DNA of 64,000 nt from Mitsuokella multacida DSM 20544 (GCF_000155955.1 NZ_GG697144.2:570-64569); one strand, 5' to 3'; positions 1 to 64,000 are shown, numbered from the stretch's first letter. Program-made: numbers and translations. Notes: generated from the sequence alone by a model not told the origin.

Positions 1-396
<396 letters not shown>

Positions 397-763
397 TTTA
401 TGAAGAACCTTGATTGGCTCTAATAATCTTTTTGGCCTGAACCTTGATAAATCAAAGCTCAGTAAAGAAATTGCCGATTGCTTATGTTCATAATCAATCG
501 ATGTTTTTAGAAACATCTGGCTTGAATCACAAATGATTCATGTTGCATTGTTTAGTTTTCAAAGAACAACTTTGTCTTTCGAAGCCTGCTTTCGAACTTT
601 CATTTGAAAGCCGTTTGCTTCAAGCGACTTTTATATCTTATCGCATCGAGCGGAGCTTGTCAAGAAGTTTTTTCTTTCTTTTTTCAAGTTCTTTTGAGCT
701 TCCTGCAAATCCCTTGCCGATCAAGGCTTATGGGCTTTTGCCGTTGCCGTATCTCTCAGCGAC
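397..763 (-). other. rRNA operon leader, AT-rich, no gene
   Basis: About 370 bases lie between the inferred transcription start near 763 and the 16S 5' end. The stretch is much more AT-rich than the genes and includes runs such as TTTCTTTCTTTTTTC on the plus strand. It is where rRNA leader, processing stem and antitermination sites should lie; I could not pick out a boxA with confidence. Short open frames here have no ribosome-binding site and look spurious. Confidence 0.7.
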
Positions 764-770
764 TTGTATT

Positions 771-799
771 ATGATACAGTATACAAAACGAGTTGTCAA
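771..799 (-). promoter_or_regulatory. Strong sigma-A promoter of the rRNA operon
   Basis: On the minus strand a perfect -35 TTGACA (794-799) is separated by 17 bases from TATCAT (771-776). It lies upstream of the 16S gene with no gene between, so it is the likely rRNA promoter. The surrounding DNA is AT-rich as expected for an UP element. Confidence 0.8.
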
Positions 800-820
800 C
801 ACTTATTTTGAAAAAAGATA

Positions 821-852
821 AAAAAGGCAGGGACACCAAGAGATGGCCCTGC
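821..852 (-). terminator. Terminator of the rapZ-whiA operon
   Basis: Minus strand: GCAGGG arm (847-852), loop, CCCTGC arm (828-833), then a T run (A run 821-825 on plus). It sits 10 bases after the stop of the unknown exported protein gene and just upstream of the rRNA promoter, insulating the two units. Confidence 0.75.
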
Positions 853-861
853 TGAGCCGGC

Positions 862-2238
862 TCATTCTGCCGGCATCATGATGATATTGATGGGAAGGTT
901 CGAGGCGCCCGGCGGCGAGAACTCGAACGTGACCGGTCTGTCTCCATCGTAGGCGCCGAGGTCCGTGAGCTCTGTTGTATCCGTCAGGATGGCCAGCCCC
1001 TCTTCGCGTGCCTTCTGCGTGGCATCCGACTCCGGCGGCGTCGCATCGCCGAAGTACGGCCGCCCGTACGGCGTCTCGATCATACGGCGCCTTGTCGTCT
1101 CCCGTTCCACCGTCATGGCCCCGGCATAGACACCGCCGAGCGGGCTCAGGTAGTACTGGACCGCTCCGTCCTTCGCGACGGGGATCTGCAGCTTGTAGAG
1201 CACACCGTAATTGCCGTAGTTCGTGACAGCGCTGCCGTCTGTCGCGTCGATGCCCGTACGGTAGTGGTCGTGGATATCGTCGGCCAGCGGGAAGTAGACC
1301 GTGCCGTCCACCGCCGGGTCGTACACCTGCGACGATGTCACGATGCGGTTCATGCCGTGGAACGTGCCGCGCAGACGCTGCTCATCCTTCGGCAGGACAT
1401 GGGCCTGCTCGAGGAATTCAAACGGATTGGCATCGGCAGGGTACATGATGACCGAGACCTTGATGGGACGGTTGGATGCGAAGTCATAGACGCCGTAGAC
1501 GAGGTCGCCCGGATGCAGGATGGTCGTATCCATGTTCTCCTGCAGCAGGCGATGGCGGCCGCGGCCGATGTAGATATCACCGTGTGCCTCGCCCTCGAAG
1601 TACGCCATCTGCGTCATCTTGCCGACATGGAGGTAATCGGGGCTCGGATAGCATGCGCCGCCGCGCGTCACGCGGACGATGGCCGGCTGGCCGTCCGCAC
1701 TCTGCAGGACGACGGCCACCTTCTTGTCGGAATCGCTGCTGTTCAGGTGGTAGTAGAGGATGCGGGCCTCCCCCTTCACGGTATCCTGGTAGAGGATACC
1801 GTCATCTGTGACGGACTCGGGGCTGTCCGAGAAGAGCAGCGTTCCACCCTCATCCTTCGACTCCACGGGCCACATCTTCATAACATGCGACTTCAGCACA
1901 TTCTTGCGCGCATTCTGCGCGACGTGCTCCCGCAGGATCTCCGCCACCTTCTGCTGGATGCCGACGGCCGCGTTCTGCTGCTTGGCGGGCTCTGCCTTCT
2001 TGCGCTTGTTTTCCTTTTTACCTGCATCGGCTTTATCGGTCTTAGCAGCATCCACCGCCGTCTGAGCCGTCTGCTGCACGGCAGCAGGAGCCGGCGCGGC
2101 CTCCTTATGGCGGGCCAGCGCATTCTGTGAGAAGAATACGCCGGATACCAGGCAGGCCAGCAGGCCAGCTGCAATCTTCTTCCTTCGTTTCATGTGTGCA
2201 ATCTTCCTTTTCGAACGTCTTGCATAAAACTGTCTCAT
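862..2238 (-). CDS. Exported protein of unknown function
   Basis: I do not recognise a family. The 458-residue product has a very basic N-terminus, then a hydrophobic segment and an A-L-A cleavage-like site near residue 43, so it is probably secreted to the periplasm. An Ala/Lys-rich low-complexity stretch (about 44-95) is followed by a roughly 360-residue folded region. It is the last gene of the rapZ-yvcK-whiA-deacetylase operon and its ATG overlaps the deacetylase stop by four bases (ATGA). A second in-frame ATG at 2193, just before the signal peptide, could be the true start. Its coupling to a polysaccharide deacetylase hints at an envelope role, which is inference. Confidence 0.8.
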   Translation of the reverse strand: MRQFYARRSKRKIAHMKRRKKIAAGLLACLVSGVFFSQNALARHKEAAPAPAAVQQTAQTAVDAAKTDKADAGKKENKRKKAEPAKQQNAAVGIQQKVAEILREHVAQNARKNVLKSHVMKMWPVESKDEGGTLLFSDSPESVTDDGILYQDTVKGEARILYYHLNSSDSDKKVAVVLQSADGQPAIVRVTRGGACYPSPDYLHVGKMTQMAYFEGEAHGDIYIGRGRHRLLQENMDTTILHPGDLVYGVYDFASNRPIKVSVIMYPADANPFEFLEQAHVLPKDEQRLRGTFHGMNRIVTSSQVYDPAVDGTVYFPLADDIHDHYRTGIDATDGSAVTNYGNYGVLYKLQIPVAKDGAVQYYLSPLGGVYAGAMTVERETTRRRMIETPYGRPYFGDATPPESDATQKAREEGLAILTDTTELTDLGAYDGDRPVTFEFSPPGASNLPINIIMMPAE

Positions 2239-3035
2239 GATGGGTTCTCCAAATGCTGATGGATGCGGAGCTTCGTAAAGACCTCGGCCTTGAGCAGGCG
2301 CAGCTTGAACTCCAGCAGCCCGAAGCGCGGATGCGGGATGTTGACGCGCTGCATCAGGTACGGGTCCGTCTCAAACGTGTTGAGCCCGGCGTCCCCTGTC
2401 ACGGCGGTCAGGTACTCGTTCTGCGCGAGAAGCGCCGGCAGCGCCGCGTCGTAGGCGCCATTCGGATACGAGAATGTGTAGACCGTGTGGATGCCGTTCC
2501 ACTCCAGCAGTAGCTTCGACAGATGCACTTCATCGAGCTGTCTCGCTGCATCCATCCCGGTCAGCGGGTCGTGATTGGCCGTATGGCTGCCGATCTCGAT
2601 GCCGCGATCCTGCATATCACGGAGTTGTTCCCAGTTCAGATAGCCCGGCTGGCCGATCTCATTCGTAATGACGTAGACCGTCGCCTTCATACCGTATTCC
2701 TCGAGGATGGGCAACAGGTCCGTGTAGTTGTCCTCATAGCCATCGTCAAATGTCAGGATGATCGGCTTCGCCGGCAGTTCCATCTTGCCGCGCTTGGCCT
2801 TCATGAAGTCGAGCATCGAGATGGTCGTGTAGCCCTGCTGCTGGAGGTAGTCCAGCTGCTGGCGGAACTCCTCCGGCGGCACATTGTAGACGTAGGCGTC
2901 TTCATCGACAGATTCTGCGACTTCATGGTACTCGAGGACCGGTATCCCCTGTGGCGTCGGTGAGAACACAACCCAGAGGGCAACGGCCAGGAGCAGGAAA
3001 CAAAGACCCAATAACCATTTCTTCAAGCGACTCAA
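2235..3035 (-). CDS. Polysaccharide deacetylase (CE4 family), membrane-anchored
   Basis: Likely removes N-acetyl groups from an extracytoplasmic glycan. The 266-residue protein starts with a signal-anchor (about 5-25), then shows the NodB/CE4 motifs: TFDDGYED (motif 1 with catalytic and metal Asp) near residue 94 and SHTANH (metal His pair) near 150. The frame opens with a TTG codon overlapping the whiA stop; an AAGGGG ribosome-binding site lies about 10 bases upstream and no other start preserves the signal-anchor. It is translationally coupled to whiA before it and to the unknown exported protein after it. The substrate (peptidoglycan or exopolysaccharide) cannot be told. Confidence 0.88.
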   Translation of the reverse strand: MSRLKKWLLGLCFLLLAVALWVVFSPTPQGIPVLEYHEVAESVDEDAYVYNVPPEEFRQQLDYLQQQGYTTISMLDFMKAKRGKMELPAKPIILTFDDGYEDNYTDLLPILEEYGMKATVYVITNEIGQPGYLNWEQLRDMQDRGIEIGSHTANHDPLTGMDAARQLDEVHLSKLLLEWNGIHTVYTFSYPNGAYDAALPALLAQNEYLTAVTGDAGLNTFETDPYLMQRVNIPHPRFGLLEFKLRLLKAEVFTKLRIHQHLENPS

Positions 3036-4009
3036 ACCGTATGATCCCCTTCCTTTTCCTTCTCTTTTCCTTCTTCTTTCTCGATTGCGGCAGCCAACGC
3101 ATGAAGCTTGCGCAAGCGGTGATTGACGCCAGACTTGCTGACGCCGAGCATGTCGCCGAGCTCCACGATGCTCGCGCCGGGCTCTTCAAGGCGCGCCTCC
3201 GCCGTCTCGCGCAGGCGGTCCGGCAGGGCCGCAAGGCCCCCTTTCTGCCGGCGCAGCACTTCAATATCGTGGAGCTGGCAGAGTGCCGCATCCACGGCTT
3301 TCTGCAGGTTCGCCGTCTCGCAGTTGACGAGGCGGTTGACCTGCGAGCGCACTTCCTTGATGTTGCGCGCGATCTCAAAGGCCTCTACTGCCTTGTCTGC
3401 CTGCAGCATGGCCAGGAAGTCAATGATCGCATCGCATTCCTTGAGGTAGACGATGTACGAATCCTTGCGGTCCGTGAAGCCGACAGGGAATTCCATGCGC
3501 TTCATCAGCGTGTAGAGCAGGTTGCCGAGGCCGTAGCTGCCGGTGACGAGCTCGAGATGGTAGCTGGCCTCCGGGCGATTGACGCTGCCGCCGCCTAGAA
3601 AAGCGCCGCGAAGATACGCGGCGCGGCAACAGGATTTCCGCAAGATGCCCATGTCCGAGTCCATGTTGAGGCTCTCGTCGTGGAGGAAGCCGAGGTGTTC
3701 GAGCAGCGTGGCGACAGGCGGTGCCGGCATGACGCGGACGCTGTAGCTGTTGTTCTTCTTGAGCCTGCGGCTGCGGCTCACCGTGATCTCCGTGCGGATG
3801 CTGCCGCCCTCGCTCTTGAGGAGCTGCAGCACCTTGCGCGCCACGGCCGCATTTTCCGTCGTGAAGTTGAGGCCAAAGGTGTGGTGCATGCCGAAGGTGA
3901 TGGTCGCACCCATGCGCAGGAGCGCTGCGAGCTCCGCCGTCCGGCAGCAGGAATCCTCATACGTCAGTCTGGCCAGCTCATTCTTGACTTCCGTTGCAAA
4001 TGACGGCAA
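3032..4009 (-). CDS. whiA: Sporulation/cell-division regulator WhiA
   Basis: WhiA-family DNA-binding protein: an N-terminal degenerate homing-endonuclease fold plus a C-terminal helix-turn-helix (about residues 230-310). The opening S-F-A-T-E-V-K-N-E-L-A-R-L is typical of the family. An ATG at 4015 lies directly against the AGGAGG, too close for initiation; a TTG at 4009 is seven bases from it and gives the usual WhiA N-terminus, so I prefer 4009. The gene follows rapZ and yvcK exactly as in most Firmicutes. In Bacillus WhiA affects chromosome segregation and division; this lineage mostly does not sporulate. Confidence 0.95.
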   Translation of the reverse strand: MPSFATEVKNELARLTYEDSCCRTAELAALLRMGATITFGMHHTFGLNFTTENAAVARKVLQLLKSEGGSIRTEITVSRSRRLKKNNSYSVRVMPAPPVATLLEHLGFLHDESLNMDSDMGILRKSCCRAAYLRGAFLGGGSVNRPEASYHLELVTGSYGLGNLLYTLMKRMEFPVGFTDRKDSYIVYLKECDAIIDFLAMLQADKAVEAFEIARNIKEVRSQVNRLVNCETANLQKAVDAALCQLHDIEVLRRQKGGLAALPDRLRETAEARLEEPGASIVELGDMLGVSKSGVNHRLRKLHALAAAIEKEEGKEKEKEGDHTV

Positions 4010-4065
4010 GATCATGCCTCCTATCCATTTATCTCGTTTATCAATCTTACTAATTGAAATATCTA

Positions 4066-5394
4066 CTAGCTATGTTTTCCGCGCATGTAGTGATCGCTGC
4101 CATTGCCGGGACGCATGCCGTCGACCATCTTCATGACATTGCGGCAGAGCTTCTGCGGGTCGTGACGGATGACGTCGGACTCATTGATGATGTCCGCCTT
4201 GATGAAGCCAATGCCGAGCGCATTGATCGCGTCCTCATCGACCTCGACCGGATAGGCGCCTTCTTTGGCATAGTAGGCCTGCATCTCCTTGGAGATGGGC
4301 GCGTTGTTGACGAGCATGTAGTCGATGACGCCCTGCCCGCCGTGGTCGAGGATGGCCTTGGCGTGCATCGAAGCCGTGTAGCCGTCCGTCTCGCCGGGCT
4401 GCGTCATGACGTTGCAGATGTAGATCTTGATGGCCTTGCTCTTGCGCAGCGTGTCAGCCACGCCATCGACGAGCAGGTTCGGCATGATGCTCGTGTAGAG
4501 GCTGCCCGGGCCGAGGATGATGGCATCGGCATTCGTCAGCGCATCGAGCGCAGCCTGCACCGGCTGGACATGCGGTGGGAAGAGCTTGACGCGGCGGATG
4601 TGCTTGTGCACCTCCGGGATGTGCGATTCGCCCTCGACGACGGTGCCGTCGTCCATGATAGCGTCGAGGCGCACGTGCTCCTTCGAAGCCGGCAGGACCT
4701 CACCCTTGACGGCCAGGACCTTCGACGACTCGCGCAGGGCCGTCTCGACATCGCCCGTGACCTCCGTCATCGCTGCGATGAAGAGGTTGCCGAAGGAGTG
4801 GCCGGCAAGCTCGCTCTTGCCTTTGAAGCGATACTGGAAGAGCTTCTCCATCAAAGGCTCGGTATCGGCCAACGCGACGAGACAGTTGCGCAGGTCGCCC
4901 GGCGGGATGATGCCGAGGTCCTCGCGCAGCCTGCCGGAAGAGCCGCCATCATCGGCAACCGTCACGACAGCCGAAACGTTCGAGGTCGCAGCCTTGATGC
5001 CGCGCAGGAGCACGGAGAGGCCGTGGCCGCCGCCAATGACGGCGATGTTCGGCCCCTTGCCGAGGCGGCGCTTCTCGTAGATGATGTCGACGAGGCGCTC
5101 CGAATTATCCGGCAAGAGCACCGTGATGACCGAGCGAATGACGAAGCGCGTCGCGATCAGCATAAGCCCGACGCCCACGATGACGACCGCGATGCCTGCC
5201 AGCGTCGTGAACATGTAATTGTAGCTGCCCTTCCAGAGGTAGACCGCGCGGAAGATCGCCTCCTCGATGACATCGAGGTACTTGTAGTTGAAGACGAGTG
5301 CGAGCCCGAGGCTGACGAGCATGACGCCGACCGAGAAGAGCAGCAGCCATCGCTTGAATTTCATGCCCGGGTAGAGCCATTTCAGAAGATGCAT
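4066..5394 (-). CDS. yvcK: YvcK/CofD-like gluconeogenesis factor, membrane-anchored
   Basis: About 442 residues. An N-terminal region with two membrane segments (about 10-35 and 55-85) precedes a YvcK domain recognised by I-G-G-G-H-G-L, A-D-D-G-G-S-S-G-R-L and P-P-G-D-L-R-N. Family members bind UDP-GlcNAc and link carbon metabolism to wall synthesis. The N-terminal membrane part is a common extension in Negativicutes and clostridia. ATG at 5394 is eight bases from GAGGAG, better placed than the GTG at 5403. It begins two bases after rapZ ends and lies 56 bases before whiA. Confidence 0.95.
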   Translation of the reverse strand: MHLLKWLYPGMKFKRWLLLFSVGVMLVSLGLALVFNYKYLDVIEEAIFRAVYLWKGSYNYMFTTLAGIAVVIVGVGLMLIATRFVIRSVITVLLPDNSERLVDIIYEKRRLGKGPNIAVIGGGHGLSVLLRGIKAATSNVSAVVTVADDGGSSGRLREDLGIIPPGDLRNCLVALADTEPLMEKLFQYRFKGKSELAGHSFGNLFIAAMTEVTGDVETALRESSKVLAVKGEVLPASKEHVRLDAIMDDGTVVEGESHIPEVHKHIRRVKLFPPHVQPVQAALDALTNADAIILGPGSLYTSIMPNLLVDGVADTLRKSKAIKIYICNVMTQPGETDGYTASMHAKAILDHGGQGVIDYMLVNNAPISKEMQAYYAKEGAYPVEVDEDAINALGIGFIKADIINESDVIRHDPQKLCRNVMKMVDGMRPGNGSDHYMRGKHS

Positions 5395-5396
5395 GC

Positions 5397-6323
5397 TCAA
5401 CACTCCTCACGTACATGTTCGCGCACATCGTTCTTCATGAGGTCGCGGTGCTCGAGCCGCGTCGAGTAGCCCTGCGCCGTCAGGCGGTCGAAGATGTGCT
5501 TGGCAATGTAGACACTGCGGTGCATGCCGCCCGTGCAGCCGACCGCGATGACGAACTGGCTCTTGCCCTCTTTGATGTACTGCGGCACGAGGAAGTCGAG
5601 CATCTCGTCGAGCAGACGCGTGAACTCCTTCGTCACCGGCCACTTCGCGATGTACTCGGCCACCTCCGGCACGGCGCCGCTCTTGTGGCGCATCGATTCG
5701 ATGTAGAACGGGTTCGGCAGGAAGCGCACATCAAAGACCATGTCTGCATCGAGCGGCATGCCGAACTTGAAGCCGAACGACAGCACGTTGATGCTCATCT
5801 GCTCGCCGCCCGATGTGCCGAACAGCCGGTGGATCTTGTCGCGCAGGTCGACCTTGCGCAGTTCCGACGTGTCGATGATGTACGTCGCCTTCGCACGCAC
5901 GGGTGCCAAGCGCTCGCGCTCCTTGGCGATGCCCTCCGAGATGCGCGAGGACGGCGCCATTGGATGGCGGCGGCGTGTCTCCTTGTAGCGGCGGATGATG
6001 GCCGGGTCTGATGCATCCATGAAGAGCATCTCATACGGCACATCATCCTTGTCCATGTCGTTGAGCGTGTGGACAAACGTGTCGAAGAACTCGCGGCTGC
6101 GCGTGTCGACGACGAGCACGACCTTGCGGACATGGCCGCCGGAATGCTTGCAGAGCTCAACGAACTTCGGGATGAAGACAGGTGGCAGGTTGTCCACGCA
6201 GAAGTACCCGAGGTCCTCAAGATAGCGGCTCGCCTGCGTCTTGCCGCCGCCTGACATGCCCGTCACGATGACGAGGCGAAAAGAATCTTCCTTTGCCTGT
6301 TCCGATTTTACCATTTCACTCAT
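5397..6323 (-). CDS. rapZ: RNase adapter / nucleotide-binding protein RapZ
   Basis: 308 residues, with Walker A G-M-S-G-G-G-K-T near the N-terminus and the C-terminal RapZ domain (V-A-V-G-C-T-G-G-M-H-R-S-V). In E. coli RapZ controls glucosamine-6-phosphate synthase through small RNAs; in Firmicutes its neighbours are yvcK and whiA, as here. The start at 6323 follows GGAGGTG with good spacing and overlaps the end of the HAD gene by eight bases; open frame upstream of it is out-of-frame HAD coding sequence. Confidence 0.95.
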   Translation of the reverse strand: MSEMVKSEQAKEDSFRLVIVTGMSGGGKTQASRYLEDLGYFCVDNLPPVFIPKFVELCKHSGGHVRKVVLVVDTRSREFFDTFVHTLNDMDKDDVPYEMLFMDASDPAIIRRYKETRRRHPMAPSSRISEGIAKERERLAPVRAKATYIIDTSELRKVDLRDKIHRLFGTSGGEQMSINVLSFGFKFGMPLDADMVFDVRFLPNPFYIESMRHKSGAVPEVAEYIAKWPVTKEFTRLLDEMLDFLVPQYIKEGKSQFVIAVGCTGGMHRSVYIAKHIFDRLTAQGYSTRLEHRDLMKNDVREHVREEC

Positions 6324-7131
6324 CTGACCCACCTCCAAGTACCAGCTCACGGATGGCCTGCGCGAAGCCAAAGTCCTCGCAGCGACCTGTCTCGTAGTCG
6401 CAGACTGCCTTGACCTCCGGTACGGCATTGCCCATCGCCACGCTGTGGCCTGCGGCCTTGAGCATTGGCAGGTCGTTGTACGAATCGCCGATGGCCATCG
6501 TGTCCTCGATGGCGATGCCGAGCTTATCGGCCAAGCGGCGAATCCCCTCGGCCTTCGAGACGCCCGGGTTGACGATTTCGCCGTAGCGGGCGTTCGACTG
6601 CATGGCGACGATTTCCTTGCCAAAGCGCTCATTGAGGATGGCGAGGCGGCGGTTCGTCTCCTCACCGTCCTCCGAGACGGTCAAGAGCTTGCAGACCTCT
6701 TGCGTCTGCTCGCACAGGCCGTCCCAGCCGACGACATGGCCCGTGACCTTCTGCTCCTGCTCATAGTGTTGCGCGTGTTCATCATGCACGGGCACCCAGA
6801 GCTCATCGCGGCTGTACGACTGCAGGTACCAGCCCTGCTCTTGGCAGAAGTCTACGACCTGCCTGATGACCTCAGGCTTCAGATAGCTCGTGTGGTAGAC
6901 CTTGCCCTGCGTCGACTTGATCAGCGCGCCGTTGTAGGTGATGATTGGCACATCGACGCCGAGCGCCTCCGCCACAGGCAGGGCCGCCCGGTACATGCGA
7001 CCCGTCGCAATCGTCACGATGACGCCAGCGCGCACCGCCTGCTGCACGGCTTCTATATTTTCACGCGGGACATCCTTGCCGCTCGGCAGCAGCGTCCCAT
7101 CCAGATCCGTCACAAAGAGTTTTACGGACAT
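6316..7131 (-). CDS. Cof-type HAD-superfamily phosphatase
   Basis: 271 residues with the HAD motifs D-L-D-G-T (motif I, near residue 8), the central C2b cap and G-D-S-Y-N-D-L-P-M (motif IV). Cof/YkrA-type enzymes dephosphorylate sugar phosphates or flavin precursors; the exact substrate cannot be deduced. ATG at 7131 is seven bases from GGAGG; the ATG at 7137 is only one base away from it. First gene of the rapZ operon, with its own promoter at 7169-7197. Confidence 0.88.
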   Translation of the reverse strand: MSVKLFVTDLDGTLLPSGKDVPRENIEAVQQAVRAGVIVTIATGRMYRAALPVAEALGVDVPIITYNGALIKSTQGKVYHTSYLKPEVIRQVVDFCQEQGWYLQSYSRDELWVPVHDEHAQHYEQEQKVTGHVVGWDGLCEQTQEVCKLLTVSEDGEETNRRLAILNERFGKEIVAMQSNARYGEIVNPGVSKAEGIRRLADKLGIAIEDTMAIGDSYNDLPMLKAAGHSVAMGNAVPEVKAVCDYETGRCEDFGFAQAIRELVLGGGSDE

Positions 7132-7168
7132 ATGCATGCCTCCTTCATAATGGAAGTAACCTAATCTT

Positions 7169-7197
7169 ATTATCTCCACATCGGGCCAAAAATGCAA
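7169..7197 (-). promoter_or_regulatory. Promoter of the HAD-rapZ-yvcK-whiA operon
   Basis: Minus strand TTGCAT (7192-7197), 17-base spacer, GATAAT (7169-7174), about 38 bases upstream of the HAD start. Confidence 0.6.
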
Positions 7198-7224
7198 GCC
7201 GCAATACGAGCCGCAAGGATAGGC

Positions 7225-7253
7225 TTTGCTTATTTCTATCCCCATGATAGAAT
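7225..7253 (+). promoter_or_regulatory. Promoter of the MFS transporter gene
   Basis: TTTGCT (7225-7230), 17-base spacer, TAGAAT (7248-7253), 43 bases before the start codon and divergent from the rapZ operon promoter. Confidence 0.5.
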
Positions 7254-7295
7254 AGAAAGATGGTATTTCCCTGATAGAAGAAAGAAGGTCTTTTC

Positions 7296-8483
7296 TTGAA
7301 TTGGAAGCTCGTCCTCACAATCCTCACGTGCAACATCCTCTTCATGTCCTCGAGCTACACGATGCTCATCCCGTTCCTGCCGATGTACCTGACGATGGAA
7401 CTCGGCGTATCTGACGCTGATGTCAACCTCTGGTCCGGCATTGTCTTCTCCGCCACCTTCCTCGTTTCGGCCGTCATGGCGCCAATCTGGGGCCGCATGG
7501 CCGACACGAAGGGCAAGCGGCTCATGGCCATGCGCGCGAGTTTCCTGCTCGCCATCAGCTACTTCCTCGGCGGCATCGTCGAGACGCCGGGCCAGCTCAC
7601 GCTCATGCGCTTGTTCCAGGGCTTTGCCTCCGGCCTCTGGCCGATGGACCTCGCCATCATGACGCTCTATGCACCACCCAAGAAGATCGGCTTCTGCCTC
7701 GGCGTCATGCAGGGCACCCTGACAGCCGGCGGCGTCGTTGGCCCCCTGCTCGGCGGCATCCTCGCCGAAGCCGTCGGCATGCGCTACTCCTTCTTCCTCG
7801 CCGCTGCCGCGCTCTTCACGAACTTCCTGATCTTTGCCTTCATCATCAAGGAACCGCCCATCGCCAAGAAGGCCGCTGCAACGGAGGAAGTGCCCGAGGA
7901 CAATGTCTCTCCCTGGCATATGCCTCTTTTGCGCAACATGCTGCTCTGCGGCACGCTCGTGCAGATGGTCATCCTGATCCTGCAGCCAGTCCTCACGACG
8001 TACATCACCAAGCTCGCCGGCCCGCTGCCGAACATCGTCTTCGTCGCCGGCTTCGTCTTCTCGCTCGGCGGCATCGCGGGCGCCATCGCCGCGCCGTTCT
8101 GGGGGACGTTTGGCCAGCGGCGCGGTTTCTTCCGCGCCATGTGCCTCGGCATGGCCGGTGCCGGCCTCTCTATGATCATCCAGGGCATCCCCGACACGCT
8201 CCTGCCGTTTGCCATCATGCAGTTCGTCGGCGGCCTCTTCTTCTGCGGCATCCACCCCGCCATCAACGCCGTGCTCGCCAACAACACGCCGCCGTCTTAT
8301 AAGGGGCGCATTTTCGGCATGCTGTTCGCCGCGCAGCAGGTCGGCTCGATGGCAGGCCCCCTGCTCGGCGGCCTCATCGCGACATTCCTCGGCATCCACT
8401 GGGTCTTCGCCTTCTCCGGCGTCCTGCTGCTCTGCCTGAGCTCCGCCATCTGGCGCCACTACCGCGGCCAGCGCGGCTGCTGA
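7296..8483 (+). CDS. Major facilitator superfamily transporter
   Basis: 395 residues in about 12 hydrophobic helices, with the MFS loop 2-3 signature as G-R-M-A-D-T-K-G-K-R near residue 68 and a second G-x-x-x-x-R-R repeat in the C-half. It resembles drug or sugar-efflux MFS proteins (MdtG/YfcJ type), but the substrate cannot be assigned. Translation starts at a TTG seven bases after AAGAAGG; no ATG lies before the first helix. It is the first of two plus-strand genes between two minus-strand operons. Confidence 0.85.
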   Translation: MNWKLVLTILTCNILFMSSSYTMLIPFLPMYLTMELGVSDADVNLWSGIVFSATFLVSAVMAPIWGRMADTKGKRLMAMRASFLLAISYFLGGIVETPGQLTLMRLFQGFASGLWPMDLAIMTLYAPPKKIGFCLGVMQGTLTAGGVVGPLLGGILAEAVGMRYSFFLAAAALFTNFLIFAFIIKEPPIAKKAAATEEVPEDNVSPWHMPLLRNMLLCGTLVQMVILILQPVLTTYITKLAGPLPNIVFVAGFVFSLGGIAGAIAAPFWGTFGQRRGFFRAMCLGMAGAGLSMIIQGIPDTLLPFAIMQFVGGLFFCGIHPAINAVLANNTPPSYKGRIFGMLFAAQQVGSMAGPLLGGLIATFLGIHWVFAFSGVLLLCLSSAIWRHYRGQRGC

Positions 8484-8597
8484 ACCAATCGGCCAAGGCG
8501 ATCTGTTTGCAGAGCAGTGGCAGGATTTTGCCGCCCTCATGCAGAACTAACAAGGTGTTTAAACCGCTCTACCCCGGCACCCAAAGGATGTGGCCCT

Positions 8598-8870
8598 ATG
8601 AACATACACATTGCAGATAAAATCGCTTACTTCTTCATCGCCTTTGCCCTCTACCTGCTGCTGCGCGCCTTCTCCGAGGTGCACACCGCACCGCTGACGA
8701 ACATCCTGCTCTACGTCTCCATCGCTATCTCCCTGCTCGCCAGCAACATCCCGCGCGTCGTCGATATCCCGCTCCACTGCGTCTACCCCGTGCGCTGCGT
8801 CGAGATCTTCAGCTTCGGCCTCGCGCTCGTCTGCTTCCTCGTGCTCTGCATGCGCCACATGTTTATCTGA
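8598..8870 (+). CDS. Small three-helix membrane protein, unknown
   Basis: 90 residues with about three hydrophobic segments; I do not recognise it. ATG at 8598 follows AAAGGATG. It lies 114 bases after the MFS gene on the same strand and before a bidirectional terminator, so the two may be cotranscribed. Confidence 0.6.
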   Translation: MNIHIADKIAYFFIAFALYLLLRAFSEVHTAPLTNILLYVSIAISLLASNIPRVVDIPLHCVYPVRCVEIFSFGLALVCFLVLCMRHMFI

Positions 8871-8892
8871 AACGCTTGAACTACTGCCAGCC

Positions 8893-8929
8893 AAAAGGCC
8901 AGGCCCTCAAAGAGGGACCTGGCCTTTTT
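8893..8929. terminator. Bidirectional terminator between small membrane protein and korC
   Basis: AAAAGGCCAGG(CCCTC)... pairs with ...CCTGGCCTTTTT. Runs of A and T on either side make it work in both directions for the converging genes. Confidence 0.85.
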
Positions 8930-8950
8930 ATATAGAACGCAATTGCTGTG

Positions 8951-9484
8951 TCATACCTTAGCAGCGGCTGCTTCCCAGCCGAGCTCTAGGGCTTTCATGT
9001 TGGCGTCGACGGTGTGCGGCGGCACGCGGTTGGCGACGGCTTTCTTGATGGCGTCGAAGGAGACGATGCCCGTGAGGCGCACGAGGGCGCCGAGGGCGAC
9101 GATGTTTGCAAAGAGCGGCTTGCCGACTTTCTCGACGGCGATCTTCGTGATGGGGATGCGCACGACGTGCGGGAAGTCGGGGACATTCGGCACGAGCTGC
9201 TCATCGAGAACGAGAAGGCCATCGGGATTGAGGTCCTTATAGTACTTGTCGGCTGCCTTCTGCGTCATGGCCAGCACGAGGTCCGGCACGATGACGTGCG
9301 GATGGTAGATGGGCGCATCGTCGATGATGACCTCGGATTTCGAGGCGCCGCCGCGCGCCTCCGGACCGTACGACTGCGACTGGACGGCCTCCTTGCCCTC
9401 ATCTACGGCCGCAGCCGCGAGGATGATGGCCGCCGTGATGACGCCCTGGCCGCCCGAACCCGATAATCTAAGCTGTTTCCTCAT
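8951..9484 (-). CDS. korC: 2-oxoglutarate:ferredoxin oxidoreductase, gamma subunit
   Basis: 177 residues of the pyruvate/ketoisovalerate oxidoreductase gamma family; the N-terminal G-S-G-G-Q-G-V and Y-G-P-E-A-R-G-G motifs are diagnostic. Last gene of korDABC; its ATG overlaps the korB stop by four bases. The complex reversibly converts 2-oxoglutarate and CoA to succinyl-CoA and CO2 with ferredoxin. Assignment to 2-oxoglutarate rather than another 2-oxoacid rests on subunit layout. Confidence 0.9.
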   Translation of the reverse strand: MRKQLRLSGSGGQGVITAAIILAAAAVDEGKEAVQSQSYGPEARGGASKSEVIIDDAPIYHPHVIVPDLVLAMTQKAADKYYKDLNPDGLLVLDEQLVPNVPDFPHVVRIPITKIAVEKVGKPLFANIVALGALVRLTGIVSFDAIKKAVANRVPPHTVDANMKALELGWEAAAAKV

Positions 9485-10302
9485 TTATGAGCACCCCCTG
9501 CACGTTCGATGACCTGGTCGTATGCGGCATCGTAGTCGATGGCCTGCGCCTTATAGAGGCAGCCAATCGGGAACTTGTCCTCGCGCTTCTCCTCCGGCAG
9601 CTTGTCCCAGGCCGCCTTCATGACGGCGTGGTCGCGCATCCACTTGAGCATGTCCGCGGGGCTGCCCATGCGGTTCTTGCGGCCGAACGCAGTCGGGCAC
9701 TGGACCATTGCCTCGATGAACGAGAAGCCATCGTTATCGATGCCCTCGGCGATCATGTTGGCCATGTGCTGGACATGGAAGGCCGTCGAGCGCGCGACGT
9801 ACGTCGCACCGGCTGCCTCTGCGAGCTTGCAGGCATCGAAGGTGCGGTCGACGGAGCCGTACGGTGCCGTCGTCGCCTTGGCGCCGATTGGCGTCGTCGG
9901 CGAGGCCTGGCCGCCCGTCATGCCATAGATGTTGTTGTTGAACATGATGACCGTGAGGTCCACATTGCGGCGGCAGCCGTGGATGAAGTGATTGCCGCCG
10001 ATGGCCGTGCAATCGCCGTCACCCGTGATGACGATGACGTGGAGGTCCGGGTTGGCGAGCTTGATGCCCGTCGCAAACGGGATGGCGCGGCCGTGCGCCG
10101 TGTGCAGGGTATCAAAATCCATGTAGCCCGAGGCGCGCGACGAGCAGCCGATGCCCGAGACGATGACGGTGTTGTCCTGCGAGAGGCCCTTCTTCTCGAC
10201 CGCCTGGACGATGGCCTTCATCGCGATGCCGTTGCCGCAGCCCGGACACCAGAGATGCGGCAGATGATCCTGGCGGAAATATTGTTCGAAGCTCCGTTCC
10301 AT
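9481..10302 (-). CDS. korB: 2-oxoglutarate:ferredoxin oxidoreductase, beta (TPP) subunit
   Basis: 273 residues. C-P-G-C-G-N-G near residue 20 and the thiamine-diphosphate motif G-D-G-D-C-T-A-I-G-G-N-H with downstream N-N-N-I-Y-G-M-T-G-G-Q identify the beta subunit. ATG at 10302 is nine bases from AGGAGG; a GTG at 10305 is possible. Overlaps korA and korC, so the subunits are translationally coupled. Confidence 0.93.
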   Translation of the reverse strand: MERSFEQYFRQDHLPHLWCPGCGNGIAMKAIVQAVEKKGLSQDNTVIVSGIGCSSRASGYMDFDTLHTAHGRAIPFATGIKLANPDLHVIVITGDGDCTAIGGNHFIHGCRRNVDLTVIMFNNNIYGMTGGQASPTTPIGAKATTAPYGSVDRTFDACKLAEAAGATYVARSTAFHVQHMANMIAEGIDNDGFSFIEAMVQCPTAFGRKNRMGSPADMLKWMRDHAVMKAAWDKLPEEKREDKFPIGCLYKAQAIDYDAAYDQVIERAGGAHK

Positions 10303-11444
10303 CACGCATTACCTCCTGCAATCATGTTCTCGATAGCGGAGGTGATGTCCTCCGGTTCAAATGATTTCATATCGTATTTGCCGCAGAGCGAGACCTTGCA
10401 GTCGCTGTGCGCGGCGCGGCGCACCTCGTTGACGATCTGCCCGTAGTTGAGCTCCGCGACAAGGATGCCCTTGACCTTCGCCGAGAGCGCCTCGATGGCC
10501 TTGTCGGCAAATGGCCAGATGGTCATGAGGCGCAGCATGCCGACTTTGCGGCCCTTCTCGCGCTCCATGCGCACGGCCTCATATGCCGTGCGCGCCGAGC
10601 CGCCGAACGAGACGACGGCATACTCGGCGTCATCCATGAAGTACGATTCCGTGTGGATGATCTCCTCGCCGGCGCGCGCAATCTTCTCATGCAGGCGGCG
10701 GATCGACGATTCCGTGACCTCCGGGCTGCCGGACGGGAAGCCCGTATCATCGTGGATGAGGCCCGTCACGTGGATGCGGTAGCCCTGGCCGAAGTCTGCA
10801 ACATTCGGCACGAGGTCCTCATCCGGTGCAAACGGCTCGTAGCCCTCCGCGCGCGTTTTCTTCGGCTTGCGGCGCGGGTAGACATCGACGTGATCCGGAA
10901 GCTCGACCTTCTCGCGCAGATGGCCGATGACCTCGTCCATGAGCAGGATGACCGGCGTGCGGAAGCGCTCCGCATAGTTGACGGCCATGACCGTCGCATC
11001 GTACGTCTCGCGCACGCTCCAGGGCGCGAGCGCGATGATCGGATGGTCGCCGTGCGTGCCCCAGCGCGCCTGCATGACATCGCCCTGCGACGGCGAAGTC
11101 GGCTGGCCCGTCGACGGGCCGACGCGCTGCACATCGACGAGCACGCACGGGATTTCCGCGCAGGCTGCGTAGCCGATGAGCTCCTGCTTGAGGGAAAAGC
11201 CAGGACCGCTCGTCGCATCCATGACCTTGCTGCCCGCCAGCGACGCGCCGAGGATGGCGCCCATGCTCGCGATCTCATCTTCCATCTGGACGAACTTGCC
11301 GCCGTGTTTCGGCAGCAGGCGTGCCATCGTCTCCGCGATCTCCGTGGACGGCGTGATCGGGTAGCCGGCGAAGAAGTTGACGCCAGCCGCGATTGCACCT
11401 TCTGCGCAGGCTTCATTGCCCTGCATCAATCTCGCTTTGCTCAT
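10302..11444 (-). CDS. korA: 2-oxoglutarate:ferredoxin oxidoreductase, alpha subunit
   Basis: 380 residues with the alpha-subunit opening Q-G-N-E-A-C-A-E-G-A, the G-Y-P-I-T-P-S-T-E substrate-side motif and G-P-G-F-S-L. The gamma domain is separate (korC), which is the KorA arrangement rather than a single-chain pyruvate enzyme. Good AGGAGG upstream; start overlaps the korD stop. Confidence 0.93.
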   Translation of the reverse strand: MSKARLMQGNEACAEGAIAAGVNFFAGYPITPSTEIAETMARLLPKHGGKFVQMEDEIASMGAILGASLAGSKVMDATSGPGFSLKQELIGYAACAEIPCVLVDVQRVGPSTGQPTSPSQGDVMQARWGTHGDHPIIALAPWSVRETYDATVMAVNYAERFRTPVILLMDEVIGHLREKVELPDHVDVYPRRKPKKTRAEGYEPFAPDEDLVPNVADFGQGYRIHVTGLIHDDTGFPSGSPEVTESSIRRLHEKIARAGEEIIHTESYFMDDAEYAVVSFGGSARTAYEAVRMEREKGRKVGMLRLMTIWPFADKAIEALSAKVKGILVAELNYGQIVNEVRRAAHSDCKVSLCGKYDMKSFEPEDITSAIENMIAGGNA

Positions 11445-11650
11445 TGTGCGGCCTCCTCCTTGACTCTATCCACAAAAATCGCATAATCGGGGCAGCGCAG
11501 CTCGCACTGACCGCAGCCGATGCACGCATCCCCGTTGACGACCTGTATCTTGCCGAGCTCGCTGACGGCCAGCACAGACTTGGGGCAGAACGCCGCGCAG
11601 ATGCCGCAGCCCTTGCAGCGCACCGTCTTGATGGTGATCTCTGACTTCAT
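11441..11650 (-). CDS. korD: 4Fe-4S ferredoxin subunit of 2-oxoglutarate oxidoreductase
   Basis: 69 residues with two 4Fe-4S motifs, C-K-G-C-G-I-C-x-x-x-C-P and C-I-G-C-G-Q-C-x-x-x-C-P. ATG at 11650 follows GGAGGG with good spacing. First gene of korDABC; it is the electron carrier or internal ferredoxin of the complex. Confidence 0.92.
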   Translation of the reverse strand: MKSEITIKTVRCKGCGICAAFCPKSVLAVSELGKIQVVNGDACIGCGQCELRCPDYAIFVDRVKEEAAQ

Positions 11651-11979
11651 GGTATTCCCTCCTGAAGATATCACAGCTTTTATGTGAAAATATGCATAGG
11701 AACTATGCTTCTTTCGCCATATACTTTTACATCATAGCAGATATTTGCCTAAAAATCCAGCTTTATTGTAAATTCATGAATGTATACAAAGTAAATGTGT
11801 GTGGAACCGTTACGAATATCGTACCGCGATTTCATGGATTCTCGTATGGAATAGTTCGCCATCCGAAGACAGTTCCCCTTCTTTTTGAGCGCCGGCAGGA
11901 TTTTCCCCGCCCCGCCGCCAATAATAGAAGGTACAGCCGGGACAACAAACTGCGATTCACATATCTAGGAGGTTTTCTT
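11651..11979. other. Divergent intergenic region, korD / alcohol dehydrogenase
   Basis: About 330 bases between two divergent starts, AT-rich from 11680 to 11830. It must hold promoters for korDABC and the dehydrogenase. TATGAT at 11731-11736 on the minus strand and TATACA near 11785 on the plus strand are possible -10 boxes, but neither has a convincing -35. I saw no gene, hairpin or known operator. Confidence 0.5.
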
Positions 11980-13170
11980 ATGCAGAGTTTTGAGTTCAAG
12001 ATGCCGACAGAGATTATCTTCGGCCGCCATGCGGAGGACCGCGTGGCCGAGAAGCTGCGCGCGTACGGCGCGAGCCGCGTCTACATCGTCTACGGCGGCG
12101 GCAGCGTCGTCAGGAGCGGTCTGCTCTCGCGCATCGAGTGCCAGCTGACGTCCGCCGGCCTCGCCTTCCAGGTGCTCGGCGGCGTCCAGCCGAACCCGCG
12201 CGTCGCACTCGTGCGCGAGGGCGTCCGCGAGGCACTCGCCTTCAAAGCCAACTTCATCCTCGCCGTCGGTGGCGGCAGCGTCATCGACTCGGCCAAGGCC
12301 ATCGCGCACGGCGTGGCCAACCCCGGCACGGACGTCTGGGATTTCTGGAGCGGCCGTGCCAAACTCGAAAAGACCATGCCCGTCGGTTCCGTACTGACAC
12401 TCGCCGCTGCGGGCAGCGAGACGAGCGACTCCGCCGTGTTGACGAATGAGGACACGATGCGCAAGGTCGGCCTCAACACGCCGCTCAACCGCCCGGTCCT
12501 CGCCTTCATGAATCCGGAGCTGACCTTCACCGTCCCCGAGAAGCAGCTCGTCTGCGGCGTCGCCGACATCATCATGCACACGCTCGAGCGCTACTTCACC
12601 AAGGTCAAGGAAGCCAATGTCTTCACCGACCGCGTGGCCGAGGACCTCATCAAGACTGTCATGGATGCCTCTAGAGTTGCCGTCAAGAACCACGAGGACT
12701 ACGATGCTATGAGCGAGATCATGTGGTGCGGCAGCGTCTCCCACTCCAACTTCACAGAGCTCGGCCGCGGCAAGGACTTCTCCGTCCACAAGCTCGGCCA
12801 CGAGCTCAGCGCCCGCTTCGACGCGACGCACGGCGCCTCACTGACGGCGCTCTGGGGCTCCTGGGCCAAGTACGTCTACCGCGATGACACCGCCCGCTTT
12901 GCGCAGTTCGCCGAGCGCATCTTCGGCGTAGATGCCAGCAGCGGCACGGAAGAAGAGCGCGCCCAGCTCGGCATCGAGAAGATGGTCGCCTACTTCAAGA
13001 GCCTCGGCATGCCCGTGAGCCTGCCAGAGCTCCTGCAGACGAAGCTCAACGACAGCGAGCTCCACAGCCTCGCTGACCTCGCCACCGCCGGCGACACGAA
13101 GAAGCTCGGTACCTTCCACCCGCTCACGCGCAAGGATGTCCTCGCCATCTACAAGCTCGCCAACGCCTGA
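11980..13170 (+). CDS. Iron-containing alcohol dehydrogenase (butanol-dehydrogenase type)
   Basis: 396 residues of the group III iron alcohol dehydrogenases: V-G-G-G-S-V-I-D-S-A-K (nucleotide motif) near residue 95 and metal-binding histidines in H-T-L-E-R-Y and the H-G-A-S-L-T-A-L-W region. The family reduces aldehydes to alcohols with NAD(P)H, and the BdhA/YqhD branch fits the length. ATG at 11980 follows a strong AGGAGG; open frame upstream lacks a ribosome-binding site. Likely an electron sink; substrate unknown. Confidence 0.9.
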   Translation: MQSFEFKMPTEIIFGRHAEDRVAEKLRAYGASRVYIVYGGGSVVRSGLLSRIECQLTSAGLAFQVLGGVQPNPRVALVREGVREALAFKANFILAVGGGSVIDSAKAIAHGVANPGTDVWDFWSGRAKLEKTMPVGSVLTLAAAGSETSDSAVLTNEDTMRKVGLNTPLNRPVLAFMNPELTFTVPEKQLVCGVADIIMHTLERYFTKVKEANVFTDRVAEDLIKTVMDASRVAVKNHEDYDAMSEIMWCGSVSHSNFTELGRGKDFSVHKLGHELSARFDATHGASLTALWGSWAKYVYRDDTARFAQFAERIFGVDASSGTEEERAQLGIEKMVAYFKSLGMPVSLPELLQTKLNDSELHSLADLATAGDTKKLGTFHPLTRKDVLAIYKLANA

Positions 13171-13191
13171 TAACCAGATAAAAAAGCACAC

Positions 13192-13248
13192 AAAAATCCC
13201 CGGTCTCAGATGATGTCAGATTACATCATCCGGGACCGGGGATTCTTT
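13192..13248. terminator. Bidirectional terminator between dehydrogenase and cstA
   Basis: Outer stem AAATCCCCGGTC / GACCGGGGATT encloses a second inner stem (GATGATGT / ACATCATC), flanked by A and T runs. Serves two convergent genes. Confidence 0.85.
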
Positions 13249-13300
13249 ATGACTTAAGGGTTATCAAATCGATGTGCTTTGCGCATCGAGATTCTTGGCA

Positions 13301-14977
13301 TCATTTGCCGAGGGCAGCCTGTCCTTTGTCGAGGAGCTCCTTGCCGCAGTGCTTGACGACGAGGCAGGCAAGCGTCATCAGGGCGATGGCGAGCACGAGC
13401 TGCAGGCCGTCGACGCCGATGAGGAACTTGCCGGCCATGAGCTTCATGATGCCGCCGTAAACGCTCATGACGAGCGCCGTCATCGTGACGATGAACATGA
13501 ATACCATCGGCACGTAGAGCATCCAGCCCTTGCGGTTCGTCATCTTGAGGAAGACGGCGAGGGAGATCAGGACGAGTGCGGAGAGCAGCTGGTTGGCTGC
13601 GCCGAACAGCGGCCAGATATTCATGTAGCCGGCGAGGCAGAGGCCGTAGGCGAAGACGAGCGTGAGGATCGTGGAGACGTATTTGTCCATGAAGAACTTC
13701 TGCGTGCTGCTCGCCTCAACGCCATCGCTCGGCTTGACCATCTCCTGCATGGACATGCGGCCGATGCGGGCGACGGAGTCGATCGTCGTCATGCCGAGTG
13801 CCGATACGCACATCGTGATGAAGCAAGCCGAGAAGCCAGCCGGCAGGCCGAAGATGTTCGTGAAGAACGTGCTGATGCCGGCAGCAAAGATCTGGAACGG
13901 CGTGCCCTGTGCCATGACACCGTTCGATGCAGCGGCGCAGGCAATGGCGAGGGCGACGACGCCGAGCATGCACTCGCAGAGCATCGCGCCGTAGCCTACT
14001 GGCAGCATATCCGTCTCGTTGGCGATGGCCTTCGAGGACGTACCAGAGGAAACGAGGCTGTGGAAACCGGAGACAGCGCCGCAGGCGATCGTGATGAAGA
14101 GGATCGGGAACAGCGGCTTGCCATTGACTTCAAAACCGACGAAGGCCGGCATATTGACGGATGGGTTTGCGGCGAGGACGCCGATGACGCCGCCGGCGAC
14201 CATGCCGAGCAGCAGGAAGGAGCTCAGGTAATCGCGCGGCTCCATGAGCAGCCACATCGGCAGGACAGCTGCGATGAAGCAGTAGCCGAAGACGATGTAG
14301 CGCCAAGTCGGCACATCGAAGTAGAGCGGGAACTGCATGCCGACCGCGAACATCGCGACGACGAGCACGACGGCGACGATGAACTTCAGGACGCCGGACG
14401 GCTTGACCTTGCTGATGAAGATGCCGAAGCCCATGGCGACGACGATGTAGAGCATGGAAATCGTAGCGGCCTGTGCGCCCGGCGTGTTGAGCGTGCCGTT
14501 GGCGCCGAAGCCGTTGAACGTCTTCGCGATGATATCGGCAAACGCTGCGATGACGAGCAGCGTGAAGAGCCAGCTGAACAGCAGGAACAGGCGGCGGCCC
14601 GTGCGGCCGACGTACTGCTCGATGAGCAGGCCCATCGACTTGCCTTCATTCTTGACCGATGCGTAGAGCGCCGTGAAATCCTGGACCGCGCCGAAGAACG
14701 CGCCGCCAATCAAGATCCAGAGGAAGGCCGGCAGCCAGCCGAACATCGCGGCGATGATTGGGCCGGTCACAGGGCCTGCGCCCGTGATGGACGAGAACTG
14801 ATGCGCAAATACCGTGAAGCGGGAGGCCGGCGAATAATCCTGGCCATCATTCTTGCGGACAGCCGGTGTCGGTGCCTTCGGATCGATGCCCCAGGTCTTT
14901 GCGAGCCAGCGTCCATAGAACAGGTACGCACAGGCAAACCAGACGAGTGCGATACCGACAAGCATTAATCCTGTCAT
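13301..14977 (-). CDS. cstA: CstA-family carbon starvation / pyruvate or peptide transporter
   Basis: 558 residues, many membrane helices, with CstA signatures H-Q-F-S-S-I-T-G-A-G-P-V-x-G-P near residue 50 and G-A-V-Q-D-F-T-A-L near 95. Members import peptides or pyruvate (BtsT) when carbon is short. The length fits the shorter BtsT/CstA forms of Firmicutes. ATG at 14977 is six bases from AAGGA. The leader (15000-15120) contains a terminator-like hairpin and an upstream segment complementary to it, suggesting control by transcription attenuation. Confidence 0.93.
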   Translation of the reverse strand: MTGLMLVGIALVWFACAYLFYGRWLAKTWGIDPKAPTPAVRKNDGQDYSPASRFTVFAHQFSSITGAGPVTGPIIAAMFGWLPAFLWILIGGAFFGAVQDFTALYASVKNEGKSMGLLIEQYVGRTGRRLFLLFSWLFTLLVIAAFADIIAKTFNGFGANGTLNTPGAQAATISMLYIVVAMGFGIFISKVKPSGVLKFIVAVVLVVAMFAVGMQFPLYFDVPTWRYIVFGYCFIAAVLPMWLLMEPRDYLSSFLLLGMVAGGVIGVLAANPSVNMPAFVGFEVNGKPLFPILFITIACGAVSGFHSLVSSGTSSKAIANETDMLPVGYGAMLCECMLGVVALAIACAAASNGVMAQGTPFQIFAAGISTFFTNIFGLPAGFSACFITMCVSALGMTTIDSVARIGRMSMQEMVKPSDGVEASSTQKFFMDKYVSTILTLVFAYGLCLAGYMNIWPLFGAANQLLSALVLISLAVFLKMTNRKGWMLYVPMVFMFIVTMTALVMSVYGGIMKLMAGKFLIGVDGLQLVLAIALMTLACLVVKHCGKELLDKGQAALGK

Positions 14978-15018
14978 ATGAATCCTTCTTTCTACCCAAA
15001 TGAAACAATAAAAATAAA

Positions 15019-15102
15019 TCCCGCTCGCAACGTTCGCGAACGGGACCTCTTTGTCTCTGAGCAAGATACATGCCAATGAGAAAGGTCATTCGCTCCGTTG
15101 CG
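15019..15102 (-). promoter_or_regulatory. Attenuator-like leader of cstA
   Basis: Minus strand: a stem TCCCG.TTCGCGAAC...GCGAGCGGGA (15019-15045) followed by TTTATTTTTATT forms an intrinsic terminator inside the cstA leader. The segment at 15084-15102 (CGCAACGGAGCGAATGACC on minus) is complementary with small gaps to the GGTC, TTCGC and CGTTGCG parts of the terminator (15022-15047), so an antiterminator could form instead. I see no T-box, SAM, purine or c-di-GMP motif; the ligand or factor is unknown. Confidence 0.55.
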
Positions 15103-15131
15103 ATAGACACTTAATGGATAATTTGTATCTT

Positions 15132-15160
15132 AGCACTCAGTTATATAATTGTCAACTTGT
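15132..15160 (-). promoter_or_regulatory. Candidate cstA promoter
   Basis: On the minus strand a perfect TTGACA near 15149-15154 is followed 17 bases later by TAAGAT near 15126-15131; an alternative TTTACT/TATAAC pair overlaps a little upstream. Either places the start 120 to 140 bases before the cstA codon, leaving the hairpin in the transcript. Confidence 0.5.
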
Positions 15161-15189
15161 AAAGTAAAGAAATAATTTTCAGAGTGTTT

Positions 15190-16296
15190 TCATTTTTGCG
15201 TGGTAGCCTGCGCAGCGGCCTGTTTCTGGCGCGCGCGCTCTTTTTTCCAGGCCCAGACGCAGCGGATGCCCGGGTGCATGTGCGGCAGCACGAAGCAGCG
15301 GCTGCACGAGACACAGATGGACTTCTCGCCGCCCGCGAGCTCCTTCGTGACGAAGTCCGGCTCCGCGATCAATGAGCGGCCGAGCGAGACGCACTCGATG
15401 CCAGCTTTGATGACCGCCTCCATATCCGCGAGCGAGCGCACGCCGCCGACGAGGCTCAGCGGCATATCCGGCACCTCGGCGCTCAGGCGCTTGACCTGCG
15501 GCAGGTAGTAGAGCGTCGCCGTCTTCGGCAGGTTGATGAAGTCGACGCCCGAGAACTCGACGAGCTCCACGCCGAGCGCCTTCGCGCGCCGCAGCAGCCA
15601 GACCATGTCGCGGTGGTAGCCCTCGGCATCCTCCGCCTTCGTGTCGACGTTGACTTTGATGAGCACGGGGAAGTCTTTGCCACAGGCCCCGTGGATGCCG
15701 CAGATGATCTCCTCCACCATGCGGAAGCGGTTCTCGATGGTGCCGCCGTATTCATCCTCGCGCTGGTTGAACGTCGGGTCGATGAAGCGCGAGAGCAGGT
15801 ACGAGTGGGCGGCATGGAGTTGGACGCCATCGCAGCCGGCCGACTGCAGGCGCTTCGCCGCCTCGATGAAGCACTGCTCGATGTGATGGATCTCCTCCAC
15901 CGTCAGCGCGCGCGCATGGCGTCCCTTCTTGAGCGGGCGCGCGACGACGTCGGCGAGGTCCTCATTGTCGATGGCACGCGGGCCGGCATGGTTGATCTGC
16001 GCGATGAAGCGCGCATCGTGCGCATGGGCAATCGCGACGGCCTTGCGGAACTGGTCCGTGAACGAGTCTGCGTAGATGTTGACCTGCTCGGGGTTGGCGC
16101 GGCCCAGCGGGTCCACGCAGCAGTGGCCCGAGATGATCGTGCCGAGGTTGTTCTCGGCCAGCGTCTCGTACATCGCGTACTCTGCCGCCGTCATGTAGCC
16201 GTCTTCCCCTGCGAGGAAGCTGTGCACGGCCGAACGGATGACGCGGTTCTTCAGGGCAAGATGCTGCAGCTGCAGCGGCGTTTCGATGATGCTCAT
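15190..16296 (-). CDS. NADH:flavin oxidoreductase, old yellow enzyme family
   Basis: 368-residue TIM-barrel flavoprotein. Family marks are L-K-N-R-V near the start, Q-I-N-H-A-G-P-R-A, the G-C-D-G-V-Q-L-H-A-A-H-S-Y-L-L-S-R-F core and the late G-G-V-R-S. A C-x-x-C-x-x-C cluster near residue 335 suggests a 4Fe-4S centre as in 2,4-dienoyl-CoA reductase, but the second flavin/NAD domain is absent. Probably an NAD(P)H-dependent ene-reductase; substrate unknown. ATG at 16296 follows AGGAGAG. Confidence 0.88.
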   Translation of the reverse strand: MSIIETPLQLQHLALKNRVIRSAVHSFLAGEDGYMTAAEYAMYETLAENNLGTIISGHCCVDPLGRANPEQVNIYADSFTDQFRKAVAIAHAHDARFIAQINHAGPRAIDNEDLADVVARPLKKGRHARALTVEEIHHIEQCFIEAAKRLQSAGCDGVQLHAAHSYLLSRFIDPTFNQREDEYGGTIENRFRMVEEIICGIHGACGKDFPVLIKVNVDTKAEDAEGYHRDMVWLLRRAKALGVELVEFSGVDFINLPKTATLYYLPQVKRLSAEVPDMPLSLVGGVRSLADMEAVIKAGIECVSLGRSLIAEPDFVTKELAGGEKSICVSCSRCFVLPHMHPGIRCVWAWKKERARQKQAAAQATTQK

Positions 16297-16370
16297 GATA
16301 ACTCTCCTATGAATCCAAGATAAAACGACAGATGATAACAGGTAGCAATAACGGATAAAAGATAAAAGAA

Positions 16371-16398
16371 AAGGGCTGTCGTTTGTCAACAGCCTCTT
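16371..16398 (-). terminator. Terminator after murA
   Basis: Minus strand AAGAGGCTGTT...ACAGCCC with TTTTC following; lies 11 bases after the murA stop. Confidence 0.6.
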
Positions 16399-16408
16399 GC
16401 TTGTTTGA

Positions 16409-17674
16409 TTACTGGTCGACGCGGCAGATATCCGCGCCAAGGCCGACGAGCTTCTCGACGAGATTGTCGTAGCCGCGGTCGATGTGGTGGATGTACCCGA
16501 CCTGGGTCTCCCCCTCTGCGACGAGTCCTGCGAGGACCATCGCCGCACCGGCGCGCAGGTCCGTTGCCTTGACCTGGCAGCCGTAGAGCTTCTCTACGCC
16601 CTCGACGATCGAGGTGCGGCCATCGATCTTGATCTTCGCGCCCATGCGCTTGAGCTCATCGACGTGCATGAAGCGGTTCTCGAAGACCGTCTCCGTCACG
16701 ATGCCCGTGCCTTCCGAGATGGCCATCATCGCCATGAACTGCGCCTGCATGTCCGTCGGGAAGCCCGGATACGGCATCGTCTTGATGTCGACCGACTTCG
16801 TGCGGCGATCGCAGGTCACACGGATACCATTGACATCCTCCTCAATCGTCACGCCAGCTTCCTTGAGCTTGGCGATGACCGGCTTGAGGTGCTCGCTGAT
16901 CGCGTTCTCGATGTAGACGTCGCCGCGCGTCATCGCCGCTGCCACCATGTAGGTGCCCGCCTCGATGCGGTCGGGGATGATCGTGTAGTCGCGGCCCGTG
17001 AGCTTCGGCACACCGTCGATCTTGATGACATTCGTGCCGGCACCGCGGATCTTCGCGCCCATGACGTTGAGGTAGTTCGCGAGGTCTACGATCTCCGGCT
17101 CCTGTGCGGGGTTCTCAAGGACGGTCTGGCCTTCTGCCATAGAAGCCGCCATGATGATGTTCTCCGTCGCGCCGACGCTCGGGAAGTCGAGATAAATCTT
17201 CGCACCCTTGAGCCCCTCCGGAGCAGCCGCCTCGATGAAGCCGTGGCCGACGCGGATCTGTGCGCCGAGAGCCTCAAAGCCCTTGAGATGGAGGTCGATG
17301 GGACGCGTGCCGATGGCACAGCCGCCCGGCAGGGAAATCTTGGCCTGTCCGCAGCGAGCGAGCAGCGGTCCCATGATCAGGAAGGACGCGCGCATCTTGC
17401 GCACGAGATCGTATGGCGCTTCACAGCTGCCGATGACCGTGCTGTCGACAAACAGCTGATGCGTCTCCTTGCGGAACTCAGCCTTGACACCGAGTTTCTG
17501 CAGGACTTCCGTGATCGTATGCACATCCTCGAGAGCCGGGACCTCGTCGAGAAGACTCGGCGAATCCTGTCCGAGAAGAGTTGCCGCGATAATCGGCAGT
17601 ACCGCATTCTTCGCCCCGCTGATCTTGACGCGGCCCTCCAGCCGGCGTCCGCCATGTATAACCAACTTTTCCAT
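16409..17674 (-). CDS. murA: UDP-N-acetylglucosamine 1-carboxyvinyltransferase
   Basis: Transfers enolpyruvate from PEP to UDP-GlcNAc, the first committed step of peptidoglycan synthesis, in the cytosol. 421 residues with the usual inverted alpha/beta barrel. K-I-S-G-A-K-N-A with the active Lys near residue 22 and the fosfomycin-target Cys119 in [10 protein letters not shown] are intact. R-I-E-A-G-T-Y is the conserved C-half motif. Single gene unit between terminators. Confidence 0.97.
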
Positions 17675-17779
17675 TTAAGTCCTTTTTCCTCCTATAGCAG
17701 CACAGCCACTTCGACCGCTGTGCTTAAAGCATCATTTTTCAGTGTATCATCATATTCACCTGCTGACAATAGGGGGCGG

Positions 17780-19957
17780 TCACTTTCTCTCGACCTGCAG
17801 GGTCGTATGGATGACATTGTCGATGATATAATTCGTCGTGAATTTCGTCTCGCCCGGCGTCTCGTTCTTCGGCGCGTTCAGCGAGAACGAGAACTTGCGC
17901 TGCTGCGCTGCCTCGCGGGCCGCCTTGGCAGCCTCGCGCGCGGCCTTGCGCTGCTGCGAAGGCGTCATCGGCACTGCTGAAGCGCCCGGTGCGATGATGA
18001 TCTCGTTGTTGCGGCCCGTGCGCTTGAGGCTCTGGAGCTTGTCCTTCGTCGTAGTCGTCTTGTCCTCCTGCGCGATGAGGTCGACGCCCGTCTGCTGCAG
18101 GAGCTTGAGCTGGGCAATCGGCGCGACACCGCCGCCGCGGATGTCGAGCGTCAGCGGGCCCTCCGGTGCCGTCACCGGCACGCGGTACGGGATCAGCAGG
18201 GTCTCCTTGTCACGACGGTACGGCTTGATCGTCGTCGTGAACTTGACGAGATCGCCCGGCTTGACTGTCGTCTTATCCGGCACAGCCGAGAGGAGCGTCG
18301 CCGTCTTGCGGCCGTTCTCCATCTGGACGTCGATCTGGACATCGACGATGTCCGACTCCTGGTCCGTGTTCGAGCAGATGACGTTCATCGCCTGCATGAG
18401 CTCGCCGACCGCGATCTGGCCGACGTCGGCCGTGTTGTAGAACATGTTACTGCGCTCGAACTTGCCGCCGTCCGCCGCATTCGTGCGGATGGTGAAGTGC
18501 ACGTTAGCCGTTGCGCCCGCCAGCGTGTCCGACGTCTTCGTCATCGCCGCATAGGCGATGCCGCCAGAGAGCTCCGGCAGGAATGCCTCATCGTAGGCGA
18601 TGCGCGCACCGTAGTCATCCGTGCGGCCGAGCGTCGTGTCCTGGATGCGGACCTTGACCGGCACGACTGTCGGGAAATCGCCGATCGTGCCGGCGATGCC
18701 CGTCTCGCGGTCCTGGCTGATGCGGCCGATGATGTTGCCGATATTCGCGATCTTCATGCCGTTGCTCTGGCCGCTGATCGTGCCGACGACCGTCGCATCC
18801 GTCATGAAGTAGTTGACGTTGCCGCGATGCAGGAACGGATGGCCGAAGCCGAGAATCTTCTTGCCATCCACAGCCGTGACCGTGCCCGTCGCGCCGACGG
18901 CGAAGTCACCATAGACGATGGCGACGCCGACCGCACTGCCCGGCTGCAGGTTCGCGTTGTAGAGCGTATTGCCCTCGCCTTCCGTGCGCACACCCATCGG
19001 CATGAAGGTGACGTCATGGCCCATCGGCACGTTCTTCTGCAAGAAGTCAATGCTCGGCTCATTGAAGCCCGAAAGGTACATGACGGCCTTGGGCTGCTTC
19101 GTCAGCTCTTTCTTGTCGGATGCAGCCGGTTTCTCGGCAGAAGCATCCTTCGCTGGAGCAGTTTCGGTGGCAGCAGCTTCTGCCGCTACCGCCTCGGCCT
19201 GCTTCTCTGGAGCCTCAGCATTCTCAGCCTTGGCGTCAACATCCTTGCCATCGGCGTCCTTAGCATCGGCATTCTCAGCAGACTTGGCATCCGTGTTCTC
19301 GGCAGCTGCAGCTTTGGCCTTCTTTGCCTCAGCCTTCTCCTGCTCCGCTTTTTCCTGCTTGGCCTTCGTCTCGGCCGCCGTATCCTCCGCCTCGTGGATG
19401 ACGTCCATGACGCGGTTGAGGATGGCGTTGCCATTCGTCTCCGCCTTCTTGTTGTCCTCTTCCTTGGCCTTGGCCTCTTCCTTCTTGCGTTCCTCCACGA
19501 CCTTGTGGATGTTGATTGTCTTGAGGCGCGTCTTGTTCTTCGTATCCGGCATCGTCCAGAGCTTCATCATGTCCTCGATCGGCGTGATGAAGAAGGTGTA
19601 CGGCGTCATCTCCTTGATGCCCGCCGCCACGGCGCCGACGAGGCGGCCATTGACGTAGACGGGGCTGCCGCTCATGCCCTGTAGGATGCCGCCCGTCTGC
19701 TCAATCACGGGGCCGCGCGCGCGTGCCATGATCATGCGGGACGATCCTTTGCCATTGTCCATATTGCCCACGATATCCACATCGAAGCTGCGGATCTCGC
19801 CCGAGCTGTCCACTACGGTATAGGCCGTGCCCGTCATGCCACCTTTGACATCCTGGAACGGCAGAATGGGGTCCATCGCGTGTGCCGGCACAGCCGCCGT
19901 CGCGAAGAACATCGCAGCAATACCAGTCGCGATGACCTTCCTCATGAATTTATGCAA
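17780..19957 (-). CDS. SpoIVB-type S55 serine peptidase with long charged linker
   Basis: 725 residues: signal peptide (about 1-27), then an S55/SpoIVB peptidase domain with G-M-S-G-S-P at 94-99 and the start of the barrel up to about residue 150. An Ala/Lys/Glu-rich low-complexity insert follows (about 155-285), then the rest of the peptidase-like domain with G-F-G-H-P-F-L-H (catalytic His region) and a C-terminal extension. It starts at TTG 19957, six bases from GAGGTGA; the ATG at 19945 is too far from it. SpoIVB proteases act in envelope signalling of spore formers, so this relative in a probable non-sporulator likely does other extracytoplasmic work. Confidence 0.82.
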   Translation of the reverse strand: MHKFMRKVIATGIAAMFFATAAVPAHAMDPILPFQDVKGGMTGTAYTVVDSSGEIRSFDVDIVGNMDNGKGSSRMIMARARGPVIEQTGGILQGMSGSPVYVNGRLVGAVAAGIKEMTPYTFFITPIEDMMKLWTMPDTKNKTRLKTINIHKVVEERKKEEAKAKEEDNKKAETNGNAILNRVMDVIHEAEDTAAETKAKQEKAEQEKAEAKKAKAAAAENTDAKSAENADAKDADGKDVDAKAENAEAPEKQAEAVAAEAAATETAPAKDASAEKPAASDKKELTKQPKAVMYLSGFNEPSIDFLQKNVPMGHDVTFMPMGVRTEGEGNTLYNANLQPGSAVGVAIVYGDFAVGATGTVTAVDGKKILGFGHPFLHRGNVNYFMTDATVVGTISGQSNGMKIANIGNIIGRISQDRETGIAGTIGDFPTVVPVKVRIQDTTLGRTDDYGARIAYDEAFLPELSGGIAYAAMTKTSDTLAGATANVHFTIRTNAADGGKFERSNMFYNTADVGQIAVGELMQAMNVICSNTDQESDIVDVQIDVQMENGRKTATLLSAVPDKTTVKPGDLVKFTTTIKPYRRDKETLLIPYRVPVTAPEGPLTLDIRGGGVAPIAQLKLLQQTGVDLIAQEDKTTTTKDKLQSLKRTGRNNEIIIAPGASAVPMTPSQQRKAAREAAKAAREAAQQRKFSFSLNAPKNETPGETKFTTNYIIDNVIHTTLQVERK

Positions 19958-20048
19958 ACGTACTCACCTCGTAAACGCCAGAATCAAACTCGAAAAATAC
20001 TACTAGTTTTCATTATAACATACTCGTCCAGCCCTGTGCATGCCTCTT

Positions 20049-21524
20049 TTATTTCTTGACGAGGACCAGGCCGTCGCCGACGAGGCGCTCCTGCCCGTCC
20101 GACGGGGAGTTCTGCACGTCACCGTTCACGACGAGATCCGACGAGCCACCGCCGTCGAGGTTCAGCGCATCCTGCGCACCGAACTTCACGAGCAGCTTCG
20201 CCCAGTCCGTCAGCGTCAGGCCGACGCTGTGCGACTGGCGGCCGTCGACGACGGCCAAGAGATAGCGGCCGTCCTTCGTGATGCCGACGGCACTGCGCGG
20301 CGCGCGGCCGATGCGGATATCCGCAGGGAAATCCTCCTCGTCGACCGTCACATGGACGCGGCCATTCTCCACGAGGCGCGGGCCGCAGCCGATGATGAAG
20401 TCCATGTTCTGCCAGCCGTCGCCAAGGTTCTCCTCGATCATCACAGGGTCGCCGACCTGCACACCGCCGAGCTCATCGGCCGCCATGCCGTGCACCGAGA
20501 TGACGACGCCATCTGCAGGGATTGGCGAATCGTTCTGGCGGATATCCGTGACGCGGCCGCCGCGCACGATGTACTCACGGCCGTATTCATTCGTGCCCGT
20601 CGAGCTGCCGTAAGCGCGGTTGTAGATGACGAGGCTGTCCGCGCCACGCTCGCAGTCGACGCCGGCCACACTGACGCTGACGCCGCCCATCGTGACCGTG
20701 CCGTCATACGAGATCTTGCCGAAGACCGGCGTGCCATCCTTGCGCAGGCCAAACGCCGAACGCGTGTAGTACGTCGTGCCGACCGTCTGGCCGTTGATCT
20801 GCGTCACGCCGAGGATGTCGCCCGCCGGCGCGAAGTACGAGGCATTGATGCCGGCCACGCCGCCGGCTCTGGCAACGATGCCGCTGACGGCCTCACGTCC
20901 CGGGATTTTCCCTTTTGCGAGAGTCGGCACGAGACGGTAGCGCGCGGGGTCTGCCTCTAAGAGCCAGGCCGATACCTTGCCGTAGTCATCCCAATAGACA
21001 TACGTGTGTTCCGTCAGGCCCGGCTCGATCTCCTGCACATAGTCGCCATCGATGGTGCCCGGCATGCCCGTACTGCTGCCCTTCGTGGCCGTGACCGCCG
21101 GCTTGCTGGCCGCCGTGCCCGCAATGCTTGTTGCCGCACTCGTATCCGGCAGCACATCGATAAAGAGGCGCGTCGGGTTCTTGAGCGTGCGGACCTGATA
21201 CGAGAGCCCCGCCTTGAGCTTCATCGTCACGATGAGATGCTTGCCCTTTTTATTGTAGGCAATCGACTCGATGCGGCTGCCCTTGGCCGGCACAGCCGAG
21301 AAACCTTTGTACGACGTATCGGCGAGGTCGAGCGTCAGCGTGCGGCCGTCCCCGGAGATCGCTGTCGTGTAGACAGGCATGTCCGTGAACTCGTAGACTA
21401 CGCGGTCGTGCTCGCTGCCGCTGTGGAAGCGCATCGAAGTCAGCCCCGCCGCCATCGCGAAGCTCTGTCCGAGGAATAATGCCGCAGCGGCAAACACCGC
21501 TGCGCGGCGAAGGATCTTATTCAT
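20049..21524 (-). CDS. Exported AMIN / phosphodiester glycosidase (NAGPA-like) protein
   Basis: 491 residues: signal peptide (1-26, ending A-M-A-A), an AMIN-like beta domain (about 28-125) that in other proteins binds wall glycan, a spacer, then a NAGPA/phosphodiester alpha-GlcNAcase domain (about 190-490) ending in the typical D-A-L-N-L-D-G-G-G-S-S motif near residue 465. Such enzymes cleave GlcNAc or related sugars from phosphodiester links. ATG at 21524 follows AAGGGAG. It lies downstream of mreB beyond a terminator. Confidence 0.85.
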   Translation of the reverse strand: MNKILRRAAVFAAAALFLGQSFAMAAGLTSMRFHSGSEHDRVVYEFTDMPVYTTAISGDGRTLTLDLADTSYKGFSAVPAKGSRIESIAYNKKGKHLIVTMKLKAGLSYQVRTLKNPTRLFIDVLPDTSAATSIAGTAASKPAVTATKGSSTGMPGTIDGDYVQEIEPGLTEHTYVYWDDYGKVSAWLLEADPARYRLVPTLAKGKIPGREAVSGIVARAGGVAGINASYFAPAGDILGVTQINGQTVGTTYYTRSAFGLRKDGTPVFGKISYDGTVTMGGVSVSVAGVDCERGADSLVIYNRAYGSSTGTNEYGREYIVRGGRVTDIRQNDSPIPADGVVISVHGMAADELGGVQVGDPVMIEENLGDGWQNMDFIIGCGPRLVENGRVHVTVDEEDFPADIRIGRAPRSAVGITKDGRYLLAVVDGRQSHSVGLTLTDWAKLLVKFGAQDALNLDGGGSSDLVVNGDVQNSPSDGQERLVGDGLVLVKK

Positions 21525-21542
21525 ATTGATCTCCCTTCCAAT

Positions 21543-21587
21543 AAAAAACCTTCCCGGCATGGTGCAGATGCGCACATGCGGGGAAGG
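21543..21587 (-). terminator. Terminator after mreB
   Basis: Minus strand CCTTCCCCGCATG ... CATGCCGGGAAGG followed by TTTTTT. It lies after mreB and just before the next gene. Confidence 0.85.
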
Positions 21588-21600
21588 AAAGCATCAGCTT

Positions 21601-22623
21601 TTATTTCCCGATCTTGAGGTTCATGGCCTTGCCGTCGAACTTCGAGAACGTGTCGAGCGCCTTGCCGCAGCCGAGCGCGACGCAGGAGAGCGGATCGTCG
21701 GCGAGTGCCGTCGGGATGTCCGTCTCGCGGCGAATGAGCTCATCGAGGCCGAAGAGCAGCGCGCCGCCGCCCGTCAGGATGATGCCGCGGTCCATGATGT
21801 CCGCCGAGAGCTCCGGCGGCGTTTCCTCGAGGACCTTCTTGACGCACTCGACGATGCGCGAGACCGAAGCGCCGATGGCCTCAGCCACCTGCTTCGTCGT
21901 GATCTGGACCGTCTTCGGCAGGCCCGTCAGGAGGTCGCGGCCGCGGATGTCGAGCGTCTCATCGCGCGCCTCAGGGTAAGCTGCGCCGACCTTGAATTTG
22001 ATGTCCTCGGCCGTGCGCTCGCCGATCATGAGATTGAACGCGCGTTTGACGTAAGCGATGATGTCCGAGTCGAACTTGTCGCCGGCAATGCGCAGCGACT
22101 CGCTGTTGACGATGCCGCCGAGGCTGATGACCGCGATGTCCGTCGTGCCGCCGCCGATGTCGACGATCATCGAGCCGCACGGCTCCACGATGTCGAGGCC
22201 AGCGCCGAGCGCTGCCGCGAGCGGCTCCTCGATGAGCTGCGTGTGGCGCGCGCCAGCCTGCTCAGCAGCTTCCTGTACGGCGCGCTGCTCGACCATCGTG
22301 CAGCCCGACGGGATGCAGATCATGATGCGCGGACGGAAGACAAAGCTGCGGCCGACGACCTTCTCGATGAAGTGACGCAGCATGCTCTCCGTGATGTCGT
22401 AGTCCGCGATGACGCCCTCGCGCAGCGGACGGATGGCGACGATGTTGCCCGGCGTGCGGCCGATCATGCGGCGCGCCTCCTCGCCGATGGCGAGAACGCG
22501 GTTCGTGTCCTTGTCCACCGCGACGACAGACGGCTCGCGCAGCACGATGCCCTTCCCCTTTACATAGACCAGCACGTTGGCTGTGCCAAGGTCGATGCCG
22601 ATATCCATTGACATACCAAACAT
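21601..22623 (-). CDS. mreB: Rod-shape determining actin homologue MreB/Mbl
   Basis: 340-residue bacterial actin that organises lateral wall synthesis at the inner membrane. Phosphate loops D-I-G-I-D-L-G-T-A-N near residue 10 and D-I-G-G-G-T-T-D near 165, and the C-terminal G-G-G-A-L-L-F-G, are all present. ATG at 22623 or 22614 are both possible. No mreC/mreD follows, so this is likely an Mbl-type copy acting apart from the main mre operon. Confidence 0.93.
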   Translation of the reverse strand: MFGMSMDIGIDLGTANVLVYVKGKGIVLREPSVVAVDKDTNRVLAIGEEARRMIGRTPGNIVAIRPLREGVIADYDITESMLRHFIEKVVGRSFVFRPRIMICIPSGCTMVEQRAVQEAAEQAGARHTQLIEEPLAAALGAGLDIVEPCGSMIVDIGGGTTDIAVISLGGIVNSESLRIAGDKFDSDIIAYVKRAFNLMIGERTAEDIKFKVGAAYPEARDETLDIRGRDLLTGLPKTVQITTKQVAEAIGASVSRIVECVKKVLEETPPELSADIMDRGIILTGGGALLFGLDELIRRETDIPTALADDPLSCVALGCGKALDTFSKFDGKAMNLKIGK

Positions 22624-22754
22624 TTTATTGAAATCCCCTTCCAACCGATAAAAGAATGATATCATACCTTCTGGAAAAGATTATGGCAGAATCAGATGAA
22701 AAGCAGCGGGAAAACAGATGCCGCCCATTCTATGCCATCTTTTCTCATTGATAT

Positions 22755-22783
22755 ACTATATAATACTTCGCGCGCTTTTACAA
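22755..22783 (-). promoter_or_regulatory. Promoter of mreB
   Basis: Minus strand TTGTAA (22778-22783), 17-base spacer, TATAGT (22755-22760), about 130 bases before the mreB start. The rest of 22624-22921 is AT-rich and shows no gene. Confidence 0.6.
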
Positions 22784-22921
22784 TGGGTGGAACGGGCGAA
22801 AAAGCCAGAAATATGAGCGTCTCTGGCAGGCACAGCAATAATTTGCAAAATTTCATGTCATTTACGATAACTTACGCCAATTTTGTGAAAAATTTCTCTT
22901 TTTTCTTCTTTAAAAGGCGCA

Positions 22922-22950
22922 TTGACAACGAAAAAACAGGATGATACGAT
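22922..22950 (+). promoter_or_regulatory. Promoter of the small exported protein
   Basis: Perfect TTGACA (22922-22927), 17-base spacer, TACGAT (22945-22950), 41 bases before the start codon. Confidence 0.75.
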
Positions 22951-22990
22951 TAATTTGACTTAGAGAAATTTTATAGGAGACGTATCTATT

Positions 22991-23437
22991 ATGAAAAAAG
23001 CAATTGCCATCCTTCTCATCATCGTCGCAGCTTTCCTCGGCACGCTGCTCTACTTCCGCGCCCACGACACGCGCACGGCCGACAGCCTCTCCGCCTACGC
23101 GCGCATCGAGTTCACGGGCCTGCGCGGCTCGGACGGCTCCGCGACGAGCGCCCACTTCACCGTCTGGGATACGCGCTATGACGGCGCCAAGGCCGACTCC
23201 AAAGTCACGCTCGTGACGGATGACAAGGAGTGGCCGCTGATCGCCTCTGTCAAGCAGAAGAACGCGGGCGCCTTCCAGAAGGAGAACGAGATCTCCGTCT
23301 TCCTGCCGGCCGCCACGCTCGACGACATCAAGGCCGCCAAGACCATCCGCTTCCGCTATTCCTACAAGGATGGCCAGACGGTCGACCTGCCGCTCAACGA
23401 TGCCGACCTCGCCTACTGGAAAGGCCAGGTCGAATAA
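22991..23437 (+). CDS. Small membrane-anchored or exported protein, unknown
   Basis: 148 residues with an N-terminal hydrophobic segment (about 4-22) and no Cys lipobox, followed by a soluble domain rich in charged and beta-forming residues. I recognise no family. AGGAGA lies 9 bases before the ATG. A near-consensus promoter and a strong terminator make it a single-gene unit, divergent from mreB. Confidence 0.7.
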   Translation: MKKAIAILLIIVAAFLGTLLYFRAHDTRTADSLSAYARIEFTGLRGSDGSATSAHFTVWDTRYDGAKADSKVTLVTDDKEWPLIASVKQKNAGAFQKENEISVFLPAATLDDIKAAKTIRFRYSYKDGQTVDLPLNDADLAYWKGQVE

Positions 23438-23460
23438 ACCAACGGCTGCATTGAGCGCAT

Positions 23461-23497
23461 AAAAAAGGAGCATCCTCGCAATGGGATGCTCCTTTTC
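23461..23497. terminator. Bidirectional terminator before alr
   Basis: AAAAAAGGAGCATCC ... GGATGCTCCTTTT, shared by the small exported protein gene and alr, which converge here. Confidence 0.88.
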
Positions 23498-23508
23498 GCA
23501 TACTATCA

Positions 23509-24618
23509 TCAGCTTTTATAGACGCGCGGCACGCGCGGGGAGATCAGGCAGGTGACCTCGTAGTTGATCGTGTTGAGCCACTTGGCTGCCGTGTCGGCCG
23601 TGACCGTCTCGTCGCCGAAGAGCACAGCCGTGTCGCCTTCCTTGACATCCGGCAGGTCCGTGACATCGACCATGACCTGGTCCATGCAGACGCGGCCCGC
23701 AATCGGCGCCTTGCGGCCGCCGAACGAGACGTAACCGCCGTTGCCATATGCGCGGATGTAGCCGTCGGCATAGCCGATCGGCAGCGTCGCGATGCGGCTC
23801 TCGCGCTCCGCGATGAACTGGCGGCCGTAACCGATGCTCTCGCCCGGATGCAGTGTCTTCATGAAGACGACCTTGGCGCAGACCTTCATGACCGGCTTGA
23901 GGTCAATCGGATGCGTGACCTCATCCGACGGCCACATGCCGTACTGGATGACGCCGGCGCGCACCATGTCGTAGTGCGCCTCCGGAATCTCGAGGATGGC
24001 CGCCGACTCCGCGATGTGGCGGATCTTGAGTTTGACGCCTGCTTCCTCAACGGCTCTCAAAGCCTGCTCAAACTTTGCGAGCTGACCCTTCGTGTACGTC
24101 TTGTCCTTGCTGTCTGCCATCGCGAAGTGGGAGAACATGCCCTCAATCTCGATGTTCGGCAGCTGCTTGACCGCCGCGGCCAGCGCGCCGATCTCCTCGG
24201 GGCGGATGCCGATGCGGCCCATGCCTGTCTCGACCTTGAGATGGACCTTCGCCGTCTTGTGCTGGCGCACCGCCTCGCGCGAGATGGCCTCCGCGAGCGG
24301 CAGCTCGCAGACGACCTGCGTGACATCGTAGTCGACGATGTCGCGCGCCTCATCCGGCAGTACGAGACCTAAGAGCAGGATTGGCACCGTGAAGCCTGCC
24401 TCGCGCAGCTCGATGGCCTCGCCGAGCGTCGCGACCGCAAGATAAGAGGCCCCCGCCTCCACCGCGACGCGCGCGACAGCAAGAGCACCGTGGCCGTAGG
24501 CATCCGCCTTGACGACAGCGCAGAGCTTCGCCCCGCCGCGAATATTCTTCTTGATCTCCTCGTAATTATGCCTAAGAGCCGCAAGATCGATCTCCGCCCA
24601 GGCCGCACGATTTGGCAT
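23509..24618 (-). CDS. alr: Alanine racemase
   Basis: PLP enzyme that makes D-alanine for peptidoglycan. 369 residues; V-V-K-A-D-A-Y-G-H-G with PLP Lys37 and the C-domain G-R-V-C-M-D-Q-V-M-V-D motif near residue 310 are intact. AAGGGG upstream. Followed by a bidirectional terminator; lies next to the porin array without obvious functional tie. Confidence 0.96.
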   Translation of the reverse strand: MPNRAAWAEIDLAALRHNYEEIKKNIRGGAKLCAVVKADAYGHGALAVARVAVEAGASYLAVATLGEAIELREAGFTVPILLLGLVLPDEARDIVDYDVTQVVCELPLAEAISREAVRQHKTAKVHLKVETGMGRIGIRPEEIGALAAAVKQLPNIEIEGMFSHFAMADSKDKTYTKGQLAKFEQALRAVEEAGVKLKIRHIAESAAILEIPEAHYDMVRAGVIQYGMWPSDEVTHPIDLKPVMKVCAKVVFMKTLHPGESIGYGRQFIAERESRIATLPIGYADGYIRAYGNGGYVSFGGRKAPIAGRVCMDQVMVDVTDLPDVKEGDTAVLFGDETVTADTAAKWLNTINYEVTCLISPRVPRVYKS

Positions 24619-24702
24619 ACAAATCCCCTTTTCTCATACCTAGTCAAATTCTCTTTTCAGTTTACTACACGGCCTAGAAAAGTCAAGCATCGATGGCGCA
24701 TC

Positions 24703-24737
24703 AAAAAACGACCCCCGCTAAAGCGGAGGTCGTTTTT
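24703..24737 (-). terminator. Terminator after porin 1
   Basis: Minus strand AACGACCTCCGCTTTAGCGGGGGTCGTTTTTT, immediately after the porin stop. Confidence 0.88.
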
Positions 24738-24755
24738 AAGATGGACTGACTGCAA

Positions 24756-26066
24756 TCAGAAGAAGAATTCAAGCTCGCCGTAGAGGTTCTCGATCTTGTT
24801 ATCCGTCGCGATGTTCTTGCCGTTTGCATAGCGCAGCGTCGTGACGACATTGCGGAACGGCGTGTAGTTCGCGCCGACTTCCCAAGCCTTCTGGCCCTGC
24901 AGGACAGCATCGAACGTGGAGAACAGAGCCGTGTTGTCACCGAGGTAACGATATGCGGCCCACGCACCCCAAGTGCCCTTGTTCTCAGCATCAGCGCCCT
25001 TGTAGTCGTACTCCGCGCTCCAAGCCTTGTTGAGGTCATCAGCCGACGTGTTGTTGGCGTAGAAGCCGTTGAGTGCGCTCGTGCCGTCGAAGTTGTAGCC
25101 AGCCTTGGCAAGCCAGATGTTGGCATTGTCCTCACTGGACTGGCTCGTCAGATTGTCTTTGACGTAGTTGAACGAGTCCGCATTGAGATGATGGTAATCG
25201 ATGCCGCCGTTGAACTTGCCGGCTGCGTAGCCGAGGCCAGCGAACTGGTAGTTGGCCGTATCATCGCTGTTGACGATCTTTGCCGTCTCTTCATTGCGGA
25301 AGTTGTTGGAGGCGCTGACATCATCCATGTCGAGGCGGCCTGCGCCCGCCGTGAACGTCACCTTGTTGCCGAACGTGACCTGGCCGCCCGAGAACTCCGT
25401 ATCGAAGATGCTGTCATCATCAATCGGGTTGAACTTGCCGAGCTTGACCTGGAAGTTCTTGTAGTCGCCCTGCGCGTAGATGCGGACGAGGTCAAGGTTC
25501 GTGTCCTGCGAATCGCCATGGAGCGGGTCTTTCGTGTCGCTGCTGTCTTTTGCCAGATCCGTGTAGGCATCGATACGGGCATTGACATGCCAGTTGCGGT
25601 TGACCTCAGCGCTCGGCTCGAGGCGCAGCAGCAGCTCATCGTCGTTGCTCTTCGTACCGGCATCCTTATCGCGCTGGCTCCAGTACTGGTAGAGGGCCTC
25701 GCCGTTCCACTTTACCTTGTCGGCGTTGCGCTCGAGGTTGCTGACGCGGACGCCGAGGTTGTTGAGCTCATCGGAGAACTCAGCGGCGAGTTTGTCGATC
25801 AGGGCCTTGTCGGCAGCGGAGACATCGCTCTTGGCCATAGCCTTTGCGATCATCTGAGCCATCTCATAACGCGTGATGTTCTGGTTGCCACGGAACGTCG
25901 TGTCGCCATAGCCTTCGATGACGCCATCAGCAGCGAGCTGGGATACAGCATCGTAAGCCCAGTGGTCAGCCGGTACATCGGAGAACGGGTTGGCAGCAGC
26001 AAACGTCGTGCTGGCAGCGCCGACGACGAGAGCCGTCGTCAGTGCAGATACGAGAGTCTTCTTCAT
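24756..26066 (-). CDS. SLH-domain outer-membrane porin, OmpM type (copy 1)
   Basis: 436 residues: signal peptide (1-24), one SLH domain (about 26-78, with F-S-D-V-P-A-D-H-W-A-Y), a coiled coil (about 80-115), then a porin beta-barrel ending in the aromatic E-F-F-F. In Selenomonas and Veillonella such proteins bind polyamine-decorated peptidoglycan through SLH and tether the outer membrane while forming pores. The first 115 residues are almost identical to the other four copies here, and the barrels differ. ATG at 26066 follows GGAGGAG; a TTG one codon earlier is unlikely. Confidence 0.93.
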   Translation of the reverse strand: MKKTLVSALTTALVVGAASTTFAAANPFSDVPADHWAYDAVSQLAADGVIEGYGDTTFRGNQNITRYEMAQMIAKAMAKSDVSAADKALIDKLAAEFSDELNNLGVRVSNLERNADKVKWNGEALYQYWSQRDKDAGTKSNDDELLLRLEPSAEVNRNWHVNARIDAYTDLAKDSSDTKDPLHGDSQDTNLDLVRIYAQGDYKNFQVKLGKFNPIDDDSIFDTEFSGGQVTFGNKVTFTAGAGRLDMDDVSASNNFRNEETAKIVNSDDTANYQFAGLGYAAGKFNGGIDYHHLNADSFNYVKDNLTSQSSEDNANIWLAKAGYNFDGTSALNGFYANNTSADDLNKAWSAEYDYKGADAENKGTWGAWAAYRYLGDNTALFSTFDAVLQGQKAWEVGANYTPFRNVVTTLRYANGKNIATDNKIENLYGELEFFF

Positions 26067-26129
26067 CAAGAACTCCTCCTTCTAGAATAGAGTGAATCAT
26101 CTTGAAGCGCTCACGGAGCAATCCGGCAA

Positions 26130-26146
26130 GAGTATCCATGTTTCCT
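26130..26146 (-). promoter_or_regulatory. Conserved porin leader element, copy 1
   Basis: Minus strand GGAAACATGGATACTC, a diverged copy of the element found before all five SLH porins. It opens a possible short reading frame (ATG at 26139) that overlaps the porin start in another frame. Confidence 0.6.
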
Positions 26147-26178
26147 ATGCGCTTCTCCATCAGCCCTTCAACGCATTC

Positions 26179-26207
26179 ATTGTAACACAGCAACAACGGA
26201 ATTGCAA
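26179..26207 (-). promoter_or_regulatory. Promoter of porin 1
   Basis: Minus strand TTGCAA (26202-26207), 17-base spacer, TACAAT (26179-26184). Start of transcription near 26172 gives a 5' UTR of about 105 bases. Confidence 0.7.
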
Positions 26208-26247
26208 ATCACTATCAATTAAAATAATCGAAACCAGAGATTCGCGC

Positions 26248-26280
26248 AAAAAAAGGCCTCCGCCAAAGCGGAGGTCTTTT
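26248..26280 (-). terminator. Terminator after porin 2
   Basis: Minus strand AAAAGACCTCCGC TTTG GCGGAGGCC TTTTTTT. Confidence 0.9.
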
Positions 26281-26310
26281 GTATTGCTTGTGGATCTGCT
26301 AATCGAAGAA

Positions 26311-27618
26311 TTAGAAGAACATCTCGATACGGCCGAAGAGGTTCTCAACCTTATTGTCCGTAAGGAGATCCTTGCCGTTACCATAGCGCAGCGTTGCAAC
26401 AACGTTCTTGAACGGAGCGTAGTTCGTGCCGACTTCCCAGCCCTTCTGACCAGCGAGGATTACATCGAACGTGGAGAACAGATCCGTGTTCTGGCCGAGG
26501 TAGCGATAAGCTGCCCAAGCACCCCAAGTGCCCTTGTTCTGAGCTTCAGCGCCCTTGTAGCTGTACTGAGCGCTCCAAGCCTTGTCGAGTTCGTCAGCCG
26601 ACGTGTTGTTGGCATAGAAGCCGTTCAGGGCATTCGTCTTATCGAAGCGATAAGCAGCCTTTGCGAGCCAGATGTTGGCATTATCTTCGTTGGCCTGCTT
26701 TGCGCCTTGTTCCGTGCCATCTTTCTTTACATACTGGAAGCTGTCAGCATTCAGATGATGGTAGTCAACACCGCCGACGAACTTGCCATCTGCATAGCCG
26801 AGGCCAGCGTACTGGTAGTTAGCCGTCTTCTCGTTGCCAACTGTGAACTTCTGCGTGAAGTCACTGTCGCTGTCCATGTTCTGGCGGCCAGCACCAGCCG
26901 TGAACGTTACCTTGTTGCCGAACTGGACTTCAGCGCCGGAGAACGAGGTATCAAAGATGCTGTCGCTATCAATCTGAGCGAACTTACCGAGTTTGACCTG
27001 GAAGTTGTCGTAGTTGCCCTGAGCCCATACGCGCTTGAGCGTAACATCCGTGTCCTGTTTGCTGTCCTTGCCATGCTCACGGTTGACATCAGCGCTGTCC
27101 TTTGCGAGGTCCGTGGAAGCATCGAGACGTGCATTGACATGCCAATGGCTGTTGACTTCAGCGCTCGGCTCGAGGCGGAACAGGAGCTGATCGTCGTTCG
27201 TCTTCGTGTTTGCATCCTTGTTGCGATGGCTGTAGTACGTGTACTCAGCCTTGCCGTTCCACTTAACCATGTCAGCATTGCGCTCGAGGTTGCTGACGCG
27301 GACGCCGAGGTTGTTGAGCTCATCGGAGAACTCAGCAGCGAGCTTGTCGATCAGGGCCTTATCAGCAGCGGAGACATCGCTCTTAGCCATAGCCTTTGCG
27401 ATCATCTGAGCCATCTCATAACGCGTGATGTTCTGGTTGCCACGGAACGTCGTGTCGCCATAACCTTCGATGACGCCATCAGCTGCGAGCTGGGATACAG
27501 CGTCGTAAGCCCAATGGTCAGCCGGTACATCAGAGAACGGGTTTGCAGCAGCAAACGTCGTGCTAGCAGCGCCGACAACGAGAGCCGTCGTCAGAGCGGA
27601 TACGAGAGTCTTTTTCAT
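26311..27618 (-). CDS. SLH-domain outer-membrane porin, OmpM type (copy 2)
   Basis: 435 residues with the same signal peptide, SLH domain and coiled coil as copy 1, then a barrel ending E-M-F-F. Its barrel is the closest to copy 1 (shared Y-A-G-L-G-Y-A and W-L-A-K-A segments), so the two probably arose by a recent duplication. ATG at 27618 follows GGAGGAG. Own promoter, leader element and terminator, so it is an independent unit. Confidence 0.93.
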   Translation of the reverse strand: MKKTLVSALTTALVVGAASTTFAAANPFSDVPADHWAYDAVSQLAADGVIEGYGDTTFRGNQNITRYEMAQMIAKAMAKSDVSAADKALIDKLAAEFSDELNNLGVRVSNLERNADMVKWNGKAEYTYYSHRNKDANTKTNDDQLLFRLEPSAEVNSHWHVNARLDASTDLAKDSADVNREHGKDSKQDTDVTLKRVWAQGNYDNFQVKLGKFAQIDSDSIFDTSFSGAEVQFGNKVTFTAGAGRQNMDSDSDFTQKFTVGNEKTANYQYAGLGYADGKFVGGVDYHHLNADSFQYVKKDGTEQGAKQANEDNANIWLAKAAYRFDKTNALNGFYANNTSADELDKAWSAQYSYKGAEAQNKGTWGAWAAYRYLGQNTDLFSTFDVILAGQKGWEVGTNYAPFKNVVATLRYGNGKDLLTDNKVENLFGRIEMFF

Positions 27619-27684
27619 AAAGAACTCCTCCTTCAAAAAATAGAAATGAACATTTTGTCCAAGTTCCATCGGAGGATTCCTCAT

Positions 27685-27702
27685 GAGTGTCCATGTTTCC
27701 TC
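27685..27702 (-). promoter_or_regulatory. Conserved porin leader element, copy 2
   Basis: Minus strand GAGGAAACATGGACACTC. Its ATG at 27694 opens a frame starting M-D-T-H-E that runs into the porin gene out of frame. Confidence 0.65.
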
Positions 27703-27736
27703 AGTCTCTTCCTTCGATTTCCCTTAGGCTGTGTTA

Positions 27737-27765
27737 ATTATAGCAGAGTTACCTTCAGTAGTCAA
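27737..27765 (-). promoter_or_regulatory. Promoter of porin 2
   Basis: Minus strand TTGACT (27760-27765), 17-base spacer, perfect TATAAT (27737-27742); the strongest of the five porin promoters by consensus. Confidence 0.8.
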
Positions 27766-27794
27766 ATTTAGATGCCGCTGAAAACTATAATAAT

Positions 27795-27838
27795 AAAAAA
27801 CCTCCTGAACAGGGAGGGGGAACTTTCCGTTCAGGAGG
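27795..27838 (-). terminator. Terminator of the phytate operon
   Basis: Minus strand CCTCCTGAAC ... GTTCAGGAGG followed by TTTTTTATTATTA, about 45 bases after the HD-protein stop. Confidence 0.9.
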
Positions 27839-27883
27839 GGGGAAACATACTTTATAGGCCTTTAGGAGGAGATATCTTCTCAA

Positions 27884-29032
27884 TTAACCGGGGATAACGA
27901 TATCCAGAACAGTCTGGCGGAATGCGTCATATCCCTGATCCACGAGGATCTGATAGAGATGCATATCCGATGCTTGCGAATAGACGTAGTTGCGCAGGTT
28001 GTAGAACTTACTGCTATCAAGGTCTGCTTTCGTCAGGCCGTAGTCAGACAAAGCAACCTTTTTCAGGTATTCCTGTGTCCAGGACGAAATACCCGAAGTC
28101 AGGACAAAATCATGGTCGCCGAGGTGTACCAGGAAGGATTCCGGGCGTCTCGGCAGGGGCAGCGTCTCGCCATCCGGTGCCAGATAACCTTCCTTGATTG
28201 GATCTTTGCCAGCGATGATGGCAGCCGCCTTGATATAGCCGACTGGTTTCTTTTCTTCACTCGGCCAGCCCGCATGATCATGGGATACCGCCACAGCAAC
28301 TACAACATCCGGACGCAAGCCGCGGTACATGCAGTCTGCGACCTGCTGGATGTGATGGCAGCCCGTGCCGGCAATCTTGATTTCCGGCAGGCACTTGTGA
28401 TCCGGAGTCCACTGCAGGATCCATGGTTTAGTCAGGTCGTGCAGCAGCACCGCTTCCGTCAACAATTCACGATTCATGGAATAGCCGAAGAATTGCTCGT
28501 AATTCTCGATCAGGCTCAGTCCTGTCTGGAGATCCGTTGCCACATGCGTGATCAGGCCGCATGGATACGCGTGATGACCGCCCCAGCCTGCACCGGCAGC
28601 ATCCCAGAAATTCAATTTATTCTTGACTTCGGGGAAAATCTGGTCGATCGTGTTCTCTTCTTTGATATATCCAGCGGCCAGCAGTGCCTTGCGGCAGGCT
28701 TCCTTGCTCGCCTTATCCGGGTATTTCTTCAAGATCAGCGGCTTTGGAGATTTCAAGCCCTCTAAAACAACCTTCTTGACCGTCTCATCCTGAAGGCCAT
28801 TCGCCTTGTCCATGAGCCAGTTATAGCCATACTCGCGCAATGGCGAGCGCTTAGCCATCTCAGTCGGTGACAATTTCTCCATCTCCGAGAATTTAATGGC
28901 CGTCGTCTCGATGTTGCGCGGTGCGGCAAATCCCTGCTTGGGTAGGATAGAAGCTGCTGCAAATGCAGCAGCAGCGCCTGCAGCCGTTTTCAGGAAATCC
29001 CTGCGATCGATTGATTTGTCCCAGATTGCCAT
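27884..29032 (-). CDS. Tat-exported HD-domain metal-dependent phosphohydrolase
   Basis: 382 residues. A twin-arginine signal (D-R-R-D-F-L-K near residue 9, then an Ala-rich hydrophobic stretch to about 36) means export in folded, probably metal-loaded form. The body has an HD-type set: G-G-H-H near 147, L-L-H-D-L-T-K near 205, G-C-H-H and S-H-D-H-A-G-W, and a late G-D-H-D. HD proteins are mostly phosphohydrolases or phosphodiesterases. It follows the tandem phytase by 96 bases, and a hairpin lies between. I infer it acts on a phytate breakdown product. Inositol oxygenase shares the fold, but oxygen chemistry is unlikely in this anaerobe. Confidence 0.8.
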   Translation of the reverse strand: MAIWDKSIDRRDFLKTAAGAAAAFAAASILPKQGFAAPRNIETTAIKFSEMEKLSPTEMAKRSPLREYGYNWLMDKANGLQDETVKKVVLEGLKSPKPLILKKYPDKASKEACRKALLAAGYIKEENTIDQIFPEVKNKLNFWDAAGAGWGGHHAYPCGLITHVATDLQTGLSLIENYEQFFGYSMNRELLTEAVLLHDLTKPWILQWTPDHKCLPEIKIAGTGCHHIQQVADCMYRGLRPDVVVAVAVSHDHAGWPSEEKKPVGYIKAAAIIAGKDPIKEGYLAPDGETLPLPRRPESFLVHLGDHDFVLTSGISSWTQEYLKKVALSDYGLTKADLDSSKFYNLRNYVYSQASDMHLYQILVDQGYDAFRQTVLDIVIPG

Positions 29033-29066
29033 AATAAACCTCCTTCCATTGTGCGATACACAGCAA

Positions 29067-29085
29067 ACAGGCCTAAAAGGCCTGT
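29067..29085 (-). terminator. Intercistronic hairpin between tandem phytase and HD gene
   Basis: ACAGGCCT / AGGCCTGT with a three-base loop, then TTTGCTGT on the minus strand. Its T tract is short, so it may be a leaky terminator or an RNA-stability hairpin that lowers HD-protein expression relative to the phytases. Confidence 0.5.
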
Positions 29086-29128
29086 CCGCTGAATCAAAGT
29101 TGTTTGTTGAGAATACGCTTCATCAGCA

Positions 29129-31051
29129 TCAGATATCCTGATGTGCGGCGAGCCACTGACTCCAGCTCGTCTTGAATCCGTCCGCATGATTCTCCTGGAC
29201 GTACTGATAGAACTTCTCTACCATGTGAGCCTTCTGGTGATAATAGTCAGCCTTCCACTGATCCGGCTTCGGTTTTGCGATTTCATAAGCAACGTAGTTG
29301 CCGCCGAGCAGGTACTGACGCGAGAGGATATCGCCCAGCGAGACATCCGGATTCTTCATCATATCGTACATGGCCATGTAAGCCGTCGTGCGGCCTACAC
29401 CAGCCTGGCAGTGGAAATGCAGCCAAGCATTTGCCGGCATCGTGCGCGTGAAGTTGATGAACTCATCGATATTGGCGGCCGACGGCCAGATGTGATCCGT
29501 TGCCGCAATGCGATAGTAATGGAGGCCATTCTTCTCGACCAACTGCTGTTCCGTCATGACGGAATCAATCTTGACTGGTTTCGGATCGATTGGCATCTTA
29601 TTCTTATCAAGCGCTGCTACGATAAGGCTCTTGCCTCTTGCTGCGTTCAGGCGGCTGTTCTCGTCCTTGAGTACCTCTGCCTTGTTCTTGCCGAGATTAC
29701 CCCAATCGCGCAGACCGTACCAGCTGACTGCATTGCCGTTGAAGACACCGTGCGTCTCCTGACGGAGGTCCATGATGTAGATAGGACCTTTCGCCTGCTG
29801 TTTGAGGACTGGCAACATTGCCTGGAGCTCACCATTGGAGAATTCCGCACTGCCCGACATGTAGAGCGTATCAAGTCCCTTGCGCGTCGGCGTCGGGTTG
29901 AAGCCCTTGCCTGTCTTCTTGAGATTGACATCCGTCTTGAAGGCCGAATTCATCGTGCGGAAGTTGCGTGGCAGCTGATTGCGGTCTTTCGTGTCCATGC
30001 GCCAGATGTAACCGCTGTAATCCGGCTCCCACGAATTGACCTTGTTCTTCTTGGCCCAGACACTGTACGGCGTCTTGAGGTCAGGATTCTCTTTTACATA
30101 ATCATAGAAATGCTGGACAAACTGATAGCGTTCGATATACGCCTTGCGGCCGTAGTTCTTCTTCTTATCTGGAATCTCGCTGAGGTCGACAATGCCGATG
30201 AGCTTCTGACGCTGGATGATGTCGTCGAAGCTGACATCCTTCGCATTCTTGAGAATATCGTGCATGACCATGAAGATGGTCGTGCGGCCCATGCCGGCAT
30301 AGCAGTGGTAATGCAGCCATGCATCCTTCGGTAGGGATTTATAGAACTCCAGGAACTTGTCGACATCGGGATCATCCGGGCGGAAGTGATCCTGCAGCGT
30401 CAGGCGGAAGTAGTTAGCGCCGTGCTGTTTGACCATCTCTTCCTCGGTGCGAACTTTGTTATAGTTGACATAGACCGGGGAAAGGAGCACATTCTTTTTA
30501 TCATCAAAACGATAAATCGATTTAACGGTGCTATCCTTGAGTGAAGCGAGCTGCTCTTTCTCCAGCGGGATGATGATGTCTTCGGTGCGACCATCATTGC
30601 CCCAGTCATGGTTGGCAAACCAGCTAACTGCCGTACCATTGAGATAGCCATGCGATTCGCCGCGCAGATCCACATCATAGAACTGCGACGGTTTTACCGG
30701 CACCTTTTTGAGGATTGCTTCCAATTCCTTCTCAGAGAAGCAGCTGGAAGCCGAGACATTCATCGTATCCATGCCTTTACGAGTCGGCATAATACCGGTT
30801 TTCGTCACACCAACATACTTGTCATTACCCGTGCGGAAGTTGCGTGGCAGCTGATTGACGTCAGCGCGGTCAATCTTCAAAGCAAGTTTCGGCGGATTCT
30901 TGACGACCGCAGGAGCCTGAGCTTCAGCCGAGACTTCCTGTACGACTGCAGCTGGTGCCTGTGCAGCCCACGAGGTCCCCGGCAGCTGTGCACTGCCGAG
31001 CATAACAGCAACGGCAACAGAGAGCAATGTCTTTTTCTTGAAACTTATCAT
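29129..31051 (-). CDS. Tandem-domain protein-tyrosine-phosphatase-like phytase
   Basis: 640 residues: signal peptide (1-29), then two phytase domains of about 290 residues each. Both carry the P-loop HCX5R: H-C-Y-A-G-M-G-R with Cys250 and H-C-Q-A-G-V-G-R with Cys548, and both keep the general-acid loop (D-H-F-R-P and D-H-I-W-P), so both look catalytically competent. This family (PhyA of Selenomonas, tandem enzyme of Mitsuokella multacida) strips phosphates from myo-inositol hexakisphosphate stepwise. ATG at 31051 follows GAGGAG. A TTGAAT/TAAAAT pair at 31108-31136 may give it an extra promoter. Confidence 0.93.
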   Translation of the reverse strand: MISFKKKTLLSVAVAVMLGSAQLPGTSWAAQAPAAVVQEVSAEAQAPAVVKNPPKLALKIDRADVNQLPRNFRTGNDKYVGVTKTGIMPTRKGMDTMNVSASSCFSEKELEAILKKVPVKPSQFYDVDLRGESHGYLNGTAVSWFANHDWGNDGRTEDIIIPLEKEQLASLKDSTVKSIYRFDDKKNVLLSPVYVNYNKVRTEEEMVKQHGANYFRLTLQDHFRPDDPDVDKFLEFYKSLPKDAWLHYHCYAGMGRTTIFMVMHDILKNAKDVSFDDIIQRQKLIGIVDLSEIPDKKKNYGRKAYIERYQFVQHFYDYVKENPDLKTPYSVWAKKNKVNSWEPDYSGYIWRMDTKDRNQLPRNFRTMNSAFKTDVNLKKTGKGFNPTPTRKGLDTLYMSGSAEFSNGELQAMLPVLKQQAKGPIYIMDLRQETHGVFNGNAVSWYGLRDWGNLGKNKAEVLKDENSRLNAARGKSLIVAALDKNKMPIDPKPVKIDSVMTEQQLVEKNGLHYYRIAATDHIWPSAANIDEFINFTRTMPANAWLHFHCQAGVGRTTAYMAMYDMMKNPDVSLGDILSRQYLLGGNYVAYEIAKPKPDQWKADYYHQKAHMVEKFYQYVQENHADGFKTSWSQWLAAHQDI

Positions 31052-31125
31052 AAGATTTTCACTCCTCTTCTAAAGCAAACATATGCTTTATATACGTAGC
31101 GAATCAAATTTTACCGTACCTTTGA

Positions 31126-32076
31126 TCAGAATTCAAATCCATTTTCTTTTGTCCACTGCGTGTACGTTTTCTTGAGCTGTGGATTAGCCTTGACGTATTC
31201 GTAGAAATGACGCGTGAACAAAGCGCGCTTCGGATAGTTCCCTTTCTTATAGGCATCCTTCGTTGTCTCTGCCGACTTGCGGACATCTTGACCACCAAGC
31301 AACACTTCGCGCGTCATGATATCGTCGTAGGAAAGCTTGTCGGCGTTCTTAATCATATCCATGAGCGAGAGGAAAATCGTCGTGCGGCCTACACCGGCCT
31401 CGCAGTGAACATGAATCCAAGCATTTTTCGGCAATTTCTTGTAGATGGCCAAGAATTCATCGACATTTGCCGGGGTCGGTGCAGAGTAGTCCATGACCGG
31501 CACACGATAGTACTTGACGCCCATCGATTTGACGAACTGTTCTTCGGTCTGTACCGAATTGACATGTTCGACCTTCTGCGAAGCAATATCCTTGTGCTTG
31601 TCCAGCGTAGCGATATCAACATCCTGGTTCATCTTGGCCGTTTCGAGCATGCTCTTCTCGCGGCGATCGATTTCCTTGGCCGATTGACCTTTGTTGAAGG
31701 TTTTGTAGCGCGAATACCAGCTGATGCCATCATCATTGATGTAGCCATGCGATTCATTGCGCAAATCGATGACGACAAGATCCTTGGCTGGTACATGCTT
31801 CAGGAGTTCCTTGAATTCATTCTTGGAGAAGAAGCTGCTACCGGACTGACGCAGTTTATCCAGGCCTTCACGCGAGGGATAGATTCCATCCTTTGCCGTC
31901 TTATATTGGCTCTGAGCCGTGCGAAAATTGGCGGGCATCTCTGAGACAGCCGCGGGGCGATCGTATTTGAGAATCTGCACGCCCGGTACTGGCTCTGCGG
32001 CAAATGCCGCAGCCGTCGACAACATCGCCGCAACAGTAAGAGCTGCAATTCTTTTGCTGATTCCTGAATAATTCAT
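31126..32076 (-). CDS. Protein-tyrosine-phosphatase-like phytase, single domain
   Basis: 316 residues: signal peptide (about 1-27) and one PTP-like inositol-phosphatase domain. The P-loop H-C-E-A-G-V-G-R-T-T with Cys225 is identical to the Selenomonas ruminantium PhyA motif, and D-Y-S-A-P supplies the general acid. It should hydrolyse phytate in the periplasm or outside the cell. ATG at 32076 is 11 bases from GGAGG; the ATG at 32097 lacks a site. Second gene of the operon, 42 bases after the porin gene. Confidence 0.93.
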   Translation of the reverse strand: MNYSGISKRIAALTVAAMLSTAAAFAAEPVPGVQILKYDRPAAVSEMPANFRTAQSQYKTAKDGIYPSREGLDKLRQSGSSFFSKNEFKELLKHVPAKDLVVIDLRNESHGYINDDGISWYSRYKTFNKGQSAKEIDRREKSMLETAKMNQDVDIATLDKHKDIASQKVEHVNSVQTEEQFVKSMGVKYYRVPVMDYSAPTPANVDEFLAIYKKLPKNAWIHVHCEAGVGRTTIFLSLMDMIKNADKLSYDDIMTREVLLGGQDVRKSAETTKDAYKKGNYPKRALFTRHFYEYVKANPQLKKTYTQWTKENGFEF

Positions 32077-32118
32077 GCTGACATTTTCCTCCTTCATGGA
32101 TTTTAGCGGGGTCGTTGC

Positions 32119-33327
32119 TTAGAATTTCGTCGTAAACTTCAGATACGTGGAATAATGCGGGGATTTCTCCAACGAGTTGCCATCTTTATCCACATTGGCA
32201 CCATCCGGGTTCGTATGTGCCCAATAACGGAGCAACGAGAGTTTGGAATGATCGCTCGTCGCATAATCCATGATCAAGCCAAATCCTTTGAAACCATCGG
32301 CTGTGATGTAATCATCCCAATCCGTGTAGTTATCATTCATAAAGAGGTTCTGGTCGACATTGAGATACTGTCCAATGATATCCCAGGTTCCCTTCTTCTT
32401 AGCCTTACCGTAATTCAGGCTGATGACATAACCTTGCGTATTCTTATTGGCGCCAAAGTACTCATAACCATAACCGTTATCTACCTTACCAAAGCCAGGT
32501 TTGGTTTTATTGGTATTCCGTACATATTCAGCGGAGACGCCAAACTTGCCCACAACCGGCGTTGAGCCATAAACACCGAAGTAGCGCTCAGGCTGCTGTG
32601 TACCGAAATACAGGCCAGCATATGCATCCTTCGAGAAATCATGCTGATACTGTGCAAATTTCAGCAGGCGCGTGCGAGCGGGTGGATTGTCATCACTCGT
32701 ATCATTGACCAGGTAATCCTGTGAATCGCGACCATAGCCGAGATACAGCGCATCATGTGGCGTCATTTTATAGTTGGCCGTGAACTGATTCACGCTCGAT
32801 TTAGAGAGCCAAAGACCTTCACCAAGGGATACCGTCTGAACACCAGCCTTCACATAGACAGGGCCGAAGGAGCGACCGACATATGCCTGCTCTAATTTGA
32901 TCTTGTTCTTTTCCGAAGAGTACTTTTTACCATTCGGCTCAGATGATGTCGACTTGAATTTGAGGCCAAGACCGACATCGTACGTCTTATCTACTACTGT
33001 CGTTGCTAAAATCTTCGCTTCCGCCTTGATCTTACCGGTCTTTTTCTCGTCATACATGTAACCAGACTTTGTAGAACCCGACCACTTGATCGTCGGTGCC
33101 TCTTTCTTGGCCTTCTTCTCGCTCTTAGCTGCCTCCTGCTTTTCCTTCGCAGCAGCCAAGCTGTTCTCCAAATCGGTCAAGCGTGCCGTCAAATCATTGA
33201 TCTCTGCCTGCATAGCTGCTACGTCGGTATCTGCAGCAGCTGCTTCTGCTGTGCCGCCATTAAAGCATACTGGCATCAGCATTGTAGCCGTAATGCCCAA
33301 GACGATTGCTTTCTTTTGATTCTTCAT
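32119..33327 (-). CDS. Outer-membrane porin without SLH domain, phytate operon
   Basis: 402 residues: signal peptide (about 1-28), coiled coil (about 34-68) with a Lys/Glu-rich end, then a beta-barrel rich in aromatic and Gly strands ending T-T-K-F. Unlike the five OmpM copies it has no SLH domain. First gene of the phytase operon; I infer it admits phytate, lower inositol phosphates or released products, with the many Lys residues giving anion preference. ATG at 33327 follows GGGGG; a TTG at 33333 is less likely. Confidence 0.85.
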   Translation of the reverse strand: MKNQKKAIVLGITATMLMPVCFNGGTAEAAAADTDVAAMQAEINDLTARLTDLENSLAAAKEKQEAAKSEKKAKKEAPTIKWSGSTKSGYMYDEKKTGKIKAEAKILATTVVDKTYDVGLGLKFKSTSSEPNGKKYSSEKNKIKLEQAYVGRSFGPVYVKAGVQTVSLGEGLWLSKSSVNQFTANYKMTPHDALYLGYGRDSQDYLVNDTSDDNPPARTRLLKFAQYQHDFSKDAYAGLYFGTQQPERYFGVYGSTPVVGKFGVSAEYVRNTNKTKPGFGKVDNGYGYEYFGANKNTQGYVISLNYGKAKKKGTWDIIGQYLNVDQNLFMNDNYTDWDDYITADGFKGFGLIMDYATSDHSKLSLLRYWAHTNPDGANVDKDGNSLEKSPHYSTYLKFTTKF

Positions 33328-33634
33328 CTGCAAATCCCCCTAATATGATTCTTGTGATTCTTTCCTATGACAGAAGGTCAAGCGCGCTGTTATGACTTAT
33401 CTGGTTCTTATTGTAGCAGATTGTTCCATATCAATTCCTCTTGTATTTTGCGGAAACCTCACGAAAATCTATGTATTCTTGCGTTTATTTGTATTAAAGG
33501 AAACTTTCTGACTATATCCCACGTCCTTCTGCAGCAGAATTACGGGTGAATGTTCAAAAAATTAACAATATCGTATAGAAAAGCAAGGAAAAAATAACAA
33601 TCGTGGGTGTCTACCTTGTATCAGCCCCATAAAC
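33328..33634. other. Upstream region of the phytate operon
   Basis: About 300 AT-rich bases. TACAAT (minus, 33410-33415) is a reasonable -10 for the operon but the matching -35 is poor, which may mean an activator is needed. No gene, repeat or recognised phosphate box was seen in 33430-33634. Confidence 0.45.
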
Positions 33635-33669
33635 AAAAGAACAGCAGCCCCAAAAGGGACCGCTGTTCT
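33635..33669 (-). terminator. Terminator after porin 3
   Basis: Minus strand AGAACAGCGGTCCC TTTT GGGGCTGCTGTTCT followed by TTTGTTT. Confidence 0.75.
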
Positions 33670-33716
33670 CGGTTCTGGTTCTATGATGATGTTTGAGAGA
33701 AGTGGGATTCGTTTTA

Positions 33717-35018
33717 TCAGAAGTGGAATTCGACGCGGCCGAAGAGTTTCTCGGCATCTTTGCCGTTGTCGATGTTCTCGCCGTTGAAGTACTTGACGCT
33801 TGCTACCGTGTTCTTGAAGAGCGTGTAGTTCGTGCCGACTTCCCAGCCCTTCGTGCCGGCCCAAGCGCCATCGTAGGACGGGTCAAAGGCTACGTTCTGG
33901 CCAAGGTAGCGGTAAGCGGCATAAGCGCCCCAGGTGCCCTTGTTGGCAGGCTCCGCGCCCTTGTAGTCGAGCTCGACCGTGCCGGCCTTCTTGTAGTCGT
34001 CGGCCTTCGTGTTCTCGGCATAAGCGCCGCCGAGGGCGACGTTCTTGTCGAACGCATAGTGGAAGTTGGCGCTCCAGATGTCGGCATTGTCCTCATCCTG
34101 CGTGGACTTGTAGCTCGTGCCCATCGCCGTGAAAGCATCACTGTTCAGATGATGGTAGCCGGCGCCGAGGCTGAGCTTGCCCTTGCCGTACTGCAGGCCG
34201 ACGCTCTGCATATTGGCCGTGTCGTCTTTCTCCGAAGCAGCTTTGTTGACAGCGCTGTTGTTCGTATCGCCATTGAGATCGAAGCGGCCTGCCTGCAGCG
34301 TGACCTTGAGGTCCTTGCCCGTCGTGATGGCGGCGCCGGAGATTTCATCATCGAAGAGCAGGTTGCTGTCGAGCTGCATCGGCAGCTTGCCGACCTTGAT
34401 GTTGGTCGTGCCGTACTGGCCATCTGCCCAGAGGCGCTGCAGCGTCACATCCGTGTCCTGCTCATCGCCATGACTGCCATTCGGGTCGGTGCTGTCCTTG
34501 GCAAGGTCCGTGGAGACATCGAGGCGGGCGTTGACGTGCCAGTTGCGGTTGACCTCAGCCGACGGCTCGAGGCGCAGCAGCAACTCATCATCGTTGCTCT
34601 TGCTGTCCTCTTTCGACTTGTCGCGCGTGCTCGTGTAGGTGTAGCGGGCCTCGCCGTTCCATTTTACCTTGTCAGCGTTGCGCTCGAGGTTGCTGACGCG
34701 GACGCCGAGCGTATTGAGCTCATCGGAGAACTCAGCGGCGAGCTTGTCAATGAGGGCCTTGTCGGCAGCGGATACATCCGTCTTGGCCATGGCCTTGGCG
34801 ATCATCTGCGCCATCTCATAGCGCGTGATGTTCTGGTTGCCGCGGAACGTCGTGTCGCCGTAGCCTTCGATGACGCCGTCAGCTGCGAGCTGGGATACAG
34901 CGTCGTAAGCCCAGTGATCGGCCGGCACATCGGAGAACGGATTTGCAGCGGCAAACGTCGTGGATGCAGCGCCAACTACGAGCGCCGTCGTCAATGCAGA
35001 TACAAGAGTCTTTTTCAT
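33717..35018 (-). CDS. SLH-domain outer-membrane porin, OmpM type (copy 3)
   Basis: 433 residues with the common signal peptide, SLH domain and coiled coil (here K-T-D-V-S and E-L-N-T-L instead of K-S-D-V-S and E-L-N-N-L) and a barrel ending E-F-H-F. Its barrel is clearly different from copies 1-2 and its codons look more GC-rich than copies 2, 4 and 5. Independent unit with its own promoter and terminator. Confidence 0.93.
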   Translation of the reverse strand: MKKTLVSALTTALVVGAASTTFAAANPFSDVPADHWAYDAVSQLAADGVIEGYGDTTFRGNQNITRYEMAQMIAKAMAKTDVSAADKALIDKLAAEFSDELNTLGVRVSNLERNADKVKWNGEARYTYTSTRDKSKEDSKSNDDELLLRLEPSAEVNRNWHVNARLDVSTDLAKDSTDPNGSHGDEQDTDVTLQRLWADGQYGTTNIKVGKLPMQLDSNLLFDDEISGAAITTGKDLKVTLQAGRFDLNGDTNNSAVNKAASEKDDTANMQSVGLQYGKGKLSLGAGYHHLNSDAFTAMGTSYKSTQDEDNADIWSANFHYAFDKNVALGGAYAENTKADDYKKAGTVELDYKGAEPANKGTWGAYAAYRYLGQNVAFDPSYDGAWAGTKGWEVGTNYTLFKNTVASVKYFNGENIDNGKDAEKLFGRVEFHF

Positions 35019-35140
35019 GATGAATTCCTCCCATCTTCCTTCTATGGCTCTTCGCCGATATAGAAGGCATCAAGTCAGTCGAGGCAAGTGCCCCGCGCCG
35101 CCTTCGCGGCCACTGTCAGGAATGAGAGCGGGAGAATCGC

Positions 35141-35158
35141 GAGTATCCATGTTTCCTC
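35141..35158 (-). promoter_or_regulatory. Conserved porin leader element, copy 3
   Basis: Minus strand GAGGAAACATGGATACTC. Here the ATG at 35150 opens a 26-codon frame (M-D-T-R-D...) that stops before the porin; the leader is about 55 bases longer than in the other copies. Confidence 0.65.
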
Positions 35159-35191
35159 TGAGTTCCCTGCCCCTTTCCTTTTGACACCATC

Positions 35192-35220
35192 ATTATATTA
35201 CTTGACTCAGTCAATTACAA
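35192..35220 (-). promoter_or_regulatory. Promoter of porin 3
   Basis: Minus strand TTGTAA (35215-35220), 17-base spacer, TATAAT (35192-35197). The AT-rich stretch 35221-35302 upstream shows no gene. Confidence 0.7.
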
Positions 35221-35302
35221 TTACACAGCCGTTAGAAGTCCATTACACTTTGCTTAGAATAGTTTGCTTAATCAACTATCGCTATCATTGAGAATCTGCA
35301 GG

Positions 35303-35341
35303 CAAAAAAAGCCTTCCGCTGATGCCAGCGGAAGGCTTTTT
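35303..35341 (-). terminator. Terminator after porin 4
   Basis: Minus strand AAAAAGCCTTCCGC TGGCATCA GCGGAAGGC TTTTTTT. Confidence 0.92.
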
Positions 35342-35374
35342 GCTATAGACCTGGAAACAACCGAGGCTATGTTA

Positions 35375-36661
35375 TCAGAACCAGAAGTTCACGCGGCCGA
35401 AGAGCAGCTCTGCATCTCTGTCCGTATCAAGCTTCTTGCCGTTGAAGTAGTAAGCGGCAGCCGTGACGTTCGTGAACGGAACGTACTCCGTGCTGACTTC
35501 CCACCCCTTGACATTGTTGACGCCAGCGTTGAGGAACGTCTCGTACGTCGGAGCAAAGGCGACATTCTGGCCCATGTAGCGGTAAGCCGTGTAAGCCCCC
35601 CAAGATCCCTTGTTGGCTTTCTGAGCGCCCTTGTAGTTGAGCTGGATGTTATGTGCCGTAGCATCTGCTTCAGCCTTTTCGTTCTTGGCATAAGCGCCGT
35701 AGAGGTTCCAGTTCTTGTCGAACTTGTAGCCAGCACCAACAGACCAGATGTTGGCCTCATCCGTGTTCTTCTCGAACCCCTTCGTCTGCGTGAAGACGTT
35801 GCTGTTGAAATGACGGTAAGCAGCACCGCCATAGAGCTTGCCAGCCGTGCCGTTCAGAGCGATACCCTGATAGTTGGCAGCATCGTCATCCGTCTTTCCA
35901 GCTGCATCGTTGAGGTTCGACTGCTTGTTGGCGCTGTTGAGGTTCCAACGGCCAGCCTCAGCCGTGAGCTTGAGCTGGTTGCCGAACGTGACCTGTGCAC
36001 CGGAGAACTGATCATCGAAGAGCATGCCAGCCGTCTCCGTAGAGAAGAACGGCATCTTGCCGAGCTTGACCTGGAAGTTCTTGTAGTCGCCCTGTGCCCA
36101 AACGCGCTTTACCGTCAGATCCGACGTCTCGTCTTTGCTCGGATTCATGAATGCATCGATACGAGCCTTGACATGCCAGTTCTTGTTGACCTCAGCGCTC
36201 GGCTCGAGGCGGAAGTTGAGCTGATCCGTGTTTTTCTTGTCTTTCGAGCCCTTCTCGTTCTCATAACGCTGGCTCCAGTAACGGTAACGAGCCTGGCCGT
36301 TCCACTTGACGTTGTCAGCATTGCGCTCGAGGTTGCTGACGCGGACGCCGAGGTTGTTGAGTTCATCGGAGAACTCAGCAGCGAGCTTGTCGATCAGGGC
36401 CTTGTCGGCAGCGGAGACATCGCTCTTGGCCATAGCCTTGGCGATCATCTGAGCCATCTCATAACGCGTGATGTTCTGGTTGCCGCGGAAGGTCGTGTCG
36501 CCATAGCCTTCGATGACGCCATCAGCTGCGAGCTGGGATACAGCGTCGTAAGCCCAGTGGTCAGCCGGTACATCGGAGAACGGGTTAGCAGCAGCAAACG
36601 TCGTGCTGGCAGCGCCGACAACGAGAGCCGTCGTCAATGCAGATACAAGAGTCTTCTTCAT
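35375..36661 (-). CDS. SLH-domain outer-membrane porin, OmpM type (copy 4)
   Basis: 428 residues: common N-terminal module, then a barrel ending N-F-W-F. Its barrel groups with copy 5 (both have the A-Y-R-H-F-N-S, I-W-S-V-G-A-G-Y-K-F-D and N-W-N-L-x-G-A segments). ATG at 36661 follows GGAGGAG. Confidence 0.93.
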   Translation of the reverse strand: MKKTLVSALTTALVVGAASTTFAAANPFSDVPADHWAYDAVSQLAADGVIEGYGDTTFRGNQNITRYEMAQMIAKAMAKSDVSAADKALIDKLAAEFSDELNNLGVRVSNLERNADNVKWNGQARYRYWSQRYENEKGSKDKKNTDQLNFRLEPSAEVNKNWHVKARIDAFMNPSKDETSDLTVKRVWAQGDYKNFQVKLGKMPFFSTETAGMLFDDQFSGAQVTFGNQLKLTAEAGRWNLNSANKQSNLNDAAGKTDDDAANYQGIALNGTAGKLYGGAAYRHFNSNVFTQTKGFEKNTDEANIWSVGAGYKFDKNWNLYGAYAKNEKAEADATAHNIQLNYKGAQKANKGSWGAYTAYRYMGQNVAFAPTYETFLNAGVNNVKGWEVSTEYVPFTNVTAAAYYFNGKKLDTDRDAELLFGRVNFWF

Positions 36662-36725
36662 AAAGAACTCCTCCTTCATAAAACATTTGGTCATTCTTGG
36701 CTGATTTCACGAAGAAGGTGTTCAT

Positions 36726-36743
36726 GAGTGTCCATGTTTCCTC
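36726..36743 (-). promoter_or_regulatory. Conserved porin leader element, copy 4, with short leader ORF
   Basis: Minus strand GAGGAAACATGGACACTC. The ATG at 36735 heads a complete 14-codon frame (M-D-T-H-E-H-L-L-R-E-I-S-Q-E) ending in TGA 30 bases before the porin start: the clearest case for a translated leader peptide. Confidence 0.65.
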
Positions 36744-36779
36744 AGTTCTTTTCTTTATGACCTCATCCAATTAGTTATT

Positions 36780-36808
36780 AGTGTAACACAATCCTGTTCA
36801 AATTACAA
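36780..36808 (-). promoter_or_regulatory. Promoter of porin 4
   Basis: Minus strand TTGTAA (36803-36808), 17-base spacer, TACACT (36780-36785). Confidence 0.65.
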
Positions 36809-36877
36809 ATTATCCCGGATATGTTTCTATCTTAGCAATCAAATCTATCCTATTAATTTTCTGCATCTTATGCGCGC

Positions 36878-36909
36878 AAAAAAGACCGCTCCCGAAGGAA
36901 CGGTCTTTT
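36878..36909 (-). terminator. Terminator after porin 5
   Basis: Minus strand AAAAGACCG TTCC TTCGGGAG CGGTC TTTTTT. Confidence 0.85.
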
Positions 36910-36939
36910 GATTGCGGAATATGACTTCTGCTGATGGAA

Positions 36940-38214
36940 TCAGAAGAAGAAGCTTACGCGGCCAAACAGCGTCTTGGCATCGCGGTCCGTAGCGAGGTCT
37001 TTGCCATCGAAGTACTCAACAGCCGTGTAGACGTTCGTGAACGGAACGTAGCTTGCACCGACTTCCCAGCCCTTCTCGTTGAGGTGATTATAATGGGCCG
37101 TATCATACGTCGGCATAAGCGAAACGTTCTGGCCGAGGTAACGGTAAGCGGCATAAGCGCCCCACGTACCCTTGTTGGCCGTATCCGAGCCCTTGTAGGA
37201 CAGCTGGATGTTGTGAGCCGTATCGTAGTTGTCGGCTTCCGTGTTCTGAGCGAAAGCACCGAAGAGATTCCAGTTATGGTCGAACTTGTAGCCAGCGCCG
37301 ACGGACCAGATGTTGGCATCGTCCGTCTTGGAATCGTTGCTGTAGTTAGCAATGTTCGTGAAGGCAGCGCTATTGAAGTGACGGTAAGCAGCACCGAGGC
37401 GGAGCTTATTCGGGCCGTAGTTCAGTTCTGCACCCTGATAGTTTGCAGCATCGTCATTCGTTGCAGCATCAGCAATGTGGCCATTAGCATCGTTTGCCAG
37501 ATTCCAACGACCAGCTTCGAGCGTAGCCTTCAGGTCTTTACCGAAGTTGACCTGAGCACCGGAGAAGAAGTCATCCAGTACGAGACCATCATCAGCAACG
37601 GAGTACAGCGGCATCTTGCCGAGCTTGACGTTGAAGTTGCCATACTGGCCGTCTGCATAAACATACGTCAGCTTGACATTGCCATCGTCGCCCTTGTCGC
37701 TGGAAAGATCCGTATTAGCCGTCAGACGAGCATTGACATGCCAGTTGTTGTTGACCTCAGCCGTCGGGTAGAGACGGAACTGCAGCTTGTCCGTGTTGTC
37801 GTTCTTCTCGTCCTCATGACGTGCGCTCGTGTAGGTGTAACGAGCCTCGCCCGTCCACTTTACTTTGTCAGCATTGCGCTCGAGGTTGCTTACGCGGACG
37901 CCGAGATTGTTGAGCTCATCGGAGAACTCAGCAGCGAGTTTGTCGATCAAGGCCTTATCAGCAGCGGAGACATCGCTCTTAGCCATAGCCTTGGCGATCA
38001 TCTGTGCCATCTCATAACGCGTGATGTTCTGGTTGCCACGGAACGTCGTGTCGCCATAACCTTCGATGACGCCATCAGCTGCGAGCTGGGATACAGCGTC
38101 GTAAGCCCAGTGGTCAGCCGGTACATCGGAGAACGGGTTAGCAGCAGCAAACGTCGTGCTGACAGCGCCGACAACGAGAGCCGTCGTCAGTGCGGATACG
38201 AGAGTCTTTTTCAT
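36940..38214 (-). CDS. SLH-domain outer-membrane porin, OmpM type (copy 5)
   Basis: 424 residues, common N-terminal module, barrel ending S-F-F-F, closest to copy 4. ATG at 38214 follows GGAGGAG and begins the signal peptide. The frame stays open up to a GTG at 38295 inside the conserved leader element, which would add 27 residues ahead of the signal peptide; I take 38214 because that extension would mask the signal. Confidence 0.93.
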   Translation of the reverse strand: MKKTLVSALTTALVVGAVSTTFAAANPFSDVPADHWAYDAVSQLAADGVIEGYGDTTFRGNQNITRYEMAQMIAKAMAKSDVSAADKALIDKLAAEFSDELNNLGVRVSNLERNADKVKWTGEARYTYTSARHEDEKNDNTDKLQFRLYPTAEVNNNWHVNARLTANTDLSSDKGDDGNVKLTYVYADGQYGNFNVKLGKMPLYSVADDGLVLDDFFSGAQVNFGKDLKATLEAGRWNLANDANGHIADAATNDDAANYQGAELNYGPNKLRLGAAYRHFNSAAFTNIANYSNDSKTDDANIWSVGAGYKFDHNWNLFGAFAQNTEADNYDTAHNIQLSYKGSDTANKGTWGAYAAYRYLGQNVSLMPTYDTAHYNHLNEKGWEVGASYVPFTNVYTAVEYFDGKDLATDRDAKTLFGRVSFFF

Positions 38215-38285
38215 GAAGAACTCCTCCTTTGGTATAAAACGATTACAATTCTCGTTCAAACGGGACCAAAGAAAAAGAACCGCAT

Positions 38286-38303
38286 GAGTGTCCACGTTTC
38301 CTC
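38286..38303 (-). promoter_or_regulatory. Conserved porin leader element, copy 5
   Basis: Minus strand GAGGAAACGTGGACACTC: the only copy with GTG in place of ATG, and the only one whose leader frame is open and in frame with the porin. Confidence 0.65.
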
Positions 38304-38343
38304 AGGATTCCTGACGCTCTTTGGTTCCTCATTGAACGTTGTC

Positions 38344-38372
38344 ATTGTAACACGTCAAAACGCATTTGTAAA
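38344..38372 (-). promoter_or_regulatory. Promoter of porin 5
   Basis: Minus strand TTTACA (38367-38372), 17-base spacer, TACAAT (38344-38349). Confidence 0.7.
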
Positions 38373-38494
38373 CCTGCAGGGCAAATTCTAACGTTCCACT
38401 CATGTAATGCAGGGTGCATGTGTCACATTGTCAACCCATCGATTGCCACATGTGACTGCACGACGGCAGATGATGTGGTAAAATGAAGGCAGCG

Positions 38495-38692
38495 TCACCC
38501 CTCTTGGTGACGGACGGCGCGAACCATCTTCTCGAATTTCGTGCGCGGCATCATGACGAGATGCCCGCATCCCAGACACTTGAGCCGGAAGTCCATGCCG
38601 GTGCGCAGGATCTCCCATTCACTCGAGCCGCACGGATGTGCTTTTTTCATGCGCACGATGTCGCCGACGGCATATTGTTGTTTTTCCATCAT
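38495..38692 (-). CDS. DUF951 family protein
   Basis: 65 residues, small basic protein with a D-I-V-R-M-K-K-x-H-P-C-G-S-x-E-W-E core and C-L-G-C-G-H, the DUF951 pattern, possibly metal- or nucleic-acid-binding. Function is unknown; in many Firmicutes it lies near ychF or ribosomal genes, and ychF is close by here. ATG at 38692 (or 38689) is about 10 bases from AGGAGG, part of a palindrome shared with the divergent nitrilase gene. Confidence 0.88.
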   Translation of the reverse strand: MMEKQQYAVGDIVRMKKAHPCGSSEWEILRTGMDFRLKCLGCGHLVMMPRTKFEKMVRAVRHQEG

Positions 38693-38697
38693 ATCTT

Positions 38698-38707
38698 GGA
38701 GGCCTCC
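38698..38707. promoter_or_regulatory. Palindromic ribosome-binding site shared by two divergent genes
   Basis: GGAGGCCTCC reads as a Shine-Dalgarno on both strands. The two start codons are only 17 bases apart, so neither promoter can lie between them and the two mRNAs must overlap. Confidence 0.7.
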
Positions 38708-38709
38708 TA

Positions 38710-39489
38710 ATGAAAATCTCGATTCTGCAGATGCCGGTCGCTTTCGCCCGGCCCGATGATAATATCAAGACGCTGCGCCGCATGGTCGCAGAGGCCATGC
38801 GCGCAGAGCCCGATGTGCTCGTGCTGCCCGAGCTCTGGCGGCTCGGCTTCTACCCGCAGCCGATTGCCGTGCACGCGGATCTCGACGGCCAGCAGTCGCG
38901 CACGGTGCTCGCCGAGCTCGCGCGCACGAACGGCGTGAACATCGTCGGCGGCACGGTCGCCAACCGGCGCGAGGGCAAGGTCTACAACACCTGCTACGTC
39001 TTCGATCGCACGGGCACAGAAGTCGCCTCGTACGACAAGACGCACCTGTTCTCCCCGAGCGGCGAGAGCAAGGACTTCGCGGCAGGCAGAGAGATGGTGA
39101 CCTTCCGCCTCGACGGCGTGCGCTGCGGCGTCGCCGTCTGCTATGACGTGCGCTTCCCCGAGTTCATCCGCAAACTCGCGCTCGAGGACATCGCCGTGCT
39201 CTTCCTGCCCGCCGCCTGGCCCGCCAGCCGCCTGAGCCACTGGCAGATCCTCACGCGCGCCCGCGCCATCGAGAATCAGTTCTACGTCATCGCGGCCAAC
39301 GAGGCCGGCACCGACGAGCAGGGCAACCACCTCGCCGGCCACTCCGCCATCCTCGACCCCTGGGGCGAGGCCATCGTCGAAGCAGGTGAAAGCGAGGCCA
39401 TCCTGACCGCCCGCCTGCGCCCCGGCCTGCGCCGCCACATCCGCGAGACCATCAACGTCTTCGCCGACCGCCGCCCCGAGCTCTACTGA
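38710..39489 (+). CDS. Carbon-nitrogen hydrolase, omega-amidase (YafV/NIT2) type
   Basis: 259 residues of the nitrilase superfamily with the E-K-C triad: Glu41 in L-P-E-L-W, Lys110 in Y-D-K-T-H-L-F and Cys144 in V-C-Y-D-V-R-F-P-E. This branch hydrolyses alpha-ketoglutaramate or similar amides; the exact substrate is inference. ATG at 38710. Followed by a bidirectional terminator. Confidence 0.88.
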   Translation: MKISILQMPVAFARPDDNIKTLRRMVAEAMRAEPDVLVLPELWRLGFYPQPIAVHADLDGQQSRTVLAELARTNGVNIVGGTVANRREGKVYNTCYVFDRTGTEVASYDKTHLFSPSGESKDFAAGREMVTFRLDGVRCGVAVCYDVRFPEFIRKLALEDIAVLFLPAAWPASRLSHWQILTRARAIENQFYVIAANEAGTDEQGNHLAGHSAILDPWGEAIVEAGESEAILTARLRPGLRRHIRETINVFADRRPELY

Positions 39490-39501
39490 AACACTGTTAT
39501 C

Positions 39502-39534
39502 AAAAAGACTGTCGCAAAGCGCGGCAGTCTTTTT
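39502..39534. terminator. Bidirectional terminator between nitrilase and ychF
   Basis: AAAAAGACTGTCGC AAAG CGCGGCAGTC TTTTT. Confidence 0.9.
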
Positions 39535-39549
39535 CTCATTATCACACTA

Positions 39550-40656
39550 TTACACGTTGAAGCGGAAGTTGACGACGTCGCCATCCTGCATGACGTAGTC
39601 CTTGCCCTCGACGCGGACCTGGCCTTTTTCGCGTGCGGCGGCGACGCTGCCAGCGGCGATGAGGTCGTTGTAGTTGACGATCTCGGCGCGGATGAAGCCG
39701 CGCTCGAAGTCCGTGTGGATCTTACCGGCAGCTTTCGGTGCCGTCGTGCCCTTGACGATGGTCCAGGCGCGGCACTCATCCGGGCCGGCCGTCAGGAAGG
39801 TCTGCAGGCCCAGGAGGTCAAACGCTGCCTTAATCAGGCGGTCGAGGCCGCTCTCCGTCTCACCGAGGTCTTCGAGGAAGGCCTTGGCCTCTTCTTCGTC
39901 AAGCTCGGCGATCTCCGACTCGACTTTTGCCGAGATAGCGACGACTTCCGCGCCCTCTTTGGCCGCGTATTCCTTGACCTGCTGGACGTACGGGTTCTCG
40001 TCGTAAGCCGTAGCGACTTCGTCCTCGGCGACGTTCGTGACGTAAAGCGTCGGCTTGAGCGTCAGGAGGTTCATCTCCTTGATGAGCTCGAGGTCATCCT
40101 CAGAGAGGTCGACCTGGCGTGCCGGCGTGCCCTCATCGAGCGCAGCCTTGATGCGGCGCAGAATCTCATCCTCGACCTTCGCCTCTTTGTTGCCGGACTT
40201 CGCGATCTTCGCGAGCTTCATGATGCGCTTCTCGACGATCTCGAGGTCAGCGAGGCAGAGCTCCGTCTGGATGATGTCGATGTCGCGCAGCGGGTCGATG
40301 CCGCCCTCGACATGCGTGATGTTCGGGTCGACAAAGCAGCGCACGACATGTGCGACGGCATCGACCTGGCGGATGTGCTCGAGGAATTTATTGCCGAGGC
40401 CCTCGCCCTTGGACGCGCCCTTGACGAGGCCGGCGATGTCGACGAAGCGCACGGAGGCCGGCGTCGTCTTCTTCGAGTTGTAGAGTTCATGCAGGACCTT
40501 GAGGCGCGGGTCTGGTACGGCGACGACGCCGACATTCGGCTCGATCGTGCAGAACGGGAAGTTCGCGGCCTCTGCGCCGGCTTTCGTGATGGCATTGAAA
40601 AGCGTGCTCTTGCCGACGTTCGGCAGGCCGACAATACCAACTTCTAAGTTACTCAA
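39550..40656 (-). CDS. ychF: Redox-regulated ATPase YchF (OLA1 family)
   Basis: 368 residues: G domain with [12 protein letters not shown] near residue 9 and [17 protein letters not shown], coiled coil, and C-terminal TGS domain ending with [13 protein letters not shown]. Family members hydrolyse ATP and bind ribosomes. The start is TTG at 40656, 8 bases from GGGAGA; no ATG fits the conserved N-terminus. Confidence 0.96.
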
Positions 40657-40680
40657 ATCTGATTTCTCCCTTACATTTGA

Positions 40681-41319
40681 TTACAGTGTGCCAAAGATGC
40701 GGTCGCCGGCATCGCCGAGGCCCGGGACGATGTAGCCCTTGTCGTTGAGCTTCTCGTCGATGGCTGCGACGTAGAGCGGCACATCTGGATGGTCGTGGTT
40801 GATGACGCGGACGCCCTCAGGCGCGGCGACGAGGCACATGAGGATGATGTGCTTGGCGCCCTTCTCCTTGAGCAGCGAGAGCGCGGCCGACGAGCTGCCG
40901 CCCGTGGCGAGCATCGGGTCGACGACGATCAGCGTGCGCTCGGCGACGTCGCCCGGCAGCTTGCAGTAGTACTCGACCGGCTTCAGCGTCTTCGGGTCGC
41001 GATACATGCCGACGTGGCCGACGCGGGCCGCCGGGATCATGTTGACGACGCCATTGAGCATGCCGAGGCCGGCGCGCAGGATCGGCACGACGCCGACTTT
41101 CTTGCCGGCGAGCATCTTCTCCTTGCACCTGCAGATCGGCGTCTCGATCTCGACTTCCTTGAGCGGGAAGTCGCGCGTGATCTCATAAGCCATGAGCATC
41201 GAGATCTCCTCGAGCAGTTCGCGGAAGTCCTTCGTGCCCGTCTCTTTCATGCGCATGATCGTGAGCTTGTGCTGGATCAGCGGATGGTCGATGACGTGGA
41301 CGTTCATTGGTTCAGCCAT
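40681..41319 (-). CDS. upp: Uracil phosphoribosyltransferase
   Basis: Salvages uracil to UMP with PRPP. 212 residues; the PRPP motif [10 protein letters not shown] near residue 135 and the C-terminal [13 protein letters not shown]-x-F-G-T are intact. ATG at 41319 follows AAAGGGG. Lies between glyA and ychF on the same strand; a GC hairpin without T run at about 41347-41363 separates it from glyA. Confidence 0.96.
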
Positions 41320-41395
41320 GTAAGATACCCCTTTCTACACAATACAGAGCCCCGCAGAGCGGGGCCGTGTCATTTATTCCGCAGGTGTCTACCTG

Positions 41396-42643
41396 TCATT
41401 CATAAAGCGGATATTTCTTGCAGAGGGCGGCGACGCGGCGGCGTGCCTCCTCTTTCTTCTCTTCGTTCGTCGGGTCATTCAAGACGAGCGCGATGATGTT
41501 GCCGACTTCGCGCATGTCGTCTTCCTTGAAGCCGCGCGTCGTCAGGGCAGGGCTGCCGAGACGGATGCCGCTCGTGACGAACGGGGAACGCGGTTCGAAC
41601 GGGATGGTGTTGCGGTTCGAGGTGATGTTGACCTCGTCGAGGACGTTCTGAGCCTCTTTGCCCGTGATGTCCTTGCTCGTGAGGTCGACGAGCATCAGGT
41701 GGTTGTCCGTGCCGCCCGAGACGATGCGGAAGCCATCCTGCTGCAGCGTCTCAGCGAGCGCCTTGGCGTTCTTGATGGTCTGCGCTGCGTACTCCTTGAA
41801 CTCAGGGCGCAGTGCCTCGCCGAGCGCGACGGCCTTCGCTGCGATGACGTGCATGAGCGGGCCGCCCTGGATGCCAGGGAAGACAGCCTTGTTGAACTGC
41901 TTGCCGAACTCTGCGTCCTTGCAGAGGATCATGCCGCCGCGCGGGCCGCGCAGCGTCTTGTGCGTCGTCGTCGTGACGACGTCGGCGTACGGGACCGGGC
42001 TCGGATGGAGGCCAGCGGCGACGAGGCCGGCGATGTGCGCGATGTCGACCATGAGGTAGGCACCGACCTTGTGGGCGATCTCTGCGAGGCGCGGGAAGTC
42101 GATGATGCGCGCGTAGGCGGATGCGCCGGCGACGATCATCTTCGGCTTGCATTCCTCAGCCTGCTTCTCGAGCGCGTCGTAGTCGATGCGCTCCGTCTCC
42201 TTGTCAACACCGTATGGCACGATCTTGAAGTACTTGCCGCTCATGTTGACCGGGCTGCCGTGCGTCAGGTGACCGCCGTCCGTGAGGTTCATGCCCATGA
42301 CCGTGTCACCCGGCGTCAAGAGCGCGAAGAAGACGGCCATGTTGGCCTGTGCGCCGGAATGCGGCTGGACGTTGGCGTATTCCGCGCCGAAGAGCTTCTT
42401 GGCGCGGTCGATGGCGAGCTGCTCGACGACATCGACGTACTCGCAGCCGCCGTAGTAGCGCTTGCCCGGGTAGCCTTCTGCGTACTTATTCGTCAGCACG
42501 CTGCCCTGCGCTTCCATCACGGCCTTGGAGACGATGTTCTCCGAGGCGATGAGCTCGAGTTTCGTGCGCTGGCGATTGAGCTCGAGGTCGAGTTCTTTCG
42601 CGATTTCCGGATCCGACTGTTTCAGTGTGTCCATCAGGCTCAT
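41396..42643 (-). CDS. glyA: Serine hydroxymethyltransferase
   Basis: PLP enzyme interconverting serine and glycine with tetrahydrofolate. 415 residues. [11 protein letters not shown] near residue 55 and the PLP-lysine motif [16 protein letters not shown] near 225 are intact. ATG at 42643 follows GGAGG; the frame open upstream has no ribosome-binding site. Next to rpiB and upp, a gene order common in Firmicutes. Confidence 0.97.
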
Positions 42644-42718
42644 TGGGTTCCTCCTTCTCTGCCGCTGGGTCTCGGCAGCTTCCCTATGCATATTGCTTGG
42701 CTAACGGATGGCAGGAGC

Positions 42719-43162
42719 TTACTTCTGCTCGATTGCCATGATCTTGTTGACGCGGCGCTCGTGGCGGCCGCCCTCGAACGAGCTCTCGACGAAAGCGCGG
42801 ACGATCTCGCCAGCTGGGCCGAAGCCGAGCACGCGGCCGCCCATCGCGAGGACGTTGGCGTTGTTGTGCTCGCGCGCTTTCTTGGCCGAGTAGACATCGT
42901 TGCAGAGTGCGCAGCGGATGCCCTTGACCTTGTTGGCCGCGATCGAGATGCCGATGCCCGTACCGCAGAGCACGATGCCGAAGTCGGCCTTGCCGCTCGT
43001 CACGTCTGCGCAGACTTTTTCGGCGATGTCAGGGTAATCGACGGACTGCGTGCCGAACGTGCCGACATCCGTTACCTTGATATCCTCGTATTCCTTCAGG
43101 ACCATCTTGACCTCGTCCTTGAGCGCTACCGCGCCGTGGTCACTGCCAATCGTAATGTTCAT
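42719..43162 (-). CDS. rpiB: Ribose-5-phosphate isomerase B
   Basis: 147 residues of the RpiB/LacAB family, interconverting ribose- and ribulose-5-phosphate. G-S-D-H-G-A near residue 6, active Cys in G-I-V-L-C-G-T-G-I-G near 66, and E-H-N-N-A-N-V-L-A-M-G-G-R are intact. Upstream of glyA by 75 bases and probably cotranscribed. Confidence 0.95.
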   Translation of the reverse strand: MNITIGSDHGAVALKDEVKMVLKEYEDIKVTDVGTFGTQSVDYPDIAEKVCADVTSGKADFGIVLCGTGIGISIAANKVKGIRCALCNDVYSAKKAREHNNANVLAMGGRVLGFGPAGEIVRAFVESSFEGGRHERRVNKIMAIEQK

Positions 43163-43239
43163 GGTTTCTCCACCTTTCTTCCATACTCTTTCTTATTCTA
43201 TCACACCTGCGCGGCAAAAAAAACACATGCAAGGCGCTA

Positions 43240-46200
43240 TCAGCCCTGAAAAAGCGCGCGGATTTCTTCGTCGGTGAGCTTGGCGAGGAAATTCTCGCCG
43301 GGCTGTATCATCTGGTCGATCAGGGATTTCTTCTTTTCCTGCAGCTCATAGATCTTTTCCTCGACGGTCCCCTTCATGATAAGCTTGAAGACCTGGACAT
43401 TGTTTCGCTGGCCGAGCCTGTAGGCGCGGTCGGTCGCCTGGTCCTCGACGGCGGGGTTCCACCACGGGTCGAAGTGGACGACCATGTCGGCGCCCGTGAG
43501 GTTGAGCCCCGTGCCGCCCGCCTTCAGGGAAATCAGGAAAATCGGTACGGCGCCGCGGTTGAACTCGCGCACGAGCTTCATGCGCGTCAGCGCAGGCGTC
43601 GCGCCGTCGAGGCTGAAGTACGCGAGTCCCTTGCGGCGCAGCCGCTCAGCGATGTGCGCGAGCATCGTCGTGAACTGCGAGAAGATCAAGAGGCGGTGGC
43701 CGCCCTCGATGGCCTCCTCGATGAGCTCTTCGAGCATGTCGAGCTTGCCTGAGCCACCGTGATAGCTCTCGAGGAACAAGGCGGGATCGCAGGCGATCTG
43801 GCGCAGGCGCGTGAGGATGGCGAGAATCTTGATGCGCCGCTCGCCGGGGCTCGCGAGGCTGACCTCGCGCATGAAGTCGCGCTGGCTCTTCATGAAGTAA
43901 GCCCGGTAGACCTTCGTCTGCTGCGGTGTCATCTCGCCGATGAGCTTGCGCTCGACCTTGTCGGGAAGTTCCTTTAAGACGTCCTTCTTCATGCGGCGCA
44001 GGATGAAGGGCATGACGCGCTGCCGCAGCTGCGCGGCAGCCTTCTTGTCCTCGGCGCGCACGATGGGGATCTCGAAGCGCTGCTTGAACTTCGCCTGGCT
44101 GCCGAGGTACCCAGGCATCAGGAAGTCGAAGATGGACCAGAGCTCCGTCAGCGTGTTCTCGATTGGCGTGCCCGTCAGCGCAAAGCAGCTCTCAGACGGA
44201 AGGCGCTTGACGGCGCGCGCGCTCTGCGTCGCGGGGTTCTTGATGTGCTGGGCCTCGTCGAGGAAGACGTAGCGGAACTCCTGCTGCTGGTAGAGGTCCA
44301 TGTCGCGCTTGAGCGTGTCGTATGTCGTCACGACGACGTCGATGCCCGCGAGCGCCTGCAGCTGTGCCGCCCGCTCCGCCTTCGTGCCAGCGACGGCCAA
44401 GGCCTTAAGAGATGGCGCAAAGCGGCCGATCTCCTCGAGCCAGTTGTAGAGCAGCGAGGTCGGCGTGATGACGAGGGACGGCTTCGCCCCCGCCTGTTTG
44501 CGCGCGAGCAGGAAAGCGATGACCTGCAATGTCTTGCCGAGGCCCATGTCGTCGGCGAGGATGCCGCCGAGGTGATGGTCAGCGAGGCTCGAGAGCCAGT
44601 TGAAGCCCGTGACCTGATAGTCGCGCAGCACAGGCTGCAGCGAGACGGGCACCTCGTAGTCGGCCTCCTGCGGCTGGCGGATGCCGCGCACGACCTCGCG
44701 GAAGCGGCGGCTGCGCGAGAGCTGCAGGCCCTGGTCCTCACGGGCCAGCGCGTCGAGGTACATGGCCTCAGAGAGCGGCAGCTCGAGCTTGCCGCTCGCG
44801 AGGTCTTTCTTCTTGCGCCCCGCATTCTCCACGAGCTCAGCAATCGCGCGCAGCTGCTGGTCGCCGAGCGTCACGAAGCTTCTGTCCTTCATGCGGTGGT
44901 AGCGCTTCTTCTGGCGGTAGGAGTCGAGGATGTCGAGGAGCTCCGCGAAGTCGACGTCCTTCATGTTGAAGGTGACTTCGAGGAGGTCCATGTCGTTGAC
45001 GCTGACGCCTGCCGTGACCTTCGGCATGGGCCGCACGGGCCGCCGCTCGAAGCTCTCCTCGTAGAAGATCTCGACGGATTCCGGCAGCTCCTCGAGGCCC
45101 TGCGTGAGGAAGTCGTAGCTCTTCTCCTCGTCGATCTGGACGAACTGGTCGCGCTTTTTCGTGAAGCCGTAGCGCGCAAAGACGGCGAGGAGCTCCTGCT
45201 CCGCCTCGCTGTCGCGCACGAGCAGATGATGGGCGTCTGCCTCCGGCGCCGCCTGCACGACGGGGTTGAAGCGGATGTGCCCGTAGACGAAGACAGGCTT
45301 CACCGCGATGCCCGCGCCCTCGTAGTCGAGGTAGAGCTCGGCGGCGAGCGGCACGAGCAGGAACTCCTCCTCGAAGGCCGCATCGACATCGACGTCCGCA
45401 ATCTTCTCGACGGCCGGCAGGATATTGCTGAAGAACGGCGTCATGTCGGCGTGCGAAAGCTGCACGCTCGTCGTGCGGGCAAACGTCTGCCAGAGCGGCT
45501 GCAAGGCGCGCCCGAACGCTTCATCCACCCGGTAGATGCCCTCCGACTGGTAGAGCAGGCAGCAGTCCTCCGACAGGGGCGTGAGGTCCCCGTCATCGAG
45601 GCGGATGCAGCCGTTCTGGCCGCCGACGCGGCTGACGTCGAGATGAAGCTGTGGCTTCCCCTCGCGCAGGTGCACATCGATGGCCTCACTGCCGTCGATG
45701 TGCAGCTCGATGGACTGCTCGCCCATGATGGCGAGAAACGCTGCGAGCAGGCTCGGCGTCAGGTGCATCACCTTGTGCTCGAAGACCGTGCTCTTCTGCA
45801 ATGCATGCATGTAGGAGAGCGCCGGCTGATGGCGCAGCAGGCTCTTCTCGTCGAGGTACGCCTGCTTCATAAAGGCCCAGAGCTCTTTCGAGACGCGGTC
45901 GGCCCAGCGCAGCGAGGCCATGTGGATCACGCTGCTGCGGCCGAGAGGGTAATCCTCCCCCGCCATCAGGCTCTGCAAGAGTTCCATGACATTGCGCACG
46001 ACGTAGAGACGGCTCATGCCGATGCGGAACTCGAGCCAGCTCTCGACCCTGCCGGGCGCGCTCTCAACGAAGAGGCGCGGGACGAGGTAGACAGGCTCCT
46101 GCAAGGGAGCAGGCGTCAGCTGCTCTGCGTTTCGGAAGCTCTTCAGCAGGCGGCGTCCGCCCGCATCCGTGCCGGCTGCCCCGCTGTCGTCTGCCACCTG

Positions 46201-46476
46201 CTGCTGGACGGCCTTGAGCACGGCGACGACGTGCTTGCAGGCGCCGAGGTACTGCGCCGCGGCCGGGCAGTCGCAGTGGAAGGACTCGACCTCATCGCCC
46301 GCCTCGGTCAGGCCGATGCGGACGTGATACGCCTCCGTCCCCGCGACGACAGCCGCGTAGCTCCTGCCATCTGCCTGACGCTCCAACTGCGCCACCGCAC
46401 CGCGCCGGAAGTACCGGACACCGCGCTTGTACGCGGCATCCGTCGCCACGGCCCGGATCTGCTCCTCATCAATCAC
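43240..46476 (-). CDS. SNF2-family helicase with SWIM zinc finger
   Basis: 1078 residues. N-terminal SWIM motif (C-D-C ... C-K-H near residues 70-85), a long middle region, then the two RecA-like domains of SNF2 ATPases: D-D-M-G-L-G-K-T near 642, D-E-A-Q-H-I-K-N near 738, and motif VI Q-A-T-D-R-A-Y-R-L-G-Q near 1020. Such proteins move along double-stranded DNA and may remodel RNA polymerase or DNA complexes; the cellular role is unknown. GTG start at 46476 after GGCGGG. Divergent from a glycosyltransferase gene with a long palindrome between. Confidence 0.9.
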   Translation of the reverse strand: MIDEEQIRAVATDAAYKRGVRYFRRGAVAQLERQADGRSYAAVVAGTEAYHVRIGLTEAGDEVESFHCDCPAAAQYLGACKHVVAVLKAVQQQVADDSGAAGTDAGGRRLLKSFRNAEQLTPAPLQEPVYLVPRLFVESAPGRVESWLEFRIGMSRLYVVRNVMELLQSLMAGEDYPLGRSSVIHMASLRWADRVSKELWAFMKQAYLDEKSLLRHQPALSYMHALQKSTVFEHKVMHLTPSLLAAFLAIMGEQSIELHIDGSEAIDVHLREGKPQLHLDVSRVGGQNGCIRLDDGDLTPLSEDCCLLYQSEGIYRVDEAFGRALQPLWQTFARTTSVQLSHADMTPFFSNILPAVEKIADVDVDAAFEEEFLLVPLAAELYLDYEGAGIAVKPVFVYGHIRFNPVVQAAPEADAHHLLVRDSEAEQELLAVFARYGFTKKRDQFVQIDEEKSYDFLTQGLEELPESVEIFYEESFERRPVRPMPKVTAGVSVNDMDLLEVTFNMKDVDFAELLDILDSYRQKKRYHRMKDRSFVTLGDQQLRAIAELVENAGRKKKDLASGKLELPLSEAMYLDALAREDQGLQLSRSRRFREVVRGIRQPQEADYEVPVSLQPVLRDYQVTGFNWLSSLADHHLGGILADDMGLGKTLQVIAFLLARKQAGAKPSLVITPTSLLYNWLEEIGRFAPSLKALAVAGTKAERAAQLQALAGIDVVVTTYDTLKRDMDLYQQQEFRYVFLDEAQHIKNPATQSARAVKRLPSESCFALTGTPIENTLTELWSIFDFLMPGYLGSQAKFKQRFEIPIVRAEDKKAAAQLRQRVMPFILRRMKKDVLKELPDKVERKLIGEMTPQQTKVYRAYFMKSQRDFMREVSLASPGERRIKILAILTRLRQIACDPALFLESYHGGSGKLDMLEELIEEAIEGGHRLLIFSQFTTMLAHIAERLRRKGLAYFSLDGATPALTRMKLVREFNRGAVPIFLISLKAGGTGLNLTGADMVVHFDPWWNPAVEDQATDRAYRLGQRNNVQVFKLIMKGTVEEKIYELQEKKKSLIDQMIQPGENFLAKLTDEEIRALFQG

Positions 46477-46506
46477 GGTATTCCCGCCTTTCCTCTGCCT
46501 GATAAC

Positions 46507-46549
46507 TATGCTAAGATAAAGTAGAATTCATTTCTTTTATCTTAGCATA
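46507..46549. repeat. 14-base perfect inverted repeat in a divergent promoter region
   Basis: TATGCTAAGATAAA (46507-46520) and its exact complement TTTATCTTAGCATA (46536-46549) with a 15-base spacer. A possible promoter for the glycosyltransferase (CTGATA 46499-46504, 17 bases, TAGAAT 46522-46527) overlaps it, so it looks like an operator rather than a terminator. Confidence 0.65.
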
Positions 46550-46581
46550 TTTCACTCACTGCGAACAGAAAAGAGAGCATC

Positions 46582-47661
46582 ATGAACGAACAGAAACTTC
46601 CGCACGGCGCGCGCATCCTCGTCGTGCGCCTCAGTGCCATCGGCGACGTGCTGCACTCGACAGCCGTCGTCCACAACCTCAAGCGTCTCGTGCCGGACTG
46701 CCATGTGACCTGGCTCGTGAGCCCGCCCGCGAGCATCCTGCTCGAGAACAATCCCGACATCGACTGCCTGCTTGTCTGGGACCGCCGGACCTTCGATAAG
46801 GCAGCTCAGCATCTCGACCTGCGCACCGTCCGCCAGACGCTCAAGGAGGCCGCAGCGCTGCTGCACCAGTACGAATTCGACATCGCGCTCGACATCCAGG
46901 GGCTCTTCTTCTCGGGCATCCTGACGCGCATGAGCCGCGCACCGCGCCGCATCGGCATCCACGAGCGCCACGAGGGCAACTTCCTCTTCATGACCGAGAT
47001 GGCGCCCGACATCCCCGAGCGCCACAAGATACGCCGCTACATGACGGCACTTGCGCCGCTCGGCATCGGGCCGGAGGACTTCGAGCCCGGCCTCGTGCTC
47101 AAGCTGCCCGACGCCTATGAGGGATTCGCCGAGAAGTTCTTCGCAGACAAGGCAGTCACGCTGCACGACCCACAGCGCCCGCTGCTGCTCGTCAACACGC
47201 GCACGACCTGGCCCGACAAGAACTGGCCGCCTGAGTTTTTCGGCCGCGCGCTCGCCAACCTGCCCGAAAACATCCAGATCGTCTTCACCGGCGCGCCGTC
47301 CGACCAGGTATACATCGAACGCGCCCAGCAGGAGATGGAGGGCCGCGCCTCGCTCTCGATTGCGGGGCAGACGAGCCTCCTGGAGCTTGCCGCCATCTTC
47401 CGCGAGTCCGACCTGCTGCTGACCGGCGACACAGGGCCCCTCTACATCGCCGAGGCCGTCGGCTTGCCGACCCTCTCCCTCTGGGGCCCGACCCACCCCG
47501 GTATCTACGGCCCGCTGACGAAAGGCCACCACTTCATCCTCTCGCCCAACAAGTGCACCGCCTGCTGCAAGACGAAGTGCCGTCACAAGACCAATGCCTG
47601 CATGAACGCCATCAAGCCCGGCACCGTGACCAAAGCCCTGCTCGGGCTGCTCTACCACTGA
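46582..47661 (+). CDS. Glycosyltransferase family 9 (heptosyltransferase type)
   Basis: 359 residues. The N-terminal R-L-S-A-I-G-D-V-L-H-S motif and the C-terminal D-T-G-P-L-Y-I-A-E-A-V-G-x-P-x-x-x-L-W-G-P-T-x-P motif are those of ADP-heptose:LPS heptosyltransferases (RfaF/WaaC). It likely adds a core sugar to lipopolysaccharide at the inner membrane, consistent with a diderm. No other LPS gene is adjacent. Cys residues near the C-terminus (C-T-A-C-C-K-T-K-C) are unusual but of unknown meaning. Confidence 0.9.
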   Translation: MNEQKLPHGARILVVRLSAIGDVLHSTAVVHNLKRLVPDCHVTWLVSPPASILLENNPDIDCLLVWDRRTFDKAAQHLDLRTVRQTLKEAAALLHQYEFDIALDIQGLFFSGILTRMSRAPRRIGIHERHEGNFLFMTEMAPDIPERHKIRRYMTALAPLGIGPEDFEPGLVLKLPDAYEGFAEKFFADKAVTLHDPQRPLLLVNTRTTWPDKNWPPEFFGRALANLPENIQIVFTGAPSDQVYIERAQQEMEGRASLSIAGQTSLLELAAIFRESDLLLTGDTGPLYIAEAVGLPTLSLWGPTHPGIYGPLTKGHHFILSPNKCTACCKTKCRHKTNACMNAIKPGTVTKALLGLLYH

Positions 47662-47676
47662 CTACCTCTATGCAAC

Positions 47677-47718
47677 AAAACAGGCTATCAAGATTCGCTC
47701 TTGATAGCCTGTTTTTTT
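47677..47718. terminator. Bidirectional terminator
   Basis: AAAACAGGCTATCAAGA ... TCTTGATAGCCTGTTTTTTT: a 13-base stem between two convergent genes. Confidence 0.93.
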
Positions 47719-47725
47719 GATGACA

Positions 47726-49714
47726 TCACTGTGACTGGAACTGCACGGTGACTGTTGTACCCTTGTCGACTAGCGTGTTCGCGGGGATGCTCTGGCTCAC
47801 GGCGTAGCCGGAGCCGTCGGGGTCGCAGTTCAGGCCGCGGTCGGAGGCAAGCTGGGCGGCCTCGCGCATGCTCTTGCCGGCGAAGTCGGGCACGACGACC
47901 TTGCCGTCGGGCACGTTGCCGGAGTACGACTTCTGCGTCTTGGCCGAGGGCTTTGCCTTCGACTCCATGCCGGCGAACGGATCGCTCGACGGCTCGATGT
48001 GCAGGTAGCGGAAGAGCTGCGTGAAGATGCGGCTGGCCACCGGTGCGGCGATCTGGCCGCCGTAGTAGTTGCCCGTGCCGGGGTCGTCAATCATGACGAG
48101 CACGGTGATCTGCGGGTCCTCGACCGGTGCGAAGCCGCAGAACGAGGCGATGTAATGGCCCTCCATGTAGCCCGAGCCATCGGGGCGGATCTTCTGGGCC
48201 GTGCCGGTCTTGCCGGCGATGCGGTAGCCCTTGACAGCGGCCTTCTTGCCGCCGCCGCTCGCGACGACCTGCTCGAGCAGGCCGACGAGCGTCTTGTCGG
48301 TCGCCGACTCGATCGTGCGGCGCACCTCTGTCGTGCCCTTCTCCTCGTAGACGGAGCCGTCTGCATTCGTGATACTCTTGACGATGTGGGGCTTCAGCAG
48401 CACGCCGTCATTGGCGATGGCCGACATGGCCGTGACGAGCTGCAGCGGCGTCACCGCGATGCTCTGGCCGATGGCCATCGTCGCGACGTCCGAGTCGCGC
48501 ATGTCGTCCGGGTTGAAGAGCAGGCCGCCCTCCTCGCCCGGCAGCTCGATGCCCGTCGGCGTGCCGAAGCCGAAGAGCTTCGCGTAGTCCGTGAGCTTCT
48601 GCGCGCCGAGCCGCAGGCCGACCTGCGCAAACCCCGTGTTGAGCGACTGCTTGACGACGTCGGTGAACGTCACCGTGCCGAAGCTCGTGCCGCTCCAGTT
48701 CTGGATGCGGCGGCCCGAGACCATGACGTAGCCCGGGTCGACGAATACCTGGTTCGGCGAGACGACCTTCTCCTGCAGGGCAGCGGCCGCGACAACCGAC
48801 TTGAACGTCGAGCCCGGCTCGTAGATGAAGGAGACGGCGCGGTTCTTCCAGACCTCCGGCGAGTAGTCGGCGAAGCTGTTCGGGTTGTAGGAGGGCCGCG
48901 AGGCCATCGCGAGGACCTCGCCCGTCTTCGGGTTCATGACGACGCAGGTGATGGCCTGCGGGTTGTTCTCTGCCATCGCGCGGTCGAGCTCCTGCTCGAC
49001 GATGAACTGGATGCCGCCGTCGAGCGTGAGCTCGACGTTCTTGCAGTACTCACCCTTGTACTGGCGCTGGCTCGAGAAGATTGAGTCGAGTATCGGCCGG
49101 TTCTGGCGGTCCGTCGTCAGGTACTTCTCCTTGACCTCACCCTTCAAGAGGCCGTCGAGGCCCTGTTCGATGCCATCGAGGCCCTTGTCGTCCGTGCCGA
49201 CGAAGCCGAGGACGTTGGCGCCGAGGATGTCGTTCGGATAGTAGCGCTTGGCCTCATCGCGGAAACCGACGCAGTCCGTATACGACTTCTCGCGGATCAT
49301 CTTGCGCACGGTCTCGTACTCATCGTGCTCCATGCGGCGCTTGACCCAGACGAAGCCGCCGCCCGCTGAGATGTCGTCGAGGAGCTCCTGCTCCGACATG
49401 TTGATGAGCGGCGCGAGGTCAGAAGCTAATGTCTCCGGGTCCTTGACATGGTTTGGGTCGATGTACAGCGACTTTGTCATGAGGCTCACGGCCATCTCGC
49501 GGCCGTTGCGGTCCGTGATCGTGCCGCGCGGGGACTGGATGGCGAAGTCGTACCCGACCTGATTGCGCATGCGCTCCGACAGCGCATCACCCTCTACGAG
49601 CTGCAGCCAGGCGTAGCGAATCACCATGACGCCGAAGAGCGCCCCAATCACGTACACCATCGCCAGGATGTGTTTCTGCAGCCAAACCCGTCTATCCGTC
49701 TTCATCTCATTCAT
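47726..49714 (-). CDS. Penicillin-binding protein 2 / SpoVD-FtsI type transpeptidase with PASTA domain
   Basis: 662 residues: N-terminal membrane helix (about 13-37), dimerisation domain from R-G-T-I-T-D-R-N-G, transpeptidase with S-T-F-K (Ser302), S-L-N and K-T-G-T-A-Q near 514, and one C-terminal PASTA domain (about 600-662). It cross-links peptidoglycan, probably at the septum. PASTA in a class B enzyme is typical of SpoVD or Firmicute FtsI. It is not in a dcw cluster, so this may be an accessory copy. ATG at 49714 is close to GGAG; ATG at 49705 is possible. Confidence 0.93.
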   Translation of the reverse strand: MNEMKTDRRVWLQKHILAMVYVIGALFGVMVIRYAWLQLVEGDALSERMRNQVGYDFAIQSPRGTITDRNGREMAVSLMTKSLYIDPNHVKDPETLASDLAPLINMSEQELLDDISAGGGFVWVKRRMEHDEYETVRKMIREKSYTDCVGFRDEAKRYYPNDILGANVLGFVGTDDKGLDGIEQGLDGLLKGEVKEKYLTTDRQNRPILDSIFSSQRQYKGEYCKNVELTLDGGIQFIVEQELDRAMAENNPQAITCVVMNPKTGEVLAMASRPSYNPNSFADYSPEVWKNRAVSFIYEPGSTFKSVVAAAALQEKVVSPNQVFVDPGYVMVSGRRIQNWSGTSFGTVTFTDVVKQSLNTGFAQVGLRLGAQKLTDYAKLFGFGTPTGIELPGEEGGLLFNPDDMRDSDVATMAIGQSIAVTPLQLVTAMSAIANDGVLLKPHIVKSITNADGSVYEEKGTTEVRRTIESATDKTLVGLLEQVVASGGGKKAAVKGYRIAGKTGTAQKIRPDGSGYMEGHYIASFCGFAPVEDPQITVLVMIDDPGTGNYYGGQIAAPVASRIFTQLFRYLHIEPSSDPFAGMESKAKPSAKTQKSYSGNVPDGKVVVPDFAGKSMREAAQLASDRGLNCDPDGSGYAVSQSIPANTLVDKGTTVTVQFQSQ

Positions 49715-49756
49715 TCACTCCAAGTAAATCCCAAATCCCCATGTTCATCCCATGTC

Positions 49757-50923
49757 TCACTGCTTCGTCCCCGCCTCGCTCCTGCCGCTGTGGCGCAGCA
49801 GGGTCTCGCGCAGGCGGTCCTCGATCGTGGCGAGCTCCTTCTCGGCGGCCTGGCGCTTCGCGCGGCCCTCCTGCTGGATGCGCACCGTATCCTCGATCGT
49901 CTGGATGAGCTTCTCGTTGACCTCGCGCACCGTCTCGACATCGACGATACTGCGCTCGTTCTCGCGCGCCGTCTCGACCGAGTTCTGCTGCAGGAGCTCT
50001 GCATTGCGCTTGAGGAGCTCGTTCGTCGTGTTATTGACGGCCTGCTGCATGCGCAGGACCTTCTGCTGAGCCGAGAGGCCGAGCGCGATGACAAGCTGGT
50101 TCTTCCAGAGCGGTATCGTCGAGTAGATGGCCGTCTGCACGCGGTCGATGAGCGCCTTGTCGTTGTTCTGGATCAGGCGGATCTGCGGCGCCGTCTGGAT
50201 GGCGATCGTCTTGCTGATCTTGAGGTCGTGGAGCTTCTTCTCAAAGCGGTTGACGCCCGCCTCGAAGTCCGCGACGACCTGTACGGCCATCGGGTCGTTA
50301 GCCGCCGCAGCCTGCGCGTGGAGCTTCGGCAACGTCTTTGTGCGCATCTCCTCGAGCTTTTCCTCGCCGGCCCGGATGTAGAGCTGCAGCTCCTTGAAGT
50401 AGGTGAGATTCTCGTCGTAGAGCCGGTCGAAGAGCACGACGTCCTTCATCATCTTGAGCCGCGACTGCTCGAGCGCACCGGCGATGCGCTCGACCTGCAC
50501 CGAGAGCTTCTCGTAGCCCTGCTTGACATTGTCCGCCTTGTTGACGAGACTGCCGATAAGCGGCACTTTGCGCAGGAAGCCGCCCTGGCTCTTCTCGTCG
50601 TACTCCTTGACCTCCGTCACGAGGCTGTTTAGGAGTTGGCCGACCTCGCCGCTGTCCTTCGCGCGCACCTGCGCGAGGACACTGTCGGAGAACGCCGCAA
50701 TCTTCTTCTGCGCGGGTGCGCCGTACGTCAGGAGCGCCTCGGAGTCCGTCATGTCGATGCTGTCCTTGATCTGTTCGACTTTCGTCAGTTCCTCCGGCGT
50801 CAGTGTGTCGACAGCCGTTTCGACCTCGCGCTCGACCTTCTCCGGCACGATGGCCTTCGCCTCGGTGCCTTGCTGTTCCTGATGATGCGTCAGGAGGTCT
50901 GAAAGATCGATATCCTTTGCCAT
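49757..50923 (-). CDS. telA: TelA-family (toxic anion resistance) protein
   Basis: 388 residues, largely alpha-helical and coiled coil, with the TelA/KlaA core (R-A-K-D-S-G-E-V near 65, K-V-P-L-I-G-S-L, N-x-L-V-I-A-L-G-L). Linked in other bacteria to tellurite or cell-wall antibiotic tolerance; the biochemical role is unknown. ATG at 50923 follows GGCGGTGA, the same unusual ribosome-binding site used by the upstream XpaC-like gene. The two form a tight pair. Confidence 0.9.
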   Translation of the reverse strand: MAKDIDLSDLLTHHQEQQGTEAKAIVPEKVEREVETAVDTLTPEELTKVEQIKDSIDMTDSEALLTYGAPAQKKIAAFSDSVLAQVRAKDSGEVGQLLNSLVTEVKEYDEKSQGGFLRKVPLIGSLVNKADNVKQGYEKLSVQVERIAGALEQSRLKMMKDVVLFDRLYDENLTYFKELQLYIRAGEEKLEEMRTKTLPKLHAQAAAANDPMAVQVVADFEAGVNRFEKKLHDLKISKTIAIQTAPQIRLIQNNDKALIDRVQTAIYSTIPLWKNQLVIALGLSAQQKVLRMQQAVNNTTNELLKRNAELLQQNSVETARENERSIVDVETVREVNEKLIQTIEDTVRIQQEGRAKRQAAEKELATIEDRLRETLLRHSGRSEAGTKQ

Positions 50924-50928
50924 AAAAA

Positions 50929-52011
50929 TCACCGCCTGTTGCCTTGGTAGTACATATCATAGAAATCGTCCATCGACATGAAGAGGTAGCGCATACCCTC
51001 GAAGAAGCCGACGATGCCGGGGATGGCCGTCCACCAGAAGAGCAGGTAGAGGATGCCCCACTTTGTCTTGCCCTGATAGAATTTGTGGGCGCCGATGCAG
51101 CCGCCGAAGATGGCCAGTGCACTCATGATGAGTTTCTCCTTGAGCACGCTGCCGCGCAGCTCCTCCGGCATCGCGATGCGGAAGGTCTCGGCCGCGCGGA
51201 AGGCGCGGCGGCGCGGGTGCTTGCGGCCGCCGCGGTTCTGCAGGCCCGTGCCATGCACGACTGGCTCCTTCTTGTCAAAGAGCCGCCGCACATCCTTGAG
51301 GACCGTCGTCTTCTCTTCGTCATTCTGCTGCACCATTGCAGATGGCTTCTTCGCCTCGTGCTCGGGCAGATTCTCGATGCCGTCGGCGGCCATCGTCTTC
51401 TGCAGGACGGCGAGCTCCGCGTCCATGTCGAGCAGCTTGTCGCCGAGGACGCGCTCGAATTCCTTCTCGTACGCCTCGTCGAACGAGTACAGCGTCTCCT
51501 TGATGTTCGCACGCGTGTCGGCGACCTGCTCCGTGTCGAGGCCCGTCTTCTCGAGCTCGCGGTATTCCTCCGCGAGGTTCGCCGCGCGGTCCTGATACGT
51601 GTCGATGAAGCGGCGCGCCGCAGGGATGGCCTTCGGGTGCTTCTCGAGGTAGTCGAGGAGATTCGAGGCGACCTGCTGCATCACGGCGAGCTGTTCACGC
51701 AGCTCGCCGTCGCGTATCGTCTTGCGCGCCGTTTCGACGCGCGTGTAGTCGACGATGGCCTTCTGCCAGCTCGTCTCGATGAGCTCTGCCTCATCCGCCG
51801 AATAATCCTTGAGCTCGAGCTTGTGGTGGCGGTCGATGGGCCGGCCGTCATAGGTCTTCGCCTGATAGCCGAAGTAGATGCAGAGGACTGCACAGATTGC
51901 TGTCATACCGGCCGGCAAGGCGATGTAGTCGGGATTCTTGAGCAAGTAGTCGATGCTGCCACAGCCCATCAGGAAAAAGAACGCGCTGAGGGTCCACAAA
52001 AAGCCTTTCAT
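50929..52011 (-). CDS. XpaC-like protein fused to a TM2 domain
   Basis: 360 residues: two N-terminal membrane helices (about 4-20 and 33-50), an XpaC-type (5-bromo-4-chloroindolyl phosphate hydrolysis) helical domain (about 60-225), a basic linker, and a C-terminal TM2 domain (about 295-345, with G-G-C-I-G-A-H-K-F-Y-Q-G-K). XpaC and TelA genes are neighbours in many Firmicutes, as here. ATG at 52011 follows GGCGGTGA. Confidence 0.86.
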   Translation of the reverse strand: MKGFLWTLSAFFFLMGCGSIDYLLKNPDYIALPAGMTAICAVLCIYFGYQAKTYDGRPIDRHHKLELKDYSADEAELIETSWQKAIVDYTRVETARKTIRDGELREQLAVMQQVASNLLDYLEKHPKAIPAARRFIDTYQDRAANLAEEYRELEKTGLDTEQVADTRANIKETLYSFDEAYEKEFERVLGDKLLDMDAELAVLQKTMAADGIENLPEHEAKKPSAMVQQNDEEKTTVLKDVRRLFDKKEPVVHGTGLQNRGGRKHPRRRAFRAAETFRIAMPEELRGSVLKEKLIMSALAIFGGCIGAHKFYQGKTKWGILYLLFWWTAIPGIVGFFEGMRYLFMSMDDFYDMYYQGNRR

Positions 52012-52025
52012 ACTGTCACCGCCTT

Positions 52026-52505
52026 TCACCAGTGGTATTTCTCGCCGCGGTTGATCTTGAACGCGCGGTAAATCTGCTCGACGAGCAGCAGGCGCACCAT
52101 CTGGTGCGTGAAGGTCATCGGCGAGAAGCTGATGCGCTCATCCGCACGGGCGCGCACCTCCTCCGAGAGACCGAAGGCCCCGCCGATCAGGAAGGTGATG
52201 CTGCTCCTGCCCCGCAGCCCGAGGTCTGCAATCTCCTTGGCGAGCTGTTCGGAGGACTTGAGTTTCCCGTAGACGTCGAGCACATAGAGATAACTGCCAT
52301 CCGGCACGAGCTTCAGGAGCTTCTCGCCCTCTCTTGCAAGCGTCTGCTCCTTCTCAGCAGGCGACGGGTCCTCTGGCATCTTCTCCTCGTGAATCTCGCG
52401 GATCTCGACCTGTGCATAGGGCTTGAGCCGCTTGAGGAATTCTGCGATGCCGGCACTCAAATACTTCTCCTTGATCTTGCCGGCGCAAACAATCGTTATC
52501 TTCAT
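52026..52505 (-). CDS. rlmH: 23S rRNA (pseudouridine1915-N3)-methyltransferase
   Basis: 159-residue SPOUT methyltransferase that modifies helix 69 of 23S rRNA. C-terminal knot motif F-L-I-G-G-A-F-G-L near residue 105 and the basic H-Q-M-V-R-L-L-L-V-E-Q-I-Y-R-A tail are intact. It follows htrA by 12 bases in the walJ-htrA-rlmH order. Confidence 0.96.
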   Translation of the reverse strand: MKITIVCAGKIKEKYLSAGIAEFLKRLKPYAQVEIREIHEEKMPEDPSPAEKEQTLAREGEKLLKLVPDGSYLYVLDVYGKLKSSEQLAKEIADLGLRGRSSITFLIGGAFGLSEEVRARADERISFSPMTFTHQMVRLLLVEQIYRAFKINRGEKYHW

Positions 52506-52517
52506 GTTGGTCTCTTC

Positions 52518-53615
52518 TTATTTCTTATCCTGCGGCATCTCTTCGAGCGTGACATCGACCGTGCGCTCATGGTTGTTGCGGTCGATCGTCAGCGTGATCG
52601 TGTCGCCGACCTTGTGGGCGCTGACCTTCGCGCGCAGGTCTCCGATGCTGTTGACCTCATCGCCGTCGGCCTTGAGGATGATGTCGCCGCGCTGCAGGCC
52701 GGCCTTGTCGCTCGGGCCACCGAGCACGAGCTTGAAGACGTAGACGCCCTTGTCGATGGCGAGCGAGTAGCCGTAGCGGGCTGCCGTCTCCGGGTCAAAG
52801 ACCGAGACGCCGAGGTATGGGCGCGCGACGTAGCCCTTGTCCATGAGCTCCTTGATGACCGACTGGACGGTATTGCTCGGGATGGCGAAACCCATGCCCT
52901 CGACGCCATTGGCCGCGAGCTTGACGCTGTTGATGCCGATGACTTCACCGTCGGCATTGACGAGCGCACCGCCCGAGTTGCCCGGGTTGATGGCGGCATC
53001 CGTCTGCAAGAGCTTGACGCGGCTGTCGCTGTTGTCGAGCGTGCGGTTGAGCGCGCTGACCACGCCGCTCGTCACGCTGCCTCGGAACTCGAGGCCCATC
53101 GGGTTGCCGATGGCGATGGCCGGCTCGCCGACGACAATCTGGTCAGAGTCCGCAAACGTTGCCGTCGGCAGGTCTTTGGCGTCAATCTTGACGACGGCGA
53201 GGTCCGTGACCTCATCCGCGCCGATGACCTTGCCCTTGAGGCTGCGGCCGTCGGACAGCGAGACGATGAGCTCCTTAGCGCCGTTGATGACGTGATTGTT
53301 CGTGACGATGTAGCCGTCGCTCTTGAAGATGACGCCCGAGCCGACGCCCTCCGTCTCAACGGGGTTGTCGAACCAGTCGCGCGCGATGGCCTTATTGGTG
53401 ATGCCGACGACAGCCGGGCCGACAGTCTTAGCCGCGTACACGGCCGGCGTGTTGCGCGCACTCGAGATGCTATCCGTCGCGGCCTCTGCCGCAGCGCTCG
53501 ACGAAGCGGCCGAGCAGCCGGCGTACGAGACGGCCGAGACGACAAAGGCAGCCGCGACGAGCACGGCGAGGCGTTTATGGTTCTTATGGCTGAAATTCGA
53601 AACAATGTTCTTCAT
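52518..53615 (-). CDS. htrA: HtrA/DegP-type trypsin-like protease with PDZ domain
   Basis: 365 residues: N-terminal hydrophobic segment with a lipobox-like S-Y-A-G-C (Cys34), then a serine-protease domain with His108, Asp138 and Ser214 in G-N-S-G-G, and one PDZ domain (about 265-350). It degrades misfolded envelope proteins and is probably anchored to the inner or outer membrane as a lipoprotein. ATG at 53615 follows GGAGG. It sits between walJ and rlmH. Confidence 0.94.
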   Translation of the reverse strand: MKNIVSNFSHKNHKRLAVLVAAAFVVSAVSYAGCSAASSSAAAEAATDSISSARNTPAVYAAKTVGPAVVGITNKAIARDWFDNPVETEGVGSGVIFKSDGYIVTNNHVINGAKELIVSLSDGRSLKGKVIGADEVTDLAVVKIDAKDLPTATFADSDQIVVGEPAIAIGNPMGLEFRGSVTSGVVSALNRTLDNSDSRVKLLQTDAAINPGNSGGALVNADGEVIGINSVKLAANGVEGMGFAIPSNTVQSVIKELMDKGYVARPYLGVSVFDPETAARYGYSLAIDKGVYVFKLVLGGPSDKAGLQRGDIILKADGDEVNSIGDLRAKVSAHKVGDTITLTIDRNNHERTVDVTLEEMPQDKK

Positions 53616-53666
53616 TTTGAGATTCCTCCGTACCATCAAAGACAAGCAAAGACAACAATTGACTGC

Positions 53667-54422
53667 TCAGTGAAGGTGGACCGCCCGGTCCTGTGCCGTC
53701 ATGCAGATGGGGATATCGAGCCCCTGGCGGTGCAGGATCTCCTCCACCGTGTTCTCGGCGAGTTCCGGCGTATTGTTCTTCTCTGAGAGGTGTGCGAGAA
53801 AGACATGCGCGGGCCGCTTCTTCATGCGCACGAGCGCCCAGGCGGCATCGGCATTGGCCAGATGGCCGCGGTTCGACAGAATGCGCCGCTTGAGTGCCCA
53901 CGGGTAGTCGCCGTGCTTGAGCACCTCAGGGTCGTGATTGGCCTCGAGGACGAGCACGTCAGCTCCGTCGATGGCCTCCTGGACGCTCGCCGTCACGAAG
54001 CCGAGATCGGTCGCGAGCGTGCAACGCGAGGAGCCCGTGATGCGGTAGCCCACGGGGTCCGCCGCATCGTGCGGGATGCTGAACGGATCGATCGTCAGGT
54101 CACCGATGCAAAATGCCCCCTCGATTGCGTGGAAGCGCTCGGCGGGGATGGAACTGCGGCAGCTCATGTGCTCGATCGTCGCGCGCCGCGTGAAAATCGG
54201 CAGCTCATACCACTTCGAGAGCGTCACGAGGCCCGCGATGTGATCGCGGTGCTCGTGCGTGATGAGCACGCCGTCAAGTGAGGCTGCGTCAATGCCCTCG
54301 GCGGCCAGCCCCTTCTTGATGCGCGTCGCGCTGATGCCCGCGTCGAGCAGGAGCCGCACGCCGTCCATTTCCACATAGACCGCATTGCCCTTGCTGCCGC
54401 TAGCGAGTACCGATACCTGCAT
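53667..54422 (-). CDS. walJ: Metallo-beta-lactamase fold exonuclease-like protein WalJ (YycJ)
   Basis: 251 residues with the metal motif T-H-E-H-R-D-H near residue 55, plus A-T-D-L-G-F and A-H-L-S-E-K-N-N. WalJ family members follow the WalRK two-component system in many Firmicutes; here walJ, htrA and rlmH are kept but walRK, walH and walI are not in the window. ATG at 54422. Confidence 0.92.
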   Translation of the reverse strand: MQVSVLASGSKGNAVYVEMDGVRLLLDAGISATRIKKGLAAEGIDAASLDGVLITHEHRDHIAGLVTLSKWYELPIFTRRATIEHMSCRSSIPAERFHAIEGAFCIGDLTIDPFSIPHDAADPVGYRITGSSRCTLATDLGFVTASVQEAIDGADVLVLEANHDPEVLKHGDYPWALKRRILSNRGHLANADAAWALVRMKKRPAHVFLAHLSEKNNTPELAENTVEEILHRQGLDIPICMTAQDRAVHLH

Positions 54423-54580
54423 GTCTCTTCCCCTATCTTAGCTCAAAATCCTGTAAACGGCCTGCAATCACTCACCAGCAGGCCATCTTTCATTATACAC
54501 TATTTCCTGCACGATTTCAGCGCCACAGCGGAGAAAAGGCAGTCGAGACGCGGACCCGGCGCACAGATACGGCCAAGGTA

Positions 54581-54589
54581 TGATATACT
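54581..54589 (+). promoter_or_regulatory. Extended -10 promoter of tex
   Basis: TGATATACT, an extended -10 with no good -35, 43 bases before the tex start. The rest of 54423-54580 shows no gene. Confidence 0.45.
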
Positions 54590-54631
54590 AAGGGATACTT
54601 AGTACTGGATTTTTGAGAAAGAGGTATTTCT

Positions 54632-56833
54632 ATGCTGGGAAAAGACATATATCCGCAGATTGCGGTGGAGCTCAAGGTGCAACCGCATCAGGTCGAGGCA
54701 GCTGCCAAGCTGCTCGACGAAGGCAATACCGTGCCGTTCATCGCGCGCTACCGCAAGGAGGCGACGGGGTCACTCGAGGACGAGCAGCTGCGCGAGCTCG
54801 AAGAGCGCCTCGCGTACCTGCGTGGTCTCGTCAAGCGGCAGGAGGAAATCCTCGCCAAGATCGAGGAGCAGGGCAAGCTGACGGATGACCTGCGCCGGGC
54901 CATCGAGAAGACGCGCAAGCTGCAGGAACTCGAAGACCTCTACCTGCCCTACAAGCAGAAGAAGCGCACGCGCGCGCAGATTGCCCGCGAGCGCGGCCTC
55001 GAGCCGCTCGCAAACCGCATGCTGCTCGCGAGCGACCAGAAGGGCAGCCCGGAAGCGATTGCGGCGGCCTTCTGCCAGGAAGACAAAGGCGTCGAGGCTA
55101 CCGAGGACGCGCTGCAGGGCGCGATGGACATCGTAGCCGAGACCGTCATGGAGGAGGCCAAGATCCGCCAGTCCATGCGCGAGCACATCGCGAAGACGGG
55201 CAGCCTGCAGACGGAGCTCGCCAAGGACGCACCCGAGGAAAGCCAGCAGGTCTTCCGCATGTACGAGGCCTACGAGGAACCCGTCCACCGCCTGCCGCCG
55301 CACCGCATCCTCGCCATCAACCGCGGCGAGAAGCTCGGCTGCCTCAAGGTCACGCTCGCGACGGACCACGAGGACAACTGCCGGCGCATCGAGCGCCAGC
55401 TGCACCGCGCGCCGTCCATCTGGACGAAGTACCTGCAGCTCGCCATCGAGGACGGCTACAAGCGCCTGCTGCTGCCGTCCCTGACGCGCGAGATCCGCAC
55501 CGCGCTGACGGAAAAAGCCGAGAAGCACGCCATCCACCTCTTCGGCGTCAACCTGCGCCAGCTCCTGCTGCAGGCGCCGCTCGCGGGCCACACGGTCATG
55601 GGGCTCGACCCCGGCTACCGCAACGGCTGCAAGATGGCCGTCGTCGACCCGACGGGCCGCGTGCTCGACTACGGCGTGCTGCAGATCACGCAGAGCGACC
55701 GCGCGCGAGAGGCGGCCGCTGCGCGCGTGCTCACCTCCATCCGCAAGAACGGCGTGACCTTGCTCTCCATCGGCAACGGCACGGCCTCCTACGAGACGGA
55801 GCAGTTCGCCGCAGCGCTGATCCAGGACAATCATCTCAAGGATGTCCACTATCTCATCACGAACGAGGCCGGCGCCTCCGTCTACTCGGCCTCCAAGCTC
55901 GCCAAGGAAGAACTGCCGGAGTACGACGTCGTCATCCGCGGCGCCGTCTCGATCGCGCGCCGCGTGCAGGACCCGCTGGCCGAGCTCGTCAAGATTGACC
56001 CGCAGGCCATCGGCGTCGGCCAGTACCAGCACGATGTCAACCAGAAAGAGCTCGCGAGCACCCTCGATGCGACAATCGAGTCCGCCGTCAACCACGTCGG
56101 CGTCGACCTCAACACAGCCTCTGCCGCCCTGCTGCGCCACATCGCCGGCATCAACGCGACGACGGCCAAGAACATCATCGCCTACCGCAACGAACACGGC
56201 GTCTTCACGAGCCGGCGCGAGCTCCTGAAGGTCCCGCGCCTCGGCCCGGCGGCCTTCACGCAGTGCGCGGGCTTCCTGCGCATCCACGGCGCCAAGTCGC
56301 CGCTCGACAATACGCCCGTCCACCCTGAGTCGTACGCGCTCGCCGAGAAGATCCTGCAGAAGCTCGGCTTCACGCTGCAGGACCTCCGCGCCCCCGAGCA
56401 GCTCGAGCGCATGAAGCTCAAGCGCCGCCTCTTAGACGAGCGCAAAGAGCGCGAACTCGCCGCAGCGCTGCAGGCCGGCACGCCGACGGTCCACGACATC
56501 CTCGACGCCCTCGTGAGCCCGGGACGCGACCCGCGCGCCGACCTGCCGGCACCGCTGACGCGCCAGGCCATCGTCAAGCTCTCAGAGCTCAAGCCCGGCA
56601 CCATCCTGCGCGGCACGGTCCGCAACATCACGGACTTCGGCGCCTTCGTCGACATCGGCCTGCACGAGGACGGCCTCATCCACATCTCCGAGCTCGCGAA
56701 GCGGCGCGTCAAGCACCCGCTCGAAGTCGTCTCCATCGGCCAGGTCCTGCGCGTCATGGTCATCAGCGTCGACGAGAAGCGTGGCCGCATCGGCCTCTCT
56801 CTCAAGCGGGTACCAGAGGAGGCGAGCGTATGA
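54632..56833 (+). CDS. tex: Tex family RNA-binding transcription factor
   Basis: 733 residues: helical N-terminal region (N-T-V-P-F-I-A-R-Y-R-K-E near 31), YqgF-like domain with D-P-G-Y-R near 330, helix-hairpin-helix pair (about 490-560) and C-terminal S1 domain (about 650-725). Tex associates with the transcription or ribosome machinery; its precise role is unclear. ATG at 54632 follows AAAGAGG. The stop overlaps the following cobT-like gene. Confidence 0.96.
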   Translation: MLGKDIYPQIAVELKVQPHQVEAAAKLLDEGNTVPFIARYRKEATGSLEDEQLRELEERLAYLRGLVKRQEEILAKIEEQGKLTDDLRRAIEKTRKLQELEDLYLPYKQKKRTRAQIARERGLEPLANRMLLASDQKGSPEAIAAAFCQEDKGVEATEDALQGAMDIVAETVMEEAKIRQSMREHIAKTGSLQTELAKDAPEESQQVFRMYEAYEEPVHRLPPHRILAINRGEKLGCLKVTLATDHEDNCRRIERQLHRAPSIWTKYLQLAIEDGYKRLLLPSLTREIRTALTEKAEKHAIHLFGVNLRQLLLQAPLAGHTVMGLDPGYRNGCKMAVVDPTGRVLDYGVLQITQSDRAREAAAARVLTSIRKNGVTLLSIGNGTASYETEQFAAALIQDNHLKDVHYLITNEAGASVYSASKLAKEELPEYDVVIRGAVSIARRVQDPLAELVKIDPQAIGVGQYQHDVNQKELASTLDATIESAVNHVGVDLNTASAALLRHIAGINATTAKNIIAYRNEHGVFTSRRELLKVPRLGPAAFTQCAGFLRIHGAKSPLDNTPVHPESYALAEKILQKLGFTLQDLRAPEQLERMKLKRRLLDERKERELAAALQAGTPTVHDILDALVSPGRDPRADLPAPLTRQAIVKLSELKPGTILRGTVRNITDFGAFVDIGLHEDGLIHISELAKRRVKHPLEVVSIGQVLRVMVISVDEKRGRIGLSLKRVPEEASV

Positions 56834-58863
56834 ATGTATTTCAAGACCGGCTCGCAGCCCTCTCCCTCGAGGAGATCCTGCCGCGGATAACAGCGCCCGG
56901 CACCGCCGTATCCATGCAGGCGCGCCTGCGCATGGCATCGTACCTGAGCGGCATGGAGAAGAGCCTAGGGGGGCTCGCCCCGATGCTCTTCCACTGGCTC
57001 GACATCTGCAATGAGCTGGACCCCAGAGCGCCGCGCAAGGCCGTCGTCATCTGCTGCGCCGACCACGGCGTCGCCGCCGAGGGCGTCAGCGCCTATCCGC
57101 AGGAGACGACGCTCGAGATGGTGCGCAACTACACGATACGCCAGGGGGCTGCCGCCAATGCGTTCGCGGCCTGCGCCGGAGCGCGCCTGCTCGTCGACGA
57201 TATGGGCATCGCCGCCGACACGAGCGATGTGCCGGACCTCTTCCAGACGCGCATCGCCAATGGCACGAAGAACATGGCCGAGGGCCCTGCCATGACGCGC
57301 GAACAGGCTGAGAACTCCATCAAAGTCGGCCTGCTCATCGCCGATTCCCTCGTCGCACAAGGCTTCGACTGGTTCCTGCCCGGCGAGATGGGCATCGCCA
57401 ACACGACGGCAAGCGCCGCGATTGCCGCGGTCGCCTGCCACAAATCGCCCGAGGAAGTCACGGGCCGCGGCACGAACATCTCCGACGAACGCCTCAAGAA
57501 GAAAGTAGGCGTCGTGCGCCGCGCGCTGCAGGTCAACCAGCCCGATACCGAAGACGCCATCGACATCCTCGCCAAGGTCGGAGGCTTTGAGTTCGGCTGT
57601 ATCGCCGGCATCATCCTCGGCGCAGCACTCCATCATAAGCTCGTCATCCTCGACGGCGCCAACTGCGGCGCTGCCGCCCTGATTGCCTGGAAGCTCGCGC
57701 CGGCCTCCACCGCCTACACGATGGCCTCGCACCTCGGCTCCGAGAAGTCCCACCGCTACATGCTCGAGACGCTCGGCCTCCAGCCCTTCCTCCACCTCGA
57801 TCTGCGCCTCGGCGAAGCCATCGGCTCCTCGATCGCGAGCAACATCCTCGAGAGCCTGCTCGCGAGCTGGCATGTCCTGCTCCAAGAATCCTCAGAGGAG
57901 ATGGGCCGCTATGCGCTCTTCCAGCTCCTGCACGAGCATGGCTTTGGCGACGTCGACATCACGGCTTTTCCACAGGTAGAGGTCGATAAGGACGCCCTCG
58001 TCGACCATTGCGAGATGCGGGAGGAAGAAGTGCATCTGACAGACAAGACCTTCGACTTCTACCTCAATACCATGCCCACACCCGACAAAGAGGCCATGGC
58101 TGCCTGCAAGGCGCGCATCGACAACCTGACCAAACCGGTCGACAGCCTCGGCTGCCTCGAGCAGATTGCCACGGAACTTTCCGGCTGCACGGGCGTCGAG
58201 CGGCCAGAACTCGCGATGAGCCGGACGGCCCTGCTCTACTTCACCGAGAAAGAAGACCTGCCGCCCGCGCTGGAGCGCATGATGGCGGCGCAGGCGGCCT
58301 ATGCGGGCATGAAATTCGCCATCGCCCATCTCGACTGCGCGAAGGGTGCAACGGCAGCTTTCGACTTCGGCCGCGAGGAGAGCGAGCGCTATGCCACCAT
58401 GAACGAGCTCATCGCGCTGGCAGCCGATGAAGTGGGTGACGAGCCCCGCGGCACGATGGACGGCGCTCTGCGCAAAGCCCTGCTCCGCGAGGACGGCACG
58501 CTGCGCTATGCAGCAGACGGATTCCTCGCGCATGTGCCAGAGCGCTATCAGCCTGCCGTCTCCGCGCTGCTCGGCGCGATGATCGCTGCCGCCCACAACG
58601 GCGCCATGGTCCTGCTCGACAGCGAAGCCGTGCAGATCGTCGCGCGCTACGCCATGAAGATCGTGCCGGAGCTCTGCGCCTACCTGCTGCCCGTCCAGCC
58701 GCAGCTCATCGACCTCGGCGCGCTCCTGCCGGGCCTCACAGCAGGCTGCGGCCTGCAGATCCTCCGCGCCTCGCTCTTCATGCTCGACCACATGAAGACC
58801 TTCGAGGAGGCAAAGGTCTCCGTCGCCAGCGACGGCCCCGGCGCCAAGCGCCAGCACCGTTGA
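56830..58863 (+). CDS. Double CobT-domain phosphoribosyltransferase (ArsA-ArsB-like fusion)
   Basis: 677 residues. Residues 1-350 are a full CobT domain with D-H-G-V-A-A-E-G-V-S-A-Y-P, G-E-M-G-I-A-N-T-T, G-R-G-T-N-I and the catalytic-Glu motif R-L-G-E-A-I-G-S. Residues about 410-665 are a second, degenerate CobT copy: N-L-T-K-P-V-D-S-L-G matches the CobT N-terminus, but the catalytic-Glu region reads L-L-P-G-L-T-A-G-C-G, so the Glu is lost. CobT activates the cobamide lower ligand. In Sporomusa two CobT homologues, ArsA and ArsB, work as a heterodimer to attach phenol or p-cresol; a fusion of the two fits this protein. Starts inside the tex stop (ATGA). Confidence 0.85.
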   Translation: MNVFQDRLAALSLEEILPRITAPGTAVSMQARLRMASYLSGMEKSLGGLAPMLFHWLDICNELDPRAPRKAVVICCADHGVAAEGVSAYPQETTLEMVRNYTIRQGAAANAFAACAGARLLVDDMGIAADTSDVPDLFQTRIANGTKNMAEGPAMTREQAENSIKVGLLIADSLVAQGFDWFLPGEMGIANTTASAAIAAVACHKSPEEVTGRGTNISDERLKKKVGVVRRALQVNQPDTEDAIDILAKVGGFEFGCIAGIILGAALHHKLVILDGANCGAAALIAWKLAPASTAYTMASHLGSEKSHRYMLETLGLQPFLHLDLRLGEAIGSSIASNILESLLASWHVLLQESSEEMGRYALFQLLHEHGFGDVDITAFPQVEVDKDALVDHCEMREEEVHLTDKTFDFYLNTMPTPDKEAMAACKARIDNLTKPVDSLGCLEQIATELSGCTGVERPELAMSRTALLYFTEKEDLPPALERMMAAQAAYAGMKFAIAHLDCAKGATAAFDFGREESERYATMNELIALAADEVGDEPRGTMDGALRKALLREDGTLRYAADGFLAHVPERYQPAVSALLGAMIAAAHNGAMVLLDSEAVQIVARYAMKIVPELCAYLLPVQPQLIDLGALLPGLTAGCGLQILRASLFMLDHMKTFEEAKVSVASDGPGAKRQHR

Positions 58864-58884
58864 GGCGCTGCCATCAAGATACAA

Positions 58885-58926
58885 GAAAAGCTATGGCTCT
58901 GTGCATCTGCACGGCCATAGCTTTTT
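58885..58926. terminator. Bidirectional terminator
   Basis: AAAAGCTATGGC ... GCCATAGCTTTTT between the converging cobT-like and HD genes. Confidence 0.9.
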
Positions 58927-58969
58927 CGTGTATGCGCTTATCTCCCGTACGCCTCGTACGTTCATGCGT

Positions 58970-59530
58970 TCAGAAGCCCAGCTCTTCCTTGTGCGCCTGC
59001 ATGCCGTCGATGCAGCACTGCATGACCTCGCCCGCTTCCATGCCGAGCATCGCGAAGCCCTGCTTGATAATCTCGCGGCTGCACTTTGCGGCGAAGCGCT
59101 TGTCCTTGAACTTCTTCTTGAGGCTCTTGACGGCCATGCCATCGAGCCCTTCCGGGCGCATGAGGGCATAGGCCTGCACGATGCCCGTGAGCTCATCGAC
59201 GGCAAAGAGGCTCTTCTCCATGTCCGTCTCGGGCTTTGCTTCCTCTGTCGTGATGCCGTAGCCGTGCGAGATGATGGCGCGGATGTCCTCCTCGGGCACG
59301 CCCTCTGGCTCCAGGAGCTCGCGGACGTGCAGGCAGTGCTCATCCGGGTATTTCTCATAGTCGACGTCGTGCAGATAGCCGACGGCCTCCCAGTGCTCCT
59401 TGTCTGCGCCGAAGTGATCAGCCATTGCGCCCATCGCGGCGCTGACCGCCGCCGCATGCGTGAAGAGATGCGCTTCCGTCGTGTGCTTCGCCAAGATCTT
59501 CTTTGCCTGTTCGAGTGTCAATGCTTCCAT
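58970..59530 (-). CDS. HD-domain hydrolase
   Basis: 186 residues of a cytosolic HDIG-type family: H-T-x-x-x-x-F-x-H-A near residue 16, G-Y-L-H-D-V-D-Y near 52, H-C-L-H and I-S-H-G-Y-G. Probably a phosphohydrolase of unknown substrate. No signal peptide, unlike the Tat-exported HD protein of the phytate operon. ATG at 59530 follows GGAGGTTTTTTC. Confidence 0.88.
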   Translation of the reverse strand: MEALTLEQAKKILAKHTTEAHLFTHAAAVSAAMGAMADHFGADKEHWEAVGYLHDVDYEKYPDEHCLHVRELLEPEGVPEEDIRAIISHGYGITTEEAKPETDMEKSLFAVDELTGIVQAYALMRPEGLDGMAVKSLKKKFKDKRFAAKCSREIIKQGFAMLGMEAGEVMQCCIDGMQAHKEELGF

Positions 59531-59612
59531 GAAAAAACCTCCATCTGTAAGTTGCTGTACTTCTTATTGTAACCATCTGTCCGCGAACATGCAACCACTG
59601 CAACCGCCAGAC

Positions 59613-59709
59613 TTATCCACATTGTGCACAGACTTTCCTGTGGATACTGTGGATAAATCGTTACCATGCGCAATATGCATCGCTGCTGCTCTCCAGATGC
59701 TGTGGATAA
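59613..59709. promoter_or_regulatory. Cluster of DnaA boxes
   Basis: Three perfect TTATCCACA boxes at 59613-59621 (plus), 59648-59656 and 59701-59709 (minus), plus one-mismatch boxes directly abutting two of them: TTGTGCACA at 59622-59630 and TGTGGATAC at 59639-59647. Five boxes in under 100 bases within a non-coding stretch is far above chance. Candidate DnaA-binding regulatory, titration or origin-like site. Confidence 0.7.
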
Positions 59710-59720
59710 CCTTGTGGACC

Positions 59721-59750
59721 AAAAAAGAGAGGCTCGCCTGCCTCTCTTTT
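59721..59750 (-). terminator. Terminator after sucD
   Basis: Minus strand AAAAGAGAGGC AGGC GAGCCTCTC TTTTTT, directly beside the last DnaA box. Confidence 0.88.
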
Positions 59751-59759
59751 CCTATGCAA

Positions 59760-60665
59760 TCAGCACGTATGACACTTATCATAGATGCCGCGCTCCTTGA
59801 GCGTCTTGACGACAGTCTCACCGATATCGGCAACTGTGTCCGCGACCTCGATGCCGACCTCATGCAATGCCTTGATCTTGTCGGCAGCCGTGCCCTTGCC
59901 GCCCGAGATGATGGCGCCAGCATGGCCCATGCGCTTGCCCGGCGGCGCCTGTCGGCCGGCGATGAAGGCAGCCACTGGCTTGTCCGGCATGTTCGCCGCA
60001 ATCCACTTCGCCGCATCTTCCTCAGCCGTGCCGCCGATTTCGCCGATCATGAGCACGGCGAGCGTCTCGGGATCTTCCTTGAAGAGCTTCAGCGCGTCGA
60101 TGAAGTCCGTTCCCTTGACGGGGTCGCCGCCGATGCCGATGGCCGTCGTCTGGCCGATGCCAGCGGCCGTCAGCTGGAACGTCGCCTCATACGTCAGCGT
60201 GCCCGAACGGGAGATGACGCCGACATGGCCCTTGCGGTGGATGTAGCCCGGGATGATGCCGAGCTTGCACTCGTCAGCCGTCAGGATGCCCGGGCAGTTC
60301 GGCCCGATGAGATGCGTCTTGCGGCCTTCCATGTAGCGGCGGACCTTGATCATGTCCTGGACCGGGATGTGCTCGCTGATGCAGACGACGACATCGAGGT
60401 CCGCGTCGACGGCCTCCATGATGGAGTCCGCTGCAAAGCGCGCCGGCACGTAGATGACCGAAGCCGTGGCTCCCGTCGCCTCCACTGCCTCGCGCACTGT
60501 GTTGAACACTGGCACTCCGCAGGCAATCTGACCGCCCTTGCCGGGCGTCACACCGCCGACGACCTTCGTGCCGTAGTCGATCATCTGCTGCGTGTGGAAG
60601 GCCGCGGCCTTGCCCGTGATGCCCTGCACGATGACCTTTGTGTCTTTATGAACTAAGATTCCCAT
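59760..60665 (-). CDS. sucD: Succinyl-CoA synthetase, alpha subunit
   Basis: 301 residues. CoA-binding N-domain with V-Q-G-I-T-G-K near residue 13, the phospho-His motif [15 protein letters not shown] and the active histidine in G-H-A-G-A-I near 250 are intact. With SucC it interconverts succinyl-CoA and succinate plus ATP or GTP. 12 bases after sucC. Confidence 0.95.
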
Positions 60666-60677
60666 CTCGCGTCCTCC

Positions 60678-61874
<1,197 letters not shown>

Positions 61875-61886
61875 AGTCAACCTCTC

Positions 61887-62972
61887 CTATTTCTGTTCGC
61901 TATGATATGCCTCGATCTTCTTGGCAGCCTCATGCAGCATGTCCTGCGTGACCTTGTAGGGCATGATGCGCACATCCTGCTTCTTCTCCGTCGCGCGGAA
62001 GACGCGCTGGATGTCCTCCTCGCTCGCGCAGGTCTCCTCGCGGCAGGTCGGCAGGCCGATGCTCTGGCAGAAGGCGTAGAAGCGCTTGAACTCCTCCTCC
62101 TGTCCATCGCAGAGCAAGAGGAGCAGGATGCCGTAGGCGACGAGGCCGCCGTGCTGGCGGCATTGCTCGGACGCCGGCAGGTCTGCAAGCTCCACGAAGA
62201 GCTGGTGTGCGATATGTCCGTTGAACTCTGGCGCCGCGAAGTTCGAGACGAGGCCACTCGTCATGACGATGGCGAGGATAACCTCTTCAAACGCCGGGCT
62301 GACGACGTGGCGGCGGTTGTCGGCGACGGCCTGCTCGCCATAAGCGTAGAGCGGGTCCAGGCACATGCGCGAGAGCGCGATGCCCATGCCGTCACGGTGC
62401 TGGAGCTTGCGGCCGCGCGAAGCGATGGCTGCCTCGTAGTACTTGGCCATTGTATCACCGATGCCGCGCAGCAGGTATTCGACCGGCGCTTGCGCCATGA
62501 TGCGGCTGCAGAGGAAGACATGTACCGGCGGTATCGTCGAGTAGAGGTAATCCTGGAACTTCCCATCCGGCGTATAGATCGTCGCGATACTGGCCGCTGC
62601 GGCGCAGCTGCCCGCAACCGTCGGGAACGTGAAGTACGGCTTGTTCTGGCGATGGGCTACGGCCTTTGCAGTATCGATGGCCTTGCCACCGCCCACCGCA
62701 AAGATCATATCCGCCTCCTGCACGGCCGAGTCCTCGCTGATGCGCTCGATATTCTCGTCGGAGCTCTGACCGCCCGCGTGAATGAAGCCCGTGAACTCCA
62801 GGCCCACACCCTCTACCGCGCGCACCATCTTCTCCTGGGCCGCCTCGATGCCCTTGCGGCCACCGATGACGACGACGCTCTTGCCGTAGCGCGGGCAGAC
62901 CTCGCGGATCTTCTCATACGCCTCGACACCAATCGTGTAATTTGGGAAAATCATCGTGTAGCGATCTTTCAT
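61887..62972 (-). CDS. Glycerol-dehydrogenase-like iron/zinc alcohol dehydrogenase
   Basis: 361 residues of the GldA branch: G-G-R-K-G-I near residue 37, V-G-G-G-K-A-I-D-T-A-K near 92 and metal ligands in the G-D-T-M-A-K and H-G-G-L-V-A-Y-G regions. Substrate unknown: glycerol, a diol or another small carbonyl. ATG at 62972 follows GGGGG. Lies 12 bases before sucC and 42 after galM, so it probably belongs to one operon. Confidence 0.88.
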   Translation of the reverse strand: MKDRYTMIFPNYTIGVEAYEKIREVCPRYGKSVVVIGGRKGIEAAQEKMVRAVEGVGLEFTGFIHAGGQSSDENIERISEDSAVQEADMIFAVGGGKAIDTAKAVAHRQNKPYFTFPTVAGSCAAAASIATIYTPDGKFQDYLYSTIPPVHVFLCSRIMAQAPVEYLLRGIGDTMAKYYEAAIASRGRKLQHRDGMGIALSRMCLDPLYAYGEQAVADNRRHVVSPAFEEVILAIVMTSGLVSNFAAPEFNGHIAHQLFVELADLPASEQCRQHGGLVAYGILLLLLCDGQEEEFKRFYAFCQSIGLPTCREETCASEEDIQRVFRATEKKQDVRIMPYKVTQDMLHEAAKKIEAYHSEQK

Positions 62973-63014
62973 CTCAAATCCCCCTTTCCGGGTCTTTTGG
63001 TGATACTCAGTCAC

Positions 63015-64000
63015 TCAATCCTTCTGGCCGAGGACGTATACCGTCTGTGCCTTCCACGTGTCGCCCTTCTTGAGGATTGGCTGCGGGAAGTTCGGGTTAG
63101 CAAAGGCATTCGGGAAGTACTGCGTCTCGAGGCAGAAGCCCGTGCGGCGCTGGAACTCCACGCCATCCTTGCCCGGCAGGCCGCCGTTGAGGTAGTTGCC
63201 CGTGTAGAACTGGACGCCCGGCTGCGTCGTGTAGCAGGTCAGCGTGAAGCCCGACTGATCCGACTCCGCATACGCTGCCTTTTTGAGGCCGCCGCCTACG
63301 TAGTCAATCGGGCAGCTCGGGTCACTCGGCTTCGTCTCGACGGCCGGCTTCTCATCGCGGATGACCCAGTTGTGGTCATAACCATGGCCCATGACGAGCT
63401 CATCGAAATCGTCGTCGATGTGCTCACCGATGCGCGTCGGCTGACGCAGGTCCATTGGCGTGCCGGCGACATCGAGGATGCGGCCATCCGGCAGCGATTC
63501 AGCATCGGCCCAGGTGTACTTGTCGGCGAAGATCTGGATCTTCTGGTCGAGCACCGGACCCGAGGCAAAACCGTTGAGGTTGAAGTAAGCGTGGTTCGTG
63601 AGGTTGCAGACCGTATCGGCATCCGAGACGGCCTCGTAGCGGATAGAGAGTTCATTGTCGTTCGACAGCGAGTAGAGGACATGGACCGTCATATTGCCGG
63701 GATAACCGCCCTCACCATCGGCTGCATGATAGGTGAACTTCACGCCCTGGTCCGTCTCCTCCGCCGTCCAGAGTTTCTGGTGGAAGCCCTGGAAGCCGCC
63801 GTGGATGTGGTTCTGATTGTGCGAGCCCGTGTTGAGATCGAGCTGGTACGTCTTGCCGTCAATCGTCACCTTGCCGCCAGCGATGCGGTTGGCATGGCGG
63901 CCGACGAGGCCGCCCATGCTCGTATTGTCCTTCTCGTAGGCAGCGCCATCTGCGTAGCCGAGCACGATATCCGTGCGCTTGTGGTCCTTTCCATAGGCGC
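63015..64000 (-). CDS. galM: Aldose 1-epimerase (5' end beyond window)
   Basis: The frame is open to the window edge; only the N-terminal few dozen codons are missing. Family marks are D-I-V-L-G-Y, V-G-R-H-A-N-R-I-A-G-G, H-I-H-G-G-F-Q-G near residue 80, catalytic His in L-T-N-H-A-Y-F-N-L and the late L-E-T-Q-Y-F-P-N-A active-site Glu region. It interconverts alpha and beta anomers of galactose or other sugars. Confidence 0.93.
   Translation of the reverse strand, partial: AYGKDHKRTDIVLGYADGAAYEKDNTSMGGLVGRHANRIAGGKVTIDGKTYQLDLNTGSHNQNHIHGGFQGFHQKLWTAEETDQGVKFTYHAADGEGGYPGNMTVHVLYSLSNDNELSIRYEAVSDADTVCNLTNHAYFNLNGFASGPVLDQKIQIFADKYTWADAESLPDGRILDVAGTPMDLRQPTRIGEHIDDDFDELVMGHGYDHNWVIRDEKPAVETKPSDPSCPIDYVGGGLKKAAYAESDQSGFTLTCYTTQPGVQFYTGNYLNGGLPGKDGVEFQRRTGFCLETQYFPNAFANPNFPQPILKKGDTWKAQTVYVLGQKD

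Follow-up and report, generated by a model that had tools for sequence, protein, structure and literature searches.

The window analyzed here, a 64,000-nucleotide stretch of the Mitsuokella multacida DSM 20544 genome, contains four minus-strand open reading frames (33327-27884) in the order porin, single-domain phytase, tandem phytase, and HD protein. They are followed by one terminator, formed by a hairpin (27838-27801, z -3.4) and a T6 tail (Table 1), and a terminator is also found after the HD gene in M. jalaludinii and Selenomonas montiformis. The four-gene unit closed by a single terminator, as described in the first-pass annotation of this DNA, is thus confirmed. The intergenic gaps are 45, 74, and 96 bases in operon order; the last two agree with that annotation, and its value of 42 for the first gap is slightly lower than ours. 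This gap depends on the start chosen for the single phytase, for which we preferred the ATG at 32073, located behind AAGGAGGA, over the ATG at 32097. Export signals had been proposed for all four proteins, and we found them in each: the Tat signal of the HD protein (motif SIDRRDFLK) scores above the Pfam cut-off (PF10518, 23.4 bits vs. 22.7), and the other three signals are of the Sec type by inspection.

Table 1. Features of the four-gene operon, with positions counted from the first nucleotide of the window
Feature	Position	Strand	Evidence
Upstream region, possible promoter/regulatory region	33328..33500	-	Aligned in three species
Porin, OmpM-like, 16-strand, without SLH	32119..33327	-	AlphaFold2 model, Foldseek, no SLH match
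Single-domain PTP-like phytase, Sec-type signal	31126..32073	-	PF14566, P-loop, PDB match 3f41
Tandem PTP-like phytase, PhyAmm ortholog	29129..31051	-	PF14566 twice, two P-loops, 3f41 and 4wu3
Conserved RNA hairpin without U-tail, in the spacer between tandem phytase and HD genes	29061..29091	-	z -4.6
Tat-exported HD-superfamily protein	27884..29032	-	PF10518, metal ligands, YhaM-like fold, clade 100/99
Intrinsic terminator	27795..27838	-	Hairpin and T6 tail

The region directly upstream of the porin gene aligns between the M. multacida window, M. jalaludinii, and S. montiformis, and the sequence beyond it does not. Promoter-like matches in the operon region were no more frequent than in shuffled sequence. 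We therefore rejected independent internal promoters, including 9/12 matches upstream of the tandem phytase gene, since the total number of matches did not rise above the shuffles. A Pho-box-like element, CTGTCATA, noticed by eye at about 33370, was also discarded, as it is not kept in S. montiformis. The spacer between the tandem phytase and HD genes is 98% conserved across the three species and contains a hairpin (29091-29061), absent from the first-pass annotation, that is stronger than that of the terminator and has no U-tail; the HD gene may or may not be co-expressed with the tandem phytase gene.

M. jalaludinii and S. montiformis have the four genes in the same order as the window, in line with the expectation that the same arrangement would be found in related genomes. 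Variants in other Selenomonadaceae have the single phytase gene first, the HD gene first, no HD gene, or a chemoreceptor gene after the cluster. The stretch of similarity between the window and S. montiformis runs from about 170 bases before the porin gene to near where the HD gene ends, and the HD protein and both phytases show 96-97% identity. The background identity of the same two genomes is 90% for SHMT and 89% for MreB; these proteins were used in place of an SNF2 helicase (60%), which exaggerates the difference. The higher identity of the block against this background suggests that it was exchanged between genera.

PTP-like phytases strip most of the phosphates from InsP6 and tend to stop at an inositol monophosphate, Ins(2)P; the literature reports this end point for enzymes closely related to the operon phytases. 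The operon encodes one single-domain and one tandem enzyme of this type, as originally annotated: the single phytase matches PF14566 with 95 bits and the tandem phytase matches it twice with 195 bits (cut-off 27), and the three CX5R P-loops are intact (HCEAGVGR in the single phytase, HCYAGMGR and HCQAGVGR in the tandem one). The single phytase matches PDB entry 3f41, the solved M. multacida enzyme PhyAmm. By a count on the alignment, the tandem phytase shares about 97% identity with 3f41, and it is near-identical to 4wu3, another entry for PhyAmm; the similarity extends over the whole mature protein, with both P-loops present, and the differences are limited to minor substitutions. No report of this gene context of PhyAmm was found in the literature searched.

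The first gene of the operon had been annotated as an outer-membrane porin lacking an SLH domain, and our analysis agrees. No SLH domain was matched by Pfam in this protein (the neighboring porins of the window have one), and its AlphaFold2 model is an OmpM-like barrel of 16 strands with a short N-terminal helix (34-69). The best structural match is OmpM1 of Veillonella parvula (Foldseek, 8byt, E 4e-15). The OmpM porins of Veillonella likewise have a 16-strand barrel behind a helical stalk (PDB 8bym, 8byt; PMC10628300); however, the operon porin has only a short stalk and no SLH domain, and is therefore no peptidoglycan tether of the Veillonella kind. Its barrel has a net charge of +8, and the barrels of 14 porin homologs are mostly positive (-7 to +12), vs. 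-20 to +5 in the five SLH porins of the window. A positive barrel fits the passage of anions and proves nothing by itself. Porin genes adjoin phytase genes in many relatives, and the entry of phytate through the modeled operon porin is plausible.

Among characterized human gut isolates, Mitsuokella is reported to be the only one that carries phytate degradation through to inositol, which it then ferments (PMC7618129, PMC12482443). According to the first of these studies, M. jalaludinii DSM 13811 converts InsP6 to Ins(2)P, which accumulates, and then to inositol, followed by fermentation (PMC7618129). The strain studied has the same operon as M. multacida and, by this account, the same pathway. 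In the text covered, a phytase and an inositol transporter are assigned; the enzyme that removes the last phosphate is not named, and neither the porin nor the HD protein, the antiporter, or the metallophosphoesterase is mentioned. More broadly, the titles, abstracts, and passages covered on phytase and phytate fermentation (PMC7618129, PMC12482443, PMC12838507; few subscription papers were included) describe no antiporter-metallophosphoesterase pair, phytate porin, or HD protein, and no gene for removal of the last phosphate is named in the literature found. The genome comparison described below offers two concrete candidate genes for this missing step.

The phytase clusters of many relatives additionally contain genes for a transporter of the MFS type and a metallophosphoesterase of 970 amino acids. 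In the M. multacida genome, this pair is located on another contig than the operon (G000:C6:1408166-1412571), with the metallophosphoesterase gene at 1409661-1412571, and the two loci are unlinked in Mitsuokella. In M. jalaludinii, gene order relative to the inosose dehydratase gene iolE (MJ_0910) would put the pair at about MJ_0903-0904. Together with a gene for an AraC-type regulator, the pair adjoins iolC, iolD, and iolE (iolC was assigned by sequence inspection only). Residues R45, K80, H165, and R269 of GlpT, which we take to be its substrate-binding residues, align with identical residues in the transporter. GlpT is also its best solved match, over the whole protein (PDB 1pw4, E 1e-49). 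Similarity to this glycerol-3-phosphate:phosphate antiporter thus extends throughout the protein, but the transporter forms a separate branch and scores below the curated cut-offs (TIGR00881, 244.9 vs. 407.75; the GlpT, UhpT, UhpC, and PgtP models were also below). The metallophosphoesterase contains calcineurin-type, purple-acid-phosphatase N-terminal, and laminin-G-like regions, and no signal peptide was seen by eye in the Negativicutes proteins that were read.

Among the 189 genomes of the family, 24 have the antiporter, and the same 24 have the metallophosphoesterase. The pair is present in all 21 genomes with a tandem phytase and in three of the other 168; the tandem phytase is found in none of the 165 genomes without the pair (Fisher p 5e-25, with shared descent not corrected for). 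For this count, the antiporter of genome G017 and the tandem phytases of G126 and G176 were taken from pieces at contig ends. The presence of the pair and of the tandem phytase also varies together within several genera. In about half of these genomes the pair is physically linked to the phytase cluster, often lying inside it, and in S. montiformis all six genes, the operon four and the pair, are found together. Two of the three genomes that have the pair and no tandem phytase contain in the cluster a PI-PLC homolog, which is not recognized by Pfam and was found by a PDB sequence search.

As an independent test, we fetched metallophosphoesterase homologs from outside the family regardless of their gene context, and obtained nine loci. 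Five of them combine the antiporter and the metallophosphoesterase with PTP-like phytases. Of these five, four lie next to iolG, iolE, or iolD, and a beta-propeller phytase is present as well in three (PF02333; E < 1e-145 in the two that were scanned). Among the remaining four loci, two adjoin iolD and iolE with no phytase nearby, one contains an HD protein, a PHP protein, and the antiporter, and one contains the antiporter alone. Outside the family, the pair sits between iol genes and phytases. A proteobacterial contig (L136) carries two metallophosphoesterase homologs that begin with hydrophobic leaders. No antiporter was found near them, as would be expected if the enzyme is cytoplasmic only where an importer is present.

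From the observed anatomy, gene order, linkage, and co-occurrence of these genes, we predicted substrates, a direction of transport, and a compartment for the last step. The operon probably represents the outer-membrane and periplasmic half of phytate catabolism, with the separate antiporter-metallophosphoesterase pair performing the last step and the iol genes the fermentation. The OmpM-like porin would pass phytate or its products across the outer membrane, and the tandem and single PTP-like phytases would remove phosphates in the periplasm, stopping largely at Ins(2)P. The GlpT-type organophosphate:phosphate antiporter would then import inositol monophosphate while phosphate moves outward. 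In the cytoplasm, the calcineurin/purple-acid-phosphatase-like metallophosphoesterase, which has no recognizable signal peptide, would take off the last phosphate, and the iol enzymes would ferment the released inositol. The HD protein would act beside this main route. On balance, we lean towards regarding the antiporter and the cytoplasmic metallophosphoesterase as an undescribed route of import and dephosphorylation which, together with the porin, phytases, chemoreceptor, and iol genes, would make up a complete phytate utilization locus in diderm Firmicutes. Such a gene set would also serve as a marker for spotting complete phytate degraders in genomes.

The first-pass annotation had compared the operon to a polysaccharide utilization locus, and the analogy is fair, as the clusters of relatives extend to a transporter, a phosphatase, a chemoreceptor, and inositol-catabolic genes. 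The fused phytate clusters resemble the Bacteroidota loci in combining outer-membrane entry, stepwise periplasmic hydrolysis, inner-membrane uptake, catabolic genes, and a regulator. In contrast to those loci, they use a porin at the outer membrane and their substrate is a phosphate ester; no SusC/SusD pair was found among the neighboring open reading frames scanned, which covered part of the neighbors.

Several observations count against the proposed pathway. The M. jalaludinii study reports that free inositol accumulates in cultures and that an inositol transporter is induced on phytate (PMC7618129). These results suggest that the last step is partly located, and some inositol formed, outside the cytoplasm. 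Also to be set against the proposed pathway are the separation of the pair from the operon in Mitsuokella and the PHP-family protein of several clusters as another candidate phosphatase. The accumulation of inositol and the induced transporter would fit a pathway in which all steps were periplasmic, with the phytases acting in sequence, the Tat-exported HD protein freeing inositol from Ins(2)P, and the inositol transporter importing it. This alternative, which we consider unlikely, gives the HD protein the finishing role that was originally assigned to it.

The HD domain is recognized weakly, below the gathering cut-off (PF01966, 14.3 bits vs. 22, E 0.05). The residues at the H / HD / H / H / D positions do not vary among 16 homologs (H153/H154, H163, H198-D199, H226/H227, H251, and D306), and the only credible fold match in Foldseek is YhaM, with a probability of 0.99 but an E-value of 0.02. 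A MIOX- or PhnZ-type oxygenase was considered for the six metal ligands; this reading is disfavored because Mitsuokella is an anaerobic genus and no such enzyme was present among the Foldseek matches listed. The HD family is broad, comprising 80 loci in several phyla, and an alkaline phosphatase gene was found in the fetched flank of 25 of them, usually on the same strand. The HD proteins that occur with phytase or metallophosphoesterase genes belong to one clade of 11 members (100/99), and the three remaining members of this clade are encoded in genomes with phytase genes at other loci. The phytate-linked clade and the alkaline phosphatase neighbors argue that the HD protein belongs to phosphate-ester metabolism.

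The conserved metal ligands, the phytate-linked clade, and the presence of the HD gene in the operon of three species are thus on the side of a fully periplasmic pathway. However, the idea that the HD protein is an essential last step is disfavored by two further observations. In M. jalaludinii DSM 13811, a strain that degrades phytate fully, the HD gene has an amber codon (TAG) as codon 33, where the Tat signal ends; elsewhere in the gene, 40 changes are synonymous and only two others alter an amino acid. The amber codon may be an assembly error or may be read through. In addition, the phytate-linked HD protein is found in only 8 of the 21 genomes with a tandem phytase. We conclude that it is likely an accessory, optional periplasmic metal-dependent phosphohydrolase. 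Judged by gene distribution and context, the antiporter-metallophosphoesterase pair is likely a better candidate for the last step than this neighbor within the operon.

We regard as improbable, and more so than a wholly periplasmic pathway, that the operon serves mainly for phosphate scavenging, in which case the phytases would feed phosphate uptake, inositol would be a by-product, and the pair would handle some other organophosphate. The frequent proximity of HD relatives to alkaline phosphatases and the unlinked position of the pair in Mitsuokella are consistent with scavenging, as is the report that M. jalaludinii induces a phosphate uptake system on phytate while its phytase is constitutive (PMC7618129). 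However, the same study describes growth of M. jalaludinii on phytate as the sole source of carbon and energy (PMC7618129), and the fused clusters of S. montiformis and of other families bring the antiporter and the metallophosphoesterase together with the phytases, several of these clusters including iol genes as well. Finally, we consider it very doubtful that the last phosphate is removed slowly by the phytases, or by an additional phosphatase, for instance the PHP-family protein, while the HD protein and the metallophosphoesterase do something else: PMC7618129 credits the phytase with full dephosphorylation and PHP-family proteins occur in several clusters as another phosphatase candidate, but no PHP protein was found in the M. 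multacida antiporter locus or in most clusters of the family, whereas the metallophosphoesterase is present in every tandem-phytase genome.

PTP-like phytases share their cluster with a beta-propeller phytase (PF02333) in three loci, all from families other than Selenomonadaceae, and an additional PTP-like phytase homologue, encoded elsewhere in the genome of the window, is about 35% identical to the C-terminal repeat of the tandem phytase. Eight loci encode, after or beside the phytase genes, a methyl-accepting chemotaxis protein whose sensor is of the dCache type, possibly a chemoreceptor for phytate or inositol. Two genomes, in which the antiporter pair (the GlpT-type antiporter and the 970-aa metallophosphoesterase) is present and the tandem phytase is absent, encode a PI-PLC homologue flanked on one side by a second MFS transporter and on the other by a second metallophosphoesterase. 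These clusters suggest a glycerophosphoinositol or phosphatidylinositol branch.

Features found beside or beyond the phytate operon
Feature	Location	Remark
Beta-propeller phytase	L214:14094-15218; L215:176-1300; L218:1987-3150	
Additional PTP-like phytase homologue	G000:C5:467300-467725 (L117:5139-5825)	
PI-PLC homologue	L121:11598-12419; L122:15174-15989	without obvious signal peptide
dCache chemotaxis protein	L079, L086, L089, L111, L114, L214, L216, L218	
HD protein and PhoA-type phosphatase	L140, L144, L145, L147, L160, L180, L181, L187, L199	
HD gene, Mitsuokella jalaludinii	L077:880-2028	amber codon at position 33
SLH porin array	24756-27684; 33717-38295	

The HD gene of M. jalaludinii has a mosaic pattern relative to the window: codons 47-262 show almost no difference, and codons 263-383 carry many synonymous differences. 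In several phyla, a PhoA-type alkaline phosphatase gene directly adjoins that of the Tat-exported HD protein on the same strand, a wider pairing. In Succinivibrio and Succinatimonas (L152, L165, L167, L203, L205), a TatA/B-like gene lies 3' of the HD gene, joined in L152 by a TatC-like gene.

Flanking the operon is an array of SLH (OmpM-type) porin genes, at least five in number, whose 5' parts are nearly identical; the SLH domains were confirmed in two of them (Pfam).
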